Source: Clytia hemisphaerica | Lineage: Eukaryota > Cnidaria > Hydrozoa > Leptothecata > Clytiidae | DNA: 64,000 nt | NCBI GenBank assembly: GCA_902728285.1 | Contig: CACVBU010000050.1 | Location: 738,829 to 802,828 of the forward strand | Reading direction: 5' to 3' | Part shown: positions 1 through 64,000 of the stretch, piece by piece | How positions within the stretch are numbered: the first letter of the stretch is position 1 | Layout: each line of letters opens with the position of its first letter | Program-made: the position numbers and the translations under genes | The notes under the pieces: model-generated | Database searches by the model: none | What the model was told of the DNA's origin: nothing | What the model saw: only the letters and a program-made list of their open reading frames with translations

Positions 1-127
1 AATTGGAGAGTTCCGATTTTAGCGTATTATAATATAGATATAGAGGTTGAAGAAATGAGAAAACAAAAGTGAAAGTTCTAAAGAGCATTGAATTCAATTT
101 ATAGCTTGAATGCACAGTAATTGCATC

Positions 128-200
128 GTCGAGTTAACTCAGTTGGTTAAGGCGTTTGGTTAACATGCAAGCGATCAGTGGTTCGACCCCCCAGATGAAT
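128..200 (+). pseudogene. tRNA-like segment, repeat unit 1
   Basis: The segment has an A-box-like part (aactcagttggttaaggcg) followed 32 nt later by a B box (ggttcgacccc), as in a pol III tRNA gene. A D-arm, a plausible anticodon stem (gtttg/caagc) and a T-arm can be drawn. The 5' gtcgagt and the 3' end do not form a good acceptor stem, and the anticodon loop is too long (9 nt). It is therefore more likely a tRNA-derived repeat head or tRNA pseudogene than a working tRNA. Confidence 0.5.
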
Positions 201-567
201 AGCTTTGAAAATTTGAAACTTAAATATTTCAAAATGAAAAAGAAAAAGAAGAGTCTTCAATTTCAAAGTGCTCCTGAAAATATTCAAAAAAGAAGATAAG
301 AAAAAGAGAGAAAAGATTAAATGTTTTTCACGGCTTTCATTTTAAAGCTGAAATTTTACTAATGTAAAAACCAACACAGAAAAGGCGCGAAAAAGAATTG
401 CCGTCTGCTTAAAAATCGCTAGCGAAAAGCTTCATGCGAGAATTGGAGAGTTCCGATTTTAGCGTATTATAATATAGATATAGAGGTTGAAGAAATGAGA
501 AAACAAAAGTGAAAGTTCTAAAGAGCATTGAATTCAATTTATAGCTTGAATGCACAGTAATTGCATC

Positions 568-639
568 GTCGAGTTAACTCAGTTGGTTAAGGCGTTTGGT
601 AACATGCAAGCGATCAGTGGTTCGACCCCCCAGATGAAT
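568..639 (+). pseudogene. tRNA-like segment, repeat unit 2
   Basis: Same as the copy at 128-200 but one T shorter in the anticodon-loop region (ggtaacatg instead of ggttaacatg), so the loop is 8 nt. The B box ggttcgacccc is intact. The acceptor stem is still poorly paired. Confidence 0.5.
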
Positions 640-1007
640 AGCTTTGAAAATTTGAAACTTAAATATTTCAAAATGAAAAAGAAAAAGAAGAGTCTTCAAT
701 TTCAAAGTGCTCCTGAAAATATTCAAAAAAGAAGATAAGAAAAAGAGAGAAAAGATTAAATGTTTTTCACGGCTTTCATTTTAAAGCTGAAATTTTACTA
801 ATGTAAAAACCAACACAGAAAAGGCGCGAAAAAGAATTGCCGTCTGCTTAAAAATCGCTAGCGAAAAAGCTTCATGCGAGAATTGGAGAGTTCCGATTTT
901 AGCGTATTATAATATAGATATAGAGGTTGAAGAAATGAGAAGACAAAAGTGCAAGTTCTAAAGAGCATTGAATTCAATTTATAGCTTGAATGCACAGTAA
1001 TTGCATC

Positions 1008-1080
1008 GTCGAGTTAACTCAGTTGGTTAAGGCGTTTGGTTAACATGCAAGCGATCAGTGGTTCGACCCCCCAGATGAAT
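1008..1080 (+). pseudogene. tRNA-like segment, repeat unit 3
   Basis: Identical in its A- and B-box regions to the first copy. A- and B-like promoter elements recurring every 440 bp resemble tandem tRNA-related or SINE-derived arrays. Whether it is transcribed cannot be seen from sequence. Confidence 0.5.
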
Positions 1081-1359
1081 AGCTTTGAAAATTTGAAACT
1101 TAAATATTTCAAAATGAAAAAGAAAAAGAAGAGTCTTCAATTTCAAAGTGCTCCTGAAAATATTCAAAAAAGAAGATAAGAAAAAGAGAGAAAAGATTAA
1201 ATGTTTTTCACGGCTTTCATTTTAAAGCTGAAATTTTACTAATGTAAAAACCAACACAGAAAAGGCGCGAAAAAGAATTGCCGTCTGCTTAAAAATCGCT
1301 AGCGAAAAAGCTTCATGCGAGAATTGGAGAGTTCCGATTTTAGCGTATTATAATATAGA

Positions 1360-1921
1360 AGAGAAAATCAAACATCATCTAATTTTGGTCATTTAAACCA
1401 CCATTAACCAACAATTCAAACGAGCTAGACCACCTTGGTTTAGCGTTAGCCGATCAAGTTTTAAAACTCAAAAACATAGGGAATTTTATAACCATGCTGA
1501 AGTCAGCGAAACTCCAGGGGATTAACGCATGGTCAAAATGCTTGTAAAGTTTATAAGCTCATTTTGTACTCAAAAGAAGCGAATAATGAGTAGAAAAAGA
1601 TTTAGTCTGGGCATATGTTTTCTGATTCAAAAATGTTGCCTTATTTGGTACAAATTTTACGAAATTCTTTCTACTACTTTTTCGTTCTGCTATTGCATTA
1701 CAGTATTTAAAATCTTGTAGATGATTATCCTTAAGTCCTGAAAGTCTTGCACTCCAAAGGCTTTCCACATCATAATTTTGAGTTTTATAAAGATTATGTT
1801 TCACCACGAAATAAAAAAACTCGATTATTTTCGAATATTTTCGACGAAGGAGTTTTGGAAAAACCCTTTCCTCACCAACAGTCAAACGACGATTGAATAA
1901 TGTGAAAAAATTCAACATAGA
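1360..1921. other. unique AT-rich stretch with one unassigned minus-strand ORF
   Basis: A 119-codon minus-strand ORF (1918 to 1559) is the longest non-element ORF in the first 34 kb. Its N-terminal part is read from the start of the adjacent hairpin minisatellite, and the rest matches no family I recognise. I treat it as unassigned, not as a gene. Confidence 0.3.
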
Positions 1922-2290
1922 AAATCCTGTTGCTCACCAACATTCAAACAACGGATGAACAACGGTGGGGAAAAAACTTTAAATTGCTCGTTGTTCATCG
2001 ACACAACAAACAATGAGTGAACAACGCTGAAAATCATTTTTAAAAAAACCGTTGTTTACCAACGCTCGAACAACGGGTGAACGACAGACTGAGAAAAGCT
2101 TTGAGAATAGTCGTTGTTCACCGACGCTAGATCGACAGGTGAACGACGGAGGGAAAAAAGCTTCGAAAATAGCGTTGTTTACCGACGCTCGAACAACGGG
2201 TGAACGACAGACTAAGAAAAGCTTTGAGAAAAGCCGTTGTTCACCAACACTAACCCATCGATTTAGTGTTGATTGCAAAAAGTGAACTAT
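1922..2290. repeat. 62-bp minisatellite with a hairpin in each unit
   Basis: Regular units start near 2050, 2112, 2174 and 2236 (62-bp spacing); more diverged copies lie upstream from about 1922 and downstream to about 2350. Each unit holds an inverted repeat of the form cgttgttcacc...ggtgaacgacg followed by an A-rich spacer (gagaaaagctttgagaa). Open frames on both strands here come from the repeat period and are not evidence of a gene. Confidence 0.85.
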
Positions 2291-2350
2291 ATCCGTTGTT
2301 CATCGACGGGTAACAACGGGCTTTCGACGTCTACCGTCGATGAACAACGA

Positions 2351-3516
2351 CTAAACAACGCAAATGTCCCCGAGCGACGGATAATGGGTTAGCAGTGGTA
2401 AGATAAACGTTACTTTGACGTTCATACAACGTCATTTGGACGCTAACATGCGCGGGAAGAATAAAACAGTACATACAGCAGCAGTCAGTACAGCATCCCA
2501 CTTCAGACATAATTATCCGGGGCTAATACGGACTAGGCATATAGCGATTTCAAAAAAGTGCAATCATAAGCTTTTCCTTCCTGCGTGAGAGGTTGTGTTA
2601 ATGTTGTAGTATATTTCGAGTATGATCAACTGATCCCAGAGATGGTTTTTGAGAAAGTTTCCACCAAATTTAGGAAAGCACTTTCGACTTTTCGACTTCG
2701 GCTTATTTTTTGGACCCTTAGAAAGCCTTAAAGCTAAGGTAAGTCAATCTCAATATTAGTACCCGGAGATTGTGGTGTATCTTTAAAAATCAACGTGATA
2801 TTATGATTCGTCAATTGTTATTGACCGATGTGATAATGCTCCTTTCTTCTTGTTAGATCATGCTAAAACAAAATTCAAAATTCAAATTTACTGATGACAT
2901 AGTGCCACAGAAAGCCAATCACTGTCATAACAGATTCTAAGAATGAAATCACCCCCAATATTTACAAAAATGATTTCTTGATAAAATATCTTTCTTATTA
3001 CACACCATCTTTGAGGTTTAAGGTACTTTAAGATCAACCTTAAACCTTAGCTATTCTAATACTGATAACGCTAGGCTATTCTCTGGCGCCATTCGGTAAC
3101 GTAAATAAAGCTTGGCATACACGGGAACGAGGTTGGTTTAAGGTTATCAATAGCAGAATCATATCTTTTCCCCTGTTAAAGAATATGATTAGAAGGTATG
3201 GCTGTTATTTTTAGAACCTGTTTTACCTTTGAATTAGAATTTAGGTACCAATTTTCATTTTTTCCGGATGTTTGTAGCTTCTTGAATCTGTGAAAATGTA
3301 GTTGTTATTTCTCAACTTCAGAACAAACGATTTTTGGTATTTTGAATCGATTTTTACATCTATGATGGTCCTTGGTAATTCCCTCCACACTTAAAAGAGA
3401 AAAACAAAAAAATGTCATTCTAAAATCATATATACCGTCTTTCATAAAAAATACAGTCCAATTCAAACTATCTTTTTTATAAAAAATGACATTTACATAC
3501 CCTCATATAGAACAGA
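2351..3516. other. no gene seen
   Basis: AT-rich sequence without convincing coding potential. Around 2800-2880 there is a diverged copy of a dispersed repeat also seen near 4029-4100 and 13840-13910 (motif like gaccaactacataatg, then ctcctttcttc, then atgctaaaa). Confidence 0.4.
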
Positions 3517-3797
3517 CTCTAGTTTATCCCCAGAGGGGGGAGAACAAAGTAAACAACCCCCGTAGGTGCGTCCCTTAAGGGTCCTTTTTCCAAGCAGCAC
3601 TTTAAGGGTCGAAATGAGCAAAGATAAGAAAAATTGCGCTCAAAGTGTGTAAAAGTTGGAAAATCTGATCAAAGATCTTTAAGAAAATGTCCCGTAAGGG
3701 TTTACCCAAATTTACTCAAACTTAGCTGACTTTTCTCTGCACTGTAAGGGTCCCATTTTAAAGTCCTAATTTTGGGCCACACATTCAGGTCCTTTTT
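3517..3797. mobile_element. MITE-like element with repeated taaggg motifs
   Basis: The region is bounded by agactctagt on the left and actagactct on the right, which are close to inverted. Inside are at least four copies of a taagggt motif (near 3575, 3603, 3697 and 3746). The stretch gcactgtaagggt near 3739 is the reverse complement of the motif that fills the better-defined element at 5515-5822, suggesting a diverged relative. No target-site duplication is clear. Confidence 0.4.
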
Positions 3798-3884
3798 GAC
3801 TAGACTCTGGTAGATAGCTCACCCGTAAAACGAACGCATGTCGTTAATTTTAATAAGCATTACCTGAAGATTGATGCATCTTTA

Positions 3885-4045
3885 TTGGGTGATAATTCAC
3901 CAACCAATCCGATGATAGTTGACCAATCAGATCATAGTCGACCAATCCGATAATAGTCGACCGATCAGATCGTAGTTTACCAATCAGATCATAGTTGACC
4001 AATCTGATGAAAGTTAGCTAATCAAATGATCTTTGACCAACTACA
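3885..4045. repeat. 20-bp minisatellite (accaatcagatcatagt type)
   Basis: About seven degenerate units of roughly 20 bp, each like gaccaatcagatcatagtc, run from about 3900 to 4045. The units differ from one another and there are no unique spacers, so this is a minisatellite and not a CRISPR-like array. The sequence to about 4200 resembles 13780-14000, so the minisatellite sits in a larger dispersed repeat. Confidence 0.75.
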
Positions 4046-4200
4046 TAATGTTCCTTTGCTTCTCAATCATCATGCTAAAAGGCTAATTTAAATATTGTCA
4101 GGTACTAATAACCAAGGGTTAAAAACTTAAATTGTAAAATTTGATTTGAAAATTCATTTTCGTTGTAAAGGTATGTAACAAAGCAAATAAATAAGAAAAA

Positions 4201-4839
4201 TTCCCAAATAACTCGATAAAACCTTAATAACTCGATTGTTAACGACTCTTTGCTGGTTGCCAACATTAAACTTCCTACAAAAGTCTTTGTGAAAAGCCTC
4301 CACCACTGGAATCTCATTCCCTCAGAACAAATGTTTTGTGGCTCCTTCAAGTAACTTTAGGCTTTTTCATGTTTCATGTCTCGAATTCTTCATAAATCGA
4401 AACCTTTCTTGTTTCACATTGGTACTCCATTTGATATGTTAACTTGACTGTTAAGAAGAATTTATTATGAAAGAAACAAAGCAATAACTGTTTTACTTTT
4501 ACTTTCGCATACCCAGATTCTCCTTCTTAACAAGGCTTATTCTTTATTTCAGGCTAGGAGAACATTTCGTTGACTTCTAGACACACAAATGTTTTTTTGA
4601 CTCGGACAATTCCTCTCCTGCTGTTGGAGATTCTGAGGGTTTACTGAAGAATCATAAAGGGTCACTAAAACACCCAATTTTCTTAATAAATTGCACGAAA
4701 ATACTCACAAAATGATGAAATTAAGAACATTTTTAGGCTCAAAATAAGAATATTTGGATTTTAAAAACGAAGAAGCTACGAAGGAACGATATAATACTTT
4801 TTGGATGCAATTCAAAGTGTGAGAGAATATGTGTGAAAT
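4201..4839. other. no gene seen
   Basis: AT-rich, with no motif, long ORF or inverted repeat that I can support. Confidence 0.35.
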
Positions 4840-5470
4840 ATATATGATCTATAATATTGTGTTTGTGCATTGTTTGGCAGGCGTTGATTGATGAGCAAAC
4901 CTCAAATCAATCGAGGAAAGGGAATCTTATTCCACAAAAAGTGTGATTTCAGAGCAAACGACTTAGGGTGTGTATGCGTCAAAATATGAATTATCTATTC
5001 TATAAATGTGTATGTTTTGCGTAAGGCAGGCGAGTATGTATGTGTGAAACGTGTATGTCTATAATATAAATGTGTTTGTGCGTTGTTTGGCAAGCGTTGA
5101 TTGAGCTAACCTCAAATCATTTGGTAAAAGGAAATCTTATCTCACAAAAAGGGGGATATCAGACCAAACGGCTTAGGGTGTGTATGTATCAAAACATAAA
5201 TGATCTATTATATAAATGTGTGTGTTTGGCGTAAAGGCAGGTGAGTTTATAAAAATGTGTATGATCATTTCAACTGAGGATTGTTTGTAAAAACATGAAA
5301 CTGCCAGTATTGAAAAAATAATTTTCATTACTTTAACTACGATATGATCTATATTATAAATATGTTTATGCGTTGTTTGGCAAGCGTTGATTGAGCTAAT
5401 CTCAAACCATCGGTGGGAAGGGAATCACATCCAAAAAGTGTAATATCAGATCAAATAATTGCGGTGTGCA
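4840..5470. repeat. degenerate copies of the atgatct...tgtgcgttgt repeat superfamily
   Basis: Three to four diverged copies share a block order: atgatct, T/A-rich spacer, tgtgtttgtgcgttgtttgg, gcgttgattga, gctaacctcaaatca, a purine-rich block, then ccacaaaaagtg. The same block order appears in the 165-180-bp array (14.86-19.69 kb) and the 325-bp satellite (21.9-34.5 kb). Copies begin near 4840, 5075 and 5345, with a shorter variant between (4975-5040 and 5175-5240). Confidence 0.65.
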
Positions 5471-5514
5471 CCAGAGCCTATAAACCTTCATTTTATGAAT
5501 ATATGATTCAAATT

Positions 5515-5822
5515 CCCGGGGGGGAGGGTGGGTTTACCAACTGACGGTATGTGCGGCGAAAAAATTGGCTTTTAGAATCGCACCCTTACAGTGCAGAAAA
5601 AAATCGGTGAAATTTGTACCCTTACAGTGCATTTTTTCAAATTTAGACAACATTTTCGAGCAAAAATTTGCAATTTTTCCCAGATTTGCTGAAATTTCCA
5701 CCCTTACAGTGCATTTATCAAAAGTCCACCCTTACAGTGCATTTCTGATATTTTGAAAAAACATACCCTTAACCGCCGCACATACCCGTCGGTCAATTTG
5801 CCTGACTGCCCCCCCCCCCGGG
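5515..5822. mobile_element. 308-bp TIR element with 8-bp TSD
   Basis: The element is flanked by a perfect 8-bp direct duplication, ttcaaatt, at 5507-5514 and 5823-5830. Its ends are inverted: cccggg plus a G-tract, then about 25 bp leading to ggtatgtgcggcg on the left, against cgccgcacatacccg...cccggg on the right. The interior holds four copies of cccttacagtgca. A second copy lies at about 57951-58179. An 8-bp TSD is usual for hAT and a few other DNA transposon superfamilies. No transposase is present, so it is non-autonomous. Confidence 0.85.
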
Positions 5823-5830
5823 TTCAAATT

Positions 5831-6180
5831 ATCATCATCATGCTAATTCACATACGTCTCCAAACTTTGTTACTTTAATTCTTCCACTATGGACTTTTTA
5901 CTCAGCTTTTTTTCTTCCAAGAATAGCTTTTTGTATCTCTAACTCGAACAAAAACCTTGGTCCCTTACACATTTGATAAGCCTTAGATGCCAAGGGGAAA
6001 TGTCTATCTTGACCTCGATGGACAGTCGAACTTTTTGTTCATTTTATGTAACTGTCTACAAATTACTCAGGAAAACAAATGCTAGATTGTATGTACCATT
6101 ATATCTAATGAAAGCAAACCTACCTACTTTAAAACATCCAATTTTCTCCATCTTGAAATAGTATTATTTTGAATTCTAAG
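5831..6180. other. no gene seen
   Basis: AT-rich stretch; nothing beyond chance short ORFs. Confidence 0.35.
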
Positions 6181-6760
6181 TATAGTCTACTAAGATAAAA
6201 CTCCCTGTATAATTCCGAATTTGAAATATTGTCATGAGGACATAGTTCCGCAATTTTATTATTTATGTTCGTAGTTATGGTAACCATTGAATGGAAGCTC
6301 ACCTTGAGTACGTTAGATAGAAATTTTATTAGGAGAAAAAAACACTTCGCTTTTAGCCTCGGGCGAGGCAAGTCCTCCCGTCGGGGAGTATCAACATGAG
6401 AGAAGAGATCCAGGTACCAGGAGGAGTAAAGAGTTCGTTCGGAAATGACACCGACCAGGCAGGGTCGATCGTGCGTCCCCGTCTTCTCGAAGTGTTGAAC
6501 GTTATTGAATTTTTATGCTTTATGGAACTGTATGTTTGGATATTGTATAATGAGTTATCGAATGAAATTAGACTTCAACATTTTGTGTCTCCCACCTCCT
6601 TGATCTACTCCATGAACTCCATCTCCTGTCTTCTAACGGCAGTCAGGCCGATATCCGGGGAAAAACTTTTAAATAAAAATGTTGTTGCTGTGGGCCCAGC
6701 CTTAACCGGCTGGCGCACCACGACAATATAGTCTACTAAGATAAAATTCCATGTAGTCAC
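6181..6760. mobile_element. insertion-like segment between 30-bp direct repeats, with SINE-like fragments
   Basis: The sequence tatagtctactaagataaaa occurs at about 6181 and again at about 6728, each followed by similar bases, so about 550 bp is flanked by direct repeats. The segment is more GC-rich than its surroundings, notably 6350-6490 and 6600-6725. On the minus strand, 6725 to 6683 reads like the start of a tRNA-derived SINE (ggtgcgccagccggttaagg). This could be an inserted SINE or retroelement fragment, or an old local duplication. Confidence 0.4.
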
Positions 6761-7261
6761 CCATTATAATTCGGTAACAAACAGATACGTTCTGAAAACT
6801 CGGCCTGATATACAGTGCAGGGAATACTTTCATTGAATCCAATCAACGGGATGATAAATTGACACGCAATCCTCAGATACAATCACTTTAGTTTAAATTA
6901 GTCCTTAAGTTCCACCAAGATAGATTTTCATATAGGTATATAGTAAACAGGATAATTCTCCGATTGCTAAACAACAATGAACTTTCATTCAAAAATCTCT
7001 CCCATTGATAACAAATTGATCAAGATCAAGATATCTCGGAAAGCTTATCACTGTATATGTATTGACGGAAAATTTAACTTCTAACAGATATTGTCTATCA
7101 AGTTGACACAATTTACTGTTGGAATCAATACATCTAACTCTAAACTTCCTCTAAACAAAGATCTTGATCAATTTATGCGGTGAATGCCTCTTCAGGAACT
7201 CCCTCATTACTAAAGAGAAAAATGGTTGCTCATTCTAAAAGTATGAAAGAGAGTGCCAACC
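6761..7261. other. no gene seen
   Basis: AT-rich, no feature that I can support. Confidence 0.35.
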
Positions 7262-7547
7262 ATTGAGTTTAAAGCCCGAAGGGCTAGAGTTCAATCTCTA
7301 ACCTTTCTTAGGCAAGAAAAAGTGAAGTTTTAAAAAATGCGCCGCATTTTTGACGACAGATTGAATCTAGCAATTCCTTTGTTTACGATTGATATTTTTT
7401 TCGAAATTTAGGGGTAAATTTTAGTTTCAATCTGTCATTTGTGAAAAAACCAGGCGAACCGCTCAAGGCCGCACAACTTTGGTAGGATTTGTTGGCTTCA
7501 AATCCTATCAAGGAGATTGACTTCTAGCCCTTCGGACTTATACTTCA
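7262..7547. mobile_element. TIR element, aaagcccgaagggctag ends
   Basis: The left end (aaagcccgaagggctagag) and the right end (ctagcccttcggactta) are inverted for about 35 bp with some mismatches, including the following ttcaatctc / gagattgac. A second element with the same end motif lies at 12912-13138. There is no ORF, so both are non-autonomous. Confidence 0.65.
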
Positions 7548-8814
7548 TTGGTGCCAACCTTCTGGATATCTCATAGCTATGATTTTAAACAGAAATGATC
7601 ACAAAATCTTATTTCGAAACAAATATTTTAGTATTATATCTGAAGAGGTTTTTAGCGGTACAATTCTTTCCTGAAAATTGGCGATTGGAAAATAATCATA
7701 AAAATTGCTTTTTTCCGAAAAATTGTTTTTTCCTAAAGTACCGATTAACCTAGGTGTAATAAGGATATGTGTGTTTACCTGAAATTTTGGTATCTTCGAA
7801 AACAACAACCGCAGTCCAATATCAATTACGGGATGCTTGGAGTATAAACAATTAGAAACGATGATTGAAACGGCAGCATTGTGATCAATTCATGGTTGGT
7901 GGACTCAAAGGAAGGGTACCATAAAGGTCAATCGTTAACCTTCCGGTTGGCTCGCTCCGGGTAGTGGCGCGTAGAGAACAAAGGTATAGGCGGGTTCGGT
8001 AGATAATAGTTCATACGTCTTTACTTGAAAGAAATTTAGATCGGCGAAAAACGACTGCGCTCATCAGATAAGAAGATGATGCTTTTGTGTGCTCTGGTTC
8101 GGAACTGTGGACGAAAACCGCTTTATGCACTTCGGCTTTCTTTAATGATTATCTAGAATCTCCCGATGACTTGATACTAACTTTGATCTGTCCAAATTAT
8201 TTAGAGCTTGCAGAACGGACCATGCAAGATGGTATCCTCTCTTGAAGCGAACTGTTTGAGTGATGTAGTGTTTCATCAAACTGTTCATCCTGTAAATGAG
8301 ATTCAAAAATGTTAGTTATATAACCCAATGTAGAGAGTCACCTCAAAAATAGCTGGTTCTTTAAAACCAGAAGATAATTATAATTCACGTGCCATACTCC
8401 ACTATCTCCACTTAAAAAAAAAAATAAAAATCAATCCGTCGGAAGACAAAAAAACAATGAAAACTAATCCCAATCGGAAAATCTTTTATTTATAAGAAAC
8501 ATTTTTTTATAGGAACATTAGCCTCAGATTTAGGCCCTTAGAATAATAGTTCTATTGTTTGGAACAATAGAAATTTACTGGTTTTGATAAAAATTGACCT
8601 ACCTATGATTCATATTCTATCCTGTACTGGTATTTGATTTTGATTTCATTCCATGTAACAGGCGACTAATGATGAGCCAGAAGAGGAAGCCGTTACTGCA
8701 TAGCTACTGTTTCATGATTTATGCTGTGTCAGCTTTAGATAAATCATCCTCCTAAGGAAAATATTGAGTTACCCATACCTAAAAAGTAAAAAACGAAAAT
8801 TCATTCTGAATTCG
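7548..8814. other. no gene seen
   Basis: AT-rich; 7900-8250 is a little more GC-rich, but I find no ORF, RNA gene or repeat I can name. Confidence 0.3.
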
Positions 8815-8905
8815 TGGGGTGATAATAGCACCCCCTTTTCGCAGACCCACTGGGAACCCTTCCCACTGGAAAAATTGGCCAAAATATCGTCCCCGGTGGA
8901 AAGTT
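8815..8905. repeat. dispersed repeat shared with 11988-12055
   Basis: The string gggaacccttcccactgg, followed by aaaaattggccaaaatatcg, occurs at about 8849 and about 12012, with weaker similarity upstream. A second shared block (tttacccatccccactgaat type) occurs at about 9547 and about 12075, so pieces of one repeat family are scattered over 8.8-12.1 kb. Confidence 0.7.
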
Positions 8906-10124
8906 ATCCTCACTGCATAATATTCACTATTTTTCCAAAAGCCGATCAAAATAAACAATTTTACATACTCCACAAAATACTTCACTTACAAAATATCCTC
9001 ATTGATATAACCTTGAAACATATTATATTCAACAAACTTTGAAACCTCAACAATTCTGGAACTGTACATAATTTCGAACACTTTGAGGGGTCTATCAATT
9101 TCATCCACTGATATTTTACAAATTACATAGCGGTTTTAGGATACGACCGCAAATGTCCAGAAATATCACACCAACTTTATCCCACCCAGATTAATCCTGG
9201 TTGGATACTGGATGATGTGATATTTTACAATAGGCGCAAGAAAATTTTCTCACAGGGAAAAGGAAAACTGCATAAAATATAAGGACAAAATTATAATTCA
9301 TATATTCCTTTCAAATTTCAATTATTTTCCGTATTTGCACCTAAATTTTACAAAACCTTTTTAATTTTATCCCTTCTCCGAATGTCACTTCCTAGGGAGG
9401 GTACCCATCTTTCCATATTCACACATCCACAAGCAGCATTAGGATAACGATCGCAAATTTCCCGAAATATCACACCATTCTCTATCCCTTTGGGAGCAAT
9501 CCTGAAGTGATGGTCCATGATGGGATATTTTATAAAACATATGCTATTTTACCCATCCCCACTGAATTTTCTGACTTTAAAACAAAAGAATTGAAATCCC
9601 CATTCATAAAAAGTATGTGAATATCAATCCCAATCGCGAGATTCAGTCCATTCTTTTTACCCCCACTAGCTGAAAAAAAAAACCAACAGGGTATGTGAGA
9701 AGGGGGTGTATAATGAAACATTTCAGTGTGTATTTCTTAAATTATCTTAAAATTATATGGCGAGATAATTTCTATAAATCCTAGGCGATTACTCAAATCT
9801 AAACAAATACTGCAATTTCCAAATAAATTTCAGGTGTTTGATTTAGCCAAAGACGTATAACAGCAGTGACACCGTAGATACACAACAGATTAAATACAAA
9901 TAAAATTAAAAATTCCAAGAAGGAAAAGAGCAAACGAAGTAAGCAAATCAAAAGTTCCATCACAGCAAACTACAATAATTGAAAATACAGAACCTCGAAA
10001 AACCTTTCAACAAAAACATTTTAGTGTCTTACTAAACTTTCTATATTTGAGTAAGGTACTGGTAACTAGTAGAGGGAACACTTAACAATTTGCATGATAA
10101 CTAGTAAGTATTCAAATCAAAGTC
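8906..10124. other. no gene seen; diverged repeat fragments
   Basis: AT-rich. It contains related segments ending near 9240 and 9540 (cgaccgcaaatgtccagaaatatcacacc versus cgatcgcaaatttcccgaaatatcacacc, similar in layout), i.e. two old copies about 300 bp apart. No coding signal. Confidence 0.4.
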
Positions 10125-10470
10125 TCACTTTTCAGCACGAAAATAAAAGAGGATAAAAAAAACTTATAATCGATTACTAGCATCTGTTCGTCTTTGTGAT
10201 TTCGATATTTTATCAGTCTTGCATGTTAATTTGTAAATACATCTTCAATGACTGAATAATACCCTTTCACCATTTGGTGATGGACCCTTCCTTCTATGAA
10301 ATTTGCATATATACAAAAAGACTAACTTTACACAGTACGCATGAAACTAAATTATACAGTGCAAGTTCTCGCTTTTCACCTTGAAAATAAGAGAGGGCAA
10401 AAGTTATTGCCAACTTCTAGCATCTGATCGTCTATTTGATTTCAATATTGTATCTAGTCTTCATTTTCAC
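10125..10470. repeat. two diverged direct copies, about 240 bp apart
   Basis: 10125-10215 and 10363-10470 share the order: tctc(a/g)cttttcac, gaaaataa(a)agag, ctagcatctg, tcgtct, gatttc, then atattgtatc-like. This is an old tandem duplication. Confidence 0.55.
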
Positions 10471-10559
10471 AGCCAACTGGTTTGTTGCCTAAATTATTTA
10501 CTAACCAAGTGAGTCAAACCCCAATTTTAGTAATTGCTGGAAGGTTATTTTCATTTGTA

Positions 10560-10740
10560 TTAAACCACAATGCAATGACATGATAGAACACCTGTTGAAT
10601 GTAACTGCCAACTTGGACAGTATGTGTGTTAAAATATGTATGTGTAATATAAGTGTGTGTGTGTTAGGGAGGAATGGAAACTATATCCGGATCCAAAGGG
10701 TGTGCTATCAGATTGTTGTGATGGTTGGTTATATACAAAG
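10560..10740. repeat. solo diverged copy of the satellite superfamily
   Basis: The stretch gttgaatgtaactgccaac, then agtatgtgtgttaaaatatgtatg, aligns with the satellite motif gaatgcaactgacaac, then agtatgtgcggtaaaatatgtatg. It also resembles 14890-14940 (gttgaatgtaagtgctaac). Confidence 0.55.
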
Positions 10741-11203
10741 AAGTGAGTGACCTTCTTTTCAACTCACATTTTTAGGACTTCCTCGTAATAATTTACAAAT
10801 TTTCTATCTTTACATATGTAAAATTATCTTTAACTGTATATACTTGGAATATTATAGACTATGCTATAGTCTAAGACAAATCACTATCTAAGAAATGAGC
10901 CCAAAGTCGAAGAAAATTCGCGAACGGGCTTTTTGCCGAAAAGAGTTTACAGCCGGTAGAGTTTTTCAGTCGTTTCTTCGAAGCTCTTCCTCCGATTTTT
11001 TTTTCCGTATACCGCCATAACGCCATACAGCCATATTTCCCCGCTTTTACTATCACTGTAATGGACGACAACATCGTCTAGGAATATCATCGAAAATAAT
11101 ATAGTGGTATGAATTCAGGCAGATTGCCTTCTTTATCTTATTTCATTTTTAAATGACTGATATACTCACATAGGTAAACTACTGCATTAAGTAGACCGCA
11201 CTC
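10741..11203. other. unassigned; short Lys/Arg-rich ORF
   Basis: 10871-11090 is more GC-rich than its surroundings. A plus-strand ORF starts at 10895 (MSPKSKKIRERAFCRKEF, then a stop about 40 codons on), with a 67-codon ORF on the other strand. It might be a remnant of an element's coding region, but I recognise no domain. Confidence 0.2.
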
Positions 11204-11435
11204 GGAGGCGACCCGAAGGCTCCTCTTTCGATAGCTTTCTACCCGAAGGTAGGGGAGGGCGCCACTCTTTCTCCCTGGATTTCTCCACTTACCCTTGATC
11301 CTTCTCTTGGTTGCTGAGCATCAAGCAGAGAGGCATCAAGTGCCATTTTGGGAATCTTTGGTATGACCCGGCTGGGGGTTGAACCGACAACCTTGCGAAC
11401 CGTAGCCGGATGCTCTATCACTGTACTACGGTCGC
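11204..11435 (-). mobile_element. tRNA-derived SINE, copy 1
   Basis: Read on the minus strand from 11435, the element begins with a tRNA-like head: A-box-like gtacagtgatagagc, then a B-box-like ggttcaacccc about 40 nt later. A body of about 160 bp follows and ends near ggagccttcgggtcgcc. A second copy with the same boundaries and about 90% identity lies at 57230-57460 in the same orientation. Recurrence with a shared 5' tRNA head makes SINE the natural reading. The A box is less well kept here than in copy 2. Confidence 0.85.
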
Positions 11436-11987
11436 ATCAATATCTCCTCATAAGTCCCTTTAATTCTTGCTCTGAAACAAGCAACGATCCCATAGAAATT
11501 CAGTCTTTCAATTAAAAACTTGACGGTAGATTTGTATAAACCTCCTTCGTTGACTTTACCTTTTGTTCTAACAAGTATCTCTTTTGTTTATCCCATCAGT
11601 AAAGAATCAGTAATTCAATCAGTATTTTGCTCTTGTATATATTCTCAACTCATACCTTGAACTTTTCACACCGGTTCATCGTCTACCTTCTAGTTGGAAT
11701 TGCAGCTAGTTCGAGTCATACAATCACTTTACACTAGCGACACACTAAGATCTCCTTCCATAACTCTCTACCTGTTAGAAATTAGAGTCTAGAAGAATAT
11801 TTATATCATTACTGCAATTCAAAGACGACCGCATACCGACACAAATCGTATGTTCAACGATTAGGCCTTTCGCTTCGATTGACACAGATGAATACTTCAA
11901 AAAGCTAAATCTCTAATGTTTTAAAAAAATTAATTTTTCAAGTGAATCATTTACCTATGAATGTCTGTATCTTTGTAAATAGCTATG
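11436..11987. other. no gene seen
   Basis: AT-rich, nothing that I can support. Confidence 0.35.
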
Positions 11988-12110
11988 TAACACCCCTTCT
12001 CACAAATCCCCTGGGAACCCTTCCCACTGGAAAAATTGGCCAAAATATCGTCCCAGCAAAATATTGTTCTATTTTTCCCATCCCCACTGAATTTCCTGGA
12101 TAGAAAACCA
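11988..12110. repeat. dispersed repeat, second copy
   Basis: Matches 8815-8905 (gggaacccttcccactgg block) and then 9541-9572 (cccatccccactgaat block). In this copy the two blocks lie next to each other, which suggests it is closer to the original arrangement. Confidence 0.65.
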
Positions 12111-12911
12111 TCGAATTCAAATAACTTATCTCTGGCAAACCCGGTCTAACTGAATTCCGTGTTATTTTACAATACGAATAAATGCATGGAAATTTGATAT
12201 TAGCACTCAAATGCATTCATGACCAGGTGAGACCCAAAAAAATATACTAACAAGTCGTCCGTGGGTAAGAAAAATACAATTGATTTTAATCATATTTGGA
12301 AGCACTTATTATACTTTGGCGATCCCTTTCGATTTCTGACCTTCAAACTTCAGCGTTCGGGATGCCCTCTTTAAAAATGCATAGGATTTCCCGTCCCCAT
12401 TTGTTGATTTCTCACCAGATAACCGGAAGATGATTGTTGTAAGGAGCTTGGACTGATTTAACTTTCACCTACCCGCTACAATGATAGATTTTCATCATGA
12501 TTTATTTGGGAAGAAAGTTTGCCCTTGTCGTAGAAGTGCAGGTGTTTATGGGTGTGGTCTTCTGAATGCGAGATGTGTAAAGTTGGAAAACGCAAATCGC
12601 GGAGCTTGAATATTACATCAAAACGTCAACCCTGCAAAATAAATGAAAAATATCATAAGTTTGATAAATATAAATTTGACGAATTATATGGTCAAATATT
12701 TACACTATCACTAAGTTTACTTAGCATGGCTTAGGCTAAGTGGTTTGTTCAGGTCCATAAACACCTTTACAACTAAAATCATAGGATTTAATTTCCAAAA
12801 AGGAGACAGCTTCGGCCCGAAAGCCAGGATGTTTAAATAAGATATTCAAATATCTGTTTAAAACTATCAAGTGCCACTAGCATCATACGAGATCGCGGTC
12901 CTGTACCATAG
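12111..12911. other. no gene seen
   Basis: AT-rich. Near 12750 a short stretch, gtccataaacacctttac, recurs near 20041 (ctccataaacacctttac), so part of this is an old repeat. Confidence 0.35.
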
Positions 12912-13138
12912 ATTTATAAAGCCCGAAGGGCTAGTTGTCGTTCTTTGGCTGAAAGTGTGCCAAGGTTAAATAGGAAATCCTACATAGGCCACGTGCTATT
13001 ACAATAGAATTTCAGCGTTTGACCAATAAGAAGATTCGCAGGTTTTCGAAACAAAAGCAGTAATATTTTTTACGATATTCACTTTTTTTTGCTTGGAAGA
13101 GCTTAAAGCGACATATAGCTCTTTGGGCTTTATAAATC
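12912..13138. mobile_element. TIR element, ttataaagcccgaagggcta ends, copy 2
   Basis: The left end (gatttataaagcccgaaggg) and right end (tctttgggctttataaatc) are inverted, with the palindrome running into the flanks. The inner ends tgtcgttctttggc and gcgacatatagctc extend it imperfectly. The end motif is shared with 7262-7547, while the interiors differ. Confidence 0.65.
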
Positions 13139-13779
13139 GATGTCCTTTACCCGTATAGTAGGTCTGGAGTAGGTCCGCGTCGCCCTCCCAAAAAAAAAGA
13201 GATTGGGGCGAGTGTGCACATTAATTTGAAGATGGGTTAAAGCTTCGTGTGAAAAAAAAACATAAACGATTTGAAAATATCCACACTGAATTTTTATGTA
13301 AGTAAACTATGGAGAATTTGGTATTTGTAAACATCGGCTCCTTCATCTCAACTGGTTAAAAAACCTCGTACGACTGAAAGAGAAATAAGGTCTCTGAAAT
13401 TGCTTTGCATTCTTTTGATAATTCACCAACCTTTGATGATTTCGCCATTGCTATAAATTTGCTCGTTATCAAAAAGTCAATTCTGGATACAAACTGTATG
13501 ACCACTTTGAGCACTAGATTTCTTCAGGGGTAGCAAAGGATCAATCTGCGTTGTAATTGCCACATATCTAAAAGATGAGAACGCCGCATGGCCATTTGTA
13601 ATTCACAATGTCGAAATAAAAAGAAATACAATCCACTTTCTAGCAATCTTAAAGTAATATTTTTGACAAATCACATAAAAAAGAATCATAAACAAATTTT
13701 GACGAATCAAAAGTTTGAACAAGTATGAGGATTCAAATAGATGATCACAAATGTTTCACGAGCACTTCACTCTTGTATA
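13139..13779. other. no gene seen
   Basis: AT-rich, no supported feature. Confidence 0.35.
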
Positions 13780-14000
13780 TTGCTTTACTAGCGCGACCAA
13801 CTTTTGGATCCTTGGGAGTAATTTTGTGAACATTTTCACAATGATCAAATTGTAGTTGACCAACTGTAGAATACTCCTTCTTTGAAATTATGCTGAAAGA
13901 CTAAATTTACGTGACATTAAACGCATAATTAATTCAAAACTCCATCACACAATCTAATTTCATTGTAAAGATATCAAATGTTGAAAAGGTGGCAAGAAAT
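13780..14000. repeat. dispersed repeat related to 3885-4200
   Basis: Shares the ordered blocks gatcaaattgtagttgaccaac, ctccttctt, atgctgaaagactaaattta and ttcattgtaaagatat with the 3.9-4.2 kb region. It lacks the expanded 20-bp minisatellite. Confidence 0.5.
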
Positions 14001-14065
14001 TGAACCAACTAGCAACCAATATCATTGTAATATCCGGCAGACAAAGTCGACCCATTAGTACTAGT

Positions 14066-14218
14066 AATCGTATGGTTTGGAGTGCAATTAACGATTAATC
14101 ACGAGTAACAAAGGAGAAAATAGTAATTTGCACGAGTCCGAAGGACGAGTGCAAATTACGGTATTTTCTCCTTTGTTACGAGTGATTAATCGTTAATTGC
14201 ACGACAAAACATACGATT
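14066..14218. repeat. fold-back element, about 60-75-bp arms
   Basis: A near-perfect palindrome centred near 14140: the left arm holds gtgcaattaacgattaatca and aacaaaggagaaaatagtaa, and the right arm holds their reverse complements. The centre is cgagtcc-gaa-ggac. Outside this, aatcgtatgg and catacgatt extend the pairing with a few mismatches. A further partial copy of the end motif (gtgcaattaacgattaat, itself followed by its complement) lies at 14494-14519, so a larger TIR element 14079-14519 is also possible. Confidence 0.85.
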
Positions 14219-14219
14219 C

Positions 14220-14859
14220 CGAGGTAATCGACAGTAAATAGTTTTGAAAAAGAATCTTTTTCTAACTTTTAAATTTTTGTAAACATTCGAAAACCTCCTT
14301 TTTTTCTTTTGTTTAAAAAGAAAACATTGCAGTGTAATTTTTCTTTGTTTTCAATTAAAAGAAGCTATTGTAACGTAAAATTTCTTTGTTTTTTATTATA
14401 TAGTAAAAAAAAGTCTCTGACACAGGACTTGGGAGAGAAAAGAATAAGGGGACAAAAGTGTCCCCCCGCCGAAGAGTGCAAAAAGTGGTAATAGTGCAAT
14501 TAACGATTAATTGCACTCCTCTAAACCAATCAGATTCGAGTAATTTTGCACGGCTGACGATTACACATACAACTACCAACGATACCAAGGACATCAAGAA
14601 GCAACGCAAGAAAACGACGGCGACACCAAAGGAAAACTTCCGTCACAAAAAAAAACAAACAAAGTAAATGGTAATTATACGAAGAAATTTCAATTTGAAA
14701 GAAGTTGAAGGCTTAAAGATTTCCGCGAAAACATTCTATCAATCTTTGACACATAAATCAAAATTGGTTAATTGCTACTGACAGGACAAAATTAATGAAT
14801 AATTCACTGATGTAATCGGGAGGTTATTCTAATACCAAGTTTATGTTGTTGGGGGGTTA
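14220..14859. other. no gene seen
   Basis: Contains the 14494-14519 palindrome (gtgcaattaacgattaattg...). Short Lys-rich ORFs at 14458-14667 have no recognisable domain. Confidence 0.35.
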
Positions 14860-15630
14860 TTTCTATCTATATCGAACCATAGTGCGATGGTATGATAGAA
14901 AATATGTTGAATGTAAGTGCTAACTCGGATAGTACGTGCATTAGCAACCACACCCAAAACGTGTTCTATCAGATCAAATGACTTCTTAGAACACATGTTG
15001 AGCCCAAGCACCAAATTGAGGGATGTATGATCTTTAATGAAAACGTGTATGTGCGTTGTCCCCTTTGGTTTGATTTGATGAGACTGACCTGAAATCATTG
15101 GCAAGTTGCAACCAGATCAGTTAACATGTTGGAACACCTTTTGATCTCAAGTGTCAAATTGAGGGATGTATAATCTTAATAAAAATGTGTATGTGCGTTG
15201 TCCCCCTTGGGTTGGCATTGACGAGACTGACCTGAAATCATATGGGAAGTTGCAACCACATTCAAAAAGTGTTCTGTCAGATCAGATAACATGTTGGAAC
15301 ACCTTTTGATCTCAAGTGTCAAATTGAGGGATGTATAATCTTAATAAAAATGTGTATGTGCGTTGTCCCCCTTGGGTTGGCATTGACGAGACTGTCCTGA
15401 AATCATATGGGAAGTTGCAACCACATTCAAAAAGTGTTCTGTCAGATCAGATAACATGTTGGAACAACTTTTGATCTCAAGTGTCAAATTGAGGGATGTA
15501 TAATCTTAATAAAAATGTGTATGTGCGTTGTCCCCCTTGGGTTGGCATTGACGAGACTGACCTGAAATCATATGGGAAGTTGCAACCACATTCAAAAAGT
15601 GTTCTGTCAGATCAGATAACATGTTGGAAC

Positions 15631-16714
15631 CAGTGGCGGCCTGGCAGGGGGTGCAAGGTGTGCAGTGCACCACCCAGAAAGACCTGAGAGGGGCGCCAAA
15701 AAAGCTTTTCAAGGGGGCGCCAAAATTCTTTTTGATGTTTAGTTGGGCGATTTTGCGCCCTTTGACACGTTTTTAGCGCCTTCTATAAGTGCAATGTAAA
15801 TTTTTTTTCGCCTGCGGCGCTTCGTTTTATTTTACGATTTTTTTAAAAACTACTATCAACATTGAATTGCGAAAAGTCAAAGCAAGAGAAGTGTTGTGTA
15901 TCCACCAGGGGTTAAAGAGGATGCTCACCCCCAAAATGAGAGATCGATCGAAACTGCTCGCTGTGGTTTTTGTGATCTTATGCGAACTAACTTTCTCCTT
16001 TTTAGAATATCTTATAGGGGGGGGGCGTACGGGGTTTGCGATTTCCGAAATACCGGACAATTTTGCCAAAATTTCCGAAATTCCGTAAAAAAATGCTTGC
16101 AATTCCGATAGCGATTTTTTGGGTTTTTTCCCCCGTTTTGACTAATTTTTGATTTTTCATGTATGAATTCCGAAAAAAGGGGATAAAAACTTTATATTAC
16201 CGAAATTTCAAAGCAAGAATTCACGGGTTTCCGATACCGAAACAATTTCAGAATTCCGAAATACCGAAAGAATTTTGCCTGATTTGCGAAATTCCGAAGA
16301 GAAAAGGGTCGATTTCCGCAATTCCTTAAAACCGTACGCCCCCCACCTTATAAGCTGTTTGACCTTTCTTACACCAAATTTTTTTGCCTGCGGCGCCAGA
16401 ATTACAAACAACCCTTATTCTTGCCAACTTTCGCATTTTTGGGGCCTCTTTCAGCCATTGATCTTTAATGGAGAGTAAAGTAAGACCAGGAAATAACAAG
16501 GAAATAGATATCAAATTATCATTACCACTTACACCACCTTCGTATAAATAAAAGTTTGTTAACTCAGGGATTCCGGGCGTTACTTTCAACCAGTCACTGC
16601 TCTTACAGTTTAATAGTTTCACTTAATGGTATAGGGCGCGAATAAGGACAAAAATACCAGGGGCGCCAATTTCATAGTTTGCACCACCAAGACAATTAAG
16701 CCAGGCCGCTACTG
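15631..16714. mobile_element. hAT-like non-autonomous element inserted in the 165-bp array
   Basis: The ends are inverted: cagtggcggcctggc at 15631 and gccaggccgctactg ending at 16714 (one mismatch in 15). The array resumes on the right with ttggaacaacttttgatctc, and the left flank ends in ttggaac. This fits an 8-bp target duplication with one or two changes. CAGTGGCGG-type ends and 8-bp TSDs are typical of hAT elements. There is no transposase ORF. A cctgcggcgc motif recurs inside near both ends, at about 15812 and 16387. Confidence 0.8.
16017..16346. mobile_element. nested TIR element filled with attccgaaat motifs
   Basis: Lies inside the hAT-like element. The left end is a G-tract, then gcgtacgg, then a tttccgaaat motif. 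The right end is the complement: tttccgcaattcc, then ccgtacgcc and a C-tract. Flanking ttata occurs on both sides (16012-16016, 16348-16352), possibly a TSD. About ten variants of attccgaaat or ttccgata fill the interior. This insertion is the younger of the two. Confidence 0.7.
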
Positions 16715-19690
16715 CCTTGGAACAACTTTTGATCTCAAGTGTCAAATTGAGGGATGTATGATCTCAAACAAAAACATGTATGTGCGTTGTCCCCCTTTTG
16801 GGGAGCTTTGATTGAATGAGCTTTAATCATGGAGGAAGTGGCAACCACATTTAAAAAGTGTTCTGTCGGCTCAGATAATACCTTAGAACACATGTTGAAC
16901 CCATTAGCAAAAATTTGAGGCATGTATGATCTTTAATAAAAATGTGTGTGTGCATTGTCCCCACTAGGGCTGCCTTTGATTAGGCCCATCTTAAATCTAC
17001 GGAGAAGTGGCAACCACACCCAAAAAGTTTTCTATAAGATTAGCTGACATCTTAGAAAACATGTTGAACCCAAGCACCATAACTGAGGTATGTATGATCT
17101 TTAATAAAAATGTGTTTGTGCGTTGTCCCCCTTTGGGTGTGCTTTGATTAGACTGAACTGAAATCATTGGGAAGTTGCAACCACATCCAAAAAGTGTTCT
17201 ATCCGATCAGATGAAATCTTAGAAAACCTTTTGAACTCATGTGTCAAATTGAGGGATGTATGATCTATAAAAAACGTGTATGTGCGTTGTTCCCCTCTTC
17301 GCCAGGTTTTGATCTCAAATCAAGGCTGAACTCAATTCATTGGGGAAGAGGCAACCACATTCATAAAGTGTTCTATCAGATAAGATAAGGTCTTAGAACA
17401 ACTGTTAAACTCAAGTGTTCATATGAGGGATGTATGATCTTTAGTTAAAACGTGTGTGTGCGTTGTCCCTCCCTTGGTTTGACTTTGATGAAACTGATCT
17501 TAGATTATTGAGGAAGTGGCAACCACATTCAAAAAGTGTTCTATGAAATCAGATGACATCTAAGAACACCTTTTGAACTCAAGTGTCAAATTGATGGATG
17601 TGTGATATGTAAAGAAGACGTGTATATGCGTTGTCCCCCCCCCCCCAGGGCTGGCTTTGAATAGGTCCATCTAAAATCTTTGGAGAGTGACAACCACACC
17701 CAAAAAGTGTTTTATCAGATTAGATCTAATCAGATAAGATGTTAGAGCACCTGTTGAACCCAAACACAATAATTCAGGAATATATTATCTTTAAAAAAAG
17801 TGTATGTCCGTTGACTCCCCTTTGGACGGGCTTTGATTAGACTGACCTTAAATCATTGGGAAAGTTGCAACCACACCCAAAAAACGAAAAAAATGTTCTA
17901 TCAAATTAGATGACATGTTAAAACATCCTTTAACTCAAGTGTAAAATTTCAGGATGTACGATATAAAATAAAAACGTGTATGTGTGTTGTCCCCCCCCCT
18001 TGGCCTTGATTAGGCCCATCCAAAATCTACGGAGAAGTGGCAACCACATTCGAAAAGCCTTCTTTCTCATTAGATGACATCTTAGAACACATGTTGAACC
18101 CATAAGCACCAAATTGAGGAATGTATAATATTTTTACTAAAAAACGTGTATGTGCGTTGCCCCCCCTTGGGCTGCCTTTGATTAGACTGAACTTTAATCT
18201 ACGGAGAAGTGGCAACCACACCGAAAAAGTGTTCTATCCGATCAGGACATCTTAGAACACCTTTTGAGCCCAAGCACAATAATTTGGGTATGTATGATAT
18301 TTATTAAAGACGTGTATGTGCGTTGTCCCCCTTCGGGCGGGCTTTGATTAGACTAAACTTGAATCATTGGGGAAGTTGCAGCCTCACCCAAAATATGTTC
18401 TTTTAGATCCAGATCAGATGTCATGTTAAAACACCCTTTAACTAAACTGTAAAATTTAGGGATGTACGATATAGATTAAAAACGTGTATGTGTTTTGTTC
18501 CCCCTTGGGGTGCTTTGATTAGGCCTATATTAAACCTACGACATGAAGGTTCTACGGAGAAGTGGCAACCACACCCAAGATGCGTTCTAAACATTCAAAT
18601 GACATCTTAGAGCACTTTTTGAGCCCAAGCACCATAATTGAGGGATGTATGATCTTTAATAAAAAAGTGTATGTGCGTTGTCCCCCCCCCCTTTGGGCGG
18701 AGTGAGCTTAAATTATTGATGAAGTGGCAACCACATTCAAAAAGTGTTCTATTGGATCAGATGACATCTTAGAACAACTGTTGAACACAAGCAACAGATT
18801 AAGGGGCGTATGATCTTTAATAAAAATGTGTATGTGCGTTGCCCCCCCCCTTTGGGCGGGCTTTGATTTGACTGACCTTAACTCATTGGGGAAGTTGCAA
18901 CCACACCCAAAAAGTGTTCTATTAAATCAGATGACATGTTAAAACATCCTTTAACTAAAGTGTAAAATTTAGGGATGTACGATATAGAATAAAAATGTGT
19001 ATGTGCGTTGTCCCACCTTGGGGTGCTTTGATTAGGCCTTTCTTAAATCTATGGAGAAGTGGCAATCACATTCGAAAAGCCTTCTTTCTCATTAGATGAC
19101 ATCTTAGAACACATGTTGAACCCATAAGCACCAAATTGAGGAATGCATGATATTTATTAAAGACGTGTATGTGCGTTGTCCCCCCTTGGGCTGCCTTTGA
19201 TTAGACTGAACTTAAATCTACGGAGAAGTGGCAACTACATCGAAAAAGTGTTCTATCCGATCAGATGATATCTTAGAACACCTTTTGAGCCCAAGCACAA
19301 TAATTTGGGTATGTATGATATTTATTAAAGACGTGTATATGCGTTGTGCCCCCCCCCCTTTGGGCGGGCTTTGATTAGACTGACCTTAACTCATTGGTGA
19401 AGTTGCAACCACACCCAAAAAGTGTTCTATTAAATCAGATGACATGTTAAAACATCCTTTAACTAAACTGTAAAATTTAGGGATGTGCGATATAGAATAA
19501 AAACGTGTATGTGTGTTGTCCCCCCCTTGGGTTGGCTTTTATTAGGCCTATCTTAAATCTACAGAGAAGTGGCAACCCCACCGCAAAAGTATTATATCTT
19601 ATCAGAAACATCTTAGCACACTTGCTGAACCCAAGAACCAAATTGAGTATGCATGATCATTAAAAAAGACGTGTATGTGCGTTGCCATTC

Positions 19691-21937
19691 TATACCGTGA
19701 TCGAGCAATGAACAACAAAAAGTTGTTCTATCACATCAGATGACAGAGGACTGAAATGGAGTTTGCAACCTTTTGATGCCAAGTTCTTTCGTCCATTCAA
19801 ACGTACTGCAACAATAAGACAAGAATCAACTTCAAATAAAATGCAAAATTTCGGCCAATAATCAAGATGTACAAAAGATAAAGAAAGCGAAACCTTGTTG
19901 AAGAATCGAAGTTTTTGCCTCAAAATTTGAGCAAGAAATTTACTAGATGAGTGAGTGTTGCACCGAAACGTCGACCTATTTCAAGAAAATCATAAATCAA
20001 CATGGTTAAATTTAGACCGCCAATTATGAAGCGCTATTAAGCTCCATAAACACCTTTACGACATAAATTTTACCAAAATACTATTACTAGTAATATAGGG
20101 GAGTGCTAGAAACTCCAATCATCATAATAACAGCTCATCCAAAGACAGTCCAATTGAATCAACCACCACTTGATCAAGGAGAGTTTTACAAGGCCTTCCT
20201 CCTTTTGTGTACAATTGTGTCACAATTGAAGGAAAGCAATTTGACTGAACGGTGTACGGGTATTCGAAGAACGTGCTAAACATAATTTCGAGGTATCGTC
20301 TAAATTCACGAAAAAAAAACTCTCAAAAATTCCTAGAGACAAAAAATAAAACAATAATCCGTCCCTGGCTGAGAACATTATAATGGGAGTTAAAGTCGCC
20401 CATACACACATATGAAAAACACTAAACAAATGAATATGCAAACAAATGGATCTGACAAATAGGTTGACTTCCAAAACAATCTAATCATAAATATCTGGAG
20501 TCATACTTCAACCGACCATTTGAAGGTTTACCTGTGGAAGAAGGGTAATTTTTCAAAGATGAAAATGTTACCTGCAACTTTTTGAGCTTTCTACATATTT
20601 TGACCGATTAGAGAGATTGCTGTTGTCCTTACTAAGAGAAAACTTAACAGGGAAGGCCGAGTTTCCACGTTATCGTATAAGCTTTAAAAGGTCGAGTCAG
20701 GCTTGCAATGGAAGGCTTGTTCCACTTTTTGACTGTTCAATCGCATTCAGAGGATCTTTTTTTGCAGCAACCTGTAAAGTTCTTCGATTGACCGCTGTTT
20801 AGTTTGACCAACAACGTCATCGTTTGCCATGTTGGGCTTCCATAGGATAGGATATAAGATCCTTTGATGAGAACTTGTTTTCACTTCGCCAGCAGTGAAC
20901 AGTAAAACAAAAGGCAATGTTCTCTAAATAGATTGATATCACGCAAGTTAAACTTCAGAATTTATTCAGTGCTACTCTAAGCATCATTTTGTTAGATACG
21001 TCTCCATTGCTTATGTTAGTGTCCATGAAATTGAACCTTAAACGAACACAGACTCTACATTGTCTCTAAAAAAGATTTTCGTGATATTGTCTGTAGATTC
21101 TTTACTTTGGTCCTCTCTTTTGCTTCCGAAGGCAAACCTGTAGAATATAGTTTAATAATTCTAAAGATCAGTGAAGCGTCAAGAGAGGCTAGCTTGATCA
21201 CAACATTTACTTCTTTAAATTATAGAAACAACAGAGGGCTTAAATGGATACGGGTTCTAATCCATTCTAACTTTCATTCACAAAAACATTATATTTAAGA
21301 AGTGTAGATTTACCACATTGTTTTGAAAAATTGATCAAATCATTTACCTGGTTAGTATTACACGGTTTTTTGATTTAGTCGTCTTTCTTAGCAATCTCCT
21401 TTTGCATCATATGGTAAGTGTTTTTAGCAGTTACTAAAGTGGCAATTGTGTACACTCGTAATGTACCATACGTTAACAGCTACGGCATTTGAGTCGATTT
21501 TGATTTTCATCATCAATACACCTAACAAGGGTGCATGTTGCAGTTGTGTTTGCTGCTTCAATGGGTGGTGTTTATGTCACGATTTTTCTTCATATTTAGA
21601 GAATTTTTCATCAAAAAGCTTCTTGAGTTTCTGTTTACCCAATTCCCCTCACATGACATGGGTTGGCCCGGGCAAAGGTACATTCACTTGCAAAGTGTAT
21701 CACAGCCCTAGTTGAAATCGTAACAAGCCCTTCTGGACGGCTTTTGAAATAGATATACCAATACACAACTAGAACAGCTAGTTCACTGCAATATTGGATG
21801 CAAGCAGACATCTATTCTCTAGAAGCACGACACTTTAAAAAAACATCAAAATAGCAGCACTCTGCGTCAAAATTATTTAACTTCCTAAGTGATACTGTGA
21901 TCTTGTCTTAACATACCAAGGAACATTAGTTTTGTAA
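19691..21937. other. no gene seen; possible hammerhead-like motif
   Basis: About 2.2 kb between the two satellite arrays. The short ORFs (up to 89 codons) have no recognisable domain. Near 19943-19975 the string ctagatgagtgag, then ttgcaccgaaacgtcgacc, resembles a hammerhead ribozyme core (see findings). No tandem repeat is seen in this stretch. Confidence 0.35.
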
Positions 21938-24900
21938 TTTTTGAAGATTAAAGGAAGTATTGGAAAAGAATGATTAATTTTAGACTTTTAAGACATAATA
22001 GTAAGGCGTGAATGCAACTGACAACATTGAGAGTATGTGCGGTAAAATATGTATGATCTAATGTAAAAAAGCGTTGTTCACCTCCCCCTCGGGAAAGTCA
22101 TGATTCAGCTAACCTCAAATCATTGGCGATGTTATAGCCACATTCAATCACTATTTTATCTTTTAGGAAAGCATTATCAAAACCAAATCCAGAAGTTTTC
22201 ACCAATAATTTCAATATTTTTTAAGTTAAAGATTTTTCAAAAAGGACCGTTAATTTTGAAATTTTAGACGATTATAGGAAGTACTAGAAAACGCCCAATA
22301 ATTTCAGGTTTTTAGGATATGATAGTAAGACATGAATGCAACTGACAACATTGAGAGTATGTGCAGTAAAATACGTATGATCTAATGTAAAAAAAGCGTT
22401 GTTTCCTCCACCCTTGGAAAAGTCATGATTGAGCTAACCTCAAATCATTAGGGATGTTATAGCCACATTCAATCACTATTCTATCGTTTAGCAACGCATT
22501 ATCAAGCCCAAATCCAGAAGTTTTCTTCAAAATTTCAATATTTTTTAAGTTAAAGATTTTTCCAAAAGGACCATTAATTTTTTAACTTTTGATAATTATA
22601 GGAAGTATATTAGAAAAGCATTATTAATTTCAGGTTTTTAAGATATGATAGTAAGGCATGAATGCAACTGACAACATTGAGAGTATGTGTGGTAAAATAT
22701 GTATGATCTAATGTAAAAAAGCGTTGTTCCCTCCACCCTTTGGAAAGTCATGATTGAGCTAACCTCAAATCATTGGGGATGTTATAGCCACATTCAATCA
22801 CTATTCTATCGTTTAGCAACGCATTATCAAGCCCAAATCTAGAAGTTTTCTTCAAAATTTCAATATTTTTTAAGTTAAAGATTTTTCAAAAATGAGCATT
22901 AATTTTTTAATTTCGGATAATTATAGGAAGTATATTAGAAAAGCATTATTAATTTCAGGTGTTTAAGATATGATAGTAAGACATGAATGCAACTGACAAC
23001 ATTGAGAGTATGTGCGGTAAAATATGTATGATCTAATGTAAAAAAAGCGTTGTTTCCTCCACCCTTGGAAAAGTCATGATTGAGCTAACCTCAAATCATT
23101 AGGGATGTTATAGCCACATTCAATCACTATTCTATCGTTTAGCAATGCATTATCAAGCCCAAATCCAGAAGTTTTCTTCAAAATTTCAATATTTTTTAAG
23201 TTAAAGATTTTTCCAAAAGGACCATTAATTTTTTAGCTTTTGATAATTATAGGAAGTATATTAGAAAAGCATTATTAATTTCAGGTGTTTAAGATATGAT
23301 AGTAAGACATGAATGCAACTGACAACATTGAGAGTATGTGCAGTAAAATATGTATGATCTAATGTAAAAAAGCGTTGTTCCCTCCACCCTTTGGAAAGTC
23401 ATGATTGAGCTAACCTCAAATCATTGGGGATGTTATAGCCACATTCAATCACTATTCTATCGTTTAGCAACGCATTATCAAGCCCAAATCCAGAAGTTTT
23501 CTTCAAAATTTCAATATTTTTTAAGTTAAAGATTTTTCAAAAATGACCATTAATTTTTTAATTTTGGATAATTATAGGAAGTATATTAGAAAAGCATTAT
23601 TAATTTCAGGTGTTTAAGATATGATAGTAAGACATGAATGCAACTGACAACATTGAGAGTATGTGCGGTAAAATATGTACGATCTAATGTAAAAAAACAG
23701 TTGTTTCCTCCACCCTTGGAAAAGTCATGATTGAGCTAACCTCAAATCATTAGGGATGTTATAGCCACATTCAATCACTATTCTATCGTTTAGCAACGCA
23801 TTATCAAGCCCAAATCCAGAAGTTTTCTTCAAAATTCATATATTTTTTAAGTTAAAGATTTTTCCAAAAGGATCGTTAATTGTGTAGTTTTGGACGTTAA
23901 TAGGAAGTATAATAGAAAAGTATCATTAATTTCAGGTTTTTAAGATATGATAGTAAGGCATGAATGCAACTGACAACATTGAGAGTATGTGCGGTAAAAT
24001 ATGTATGATCTACTGTTAAAAAAAGCGTTGTTTCCTCCACCCTTTGCAAAGTCATGATTGAGCTAACCTCAAATCATTAGGGATGTTATAGCCACATTCA
24101 ATCACTATTCTATCGTTTAGCAACGCATTATCAAGCCCATATCCAGAAGTTTTCTTCAAAATTTCAATATTTTTTAAGTTAAAGATTTTTCAAAAATGAC
24201 CATTATTTTTTTAATTTTGGATAATTATAGGAAGTATATTAGAAAAGCATTATTAATTTCAGGTGTTTAAGATATGATAGTAAGACATGAATGCAACTGA
24301 CAACATTGAGAGTATGTGCGGTAAAATATGTATGATCTAATGTTAAAAAAAGCGTTGTTTCCTCCACCCTTGGAAAAGTCATGATTGAGCTAACCTCAAA
24401 TCATTAGGGATGTTATAGCCACATTCAATCACTATTCTATCGTTTAGCAACGCATTATCAAGCCCAAATCCAGAAGTTTTCTTCAAAATTCATATATTTT
24501 TTAAGTTAAAGATTTTTCCAAAAGGATCGTTAATTGTGTAGTTTTGGACGTTAATAGGAAGTATAATAGAAAAGTATCATTAATTTCAGGTTTTTAAGAT
24601 ATGATAGTAAGGCATGAATGCAACTGACAACATTGAGAGTATGTGCGGTAAAATATGTATGATCTACTGTTAAAAAAAGCGTTGTTTCCTCCACCCTTGG
24701 AAAAGTCATGATTGAGCTAACCTCAAATCATTAGGGATGTTATAGCCACATTCAATCACTATTCTATCGTTTAGCAACGCATTATCAAGCCCATATCCAG
24801 AAGTTTTCTTCAAAATTTCAATATTTTTTAAGTTAAAGATTTTTCAAAAATGACCATTATTTTTTTAATTTTGGATAATTATAGGAAGTATATTAGAAAA

Positions 24901-27900
24901 GCATTATTAATTTCAGGTGTTTAAGATATGATAGTAAGACATGAATGCAACTGACAACATTGAGAGTATGTGCGGTAAAATATGTATGATCTAATGTTAA
25001 AAAAAGCGTTGTTTCCTCCACCCTTGGAAAAGTCATGATTGAGCTAACCTCAAATCATTAGGGATGTTATAGCCACATTCAATCACTATTCTATCGTTTA
25101 GCAACGCATTATCAAGCCCAAATCCAGAAGTTTTCTTCAAAATTTCAATATTTTTTAAGTTAAAGATTTTTCAAAAATGACCATTAATTTTTTAATTTTG
25201 GATAATTATAGGAAGTATATTAGAAAAGCATTATTAATTTCAGGTGTTTAAGATATGATAGTAAGACATGAATGCAACTGACAACATTGAGAGTATGTGC
25301 GGTAAAATATGTATGATCTAATGTAAAAAAAGCGTTGTTCCCTCAACCCTTTGGAAAGTCATGATTGAGCTAACCTCAAATCATTGGGGATGTTATAACC
25401 ACATTCAATCACTATTCTATCATTTAGCAACGCATTATCAGGCCCAAATCCAGAAGTTTTCTTCAAAATTTCAATATTTTTTAAGTTAAAGATTTTTCAA
25501 AAATGACCATTAATTTTTTAATTTTGGATAATTATAGGAAGTATATTAGAAAACTATCATTAATTTCAGGTTTTTAAGATATGATAGTAAGGCATGAATG
25601 CAACTGACAACATTGAGAGTATGTGCGGTAAAATATGTATGATCTAATGTAAAAAAAGCGTTGTTTCCTCCACCCTTGGAAAAGTCATGATTGAGCTAAC
25701 CTCAAATCATTAGGGATGTTATAGCCACATTCAATCACTATTCTATTGTTTAGCAACGCATTATCAAGCCCAAATCCAGAAGTTTTCTTCAAAATTTCAA
25801 TATTTTTTAAGTTAAAGATTTTTCAAAAATGACCATTAATTTTTTAATTTTGGATAATTATAGGAAGTATATTAGAAAAGCATTATTAATTTCAGGTGTT
25901 TAAGATATGATAGTAAGACATGAATGCAACTGACAACATTGAGAGTATGTGCGGTAAAATATGTATGATCTAATGTAAAAAAAGCGTTGTTTCCTCCAAC
26001 CTTGGAAAAGTCATGATTGAGCTAACCTCAAATCATTAGGGATGTTATAGCCACATTCAATCACTATTCTATCGTTTAGCAACGCATTATCAAGCCCAAA
26101 TCCAGAAGTTTTCACCAAAATTTCAATATTTTTTAAGTTAAAGATTTTTCAAAAATGAACATTAATTTTTTAATTTTGGATAATTATAGGAAGTATATTA
26201 GAAAACTATCATTAATTTCAGGTTTTTAAGATATGATAGTAAGGCATGAATGCAACTGACAACATTGAGAGTGTGTGCGGTAAAATATGTATGATCTAAT
26301 GTTAAAAAAAGCGTTGTTTCCTCCACCCTTGGAAAAGTCATGATTGAGCTAACCTCAAATCATTAGGGATGTTATAGCCACATTCAATCACTATTCTATC
26401 ATTTAGGAACGCATTATCAAAACCAAGTCCAGAAGCTTTCACCGAAATTTCAATATTTTTTAAGTTAAAGATTTTTCCAAAAGGACCGTTAATTGTGTAG
26501 TTTTGGACGTTAATAGGAAGTATATTAGAAAAGTATCATTAATTTCAGGTTTTTAAGATATGATAGTAAGGCATGAATGCAACTGACAACATTGAGAGTA
26601 TGTGCGGTAAAATATGTATGATCTAATGTTAAAAAAGCGTTGTTTCCTCCACCCTTGGGAAAGTCATGATTGAGCTAACCTCAAATCATTAGGGATGTTA
26701 TAGCCACATTCAATCACTATTCTATCGTTTAGCAACGCATTATCAAGCCCAAATCCAGAAGTTTTCTTCAAAATTTCAATATTTTTGAAGTTAAAGATTT
26801 TTCAAAAATGACCATTAATTTTTTAATTTTGGATAAATATAGGAAGTATATTAGACAAGCATTATTAATTTCAGGTGTTTAAGATATGATAGTAAGACAT
26901 GAATGCAACTGACAACATTGAGAGTATGTGCGGTAAAATATGTATGATCTAATGTAAAAAAGCGTTTTTCCCTCCACCCTTTGGAAAGTCATGATTGAGC
27001 TAACCTCAAATCATTGGGGATGTTATAGCCACATTCAATCACTATTCTATCATTTAGGAACGCATTATCAAAACCAAGTCCAGAAGCTTTCACCGAAATT
27101 TCAATATTTTTTAAGTTAAAGATTTTTCCAAAAGGACCGTTAATTGTGTAGTTTTGGACGATAATAGGAAGTATATTAGAAAAGTATCATTAATTTCAGG
27201 TTTTTAAGATATGATAGTAAGGCATGAATGCAACTGACAACATTGAGAGTATGTGCGGTAAAATATGTATGATCTAATGTAAAAAAAAGCGTTGTTTCCT
27301 CCACCCTTGGAAAGTCATGATTGAGCTAACCTCAAATCATTGGGATGTTATAGCCACATTCAATCACTATTCTATCATTTAGGAACGCATTATCAAAACC
27401 AAGTCCAGAAGCTTTCACCGAAATTTCAATATTTTTTAAGTTAAAGTTTTTTCAAAAATGACCATTAATTTTTTAATTTTGGATAATTATAGCAAGTATA
27501 TTAGAAGAGCATTAGTAATTTCAGGTTTTTAAGATATGATAGTAAGACATGAATGCAACTGACAACATTGAGAGTATGTGCGGTAAAATATGTATGATCT
27601 AATGTAAAAAAGCGTTGTTCCCTCCACCCTTTGGAAAGTCATGATTGAGCTAACCTCAAATCATTGGGGATGTTATAGCCACATTCAATCACTATTCTAT
27701 CATTAAGAACGCATTATCAAAACCAATCCAGAAGTTTTTCACCAAAATTTCAATATTTTTTAAGTTAAAGATTTTTCCAAAGGACCGTTAATTTTGTAAT
27801 TTTGGATACGATTATAGGAAGTATATTAGAAAAGTATCATTAATTTCAGGTTTTTAAGATATGATAGTAAGGCATGAATGCAACTGACAACATTGAGAGT

Positions 27901-30900
27901 ATGTGCGGTAAAATATGTATGATCTAATGTAAAAAAAAGCGTTGTTTCCTCCACCCTTGGAAAGTCATGATTGAGCTAACCTCAAATCATTGGGGATGTT
28001 ATAGCCACATTCAATCACTATTCTATCGTTTAGCAACGCATTATCAAACCAAATCCAGAAGTTTTCACCAAAATTTCAATATTTTTTAAGTTAAAGATTT
28101 TTCCAAAAGGACCGTTAATTGTGTAGTTTTGGACGTTAATAGGAAGTATATTAGAAAAGTATCATTAATTTCAGGTTTTTAAGATATGATAGTAAGGCAT
28201 GAATGCAACTGACAACATTGAGAGTATGTGCGGTAAAATATGTATGATCTAATGTAAAAAAAGCGTTGTTTCCTCCACCCTTGGAAAAGTCATGATTGAG
28301 CTAACCTCAAATCATTAGGGATGTTATAGCCACATTCAATCACTATTCTATCGTTTAGCAACGCATTATCAAGCCCAAATCCAGAAGTTTTCTTCAAAAT
28401 TTCAATATTTTTTAAGTTAAAGATTTTTCAAAAATGACCATTAATTTTTTAATTTTGGATAATTATAGGAAGTATATTAGAAAAGCATTATTAATTTCAG
28501 GTGTTTAAGATATGATAGTAAGACATGAATGCAACTGACAACATTGAGAGTATGTGCGGTAAAATATGTATGATCTAATGTAAAAAAAGCGTTGTTTCCT
28601 CCACCCTTGGAAAAGTCATGATTGAGCTAACCTCAAATCATTGGGGATGTTATAGCCACATTCAATCACTATTCTATCATTTAGGAACGCATTATCAAAA
28701 CCAAGTCCAGAAGCTTTCACCGAAATTTCGATTTTTTTTAAGTTAAAGATTTTTCCAAAAGGACCGTTAATTGTGTAGTTTTGGACGTTAATAGGAAGTA
28801 TATTAGAAAAGTATCATTAATTTCAGGTTATTAAGATGTGATAGAAAGGCATGAATGCAACTGACAACATTGAGAGTATGTGCGGTAAAATATGTATGAT
28901 CTAATGTAAAAAAAGCGTTGTTTCCTCCACCCTTGGGAAAGTCATGATTGAGCTAACCTCAAATCATTGGGGATGTTATAGCCACATTCAATCACTATTC
29001 TATCGTTTAGCAACGCATTATCAAGCCCAAATCCAGAAGTTTTCTTCAAAATTTCAATATTTTTTAAGTTAAAGATTTTTCAAAAATGACCATTAATTTT
29101 TTAATTTTGGATAATTATAGGAAGTATATTAGAAAAGCATTATTAATTTCAGGTGTTTAAGATATGATAGTAAGACATGAATGCAACTGACAACATTGAG
29201 AGTATGTGCGGTAAAATATGTATGATCTAATGTAAAAAAAGCGTTGTTCCCTCCACCCTTTGGAAAGTCATGATTGAGCTAACCTCAAATCATTGGGGAT
29301 GTTATAGCCACATTCAATCACTATTCTATCATTTAGGAACGCATTATCAAAACCAAGTCCAGAAGCTTTCACCAAAATTTCAATATTTTTAAGTTAAAGA
29401 TTTTTCCAAAAGGACCGTTAATTGTGTAGTTTTGGACGATAATAGGAAGTATATTAGAAAAGTATCATTAATTTCAGGTTTTTAAGATATGATAGTAAGG
29501 CATGAATGCAACTGACAACATTGAGAGTATGTGCGGTAAAATATGTATGATCTAATGTAAAAAAGCGTTGTTTCCTCCACCCTTTGGAAAGTCATGATTG
29601 AGCTAACCTCAAATCATTGGGGATGTTATAGCCACATTCAATCACTATTCTATCGTTTAGCAACGCATTATCAAGCCCAAATCCAGAAGTTTTCTTCAAA
29701 ATTTCAATATTTTTTAAGTTAAAGATTTTTCAAAAATGACCATTAATTTTTTAATTTTGGATAATTATAGGAAGTATATTAGAAAAGCATTATTAATTTC
29801 AGGTGTTTAAGATATGATAGTAAGACATGAATGCAACTGACAACATTGAGAGTATGTGCGGTAAAATATGTATGATCTAATGTAAAAAAAGCGTTGTTCC
29901 CTCCACCCTTTGGAAAGTCATGATTGAGCTAACCTCAAATCATTGGGGATGTTATAGCCACATTCAATCACTATTCTATCATTTAGCAACGCATTATCAA
30001 AACCAAGTCCAGAAGTTTTCTTCAAAATTTCAATATTTTTTAAGTTAAAGATTTTTCAAAAATGACCATTAATTTTTTAATTTTGGATAATTATAGGAAG
30101 TATATTAGAAAAGCATTATTAATTTCAGGTGTTTAAGATATGATAGTAAGACATGAATGCAACTGACAACATTGAGAGTATGTGCGGTAAAATATGTATG
30201 ATCTAATGTAAAAAAAGCGTTGTTCCCTCCACCCTTGGAAAAGTCATGATTGAGCTAACCTCAAATCATTGGGGATGTTATAGCCACATTCAATCACTAT
30301 TCTATCATTTAGGAACGCATTATCAAAACCAAGTCCAGAAGCTTTCACCAAAATTTCAATATTTTTTAAGTTAAAGATTTTTCCAAAAGGACCATTAATT
30401 TTTTAATTTTGGATAATTATAGGAAGTATATTAGAAAAGCATTATTAATTTCAGGTGTTTAAGATATGATAGTAAGACATGAATGCAACTGACAACATTG
30501 AGAGTATGTGCGGTAAAATATGTATGATCTAATGTAAAAAAAGCGTTGTTTCCTCCACCCTTTGGAAAGTCATGATTGAGCTAACCTCAAATCATTGGGG
30601 ATGTTATAGCCACATTCAATCACTATTCTATCATTTAGGAACGCATTATCAAAACCAAGTCCAGAAGTTTTCACCAAAATTTCAATATTTTTTAAGTTAA
30701 AGATTTTTCCAAAAGGACCGTTAATTGTGTAGTTTTGGACGATTAATAGGAAGTATATTAGAAAAGTATCATTAATTTCAGGTTTTTAAGATATGATAGT
30801 AAGGCATGAATGCAACTGACAACATTGAGAGTATGTGCGGTAAAATATGTATGATCTAATGTAAAAAAAAGCGTTGTTTCCTCCACCCTTGGAAAAGTCA

Positions 30901-33900
30901 TGATTGAGCTAACCTCAAATCATTAGGGATGTTATAGCCACATTCAATCACTATTCTATCGTTTAGCAACGCATTATCAAGCCCAAATCCAGAAGTTTTC
31001 TTCAAAATTTCAATATTTTTTAAGTTAAAGATTTTTCAAAAATGACCATTAATTTTTTAATTTTGGACGTTAATAGGAAGTATATTAGAAAAGTATCATT
31101 AATTTCAGGTTTTTAAGATATGATAGTAAGGCATGAATGCAACTGACAACATTGAGAGTATGTGCGGTAAAATATGTATGATCTAATGTTAAAAAAAGCG
31201 TTGTTTCCTCCACCCTTGGAAAGTCATGATTGAGCTAACCTCAAATCATTAGGGATGTTATAGCCACATTCAATCACTATTCTATCGTTTAGCAACGCAT
31301 TATCAAGCCCAAATCCAGAAGTTTTCTTCAAAATTTCAATATTTTTTAAGTTAAAGATTTTTCAAAAATGACCATTAATTTTTTAATTTTGGATAATTAT
31401 AGGAAGTATATTAGAAAACTATCATTAATTTCAGGTTTTTAAGATATGATAGTAAGACATGAATGCAACTGACAACATTGAGAGTATGTGCGGTAAAATA
31501 TGTATGATCTAATGTAAAAAAAGCGTTGTTTCCTCCACCCTTGGAAAAGTCATGATTGAGCTAACCTCAAATCATTAGGGATGTTATAGCCACATTCAAT
31601 CACTATTCTATCGTTTAGCAACGCATTATCAAGCCCAAATCCAGAAGTTTTCACCAAAATTTCAATATTTTTTAAGTTAAAGATTTTTCAAAAATGAACA
31701 TTAATTTTTTAATTTTGCATAATTATAGGAAGTATATTAGAAAAGCATTATTAATTTCAGGTGTTTAAGATATGATAGTAAGACATGAATGCAACTGACA
31801 ACATTGAGAGTATGTGCGGTAAAATATGTATGATCTAATGTAAAAAAAGCGTTGTTTCCTCCACCCTTGGAAAAGTCATGATTGAGCTAACCTCAAATCA
31901 TTGGGGATGTTATAGCCACATTCAATCACTATTCTATCGTTTAGCAACGCATTATCAAGCCCAAATCCAGAAGTTTTCTTCAAAATTTCAATATTTTTTA
32001 AGTTAAAGATTTTTCAAAAATGACCATTAATTTTTTAATTTTGGATAATTATAGGAAGTATATTAGAAAAGCATTATTAATTTCAGGTGTTTAAGATATG
32101 ATAGTAAGACATGAATGCAACTGACAACATTGAGAGTATGTGCGGTAAAATATGTATGATCTAATGTAAAAAAAGCGTTGTTTCCTCCACCCTTTGGAAA
32201 GTCATGATTGAGCTAACCTCAAATCATTAGGGATGTTATAGCCACATTCAATCACTATTCTATCGTTTAGCAACGCATTATCAAGCCCAAATCCAGAAGT
32301 TTTCACCAAAATTTCAATATTTTTTAAGTTAAAGATTTTTCAAAAATGACCATTAATTTTTTAATTTTGGATAATTATAGGAAGTATATTAGAAAAGCAT
32401 TATTAATTTCAGGTGTTTAAGATATGATAGTAAGACATGAATGCAACTGACAACATTGAGAGTATGTGCGGTAAAATATGTATGATCTAATGTAAAAAAA
32501 GCGTTGTTTCCTCCACCCTTGGAAAAGTCATGATTGAGCTAACCTCAAATCATTAGGGATGTTATAGCCACATTCAATCACTATTCTATCGTTTAGCAAC
32601 GCATTATCAAGCCCAAATCCAGAAGTTTTCACCAAAATTTCAATATTTTTTAAGTTAAAGATTTTTCAAAAATGACCGAATATTTTGTAATTTTGCATAA
32701 TTATAGGAAGTATATTAGAAAAGCATTATTAATTTCAGGGTTTAAGATAGATAGTAAGACATGAATGCAACTGACAACATTGAGAGTATGTGCGGTAAAA
32801 TATGTATGATCTAATGTAAAAAAGCGTTGTTTCCTCCACCCTTGGAAAAGTCATGATTGAGCTAACCTCAAATCATTAGGGATGTTATAGCCACATTCAA
32901 TCACTATTCTATCGTTTAGCAACGCATTATCAAGCCCAAATCCAGAAGTTTTCACCAAAATTTCAATATTTTTTAAGTTAAAGATTTTTCAAAAATGAAC
33001 ATTAATTTTTTAATTTTGCATAATTATAGGAAGTATATTAGAAAAGCATAATTAATTTCAGGTGTTTAAGATATGATAGTAAGACATGAATGCTACTGAC
33101 AACATTGAGAGTGTGTGCGGTAAAATATGTATGATCTAATGTAAAAAAGCGTTGTTTCCTCCACACTTGGAAAAGTCATGATTGAGCTAACTTCAAATCA
33201 TTTGGGATGTTATAGCCACATTCAATCACTATTCTATCGTTTAGCAACGCATTATCAAGCCCAAATCCAGAAGTTTTCTTCAAAATTTCAATATTTTTTA
33301 AGTTAAAGATTTTTCAAAATGACCATTAATTTTTATTTTGGTAGATTATAGGAAGTATATTAGAAAAGCATGATTAATTTCAGGTGTTTAAGATATGAGA
33401 GTAAGACATGAATGCAACTGACAACATTGAGAGTATGTGCGGTAAAATATGTATGATCTAATGTTAAAAAAGCGTTGTTTCCTCCACCCTTGGAAAAGTC
33501 ATGATTGAGCTAACCTCAAATCATTAGGGATGTTATAGCCACATTCAATCACTATTCTATCGTTTAGCAACGCATTATCAAGCCCAAATCCAGAAGTTTT
33601 CTTCAAAATTTCAATATTTTTTAAGTTAAAGATTTTTCAAAAATGACCATTAATTTTTTAATTTTGGATATTATAAAAGTATATTAGAAAAGCATATTTA
33701 TTTCAGGTGTTTAAGATATGATAGTAAGACATGAATGCAACTGACAACATTGAGAGTATGTGCGGTAAAATATGTATGATCTAATGTAAAAAAAGCGTTG
33801 TTCCCTCAACCCTTTGGAAAGTCATGATTGAGCTAACCTCAAATCATTGGGGATGTTATAGCCACATTCAATCACTATTCTATCATTTAGCAACGCATTA

Positions 33901-34480
33901 TCAGGCCCAAATCCAGAAGTTTTCTTCAACATTTCAATATTTTTTAAGTTAAAGATTTTTCAAAAATGACCATTAATTTTTTAATTTTGGATAATTATAG
34001 GAAGTATATTAGAAAAGCATCATTAATTTCAGGTTTTTAAGATATGATAGTAAGGCATGAATGCAACTGACAACATTGAGAGTATGTGCGGTAAAATATG
34101 TATGATCTAATGTAAAAAAGCGTTGTTTCCTCCACCCTTGGAAAAGTCATGATTGAGCTAACCTCAAATCATTAGTGATGTTATAGCCACATTCAATCAC
34201 TATTCTATCGTTTAGCAACGCATTATCAAGCCCATATCCAGAAGTTTTCTTCAAAATTTCAATATTTTTTAAGTTAAAGATTTTTCAAAAATGACCATTA
34301 TTTTTTTAATTTTGGATAATTATAGGAAGTATATTAGAAAAGCATTATTAATTTCAGGTGTTTAAGATATGAGAGTAAGACATGAATGCAACTGACAACA
34401 TTGAGAGTATGTGCGGTAAAATATGTATGATCTAATGTTAAAAAAAGCGTTGTTTCCTCCACCCTTGGAAAAGTCATGAC
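21938..34480. repeat. 325-bp satellite array, about 38 copies
   Basis: The marker gagtatgtgcggtaaaatat recurs at 22031, 22355, 22681, 23006, 23332, 23657 and 23983, i.e. every 324-326 bp, and so on to about 34.4 kb. The copies are in one orientation and most are highly similar. The first copy is the most diverged and the last is cut after aaaagtcatga at 34480, where the LINE begins. Two subtypes alternate over parts of the array: one with gtgtagttttggacgttaat plus gtaaggcatg, the other with ttttggataattataggaag plus gtaagacatg. No ORF or hammerhead-type ribozyme core is present in the unit on either strand. Confidence 0.95.
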
Positions 34481-34674
34481 ACTGCAACGACTTCAACGTC
34501 AACGGACGCTTTTTTTTTGACGTTCAGAAAAAACTCTTCGTTTTCAAGAGTTTTTTGCAAAGGAATTCGTCATAAACAGTGTTTTATAGTTAAATTTCAC
34601 ATGATTCTGATGAGGAACGGATTCTGCACACGCTGATATATTTTTTCGCGTGGAAACCAAGAAGTTTTCGAAAA

Positions 34675-35244
34675 ATGGGACGATTAAACGTCAAATTTCA
34701 CCTGCTCATCTTGCTGTTTGTTTTGAAGTTTCATGAATCGTCCACACAAGCAGAAACTGTTGTGAACGCAAACCAAACAAGGATTAACCGGAAGCAGATC
34801 ACACTTGTTAGTTTACAAAGGAACAATCGTAACCTTAAAAGACACTTCAAGAACAAATCTAAATTCTTGACCATTTTAATCCTTCTGGCTGGAGATATCG
34901 AATCAAACCCAGGTCCAGACCATGTCAAGCGTGTTGTTCCTGAACTAGACCGAATGCTACAAAAGAAGGGGATCAAGATGCTCCATCAAAACATCCGAGG
35001 TTTGTCGAGTAAACATTCACATCTAGAGGAATTGCTATCCGACTTTCCTAAGATTGACATCCTCGGACTTTCAGAAACTCATCTCGAAAAGTCGCTCGAA
35101 GAAACCGACATTTGCTCAATCGAGAACTACGAATTGATCAAAAAGAATCGGCTGACAGGCACCCACGGAGGTGTAGCTCTCTACATATCTGACCGGATCA
35201 AATACAAATACAAACGACGAAAGACCTTGAACACGAGCGTTTAG
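34675..35244 (+). pseudogene. LINE ORF, 5' part: leader, 2A-like motif and endonuclease start
   Basis: The frame opens with a hydrophobic stretch (residues about 7-19, HLLILLFVLKF) ahead of STQA, resembling a secretory signal peptide. Basic residues 36-63 follow, then LLAGDIESNPGP with the G80-P81 junction of a 2A-type ribosome-skipping motif (D-x-E-x-N-P-G-P). The APE-like endonuclease starts soon after (KMLHQNIRGLSSK, then DILGLSETHL and GGVALYI). The frame ends at a TAG at 35242 because one base is missing: the endonuclease continues in the -1 frame from 35241 (LECIWVEV, then GCIYRPPD). 2A motifs in this position are known from non-LTR elements of several invertebrates. Confidence 0.85.
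34874..34917 (+). other. 2A-like ribosome-skipping motif
   Basis: Encodes a hydrophobic lead (ILILLA) followed by GDIESNPGP, matching the consensus D-V/I-E-x-N-P-G-P; the last Pro codon is 34915-34917. In known 2As the ribosome fails to join Gly to Pro, so the N-terminal 80 residues would be released from the endonuclease/RT protein. Activity is inferred from the motif. Confidence 0.8.
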
Positions 35245-37118
35245 AGTGTATATGGGTCGAAGTCCTCGAAACTAACACAAGTCCGTTTCTCCTCGGCTGT
35301 ATCTATCGTCCACCCGATACGTCTGACTATTTCCCTCCCGACTTCGATGAACTTTTTCAGAACAATTTAACAGCTAACATGAACGAATACCGAGAGGTCA
35401 TCTTAATGGGGGACTTTAACATCAATTATCTCGTCCGAAACGACCACAGAGATGAAAAACATTTCTTAAACCTGCAAGGTTTTGACCAAATTATAACAAA
35501 ACCTACCCGTATAACTGACACATCTTCAACATTAATCGATCTCGCCCTGACAAACGACAAGTCGAAAATCTCCCACGAAACCGTAATTCCCTTATCACTA
35601 AGTGATCATGATATGATTGGAGTTGTTCGGAAACGTAACCATCAAAGATATGAACCCAAAACCATCAAATGCCGAAACTTTTCGCGGTACAATCCTGATG
35701 CTATGAACAACGAACTTCGCCAAGTCGATTGGAATCTTGTATATCAACAGTCCGAACCAAATGCTGCTTGGAAATACTTCAAACAAATCGTGACTAACTC
35801 CTTCAATCGCCATGCCCCTGAAATAACAAAACGCATCAAAGGTCGCCCATGTCCATGGCTCACCCAAGAAATCCGAGCACACCTGAACGATCGTGACAAA
35901 GCTGATCGAAAAGCAAGGCGAACGAAAGACGAAGGTGATCGAAATATCTATCGTCGTAAAAAGAACCGATGCACCAATCTCATCAAACAGGCGAAAAACA
36001 ATTACCATAAAGAAATCCTCACCGAAAACCTCAAAAATAGTAAAAAGTTCTGGGGTCACATCAAAAAACTTTTACCATCTTCAAACGTAAAATCAAAACC
36101 AACTGACGTTCTCAAAGACGGTGACGCAACCGCTACTAGCCCAAAAGACAAAGCCGATATGTTTTGTAATTATTACGCCAAAGTGGCACAGAATCTAAAG
36201 AAAAAAGCAATGCCACTAATAGACTTTGTCTGGAGACAAGCTAGACCCTTTCCCAACCGCACCGATAAGATTTTCAAGTTTTCAATGGTTGGAGAAGACC
36301 TGATATGTAAACTTCTTCAAGGACTCAAACGAAAGAAGGCTACCGGCATCGACCAACTTCCATCTAACCTGCTGAAAGATGCAGCTCCATCCATCTCCAA
36401 ACCACTCGCACATATAATCAATCTTTCGTTATCCACCTCAGCATTTCCGACCGAGTGGAAGGAAGCCAAAGTGACACCCTTATTCAAATCCGGAAAAATA
36501 TCGTCTGTCGAAAATTATCGTCCAATCTCGATACTACCAGTCATTTCGAAAATAGCAGAGAAAATTGTCCAGATGCAGCTTACTGAATACCTGGAAGAGA
36601 ATAATCTACTCACTGATTTCCAATTCGGTTATAGAAAGCACTCCTCCACGGAAATGGCTGCTAACCTCTTCATCGACGATATTCGAAAGCAAGTAGACAA
36701 AGGAAATGTTGCTGGCGCCCTGTTCCTCGATTTATCCAAGGCGTTCGACACAATCAGCCACGGTTCGCTACTGAAAAAACTACCGGCCTACGGGATCAGG
36801 ACGACTGAGCTGAACTGGTTTCAAGACTACCTTTTCAATCGCCAACAATTTGTTTCGTATGATAAAGCCATGTCCCAACCGCAACCGGTCACCTGTGGCG
36901 TCCCCCAGGGAAGCATTCTTGGCCCACTTTTATTTCTTATATTTTTCAATGACTTTCCTGACTGTCTTGAGAATTGCAAAACGATCATGTTTGCAGACGA
37001 CACAGTCATCTACACTGCGGCGAAAAGCTCCAAAGAAGTCAACGACATCCTAAACGCCGAACTCAACAACGTCCAACGCTTCATGACCGAGAACGAACTT
37101 ATCGTTAACCTGAAAAAA
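35241..37118 (+). pseudogene. LINE ORF, middle part: endonuclease and reverse transcriptase
   Basis: Continues the endonuclease in the frame that an ATG at 35379 also uses: GCIYRPPD, VILMGDFNINYL, TLIDLALTN and SLSDHDMIG are the usual APE-endonuclease blocks, with the GDFN and SDH catalytic positions intact. A linker rich in Lys and Arg follows, then the reverse transcriptase: ENYRPISILPVISKIAEK, FGYRKHSSTE, ALFLDLSKAFDTISH, CGVPQGSILGPLLFLI and the catalytic MFADDTVIY (about 36985-37010). The gene is cut after Asn-Leu-Lys-Lys by an insertion. Motif order and lack of RNase H fit the CR1/L2/Jockey group. Confidence 0.9.
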
Positions 37119-37791
37119 CAGGCCAGTCTCACAAAAAAATCTACAAAATAAGTAGATGTATAAATTTTCTTAATTCTACGGACGTCTGTAGAATTACGGC
37201 ACTCTTTAATATCGACATATAATGTAGAATGTAGAATTCAACTGATTTTGTAGATATTCTAGAACGATTTCACTTTGTGCGCGCTCGAGACTCGAGCTCC
37301 AAACCCCTGACCCAAGAACTTTTGTAGTGACGAGTAAACAGTCTAACTGACGAGTTAGGCTAACTGTCTAGATCACTATATATCCGGTATTATGGTATTA
37401 CGCCATCCACAACCCCGACCGTTAAGTGAGACCACCCCAGTGTATTCTTCGCCCTTACTTGTCAGCGCTAAATTACTCATTGTGGTGTATACAATATAGA
37501 CTCTATTGTGTAGCAATCTACTAATTTGCCGTAATTCTACAGATGTCTGTAGAAATATGAAATCTACATATTTTGTAGAATAATAATTCTACCCTATATA
37601 CCCTTCTATACAATATAGACTCTGTTGTGTAGCAATCTACTAATTTGCCGTAATTCTACAGACGTCTGTAGAAATATAAATCTACATATTTTGTAGAATA
37701 ATAATTCCACCCGTAAATCTACAGACATCTGTAGAAATTTTAAATTTACACCATCTACGTATTCTGTAGAATTATGTGTGATAATGTGTTG
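37119..37791. mobile_element. 673-bp TIR element inserted in the LINE, 7-bp TSD
   Basis: A direct duplication gaaaaaa lies at 37112-37118 and 37792-37798. The first 27 bases (cag...ctcac...tctaca) and the complement of the last 27 match at about 19 positions, so it has imperfect inverted ends. Inside, the palindrome ttctacagacgtctgtagaa recurs, and a segment of about 122 bp (tatacaatatagactct onwards) is tandemly duplicated at about 37488 and 37610. Removing the insert and one duplication puts the LINE frame back in register, so it entered cleanly. CA...TG ends and a TSD of 7-8 bp suggest a hAT-like non-autonomous element. Confidence 0.8.
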
Positions 37792-38452
37792 GAAAAAAGG
37801 AAAGACTGAGGGGATGTTGTTTTCCACCGCTAAGAAATTGCACGATTCTCCCAAACTGAATTTACTCTACGGTGAAACACCCATTAACAACGCTACCAGC
37901 TACAAATATCTGGGAATTTTGATCGACCCAGAGCTTCGACTATCCGAACATTTTGAAAAAACAATTAAGATATCAACTTCACGTTTAAAGCTACTGACTT
38001 TAATTCGATCGAACGTAACTTCATTCGCAGCCTACCAAATATTTCGTGCTATGGTACAAACTATCATCCTTTACGGGTCATCCACCAACCTAAACCTCAA
38101 CAGATCTAGCATCGACCGCCTTGACAGTATCGATCGCAGGGCTAGAAGGATCATTAACAAACGGCAAATAGATCGCCATATTATCGAGCCGACATCGAAT
38201 GTCATGAAGCGTCAAGCATGTTGCCTTGTGAAGAAATGTATGCTGGGTAAAGCAAGTGTGTTGCTGGCTAATCATTTCGAACAAAATAACCACGGTGTCA
38301 ATACACGAAACCAAAATGCTTTTATTCGTCTGCCCAAAATTCGTTTAGAAGTTGCCCGACGTGGATTCTTCTTTATGGGAGGAAGGTTGTACAATACGCT
38401 ACCAGTGGAATTGAGAACCGTAAATGACTTTAATATTTTTAAAACAAAATAA
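37792..38452 (+). pseudogene. LINE ORF, 3' part: RT thumb and C-terminus
   Basis: Downstream of the insertion the reverse transcriptase continues with GKTEGMLFSTAKKLH, the typical YKYLGILIDPEL block (the W/YLG-I motif after the RT fingers and palm), and a C-terminal Arg-rich region (SIDRLDSIDRRARRIINKRQ) seen in CR1/Jockey-type proteins. It ends at TAA 38450-38452 (FNIFKTK). An apparent start at 37778 lies partly in the inserted element and is not a real start. Confidence 0.85.
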
Positions 38453-38665
38453 AGTCTCATACTTTCAATTTTATTTAAGTATAGTGCCTCTGCTTAGCCT
38501 TTAACTTGCCACTACACTATCTCTTTTCTGGATAATTTATTTTTGGATCTAGCGAGGCTTTGGTTTTCACTCTCGTTGCTACATTTAACTATATCCCTAA
38601 TATTCTGTATCAATGATAGTAAAGAGAGGCATTTAGGATATTTTATCTAATATTTATTTCCGTCT

Positions 38666-38705
<40 letters not shown>

Positions 38706-39311
38706 GAATATGATAATTTCACTGTTTTTGGGTACTTTCTCCTTTTCAGAGTTTACACATTGCGTCACACTTTTCAGTATTAATATTCTCAGTCTCGACA
38801 TACTGTATTAATAGACTTCACATACATGTATACTTTTAGTCTTGTTACATTAATTTTAAGATATTATAACCTTTTGAAGTATCTATCGATCACAGCGTGG
38901 TTTTTCTGCGGGTATAACCTTTCATATTTAGTTTAATATATTCTCTATTAGTTCTATTTTATGTTTGCCTCAGTTATTTTTCATACTGTGTTATGCCTCG
39001 TGTTTTTCCTTACTATCATTTACTCATGCCTTTCCAACATTGGAAAGTACGTACACCTCTCAATCAAAACGAGATCTTACATCGTAATTTCTACTTTCAT
39101 AGCGAATTTAACTCCTCATTCAAATAATTATTTTCAAGTGCTTTTTCATAGCCAAATTCAATACGTTCGTAAACTATGCCAGCATGCCTTTTATTTAACT
39201 TACAATTTATTTATTATTTTAGATTTATAACAGGACCAAAGGTAATATCAGATACTTGTAACTGTTTGCGTAATCCTGTATAAATATTCAATAAAAACTA
39301 AAAAAAAACAA

Positions 39312-39519
39312 CTTAACTTCGTTCAAAACTTTTATTAATGCCGATTTTTAGCGAGCGATTTCTAGCGCATTCGCGGCATTTTGACTTTGTTTATCATTAC
39401 ATGTGCCATTTTGGGTCGTTATGTAAACCCGAAAATTTTTACGACCGACCAACTCACTTTTAAGACCCAACGAGGACGCGAAATGAAGATATTTGTGATT
39501 GCCGCCTTACGATTTTTTT
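39312..39519. other. no gene seen
   Basis: Short stretch between LINE and fold-back; includes cgagcgatttctagcgcattcg but no supported feature. Confidence 0.3.
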
Positions 39520-39709
39520 ATAGACCTTTTTTTAAAGAGGCAACCCTGTTGAATAATTATGTAGTCCAGCATAAAAACAATGATACAGCCATGCATAATT
39601 ACTGTTTCATGCATATTATAATAATTATGCTTGGCTATATCATTGTTTTTTTTGCTGGACTACATAATTATTCAACAGGGTGGCCTCATATCATTAAAAA
39701 AAGGTCTAT
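39520..39709. repeat. fold-back (MITE-like), about 85-bp arms
   Basis: The left arm runs atagacctttttttaa, gaggcaaccctgttgaataa, ttatgtagtccagcataaaa, acaatgata, and the right arm is its reverse complement with few mismatches (ends aaaaaggtctat). The loop is under 30 bp around 39600-39625. The 122-codon ORF across it results from the palindrome and shows no protein family. Confidence 0.85.
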
Positions 39710-40593
39710 TGCGGCAGCGGTACAGGTAATGCTCGCCAAATGTTCCTAAATGTCAATGCCAAAGATGACAAGATAATTTTATTAGGGGGAACATCTTAAT
39801 GTTTGAATTTTTTTTCAACCAGCAGAGACAAGAGATGAAAACTGGCTTACCGATAGAGTTTTTGAATTTCACTTCTATTGCTGCTATTTGGCGATGTAGA
39901 CGAAATCGCTTTCTTCATGGTATTCCAACAACACATTTATAATTATAAATAAACTATTTCTTCCAAATAGCATTGCTGTTCCTTTCACAGCAATTATGAA
40001 GCGTCCTTGTCTTGAAAGTGTCTTTACTTAAGCCAAAATTGCGATGGCTTTGATGAGATTTCATAAAATTTGGTACGCCATCTTTTCGGAAAACAAGAAT
40101 TTGATAGCCTGGACTCTAAAAACAATACATATCAGGCGATCGTCAGCCGTAGACGTAGTCATGCCGCGACCGCTCGTGCTCGGCTAAACAGCCGCGCGGC
40201 CGTGCAAATCAAGAATGTAAATTACTGACTGAATTTTTTTAGTGAGATTATTTTTTGTTAAATCATAATTTATATTTTTCTAACTTTTGAAATTTTAATT
40301 AAATTTTGTTTTTAATTTTCATATTTTGTTGCAATCAAAATATGTAATAAAGGTAATCAATTTGAAATATTTTTAAGCATTTTCAGTCCTCAAATTTTGT
40401 CAATTTTTTTTAAAATGGTGGACGGAGCTCCGGTTCGTAAAGAAAACAAACTGGAATAGAATCTCGACTTTTAACAGTTTCAAAGTTTCATGTGTTTTTG
40501 TGGCTTTTTCCGGTGGGTATTTTATGCGAAGAGTGCTTTTTAAGAATAGACTCATCAACATCAAAGGGTATTATTGGAATAGGGGTATTATTG
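39710..40593. other. no gene seen
   Basis: AT-rich with a small GC-rich island at about 40130-40205 (gccgtagacgtagtcatgcc). No gene that I can support. Confidence 0.3.
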
Positions 40594-40693
40594 GGTTGGC
40601 AAACGATATCATACTCCAGCTCCAGGATGGGATGCATCCTCTCTTATTTTCCCCCTATTTTCCATCCACAATCGCAATCTGGAAAGTAAGGCA

Positions 40694-40905
40694 TGTACGC
40701 CGGATATCTCCGGCGCAGACTTTGGATTTCATACCAGTCTGGAATTCATGCACAGTACGCCGAATATATTCGGCGTGAGAATGTCCTCAACTGGCTGGGT
40801 GTAACACCTTCTTGATCCTCAAAATATTTGGCGTGGCTTTTGCATGGATTCCACACTAGATTTCATAGGCTTACACAAAGGCTACGCCAAGAAATCTCTG
40901 GCGTA
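40694..40905. repeat. spaced ggcgt palindromes
   Basis: Short palindromes acgccggatatctccggcg (about 40698), tacgccgaatatattcggcg (about 40757) and acgccaagaaatctctggcg (about 40882), plus a half-site tatttggcgtg near 40829, lie 55-65 bp apart. They are embedded in a degenerate tandem repeat with tggatttcata or gatttcatagg between them. Confidence 0.6.
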
Positions 40906-42030
40906 AATATTCTCTTCTTTCCAGACTGGCCTATTTTCTACTTAACTTTCCTATCTTCTATCCTGATTTTCTGTCTTTCTCAGAAACAGGTATCCGACCC
41001 ACGTGCGTTTGGTTTGGAAACGCGAAACACGAACGCAAACTACCCATGTCTAAACTTTTCAATATATCTCCAGAACTAACTGATTTTTTGAAATTCTGTA
41101 AAAAGTTCTAAGTTCCTGAATAGTTTTACTATGTTCTGTGAAAAAATCATAACCATCAGTCAAATACTCCTTAAGATTGAAGACAAAAATTTGCGAAGAA
41201 AAATAAACCTTGAGCACAAAAAATGCTTTTTTTCCACCGAAAAACAAATAACTTTTACAGACTTACCTTCCCCCCAAACATTGAAGAAGCCTCTACTAAT
41301 TAAAGTAAATGAGATAAGATAAGATTAAACCTTACAATCAACCAGAATTTACAACCTTTCGTTCAAAGCAAAAGACGTGCTTTTCTCGCCGCCATCTTGT
41401 TTTAGAATGAGAATTCTAGAGAATTCCATTTGGTTCCCTCCCGCGGTCTTTTTTTCATCCAATCAGATCGCGCGATTTCACGCTCGCTTTCTCTAGTCCA
41501 ATAAGACTGCAGGATTTGAGTCATGTGACATCTCTATTAAAAAACCCGCGCAAATTAAAATAGAAATACAGGGGGTCACACTACTGGCTACAGGAACTGA
41601 AAGCAAGCAATTAAGGCCAATATTTTTGGTTTTTTTGAAGGACAAAAGGTATAAAAAGCTTTACTGAAAGAGGGATAAGGCTGGGACAATCTATTTAAAA
41701 GATTTGGACAGAAAAAGGCACTTTTTTGGGTGATAATCAAGATTTTACTTAGAAACTTTAATTCTCTTACCCCCGTCTCGGCCCCCCCTGATATGAGCAA
41801 GGGAACCATGTTGGCCACCCCTACTGAAAATTTCAAATCAAAACAAACAAGGAATTAATTCCTGTAACTCGAAGAAAATTGGAAAAAGCTGGTTTTTGAC
41901 TGTTTCCGATCCTAAAGTGCTATTTTTTGGTAAAAGCTTTGCAATTTATGTTTGGATTTCTAGAAATCTTACCCATTCATTGTCAATACATTTTTTATTT
42001 GAAAGTAATCTCTTCATGGAATAAAAAGAT
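40906..42030. other. no gene seen
   Basis: AT-rich; 41390-41530 is more GC-rich with a ccaatcag box and ends in a short gtcatgtgac palindrome. No ORF of note. Confidence 0.3.
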
Positions 42031-42922
42031 ACTAGCCAGTACCCGGCGTCGCACGCCCGTTTAGCTGTTTGCTGAACGCATTTAAAGTCATTTGGATGTT
42101 GGGAAGGTGGCTTAAACACGATGAAATCAAAATTAAAAGGGAAGAATTCTCTTCAAAGTTTGACTCTATCCCTCCCATATTTTGAAAAAGATTTTTGTAG
42201 TAGGGGGAATTTTGTTCAATTTTTTGGAATCGCTTGACTGTTTTGTTAGAAGCACTTGTTATACATTTTTGGAAAGCTAAGGGGTAGGGGAATCGAAATT
42301 ACTATGTTTCCAATTTTTTTTCGGACACTTTGGTGTGATTTTCGGACAAATATGACGGTCTCAGGCAAAAATCATAGGGTTAAAAATTATTGAAAATTTT
42401 AGCTCGAGAAAACGGAGACCTGTTGTATATTTTTGGAAAGCTCTCAAAAAATTAAGATTAGAGATATATTGCAAGTATAGGTGATTTCTGTACCTAACTC
42501 GAGATATTAACCCTTGAAAACCGTGTTTTTCAGCCAGAAACAGCTATTTTGTCCAGTTTTTGCGCTTTTTGAAGCTCAATATCTCGAGTTAGGTACTGAA
42601 ATCACCTATACTTGCAATATATCTCTAATCCTAATTTTTGAGAGCTTTCCAAAAATATACAACAGGTCTCCGTTTTCTCGAGCTAAAATTTTCATTAATT
42701 TTTAACCCTATGTATGATTTTCTATCCATCAATCAAAACAAACTTAAAGAACAACTCAAAGTTTTTATATAACGGCGCGAATCTGATTTAACACATTTGT
42801 GGAGCAAGAAGCAAAAGTCATATTTTAAAAGAACAAAACATTGCTTGCGAAAAGGAAAGTGACACACAAAAAACAAACCAACAAACAAACACACATACAG
42901 ACTACGGCTATTAATATATAGA
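42030..42922. mobile_element. candidate non-autonomous element (actagccagtacccggcg...ctacggct ends)
   Basis: The left edge, agatactagccagtacccgg plus cgtcgcacgcccg, and the right edge, caaacaaacacacatacaga plus ctacggctattaatatata, resemble paired ends of a widespread animal repeat type with an agatactag... head and an acaaac(a)n...acggct...atatagat tail. I cannot assign its class with certainty. A long fold-back lies inside. Confidence 0.4.
42369..42720. repeat. long inverted repeat, about 140-bp arms
   Basis: 42369-42508 is the reverse complement of about 42577-42720 with only a handful of mismatches. Shared blocks include cgagaaaacggagacctgtt, tatatttttggaaagctctc, agatatattgcaagtatagg and acctaactcgagatatt. 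The loop is about 70 bp. If transcribed it would form a hairpin of about 140 bp. Confidence 0.9.
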
Positions 42923-43398
42923 TAGTCAAATCTTGTAGGGTCATTTTTCAAAAAAATTTTGCCAAATTCGATTTTCGCATTTCGCCATTTTACCCTACGC
43001 AAACGCACCAAATGCTTGAACCACCAAATGCAAGCAACCTTGGTTTACAAACCCAACGCCTTTAACCGCTTGCGCCCAAAGAGACACGGCAGAAATTTCT
43101 CATTCACAAATACTTATAGCATGTTATTTACAGACCTTTATTAAGAAAGCTCCCAACCCTACCGGTGCCCCTACAAGGATCCCTACGGGATCCAAAGTTA
43201 AATCTTAGGGTAGGCCTTCAGCCTTATATTGTGACTCTCGAGCTGCAACCCTCTGACCCTAACCCTAACTGATAATAACCGAACCCCCGTCTAGGTCCGC
43301 GGATTGGAAAATTTCACTTGCATCCTGGAGTATGATATTGTTTGCCAACCTATTGACATGGGAAACTATAAGGTGACCCTGTCCCTGTATGTTTTTTT
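42923..43398. other. no gene seen
   Basis: Includes ccctgaccctaaccctaac near 43250-43270, a short telomere-like run but only two to three units. No gene. Confidence 0.3.
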
Positions 43399-43767
43399 AT
43401 TAAGTTGAAGTTGGTTTGATATTCTACGTGTTTGACGTTGGTGCTGAAATTTTGCACAGACAACCTTGAGAATAAACTCTATTGGCTTCCAATAGTTTCC
43501 AATTCTAAAGATAACCGCTCTCCCCCACATGAGCCCAACTTGTCATTCCGGCCGAAATGAGGTTTGAGGGTTACAAATTTTTAGAGGGAGCCACACTGCG
43601 ATGAAGAGTGCTGAAATTTTGCACAGACACCTTTGAGAATAAACTCTATTGGCTTCTAATAGTTTTCAATTCCAAAAGTAGTCACAAAAACTTCAAAACG
43701 CAAATTTGAGAATATCAAACGAATATCAAACGTCAAACGTAGAATATCAAACCAACTTCAACTTAAT
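43399..43767. mobile_element. TIR element with duplicated interior
   Basis: The ends are inverted: attaagttgaagttggtttg, then atattctacg on the left, and the complement on the right ending caacttaat. Inside, a block of about 60 bp (gtgctgaaattttgcacaga, then gagaataaactctattggct) occurs twice, at about 43440 and 43610. No ORF. Confidence 0.75.
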
Positions 43768-43869
43768 GTTTTGTTTTTGCCCAGACGGTGTCAATCGACA
43801 AATCGAATGCCGAACCAATTGAACGCAATTGAACGTAATCGAATCGCAATCAAATATTCCCAAGGATTT

Positions 43870-43978
43870 GCTGTTCAATTGCTTCAATTACTTTCGCTTA
43901 CTTCAATTACGTTCGATTGCTTCAATTACGTTTGATTGCTTCAATTACGTTCGATTGATTCAATTATATTAGATTTTA
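43870..43978. repeat. 19-bp minisatellite (cttcaattacgttcgattg)
   Basis: Five to six imperfect units of ttgcttcaattacgttcga, with a diverged, inverted-looking start (gaacgcaattgaacgtaatc) near 43821. Confidence 0.8.
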
Positions 43979-44271
43979 TTTGCATTCGTATTGTATTTAA
44001 GCGCTTGGCTGCCCACTCTAAAAAGGCTCCGTTATCCACTATAATTTAATCACAATCAAACTCATCGAACATAATCCTGTAATTGTAATCAAACAAAATC
44101 GAAGATTAATCTCATGTTTGGGGCTCTTTCAGAAAAAAATTGATATAGGGGGGGGTGGACGACTGGAATTTTCAGATAAAAAAAGCACTCGGAAATCCAG
44201 TCAATTTTTCAAAGTGCTTCGGAAATTCTGCTCAATACTTGGAAATTCCACAGAATTCCATATAATAATAT

Positions 44272-45299
44272 CGTCAACTGCTCTAACTTGGGACGATTGG
44301 TCAAAACATGGGACTGGTTGATATCTGGCCTGTATTTTCACTTACTCTTAAATCTCTTTGACAACAAATTTGTTTTGATAACTCCACCAAGTTTATCTAT
44401 CATACTTCTTCGTTCCTCTTAGAGTGCACAGACACTCGCGTGTGCAGGGGGGGGGTCCATGTACAAAAAAGCAGCATGTATCATGGGGTGGGTGGGTGTT
44501 TTCAAAAATTTTTTGCTGTTTTGTACTTGTGTACTATACACGGGGGTGTCAGGGTCAAATTTCTGATTTGCTGTTTAGTATACTTGTACTATACAGGGGG
44601 TGTCAGGGTCAAATTTCGGATTTTCTGCTTAGTATTTGTGTACTAAAAAGCCAAAATCAAATCAAATTGTGATTTATTTTAGATTTTTGTCAAAAAATTT
44701 TTTAAATTCTCAATTGTTTTTGTCAATTTTTGAGAAAATTTTTTTATGGGAAGAATAAAAAACTTGCCCCAAAGTTTCAAGTTTTTTGGCTTGAAATTTT
44801 TATTTCATGAAGGGGTGTAGGGGTATATTTGGTAGTTTTCTGGATAGTATATTGTACTATGTAAGGAGGGTGTTGGGGTATATTTGGCAGTTTGCTTGGT
44901 AGTATATTGTATTATACAGGGGGTGTCAGGGTGTATTTGGGAGTTTTCTGGATAGTACTGAATAGTAAATTGTAAAATATAGGGGATGTTGGGGTGTTTT
45001 TGGGAGTTTGCTGGATAGTATTTTGTACATTTTGTACTATAGGGGTCGGTGGGTGTTTAAAATCGAAATTTTGATACATGCCGCTGTTTTGTACATGGAC
45101 CCCCCCCCCTGGCGTGTGTTCCACTATGGATTTTTTCCAAATTTGATTTAAAAGCCTACTCGGTGCAAAAGAGAAATCATGTATTTTTCAACACTCCGTT
45201 CATTAAATCAAATCAAATGACTTTGGAGGTTCGGTGGAATGGTAGCCGAATTGCCGTCCCATGTTCTGTCAGATAGTCCCAAGTTAGAGCAGCTGACGG
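44272..45299. mobile_element. outer TIR element of a nested pair
   Basis: gtcaactgctctaacttggg at 44273, through aaaacatgggac at about 44313, is inverted at about 45260-45299 (gtcccatgttctg, then tcccaagttagagcagctga). The arms are about 40 bp with internal mismatches. Another TIR element (44432-45122) fills most of the interior. Confidence 0.65.
44432..45122. mobile_element. inner TIR element with G-rich tandem interior
   Basis: The left end (gtgtgcag, G-tract, tccatgtacaaaaaagcagc, atgtatca) and right end (tgatacatgccgctgttttg, tacatgga, C-tract, ctggcgtgtg) are inverted for about 50 bp. The interior has about eight degenerate units of 50-60 bp with the frame tatac-aggggtgtcagggt and tttctggatagtat. 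Short open frames there reflect the repeats. Confidence 0.75.
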
Positions 45300-47975
<2,676 letters not shown>

Positions 47976-48219
47976 GGATCATCTTAGTCAGTTTTTAACC
48001 TATTTTATTATAGTTTTTATTATTGTTTTCAATTGACTACTTTGTACACAACTTACAACAAATACAAAACCACTTTTGGACTTTTTTCTCTTACCTGTAT
48101 TTCAAAATATCAATTTTGCTTATTTTTTTACTTACCACAAAAATGGTTAAAAAAATTTTCACTTCATATTTTGTATCAAACTTTAACCTTCTCATGTTTT
48201 GTTTTTCTAGATTAGTATA

Positions 48220-50106
48220 ATGAACTTTACAACATGGTACAAAGAGATTTGCACTGAACTAACAAAAAGTGGTCAATTGAAACAGCTTGAAAATGAATTT
48301 GTTGGGCAAAAAGATGATTTTGGCAGGGTATCCGTTTTACTTTCAAAAGATGTCTTTTTCAAAAGGCTAATTAAAGAGTCATTCAATGACAAAAACAACA
48401 AGCAAAGCGAGTTATACCGTACAACAGGCAACAAGTTATATAGTGCTGCTTCTTATCAAAGTGCTTTGAAAGCATATACTCGTGCTATTAAGCTAGCAGA
48501 GCCAAATACAAGTTATGCTTCTCTAGCTTATGCTAATAGATCTGCTGTTCTGTTTGCTTTGAAAAATTATAAATTATGCCAAATTGACGTTGGTTTGTCT
48601 TTTGAGAATGGTTACCCTGATGAACTTCACTTTAAACTTTACGAACGAAATGGAAAATGCTTTTTTGAACAGTGCTTTTATCAAGATGCTGCAAACTCTT
48701 ATAAAGCTTGTCTCAATTCATTGAAAACTGCAAATCTTAGCAAGAAACAGCTTAAAGAGAAGATGGATTCTATTGAGTCTTTGGTAAGTAATTGTCCTTT
48801 TGAGGATGATCAAAATACAGAAAACCTTAAATCAATGTTGTATAATTTCTTATACAACCCTCTTACTCCTGTTATCGAGGATAAGAATTTAGTATATCTA
48901 AGTGCTAGTCAATCGTTTTCCATCAAAAGTACTCAGTCACAAGGTCGATATGCCATTGCTGATCGTGATATCAAAGCTGGTGAGATAATTATTGCAGAGA
49001 AACCATACGCATTGCAATGTTTATCTGAAAGTTTTGAAACGCATTGTTATCAATGTTTAACAAGATTTATAGTTGGTTATCCATGTCAATGTTGCAGTAC
49101 TGTGTTATACTGTTCATCGGAATGTCAACTTTTATCTTGGAAATCTTCTCATCAATATGAATGTAAATATCTTCAGATGCTTATCAATGATGATATTGGT
49201 TTAGGGCACTTAGCTGTCAAAGTCATTCTCAAAAATAATTTAGAAGAACTACGAAAATTCAATAGTATCTATACTGAAAGGGAAAATGATTCTGGATTAA
49301 ATGATAAAGGTGTTTATGATCCTCAAGATTATTTTTGTCTGTATTCTCTGGTTGGTAACAGTGAATCAAGGAAGCTGTCAGATCTTTTCAAACGTAGTAT
49401 CATGGCTGTATTCTTATGTAGAATATTACAAAATTCTGGCTATTTACCTTCTAATTCATCCGAAGAGGATTTGGTGATTGTTGCTGGTCATCTTTTGAAG
49501 CAGATACAGATGCTTCCTTGTAATGCACATGAGATTTCTGAAGCTCAACTCACCGGAGATGATCTAGCATCAAATGAGCTGAAAGAAATTGGATCAGCCG
49601 CATACACAACTTTAAGCCTCCTCAACCATTCGTGTGATCCTTCAGTTGTGCGTCATTGTTATAAAGATGTTTGTGTAGTTCGTGCTTTAAAACATATCTC
49701 AAAAGGTCAGGAAATCATCGATAATTATGGATTTTTATATGCTGTTGAGGAAAAACATGAACGACAGCTTCACCTACTAGACCAATATTATTTCAAATGC
49801 CAATGTTTACCGTGTAATGAAAATTGGCCATTATACAGTGAGTTGGCTGATGATTTACCTGTTTTCAAGGAGCTAAACGATTTAGAAGTTGTGACATATT
49901 TTAGTGAAAATTGGCAAATGAAATTTCAAAATGCAATGGAAAATGTGTTGAAAGGTCAAGACATTGCAAAACATCAAGAATTTTTGTTGAACTATTTAGA
50001 TCTTTTAACGCGCAAAGCCAAATTGCCAACAATACATGTGAATAACTGTCAAGAGATTGTAAAACTGTGTTTTTCATTGTCAGCTAATTTTGCTAAACTG
50101 AAATAA
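48220..50106 (+). CDS. SMYD4: SMYD4-like TPR/SET/MYND protein lysine methyltransferase
   Basis: 628 aa in one exon. Predicted to methylate protein lysines using S-adenosylmethionine; the family acts in nucleus and cytoplasm. TPR-like helices lie at about residues 65-170 (GNKLYSAASYQSALKAYTRA, AYANRSAVLF). The SET domain starts at about 245 (GRYAIADRDIKAGEIIIAEK) and is split by a MYND zinc finger, C276-C315 (CYQC...YCSSEC...HQYEC). SET resumes with LLNHSCDPS (N469-C472), the cofactor-binding NHSC motif, and DNYG (Y503, the catalytic-region Tyr). A post-SET cluster follows at C527/C529/C532 (CQCLPC). The TPR-before-SET order is that of SMYD4; the human protein is about 800 aa, so this one is shorter. 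A T-rich run (50107-50129) follows the stop directly. Confidence 0.85.
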   Translation: MNFTTWYKEICTELTKSGQLKQLENEFVGQKDDFGRVSVLLSKDVFFKRLIKESFNDKNNKQSELYRTTGNKLYSAASYQSALKAYTRAIKLAEPNTSYASLAYANRSAVLFALKNYKLCQIDVGLSFENGYPDELHFKLYERNGKCFFEQCFYQDAANSYKACLNSLKTANLSKKQLKEKMDSIESLVSNCPFEDDQNTENLKSMLYNFLYNPLTPVIEDKNLVYLSASQSFSIKSTQSQGRYAIADRDIKAGEIIIAEKPYALQCLSESFETHCYQCLTRFIVGYPCQCCSTVLYCSSECQLLSWKSSHQYECKYLQMLINDDIGLGHLAVKVILKNNLEELRKFNSIYTERENDSGLNDKGVYDPQDYFCLYSLVGNSESRKLSDLFKRSIMAVFLCRILQNSGYLPSNSSEEDLVIVAGHLLKQIQMLPCNAHEISEAQLTGDDLASNELKEIGSAAYTTLSLLNHSCDPSVVRHCYKDVCVVRALKHISKGQEIIDNYGFLYAVEEKHERQLHLLDQYYFKCQCLPCNENWPLYSELADDLPVFKELNDLEVVTYFSENWQMKFQNAMENVLKGQDIAKHQEFLLNYLDLLTRKAKLPTIHVNNCQEIVKLCFSLSANFAKLK

Positions 50107-50129
50107 CTTTTTTTTTTTTTTTTTTTTTT
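50107..50129. repeat. poly-T tract after the SMYD4-like stop
   Basis: An uninterrupted run of about 20 T begins within four bases of the TAA. Downstream sequence to 50800 is AT-rich with no gene. A poly-T in the sense strand here could be part of the 3'UTR or the tail of a minus-strand retroposed copy; neither is shown. Confidence 0.6.
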
Positions 50130-50809
50130 GAATTGTTTGTAATTGCATTTTTTTATAAGTCATGTATTTATATTTTTAGAAATTTAATACAACTTTTTTT
50201 GAATAATGATGAATTTGAATATTCCACATGTCAAATCTTCTTTCAGGGTTGTAAATGAATCTAAAGCGAGACTAATTTTTAAAGCTGTTTCATGGACCCA
50301 GATGAACCTAAATAGATTGAAATAGAAATAATTAATTCGCTGAATTCCACTAATTAATTACTACTAATACTAATTAATTTAATTCTCTTACTCTTACAGA
50401 CTCTTACATTTCCACTTGTTTAGCCCATATATAACTTAAAACTGATCTCGTTACTGTGCCCTAGTTGTATCACATTTTAAGCTTTTTTCACATGTACGTA
50501 AAATTTACTTAAGACCTTGAAGGTTGGGGAATTTCCCTAAGCCTACGTAGTGTTTTAAGGCCTTATGTGGAGTTTGCTTACGTTTAAAAAGTTTTGAACG
50601 GAAGGAAAAGTCACGTAAGACCCTCTTAATCAACAGAAACTCTACATAATATTACTTTTCGTTATATCTTAAAGTAAAATTTTACGTGCATGTGAAAAAG
50701 CTTTAAGAGTGATAAGTCTAAACTAAAATTCTTGAACTAGTGTGTAATTAAAAAATTAAAACCCATATTATGTAACATGATTTTTTTTCTCTATTTTTCA
50801 GAAATAGTA
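50130..50809. other. intergenic; likely 5'UTR intron acceptor of PIGB
   Basis: AT-rich. The segment ttttttttctctatttttcag ends at 50801, nine bases before the chosen PIGB start, and reads as a 3' splice site, so PIGB probably has a non-coding first exon upstream. Two inverted-looking stretches (ttacgtaaaattttac types) near 50497 and 50680 are noted without a call. Confidence 0.45.
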
Positions 50810-53800
50810 ATGACAGTTCGTAAAAGATACAATGAAAACAAGGCTTTAGAACCATCACAAAAAGTCCAGAATGTCAACCCAAAAGAAAACAACAACTACT
50901 TCCAAAATCCTCAAAATTTCTTCACAATGTCCTTAATGTTAAGGATATCATCAGTTCTTTTAACGCAAACATTTTTCGTACCTGATGAATATTGGCAAAG
51001 CACCGAAGTGGCTCATCGTCAAGTTTTCGGTTACGGTTATTTAACCTGGGAATGGAAAGCTCAAATACGATCATATCTCTACCCGTTCATATTTGAAATG
51101 TATTTTCAACTACTAAAAATTTTAACTGTAGATTTTTATGTTTTGGTTAGATATGGGCCACACTTCATACAAGCAGTACTAACTGCATATTATGATATTT
51201 CACTTCAAAAGTTAACATTGAATGTAACAGACAATCTTGAAATAGCTAATTATTCATACTATCTGAATTTAATGTCTTGGTTTTTGTTTTATACTGGCTC
51301 AAGAACATTGTCAAATGTTGCAGAAATGTGTTTTTCAACTATTGGTTTATCATTTATTTCTTTTGGAAAACCATCTGATGTCAACTCATTGGTTTTTGCA
51401 TTACTATTTGGTGGCATTGGATGTATAATACGACCTACCTGCTTCCTGATCTGGATACCTTTAGTTTTTATTTTACTCTTGAAAAACGAGATTCACATTT
51501 TGACTTTGTTGAAAGCTTGTTTTATAGCAGTTCCTGTTCTATTGGTGTTACTATTTGGTATTGATTTTTATTTTTATGGCTCATTTACTGTTGTGCATTG
51601 GAATTTCTTACAGTTTAATATTTTGGAGAATATTGGAGAATTTTATGGAGCTCACTCATGGCATTGGTATCTATCACAAGGTTTACCCGTCGTCCTTGGT
51701 GTGCAGGTTTTGTTTTTTATTGTTGGTGTTTTTTGCAGCGGACCAAAACAAAAGACTTTGCTATGGATTTCAATGTTTTATATCTTCGTACATAGGTAAA
51801 AATCCGGATCAGGGTTCTCAATTCTTGACACTCGCAGGGATTGATAAGATTGTAACGAAATATATAGAAATTAAATGAAAGTTGTTCTATCGTTTGAGCT
51901 GTATCATTTTAACAGAGATTTTTATCTACAAACTGGTAGTCTTGGGTTTTCTTTTTTCTACCTGGACTTGGATATCTTATAACTTGTTTCCATAGATTGA
52001 CTCTTTGTAACTACAATGGAATCTTCATAACTCTAACTTCTATTACACATCTATTTCATTAACTCAAACAAGTTGGCTGGTTCCTCCAGTTAACAATACC
52101 TTATAAACCTTACTCTATAGCTATAAATTTCCATAACTCGAACAAATTTCTGTTGCCCTATTACATGTTCGAGTTATGGAGACTCCAATGTTCAATTTTG
52201 TTTGTTTTTCTTTCAGCATGATCGTACACAAGGAGTTTCGTTTCTTGCTACCTGTGGTACCCATACTATTATGTTATGCTGGCCAAGGTTTCAAGTACCT
52301 CTCAAAATACGTTTCCCCAAGACTACTTTTTCTACTTGTTTTACTATTGAACGTTCCAGTGGCATTTTATTTTGGTTTGATACATCAAAGAGGAACCATA
52401 GATGTGTTACATTTCATTAGGCAATCAAATATTGAGGATGAAGATGTTTTATTTTTAATGCCTTGCCATTCCACACCATACTATAGGTGAGAAAGACCTC
52501 ATTATTGTGACTGGATTCACTATAAATGCAGTGTTCTTGGTTCTAAAATTGCTCTGTAGACCGAGTACACGTTTTTTATAAGAACAAACTATATAAGGCT
52601 TCGACGGCTAAAATATTAAAAACAAGTTAGAACATTTAAAGGCTTCACAGTCTCCAAAACACCCGATTTCTTAGGAAAATACCCCCACCCTCTATAATTC
52701 ACGGGTCATGAAGTAGGTTGGCGTCACTCGATGTACTTTTTAAAATATTGACGTCACTTTGATAAGGTAAAACACGTAGAATGCTTGGTGGGATATGAGC
52801 ATTTTAGTCTCCAGAAATACCTTCTTTTGATGGATTTGAGCTTCTCTATACCGGCTAATAATGTGATGAATGTTATCAACTTGAAATATGTTTCTTTGTT
52901 TCAGTTATCTCCATCAAAATATTGCCATGAGATTCTTAACATGTGAACCAAATACTGAGGTTGATTATCTGTGTGAAAGTGACCAGTTTTTTGAAAACCC
53001 TTTTCAGTGGCTTCAAAGGGAATTTCAACCCAGCTCACTCATTGTGACTTATGATAGATTGCCAAAGGTATGGTCTTTTGTTTATTACACGTTTTTTTTT
53101 TAAGAAACACACTTTTAAGAAACATGAGGCTCAGAATGCCTAAAAACTAAGAATCATTTAAGAAACATGCTGAGGCTGAGTTTTTCTTAAGAACCTTCCA
53201 ATCCAGCCTTCCATAAGGCTGATTATGGCAAAAGGTTTAGAAATATTTAAGGCTCAAAAGGGCGATTTCTTAAAAAACGTGTATGGCTTTTTATTTTATG
53301 TTTTGCGCGATGAAGGAAGGGTGCACTTATTCTAAGGTATACATTCACTCACGATCGTGTTCAAAAAAGAATGACAAAATTCAACTTTTTTAGTGACGAT
53401 TTTAAAAAGCCTATAAAATGTGATATTTTGTGGCTACAGTTAAAAAGATTAATTCCCACGTCCCAAAATGACAAAAATTTCTTTTGCATTTGAAACGAAA
53501 TTTCTAGTGATCTTCAGTGGCTAGTAATTAGTCTTTAAAGTGTGTGAAAGATTGTGGCTAATTTTTTGAGTGGCTAATTCTACCAACTAATTTCAAAAAG
53601 GTGTAGCAACTTCAATTTAAAAGATCAGTCACCCAAATTTTGCACAGGTTATATTGAATAATAAAGTTTTGAGATTATGTGAAAAAATGAGGGCTATTGA
53701 TCCTTGAAAGTGAAATAATGTGGTTAATAGACTTAAAATGCACCCAGAGACAAAAGTATTGAATAAAAAAGTATAATCGTGGAATTTGAAATTTTTTTGC

Positions 53801-56287
53801 TTGAGATGATACTTATTGAATGGTTTTGTTTTCATTTTCTAAGGATACAGCATCAGAAATGTGAATTTAAGTGGCTAAATACTCCTTGCAATTGTGATGT
53901 TTGACTTGAGGAAAAACGTTTCAACAGGCATTTTACGTACTGACTTTATTCACCATGTAAAAAAGCTGTAGTTATGAAATTTTGGGATATTGTGCTAAAT
54001 ATGTGGCTAATTCCATAGAAACACTTTTTGTAATACTTCCTGTATGATTTTGTGTTAAAATGTGTGGTTATTTGCATACTTAGTAACTAGTAGTTTTACT
54101 TCATTTTAAGCCTTAATTTATAGATTTTCCCTGTCATTTATTGCCACCATTAATCACATATCAATTTTAAAGAAAGGCATGGAAGGTATCAAAAGAAAGC
54201 CAATGAAATTTTCGAAAGTTTAAACAAGGTTATTTTTTTCACTCACGATGTGAAAAAATGTGGGTAGCCTTTTTAACAATCCGGAAATTTTAGTAAGTCT
54301 TTTTAGCCACGTAGAATCACAGGGCAACTATTAATTGATACTTTTGAATTCAGAAAGTGAAAATTTGATCATCAAGCTATAGTCTCATATAATTCAGGTC
54401 TTTGGAATTCTTTTGTGAATGGGTGTGGCTACCATTTAAAATAAGGACCTTTTTTCAAAAAAGTGTGAATATTAGCCGCATGATTTCACAAATTAGTAAG
54501 TAAATACTTCAAATATGTTCTATTTTTTACTAATTTTTCAAGAACACCAGATTCATTATTTTCATCACTACTATTTATTTGCTATATTGTTTTTTTAATT
54601 ATTGAAAAAATTTCAATACAGCGAGTTCGAGCCACAATTTTTCACATTTATCACTTGAAATTCTTTCACATAAGTATATCTTAGAAAAATTCAATCTGTT
54701 ATCTTCAACTTTGAACCAGTTCCAAATGTGGATATTCAATATGTGCTTAATTGAGGCTATTTCAAAAAATGATAGAAAAAGGGTAATATTAGCCTCAAAA
54801 CTACACATTTTGATAAAAAAGAAATTCCAGTGAATTCCTAGAGTCCTAATCTACAATCCTGTATTTTCCCCTCTCTCATGAAACATTTGCTAAGAAGTTA
54901 CAAGACATTATCCAAAATCAACAAACCATCTGGATAAGGCTATCACTGTGTCTTACTAACATTCTGCCGACTGGTAGTGTGAAGGTTTTGATCACAAACT
55001 TGCACGGCAATGGACTGTGTTCGAATCCAAAGCACTTCCAGGTAGGGTGTTGGGAATACCTTCGCCAAATACAAAATATTTACATTCGAGTCGTCTGTAT
55101 TGGATTGGAGAATCTTCAGAACTTTCTCTTCCTCCTCCTTCGGAAGTACCGAGCTTATGTATGTGTGTTTTTCTGCGACGGAGACGGTAAGGTTCTAATT
55201 TATCTACATTCTGACTGACTAAGGACGACGGTAAATCTGCACTTTCACCGTCCTCGATTTTGCGGGTCTTTCCAAATCGCTTCAGTCACTCTACCGTCCT
55301 CAAAAGTGCAAATACATAAAATCGCTAGTGTTCTATTTCTAAACGGACAGAAAGTTTTGTTTAGACTCCCACCGTTCACATTTTCTAGCTTGAAATCAAA
55401 TTATTCATAATACAGGCTGCATAAAGATTCTCGTCGCACCTAAATTCATGATATGCACCATTGTAATGTGTTCTGGCATTACAACACGGGCCCAATAAAT
55501 AGCTGATTGGTTATAAGTGACGTAAAATCAATCAATACGTCACTTGCAACCAATCAGCTGTTGGGTCCGTGGTAGACATTGTAATGGTGCATATCATGAA
55601 ATTGCCCTCCTTATTCATGATATGCACCACTGCAATGTCTTCTGACATTACATCACGGAACCAATAACTCATTGGTTGGAAGTGACGTAAAAGCAGTCAA
55701 TACGTCACTTTCAACCAATCAGCTATTGGGTGGAACGGAAGACATTGCAATGGTGCATATCATGAATTACCATTACCATTTATCAAGACACGGGACACGT
55801 TTTCTCTTCTGACGTATATCCTATGTTTTCTTAAGTCCTACTTATGAGATAGCTTGCAGTCTGTATTTAAAAATCATGACATTTGGCACGCTTTCATCTT
55901 TTTTATTTAGGATGCTAAATGGTTTTTGAGTGAAAGAAATTATACCATTGTAAGTATAGTCGAGTCGATTTTGTTGTGGGTATGTATAGTGGCTTCATTT
56001 ATTGTAAAATCCTGGGAATATTATGGTCATACATTTATAACTTCTTTTAGGAGGTTCCTTGAAGAAAAATATGTTTTAATTACTTAAGTATTTTGGAAAT
56101 CCTCGATTACATCTAACTAATTAGACTACTTAATTCTGATTTGAATTCTCGTGCGCAGAAAATGCAGTTTTTTTGTTGAGTATTCTAAAACCGTCACTTT
56201 TTTATATTTATCCAGGTGAAAACGTTATTTCACACCCATCTGCCAGAAGGAAACATTGGAAACTATATCAACATTTATTCAAGATGA
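50810..56287 (+). CDS. PIGB: GPI mannosyltransferase 3 (PIG-B), five coding exons
   Basis: Coding exons 50810-51795, 52217-52486, 52905-53067, 55911-55949 and 56216-56287 (stop TGA) join in phase to give about 509 aa; all introns are GT-AG. PIG-B is an ER membrane enzyme of family GT22 that adds the third mannose, from dolichol-phosphate-mannose, to the GPI-anchor precursor. The luminal catalytic loop shows FFVPDEYWQSTEVAHRQVFG (acidic pair D59-E60), and the family signature HKEFRFLLP spans the exon 1/2 region (H333). Many hydrophobic segments lie between about 200 and 400. Exon 3 has MRFLTCEP, and the last exon has FHTHLPEGNIGNYINIYSR, matching the vertebrate C-terminus. The human protein is 554 aa. 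The upstream ATG at 50777 reads through a polypyrimidine/AG acceptor and is not the start. Intron 3 is 2.84 kb and repeat-rich. Confidence 0.93.
52012..52192. mobile_element. MITE-like element in PIGB intron 1 (ataactcgaac type)
   Basis: The left end (acaatggaatcttcataact) and right end (gttcgagttatggagactcc, then aatg) are inverted. The interior has more ataactcgaac and ttaactc-like motifs. It resembles 59123-59297 in both ends and interior order (ttaacaatgc/acctttataggccttactc type). TIRs of this kind are known from pogo/Tigger-type mariner elements. Confidence 0.6.
52487..52904. other. PIGB intron 2
   Basis: 418-bp GT-AG intron, phase 2. AT-rich, with no recognisable element. Confidence 0.7.
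54965..55320 (+). mobile_element. possible SINE or retroposed fragment in PIGB intron 3
   Basis: tagtgtgaaggttttgatc, followed about 30 nt later by ctgtgttcgaatcc, looks like the A and B boxes of a tRNA-derived SINE. A more GC-rich body with paired motifs follows (ggacgacggtaaatctgcac and tctaccgtcctcaaaagtgc). There is no second copy in the window, so the call is tentative. Confidence 0.35.
55444..55602. mobile_element. fold-back MITE, copy 1
   Basis: Ends attcatgatatgcaccattg / caatggtgcatatcatgaa are inverted over about 30 bp. An inner pair (gctgattggttataagtgac / gtcacttgcaaccaatcagc) makes the whole element able to fold on itself. The centre is gtaaaatcaatcaatac. Confidence 0.85.
55613..55767. 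mobile_element. fold-back MITE, copy 2
   Basis: The same structure as 55444-55602, ten bases downstream and in the same orientation: attcatgatatgcaccactg at the left end and caatggtgcatatcatgaat at the right. About 85% identical to copy 1. Confidence 0.85.
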
Positions 56288-57094
56288 CTTGAGATGCAAC
56301 TAAAGCTTTGGCAACTTTCGAAAGCCTTTTTCTATCATTTCCATGTAACAATCAAGCAGAATACAATTTGTTCAAGTTTTTTTGTGTCATATTTTAGTCC
56401 TGCTATAAACCGATTTCGTGTGACCTTACTTTCATCTACGAAAGATGAGAATATGTACATGATGATATAGTAACATCTTGAAAACTCAAAGCCTTCAAAT
56501 ATATTTCGCTTTTGGACTTACGCATAGTTTTGTGTTTGTTTTTATTTTGTTTTTATTTTGTGAGTGAAATTTATGTCAGTTAGGAACAGGCAGTTTTCCT
56601 GAGTTTTGGTTGAAGATGGTTGACTGGACTTGGTCGATCGGTCTATTAAGGGAAACTTTTCAAACTGTTTAGGTTGAAAGCGAAGTTAATTAATTTTTTG
56701 TGCTTATATTTTGTGAGTGAAATTTTTGTCAGTTAGGAACAGACAGCTTCTGCTTGCTGGAGTTGGTTTAAGAACGTTCCTAATTAGGTTTTATTGAATT
56801 GGTCTTTTAGGCCCCTTTTAGGGGAAACTTTTCAAACTGTTTATTGACATTTCAGCTAATTTGCTTTGTTCTATCTCTGGTCATCTCCTTCAATTTCATC
56901 TTGTCTGTGGTCCCTCTGTAAAACCAAAGAATAAAAAAATCTTCCGAAAGGACTGGAAAAACTTATTTTATTTTAGACTTTCTTAATATTGACTGGGAAG
57001 TGAATTAACTTTTGTGCTTATATTTCTAGAAGAGAAAAACAAAAATACAAAAACGAATGACAAAATATAACAAAAAGAAATTCACAGTCTGAAG
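56288..57094. other. PIGB-UBA6 intergenic region with a direct duplication
   Basis: 807 bp. Two copies of about 100-130 bp lie at about 56560-56665 and 56711-56842. Each starts with tgtgagtgaaatttatgtca, then gttaggaacag, and ends with gggaaacttttcaaactgtt. The UBA6 promoter and 5'UTR should lie here, but no core promoter motif stands out. Confidence 0.6.
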
Positions 57095-60000
57095 ATGGGA
57101 GAGCCGATGGAAATTGACGACTCGCTTTACAGGTTAGTTTCAATGCACCTCTCAAACCTTTCAGTGGTGTCGTCAGCTTGTTTGTCGCCTAGTATTTTTT
57201 AGGCATAAGTAAGTCTGAGGCTACAGTCAGAGGCGACCCGAAGCCTCCTCTTTCGATAGCTATCTACCCGAGGGTAGGGGAGGGCGCCACTCTTTCTCCC
57301 TGGATTGCTCCACTTACCCTTGATCCTTCTCTTAATTGCTAGGCATCAAGCAGAGAGACATCAAGTACCATTTCGGGAATCTTTGGTATGACCCGGCTGG
57401 GGGTTGAACCTACAACCTTGTGAACCGCAGCCGGATGCTCTACCACTGCACTACGGTCGCTTTTAAAAAGTTCAAGATTCCTCTCTAGTCTTTTGGTTTT
57501 AATTTTGTGCTCTCTTTTTTGCCATGCGGGTCTTATTCTCATTGAGTGTTAATACACTTGAGTGTTAAGTTAAACGTTTATACACTTTGTACCTCGTATT
57601 TTCCACTTTGATCCTCGTACTTTCCACTTTGAGCCTCGTATTATACACTTTGGACCTTCTATTTGTTTTTTCGTTTGTTCAGTCGTCAACGATACGTCCT
57701 TGGTGATGGAGCGATGCATAAATTATCTAAAGCCAACGTTCTGATTATTGGTCTTGGAGGAGTTGGCGTCGAAGTTGGTAAGTCACTATAAACTGTTTGT
57801 TTTTTCTTTCACCAGTCAAGAGTTATTGATTTTATGTATACTTGAGACATTAGAATTACTTCATTTTTGATAAACTGCTTTAAAAAACATAATCCGATTT
57901 AAATTCGACTTCAAATTAGCTGTCAACCCCCTTCCCCCACTTTTCGTAGGATCCCGGGTGGGGGGGGGGGGGGTCAGTGGGTTTACCAACTGACGGTATG
58001 TGCTGTGAAAAAAATTAGCTTACAGTGCATTTTTTCAAAGTGCAAACTCTTTTAAAGCAAAAAAATCAAGATTTTCGAGCTAGATTTGCTGAAAAAATAA
58101 AAGTTACAGTGCATTTCTGATATTTTAAAAAACATACCCTTGACCGCGGCACATACCCGTCGGTCAATTTGCCTGACTACCTTATCGGCCCTTTTTACGC
58201 CGGCCCTTATTTGCGTTATTTTTAGGCTCTTGGCGTAATAAGGACCGGCGTTAAAAGGACCGGTGTAAAAAGGGCCAAAATTTTGCAAATTTTACTTAAA
58301 AGTGGCGTTAATTTTTGGCCATTTTTCTTTATGTAAAGAATTTTGGTTATATGATTCGAAGATAAAAAATTATCCATAAAATTGATTTTCTCCATATCTA
58401 AAACTTCGCAAAAATCAGTGATTTTCAATGGAATTTTTAACAGTTTACTACTGAAAAATGATATTTGAATGTAAATTGAAGCATAAATGGCCATTGTAAC
58501 AAATTTTGGCGTTATTTATGGCCCTAATTGGCGTAAGCCCAAAATCAGGCTGTGGCGTAATAAGGGCCGGCGTTGAATTAGGGCCGGCGTGAAAAGGGCC
58601 GATAAGGTACCCCCTCCTACCTTCTCCTCCCTCCTAAGATCCTTTACTGAGAAGATCCTTATTTTATTATTTTTCATAGCAAAGAATGTTATTTTGGCTG
58701 GCGTGAAGGTATGCTTTGTTTTGTTTAAGTCAACTCTCGCTATTTCGAACTCGAAAAGAGAATTTTATTTGTTCGAATTACAGAGAGATTCAAACCAAAG
58801 AAAGAATTTTAAGAGGGGTTATCCTTGACGAGGACTGGGAATTAGCTCGAATTATAGAACACCTTTTTGTGTTTATTTTCTTTGAACTTATTCTTAGATA
58901 TGTAAGCCTCTTCTTACTGATGCTTCAAACAACATTTCTCCTTTTTGAATATTGGTGCAAGACAGTGTTCAAAGTTCTGCTGTCTCAGACGTAGATTTTT
59001 GTCTCAGCGAAATATAAAAAGAGGCTCTTCTGTCTCAAAATTCTACATAACTCACCAAAAGCAAAACTTTTTTCTAAGCTCCATCTCGCACGAAATGATC
59101 TTCATTGACCACTGGCTTAATAGAGCGGAATGTCTTTAACTCGAACCTCTGTAACCCGAATGTCTCCTTAACTCTAACAAATTTTATAATCCCTTCAATT
59201 AACAATGCTTTATAGGCCTTACTCAATAACTTGAAATTTCCTTTACTCGAATAAATTTGCGTTCCCCGTGCGTGTTCGAGTTATGAGGATACCACTGTAA
59301 TAGCGCACCGCGCTGAATCTAAAAATATATTTTATTTTTGACATATTAATCATTACTCTCGATGTGTTTGTACGAGCTCCAATTCCGTCAATCTTTGCGT
59401 TAATCTCTTTTGCACGTTAATTGTATCATTTGACAAAAGATATATAAGAACTTGCACGTATCTTTAATAGAGCCGCATTGAATTGTGGGATTGTAAACAA
59501 ATGTCAAACAAAGTGAAAAGTAATAATTATGACGTATGCGTTGCGCAGCGCTATTGATATATCCTTCCTTTTAGTCAGTCACACTCCTGGACAACACAAA
59601 ATGCACCATAAATGATTTGGGAACCCAATTCTTCCTCCGTGAAAGTGATGTCGACAAACCAAGGTAAATTTGACAAATTAATTCCCCTTTATATACTTAC
59701 CATGGACCTATGATCTTTGATGTTGTTGATTTCGCAAATAAGTGAGGTTGCAGCCATGTGGCAGTTAACGGTTACGCAAAGTCTTCTTAATTGTTTTGCA
59801 AAGATGTCTCCACTTACACCCTTGAGCATAGAGTGATAAGGTACAATTCCTAAGTGTTTAGTATAAGACCAATGTTACGCATTTTAGTCAAATGGTTTAC
59901 CCTTATTTATTCGTAACTTGGTTTCGTCGAAATATAAACTAGTATCTTTAGCCGCCTTTAAGAATTCGAGGTCGGTGTTTTTGTGCTATTTAATACAGTA

Positions 60001-61680
60001 TGCCCCGGGGGAAAAAGACAGAACATGATTTGCATATAATCAAGGAACTCGGTAAATAAAAAAATTCAAGATGGATACGTACCTTATTGGAACTAATTTT
60101 CGCGGGAACTAATATTCGCGGGCGAAAAAAAAATCAGAAAAATTGCATTTCGCGGGTTTTAATTTTCGCGGCTTTGCCCTTTTTGGACAAATTTCTTTCA
60201 TTTTCCTAGGGATTTTTCAATTTTTTCCATAAAGTTGGAAAAAAATTGTATTTCGCGGGTTAAAAAACCGCGAAAAACGCTAAAATTGATTCCCGCGAAA
60301 ATTAGTTCCAATAAGGTACCACTTTTTAAGACCTCGTTACCTTACTCAACTTATTGATGGACCAAGTTTCTCAATCCTGGCAAAGCAAAATCTTTGATCG
60401 GAGTTTTTTTGAAAAGTGGTACCCTAATGGCGGCACTACTCAATAGCGGTGTAAATGCATCGAGAGTGGGTAGTAGTAGTACTTTCCCTCAAATACTTTT
60501 GATGAGCTAGCGTCGTTGGACGTTAATTTTTAACATTGCAATGGCTTCTTCTTGGGTACCAATCCTCAAAAAACCCCAATCAAAGATGGTGGATATAGCT
60601 TGGTCCAGGTATATATAAAGGTCAGTGACTGTAATAAACGTCACACTGAAATCGAACTCGATATTCTTTAAAATTCACAATTCCATCCATTTCATTTTTC
60701 CAGAGCAGCATCATGTTGTCAACGTTTAGCTGAATTAAATCCTTACGTTAATGTGACCATCATTGAAGATGACTTGAACGCTAACATCAATGTCCTCAAA
60801 GATTTCCAAGTAATTTCTTTAGCGTTTTTTACTTGTTCAAAAATCGTCACTTTCATCCTCAGCCTAGTCTACGCAATAGACAGCTCCAGGCTCCAGGAAG
60901 TGAAGGAAAGATATGACATAGTCTATCTCAGCCTGGTTCATTTCAGTTTCAAGACTAAGCTCTATATATACAAGTTAAGAACATGTTAAATCTTTACGGA
61001 CTATAAAACCCCCAATATCTTAGGAAATTACGCAAAAATATTCTCAAAATACCTTATCGGGGAAAACTTCGTCGGGGAAAAGTGACGAAATTTCGGCCAA
61101 GTGACGAATATTTTTCCCCGACGAAAATTTTCCCCGGCCTTAATGCGTTTACCAAAACCAGCAAGTGACGAATATTTTTCCCCGACGAAAATTTTCCCCA
61201 TGAAGTTTTCCCCGATAAGGTAATAAAATTAAGAACATTTTAAGAACATCTGTGGGCTTTAAAAATTTTGGAAACTCTTATAAAAACGTGTAGAACCACT
61301 GAGCTTTATATATACCCTGAAGGAGGTTTCTCGAACTAAAATTTTTGATAGGTGTTTTTTTTAAGCTACCCAATAGCGCTGTTAATACATCGAGAGCGCT
61401 AGATCTACTTTTTCTCGAATAATTTTGATGTTGTAGCGCTGTTGGACGTTAATTTTCAACACAGTAACTGCATCTTTGCGGGCACCACTTTCCGATTAAA
61501 ATTAGCGGATATAGTTCGGTCCAGGGTTTAAAAAGGTCAGTGGTAGAACCCTCTAAAAATTTCTGTTCTTCATTTCTTCAGTATGTTTTTGTGTTTCAGT
61601 GTGTAGTAGTAACGGAATGTACTTTCGACGAACAAATCAAATACAATGATTTCTGCAGGAACCAGCAACCAACTATACCT
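57095..61680 (+). CDS. UBA6: UBA6-like ubiquitin-activating enzyme, first six coding exons (partial)
   Basis: Coding exons 57095-57132, 57683-57777, 58680-58708, 59575-59663, 60704-60809 and 61600-61680 splice in phase by GT-AG into 146 codons; more exons must lie past 64000. UBA6 is an E1 that activates ubiquitin (and FAT10 in vertebrates) with ATP. The N-terminus reads MGEPMEIDDSLYS, then RQRYVLGDGAMHKLSKANVL, IIGLGGVGVEVAKNVILAGV (Gly-rich loop of the inactive adenylation domain), DNTKCTINDLGTQFFLRESD and RLAELNPYVNVT, and ends CVVVTECTFDEQIKYNDFCR. These blocks follow the first 150 residues of animal UBA6 more closely than UBA1 (EIDDSLYSRQRYVLGD, NDFCR). All five introns seen carry repeats. 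The ATG is the first in-frame one and has no upstream in-frame alternative. Confidence 0.88.
57230..57460 (-). mobile_element. tRNA-derived SINE, copy 2, in UBA6 intron 1
   Basis: On the minus strand from 57460 it opens with gcgaccgtagtgcagtggta (A box gtgcagtggtagagc) and carries the B box ggttcaacccc about 40 nt on. The tRNA head is followed by the same body as copy 1 at 11204-11435, with the same ends. It is antisense to UBA6. Confidence 0.88.
57582..57658. repeat. 23-bp minisatellite (cactttgtacctcgtatttt)
   Basis: Four imperfect units: cactttgtacctcgtatttt, cactttgatcctcgtacttt, cactttgagcctcgtattat, cactttggacct. It lies just upstream of UBA6 exon 2. Confidence 0.85.
57951..58177. mobile_element. 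second copy of the 308-bp TIR element, right edge split
   Basis: Matches 5515-5822: cccggg plus G-tract, ggtttaccaactgacggtat at the left, fewer internal ttacagtgca copies (two), and gacc...cacatacccgtcggtcaa at the right. The right end stops at gcctgac, where the CCTTATCGG element was inserted; the expected C-tract follows the insert at 58610. Located in UBA6 intron 2. Confidence 0.85.
58180..58607. mobile_element. TA-flanked MITE with CCTTATCGG ends (element A)
   Basis: Ends ccttatcggccctttttacg / cgtgaaaagggccgataagg, 428 bp, flanked by TA on both sides. The motif ggcgtaataagggccggcg recurs in variants within 100 bp of each end in both orientations. It is nested in the right edge of the element at 57951, in UBA6 intron 2. 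No ORF. Confidence 0.88.
58709..59122. other. UBA6 intron 3, 5' part
   Basis: AT-rich. Around 58730-58790 there are tttcgaactcg and gttcgaattacagag motifs like those of the neighbouring ataactcgaac element, so a decayed copy is likely. Confidence 0.4.
59123..59297. mobile_element. MITE-like element (ataactcgaac type), copy in UBA6 intron 3
   Basis: Left end gagcggaatgtctttaactc, then gaacctc; right end gttcgagttatgaggatacc, then actg. They are inverted with mismatches and TA follows/precedes both. The interior matches the PIGB intron-1 copy (ttaacaatgctttataggcc). Confidence 0.65.
59664..60081. other. UBA6 intron 4, 5' part
   Basis: AT-rich; no element that I can name. Confidence 0.4.
60082..60316. 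mobile_element. TA-flanked MITE with CCTTATTGG ends (element B)
   Basis: Ends ccttattggaactaattttc, then gcggg, and the complement cccgcgaaaattagttccaa, then taagg; 235 bp; TA on each side (60080-60081, 60317-60318). The interior repeats the ttttcgcggg motif at least five times. UBA6 intron 4. Confidence 0.88.
60410..60620. repeat. intronic repeat, copy 1
   Basis: Blocks ctcaatagcggtgtaaatgc, atcgagag, ttggacgttaattttt, ggatatagcttggtccagg and aaaggtcagtg recur in order at 61370-61550, about 70-80% identical. Each copy ends shortly upstream of a UBA6 exon. Confidence 0.7.
61052..61220. mobile_element. TA-flanked MITE with CCTTATCGG ends (element C)
   Basis: Ends ccttatcggggaaaacttc and gaagttttccccgataagg; 169 bp; TA on each side (61050-61051, 61221-61222). 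The interior is two near-identical runs of agtgacgaatatttttcccc plus gacgaaaattttcccc. UBA6 intron 5. Confidence 0.88.
61370..61550. repeat. intronic repeat, copy 2
   Basis: Ordered match to 60410-60620 (cccaatagcgctgttaatac, catcgagag, gttggacgttaattttca, ggatatagttcggtccagg, aaaggtcagtgg). Lies just upstream of the exon at 61600. Confidence 0.7.
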
Positions 61681-61698
61681 GTAAGTACATTTGATTAA

Positions 61699-62117
61699 CA
61701 TAGCGTCAGCCCCCCTGCTGGTTATGGGGAGGGCTACACCCTAAATTTTTCCCAAAAAAGGAGGTGGCTGGAAGTACACTACCTATATGGGGGACCTATG
61801 TACTTGGGGAAGCTAAAATCTCATCACTTAACGTGGGGGACTAAAATAATTCAGCTTAATAGTTGGCTTCAATTAATCAAATTGAAGTTCACGAATCTGC
61901 AATATTTTTATAGAAAGTGTGCAAAATATTTTATCTTAAATTTAGAACTGAACGCAATTTACATTGGAAAACCCTTTTTTACTGGATCAATTTTTTGAAA
62001 GTGTCTAGGGTCAAAAGTCCTGGGGACTAAAAAAAAAATTCATAAATCTTTGGGGGGACTTCAAACTCAGGGGGACCTAATTTTTTGCCTGGGACCTAAA
62101 CCCAGGCTGACGCTATG
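61699..62117. mobile_element. TIR element, catagcgtcagcc ends
   Basis: Left end catagcgtcagccccc, right end aggctgacgctatg; atta flanks both sides (61694-61698 region and 62118-62121), possibly a 4-bp TSD. The interior repeats a G-tract plus gacctaa or gactaaa motif. In the UBA6 intron after 61680. Confidence 0.75.
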
Positions 62118-64000
62118 ATTAGTACCTGTAATTGATTTTTCTTCTCTAGACTCTTAAGACTCATCGCACAGAATTGATGTTACTCTTTTTGTCATCTGAA
62201 AAATGAAGTCGTTGCATTGTTTTTCGCGCGAGTTCTATTTTCTCCCAATCAAATTGCGTCACCGGCGTCACGCATTCGAAAGATTCGAAAATGTTGCAAT
62301 CAAAACATTGAATTCATTTGTGAGTTTGGTTTTGAGAAGAAAACATTTTCTAAAAATTTTAAACCTAAAATATTGTGATCTTATTCATATTTTGAAAAGA
62401 CTTTGAGAAACAGAAAGTTATAAAATTTATTACATTGAGATATGATTGTAAGACGTATGTATATATGGAATTGGAATGCTTTGTTTGCTTTAGTTTTCAC
62501 TACAGACTTTCCTCCCTTCGAAATTCAGTTTTCGATGGGAGCCTTTATTTATCTCAACTTTGTTTTTATTAATGGTGATTCATTTTTTGACATCAAAAAC
62601 TCCCAAGGATAACCAGTAAGTTTTATTTATTTTGGAGGTAAAAAATGCTAAAGAGAATGAGTAGATATGTGTTGGTGATTTGTAAAATAAAGAGACTTCT
62701 TTTTCGAAATTGAAACGTGACGTTAAAATTGACGTTACAGCATTTGAAAAAGATATAACTTCAAGGCAAAAAAATCGATTAAAATTGGATTACAACCTGT
62801 ACTATTTTATACATCATTTTTTAGCATTTTTTATCCTCTTTCACTTGCGATGGGTGGGAAAATTGTCTAAATATACTTAAATCTCTGTCATCATTTTTGT
62901 CATTAACGTCAGAATTTATCAGCCTTTATTTTTTTTTGTCAGAGTGACAGTGCCTATCTTTAGGACAAAAAAGTCGATGGAAATTGTCTTAACCGATACA
63001 TATATTTTTACACCGTTGAAAAGAGAAAGGGCTGAACTTTCTTTCTAGAGGGGTGGGAAATTGAAAGCTACTCAATTTCTATCGTTCCTGCTCTCTTAAA
63101 GTTTGTCAAATTTTCAAAAACGTATAAAAAAAGTAACCTTTACATTATCGCTTCAAACTTTTTTACAAACTTACAAATCTAAGCAAGTTTGGTATTTCTT
63201 AAAAGAGGACAGATTCAGTGATTCAAAAATATCAAATTTATGTCTCAAAACGTTATACACAGGAAGCAGTGTAATAAACAAGGGGAGGGAAAAATTAAGA
63301 AATTTGCAACATCTAATTTTTTGACGTCAAAAATCTACGTCAAAACCCCCGGATTTGTTTTATGTCAAAAATTGTAACGTCAATTCTGCGCGATGTGGAG
63401 TTCTTTATATCCATGTAATACAGTACCAGGATAATTGCAGTTTGTAGAAACTTCTGTAAGACGTTAATTTCTTACTTCCATTATTGTTTGCTTGGTTTGC
63501 GTATGTTTAAATTGATCGCATGCTAGACTACTTAACTCTATTAAGCACATTTATAGCGGGGCTTAGACTGACTTTTTAGTGAACATGTAATAAACTTGCC
63601 AGGGACATTTAATATTGACTGGTGTATATCTAATCCAAACCAAGTTCAACAACTTCCTTAATAATCGCCTAAATGCAAGCACTTCTAATAGTGAGTTTGA
63701 TAAGTGTTCACCTATCAGGTTTTTAGCGTTAGTTCAAGAGTACGAGTACCCTTGCGTTAGAAAGGTTGGAGAAATTTCTTTCTAGTTTCTTAGGGGCTTT
63801 AAAGTCAATGCAGTGAAATATAAAACATGTAAAAGCCAGAGATAATAAATTATATGCTTCGTAGGGAAATATTGCATTGGTGGTACTTTTAGATCTAAGT
63901 TTCTGTAGTACGTTCTGGCCCTTCAAAACCGGCAGGCGTGTATGCACGGTTTGAATTTGCCAATCTAACGAGGCCCAGACTTAAGGCCATAACTCTTGAC
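62118..64000. other. UBA6 intron continuing to the window end; no exon seen
   Basis: I looked for the next UBA6 block (family FISADVHG-like) and saw none. gacgttaaaattgacgttac near 62715 and gtaacgtcaattctgcgc near 63375 are roughly inverted, so a TIR element of about 660 bp may lie between them. Short ORFs here are not recognisable. Confidence 0.4.

Follow-up and report, generated by a model that had tools for sequence, protein, structure and literature searches.

A Clytia hemisphaerica LINE with a signal-like leader and a 2A/StopGo-like sequence ahead of its endonuclease

In a window of 64,000 nucleotides of the Clytia hemisphaerica genome (contig CACVBU010000050.1), we found a LINE whose 81-residue N-terminus consists, in this order, of a hydrophobic stretch, a basic linker and LILLAGDIESNPGP, followed directly by an APE-type endonuclease and an RT. 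Our overall best reading, held with moderate confidence, is that the signal-like leader would be released by StopGo, which would leave the endonuclease/RT in the cytosol, while the unskipped product would be bound for the ER. The interpretation given in an earlier sequence-only reading of the window is thereby partly supported.

The element and its leader

The element, designated family A, is an APE-type LINE with an RT domain, an upstream endonuclease and fixed ends with an A-rich tail. Its full-length copy occupies positions 34479..39311 of the window (+ strand), from the 5' end CACTGCAACG to an A-rich 3' tail (3' end 39303-39311). A 5' UTR of 196 nt (34479..34674, +) precedes the coding part. 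Its only upstream ATG frames, one nested in the other, have 11 and 8 codons, which means that an ORF1 is missing and that nothing but the leader is encoded ahead of the endonuclease. The latter (34990..35618, +) spans a frameshift before 35244 and was recognised in the frame of a sister copy (L031; Exo_endo_phos, 2.9e-11), which includes the leader; the second window frame gives an Exo_endo_phos_2 match of 8e-5, under Pfam's cut-off. The reverse transcriptase core (36507..37130, +) corresponds to residues 377-584 of the frame 35379-37148 (RVT_1, 1.2e-36). An insertion of ~670 bp (37118..37792, +), which carries palindromic TTCTACAGACGTCTGTAGAA-like units, is missing from the other two full-length copies (L014, L017). 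The C-terminal part of the RT frame follows at 37793..38452 (+), as indicated by the agreement between ORF 37778-38452 and the C-termini in L017 and L014. On its upstream side the LINE begins at the edge of a 12.5-kb array of a 326-bp satellite (window 21924-34479); a SET/MYND gene and a gene for an Alg9-like mannosyltransferase lie elsewhere in the window.

Three full-length copies of family A were found, in the window (contig C38), on C294 (L014) and on C678 (L017). They start at the same base of CACTGCAACG with different flanks and end near window position 39311 with the A-rich tail AATAAAAACTAAAA, so that both ends are common to all three. Compared with the window copy, C294 is 99.5% identical over the 5' blocks and 95.5% over the 3' block, and C678 99.4-99.6% and 93.2%; in the 3' block, 9 and 13 mismatches, respectively, adjoin gaps. 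Family A is a young element. Further traces are a degenerate copy on C619, in which GDIESNPGP is still readable in a broken frame, and fragments on C272 and C49. A fully open frame is present in none of the three full-length copies: the window copy has a frameshift and the insert, C678 another insert, and C294 other breaks. Since the window frame is shifted just before the stop at 35244, leader and RT do not lie in one open frame there. The sequence-only reading had described a single LINE frame starting with the leader; the LINE and its leader stand, but the continuous frame does not hold for the window copy. In the sister copy on C678, leader, 2A and endonuclease are found together in one frame of 682 aa. 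Intact members lacking the motif, which had been named as evidence against the reading, were not seen in family A, where 3/3 full-length copies keep leader and 2A; yet none of these copies is itself fully open.

The leader with its 2A covers 81 codons (34675..34917, +; ORF coordinates and translation) within an ORF of 189 aa (34675-35244, +) that starts with MGRLNVKFHLLILLFVLKF and contains the 2A FLTILILLAGDIESNPGP; the full 81-residue peptide is MGRLNVKFHLLILLFVLKFHESSTQAETVVNANQTRINRKQITLVSLQRNNRNLKRHFKNKSKFLTILILLAGDIESNPGP. The earlier placement of a signal-like start and then GDIESNPGP just before the endonuclease proved exact, with residue 81 being the P after the skip site and its codon ending at 34917. 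The start ATG is preceded by AAAA and followed by G, which is a good start context. The next in-frame Met codons are at residues 94 and 102, past the 2A, and a shorter ATG-started leader is therefore not possible. The hydrophobic stretch FHLLILLFVL (residues 8-17; 34696..34725, +) is signal-peptide-like as judged by Kyte-Doolittle hydropathy, a crude stand-in for a SignalP-type predictor: its maximum mean over 10 residues is 3.01, a value reached by 24 of 5000 shuffles. Residues 1-10 contain two K/R and zero D/E, a basic n-region ahead of the hydrophobic core. The basic linker (residues 18-63; 34726..34863, +) has a net charge of +8 over residues 18-61 and NxS/T sequons at residues 33 and 60. 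The 2A/StopGo-like sequence (34864..34917, +) was assigned by its motif and upstream class in comparison with the published consensus. It reads DIESNPGP, in agreement with the StopGo octapeptide D(V/I)ExNPGP, and is directly preceded by the hexapeptide LILLAG, by eye of the LLLLSG-like, L-rich StopGo class; the predicted skip bond lies between G80 (ending at 34914) and P81. The stretch ends 63 residues before this bond, and the leader is thus not a dual signal/2A within one short peptide of the Roulston type. Searches with the leader alone matched 0 Pfam families and gave a single PDB match (E 0.66), nothing of weight.

Recurrence of the arrangement and selection on the leader

The genome (417 Mb, 951 contigs) was scanned for the motif. 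There were 64 matches to a degenerate GDIESNPGP pattern and 361 to DxExNPGP, which are copies within families and not independent events, while the reversed pattern gave 0 in both cases. The occurrence of the motif is not due to chance. Among the 64 sites, GDIESNPG is written in at least 16 synonymous spellings, so that the peptide is not one recent copy that has spread about; as the search itself demanded this peptide, the spellings alone are no measure of selection.

To survey the leaders, 17 representatives were picked by hand and 15 of them scored, each from its first in-frame M; D (leader too short) and D2 (no start codon) were left out. An N-terminal hydrophobic stretch above shuffles was found in nine of the 15 scored families. 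The number of shuffles (of 5000) reaching the stretch was 24 for A, 3 for C, 8 for C2, 1 for C3, 4 for I and 1 for J, and the more moderate scorers E, H and F had 225, 189 and 101. A combined p over families should not be taken at face value, because C, C2 and C3 (and B and B2) are related. The pairing of the 2A with a hydrophobic N-terminus, to which the sequence-only reading had drawn attention, is thus real in the window LINE and recurs in other families. In the other six scored families (B, B2, D3, D4, K and L) the 2A is, by this scoring, not accompanied by an N-terminal stretch, the best stretches being reached by 3300, 2377, 4513, 589, 2076 and 697 of 5000 shuffles, respectively; K and L are possible false negatives because hydrophobic residues precede their first in-frame M.

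In the nine families with a stretch, 50-69 residues (mean 61) separate its end from the skip bond. Directly after the 2A, families A, E and F have the endonuclease. In family H a PHD finger (4e-8) was found at this place and in family C a PHD match just under Pfam's cut-off, and a similar cysteine pattern is seen in C2, I and J, and in C3 via its relative L074. The octapeptide departs from the canonical form in some of the nine families: F has CPGP and H has SVEVNPGP, and in E the representative L036 ends in NPGL, although NPGP is found in its sisters L037 and L052. Loci L059, L060 and L061 are LINEs with GSVEVNPGP (S at the usual D), a signal-like start MFTMFLKYLLPFFLSLTLFSSKARA and a PHD finger, L059 with a LINE frame of 1128 aa.

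For comparison, 12 LINE loci without a 2A seen in frame were drawn from the search with the window protein, and 11 of them were scored; they represent fewer families (L042, L043 and L046 are alike, as are L055 and L057), and the frames of L044, L050 and L058 are cut. Nine of the 11 also lack such a stretch, and several begin straight with a PHD-like finger. The remaining two score high; L056 appears to be a broken copy read in the wrong frame, whereas L038 is real. This relative of the window LINE (X38; C678:577620-578009) has an open frame of 1012 aa with MAAWRAVMLVMLLIFY near its start and no 2A. Its N-terminus occurs at one locus only in the genome, which makes a private deletion possible. 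Even so, X38 shows that the stretch need not go together with a 2A, and, if it is a working signal, it would route the X38 endonuclease to the ER. A and X38 join (82/88) in an endonuclease tree of 11 rows, and both lie in an unresolved fork in a tree of 15 rows over the first 110 residues, both trees being poorly resolved with long branches. Variation was also seen in the motif itself. A related family with frames of 977 and 1049 aa (C90, C355; also C342 and C843) reads GDVETCPGP, and a second LINE family reads GDIERCPGP; together the two have 7 CPGP sites in the genome, with 0 in the reversed control. CPGP loci in two LINE families are L039, L040, L053, L048 and L054. In the FMDV 2A, exchange of this Asn for Ala abolished activity, and His was active in its natural context (PMC12846837). 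Since Cys is not among the variants named in the excerpted text of that paper, CPGP may be inactive or a new variant. A strict link between stretch and 2A is thus not upheld, given the 6/15 families without a stretch, X38 without a 2A and the long-frame relative with CPGP.

Motif matches were also found outside LINEs. A Helitron frame of 2257 aa (L083:680-7453; C8:213500-221200) has the leader MISIEAYRVCIGSF, then a DIELNPGP 2A, followed by a Herpes_teg_N (deubiquitinase-type) match, Helitron_like_N (2.2e-35), PIF1 (7.3e-33) and a weak C-terminal endonuclease; no paper combining 'Helitron' with '2A-like' was found in the open-access literature searched. A leader of the form MxISxxxYRxxIGxF before the 2A is common to deubiquitinase/Helitron-type frames and LINE families B and B2. 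A profile was built on residues 1-40 of nine leaders of this type (L062, L063, L064, L069, L072, L076, L079, L084 and L093), with Helitron nature shown for one and a deubiquitinase match for four. With this profile, five of six LINE B/B2 leaders (L011, L013, L009, L068, L085, L086) exceeded all 1800 shuffles, whereas the sixth and all six SP-type leaders did not. This leader type thus seems common to two unrelated classes of mobile element. Another frame, L070 (C37:63480-64580), has DVELNPGP ahead of a ubiquitin carboxyl-terminal hydrolase domain (UCH, 6.5e-17).

Selection was assessed with a diverged relative on C285, identified through protein similarity rather than through the motif, that is 44% identical to the window leader over residues 5-77. 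As this copy is itself disrupted within the 2A, the comparison ends there. Over 72 codons the Nei-Gojobori pN/pS is 0.51 (bootstrap 0.38-0.69), with 0 of 2000 replicates at or above 1. The pN and pS values are 0.12/0.55 for residues 5-18, 0.49/0.74 for the linker and 0.23/0.70 for the last 14 codons, so that the linker is less constrained than either the hydrophobic stretch or the part just before the 2A. The hydrophobicity of the stretch is kept between window (3.01) and C285 (2.95), and its mean hydropathy is 2.15-3.56 across 13 compared leaders. Tolerance of sequence change with retained hydrophobicity is the usual behaviour of signal peptides.

Pooling six leader pairs (A-C285, C-C2, C-C3, J, I and E, a set given by what the fetched loci allowed and using C twice) yielded a pN/pS of 0.42 (0.33-0.53) for the linker and 0.57 (0.38-0.84) for the first 20 residues, the least constrained part, where 4 of 1000 replicates reached 1. 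For the 2A region the pooled value of 0.16 (0.08-0.28) is biased low, because the C, J and I loci were found by octapeptide match. Single pairs run against constraint: the first 20 residues have a pN/pS of 1.77 in C-C2 and 0.92 in J, and all changes in the E pair are nonsynonymous, 2 at the N-terminus and 3 in the 2A region. As judged from these substitution patterns, the leader evolves under purifying selection. The sequence-only reading had suggested looking for such selection at the octapeptide; it is borne out for the leader by the C285 comparison, and the octapeptide value carries the bias of loci mostly found by motif.

Proposed mechanism and rival readings

The order signal-like leader, basic linker, StopGo/2A, endonuclease and RT in a single long frame suggests the following course of translation. 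The hydrophobic stretch would probably direct the nascent chain to the ER during translation, as a signal or signal anchor. The exit tunnel holds 30-40 residues of a nascent chain, and ribosome and translocon together hold 65-70 (PMC2978324). With 50-69 residues between stretch and skip bond, the stretch would thus be exposed when the 2A acts: at GDIESNPG/P it would already be outside the tunnel and open to SRP or Sec61. The ribosome would pause at the 2A, skip the Gly-Pro bond and free the 80-residue leader, and the endonuclease-RT would then be synthesised in the cytosol, free of any signal. Where skipping fails, with a minority of ribosomes, a leader-endonuclease-RT fusion would be delivered to the ER and would probably be of no use for retrotransposition. 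The released leader is a candidate membrane peptide or tether for mRNA or ribosome. StopGo at the window 2A is very likely to work; that the N-terminal stretch is a working signal is probable, and a biological use of dual targeting of the RT appears doubtful to us. These three gradings are judgements and were not computed. A consequence of skipping for localisation is plausible. In cells, but not in vitro, a 2A can be inhibited when the sequence upstream of it is translocated (PMC2978324), and by analogy either this or a decision on targeting by skipping, as in sea urchin, may hold here.

Other readings explain part of these data. The 2A may be active while the stretch is no targeting signal, the leaders being small, fast-drifting remnants of an ORF1 that space the 2A from the endonuclease N-terminus. 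We regard this as unlikely, though it deserves to be taken seriously: the first 20 residues are the least constrained, six families (B, B2, D3, D4, K, L) carry the 2A with other kinds of leader, and in cytosolic proteins the residues with an influence on 2A lie within 30 aa (PMC2978324). However, the N-terminal stretch recurs in 9/15 scored families, its hydrophobicity survives while the exact residues change, and the linker is constrained as well (pN/pS 0.42), so that the leader is not free to drift. A view of leader and 2A as functionless remnants in dead copies draws on the broken frame in each of the three full-length family A copies, but it is very improbable given that the copies are 99.4-99.6% identical over the 5' blocks with leader and 2A intact, and that leaders of related families are under purifying selection.

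The signal might also serve as a timer or tether. It would carry LINE mRNA under translation to the ER, the pause at the 2A would give SRP more time to bind, and translocon contacts would set the skipped fraction, in the way that a hydrophobic region and a pause bring the XBP1u mRNA to Sec61. The spacing of 50-69 residues between stretch and pause site in nine families agrees with this, as do the ability of a translocated upstream sequence to inhibit 2A in cells (PMC2978324) and the recruitment of XBP1u by SRP with a pause (PMC4456659). Yet the spacing could follow simply from short leaders, the ER location of LINE mRNA is conjecture here, and nascent-chain tension has been argued unlikely to matter for StopGo (PMC12846837), which leaves this reading rather improbable. 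Signal-linker-StopGo leaders might be a recurrent, selected device of mobile elements, in which the ribosome is held at the ER by the signal just when the 2A decision falls, membrane engagement sets the amount of cytosolic endonuclease-RT and the released leader is a membrane peptide. Leader-2A cassettes may pass between element classes, given the MxISxxxYRxxIGxF leader common to LINEs and the Helitron group. We put this reading forward as speculation that is unlikely to hold.

Comparison with known systems

By its title, a paper of Odon et al. (2013, Mol Biol Evol) reportedly deals with 2A sequences that recode translation in APE-type non-LTR retrotransposons. The motif of those elements is of the same kind, and in the window LINE it precedes an APE-type endonuclease-RT; compared by title only, what differs here is that the signal-linker-2A layout recurs in nine scored families. 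A 2A in APE-type LINEs and a signal sequence with a 2A in sea urchin NLRs are already known. A LINE with a separate signal, linker and 2A was not described in the titles and abstracts listed from the open-access literature searched (with text of PMC4981915, PMC12846837, PMC11512398, PMC5009743 and PMC5972666), a weak negative, as key 2A surveys lie outside it. Should the leader prove to be a working signal, these LINEs would provide several natural instances in which ribosome skipping brings about dual targeting, and with them one could study why translation of a LINE would be directed to the ER. Natural leaders of similar signal-to-2A spacing also provide a test set for the published inhibition of 2A by translocation, and CPGP and SVEVNPGP are natural non-canonical octapeptides to test.

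The LILLAG directly before DIESNPGP by eye resembles the LLLLSG-like StopGo class of PMC12846837, a survey that covers RNA viruses, whereas the window case is a cellular retrotransposon. XBP1u likewise combines a hydrophobic nascent segment with a translational pause (PMC4456659), but it has no StopGo, and the analogy is one of mechanism only. In sea urchin, 2As of SpNLR are signal sequence and 2A at once (Roulston et al. 2016, PMC4981915), skipping giving a cytosolic protein and failure to skip a secreted one. The window LINE resembles SpNLR in having an N-terminal signal-like sequence and a putative 2A. However, the 26-aa 2A of SpNLR is itself the signal, whereas in LINEs of the window type stretch and 2A are separate and 50-69 residues apart, and the protein downstream of the 2A, unlike in SpNLR, is an endonuclease-RT.
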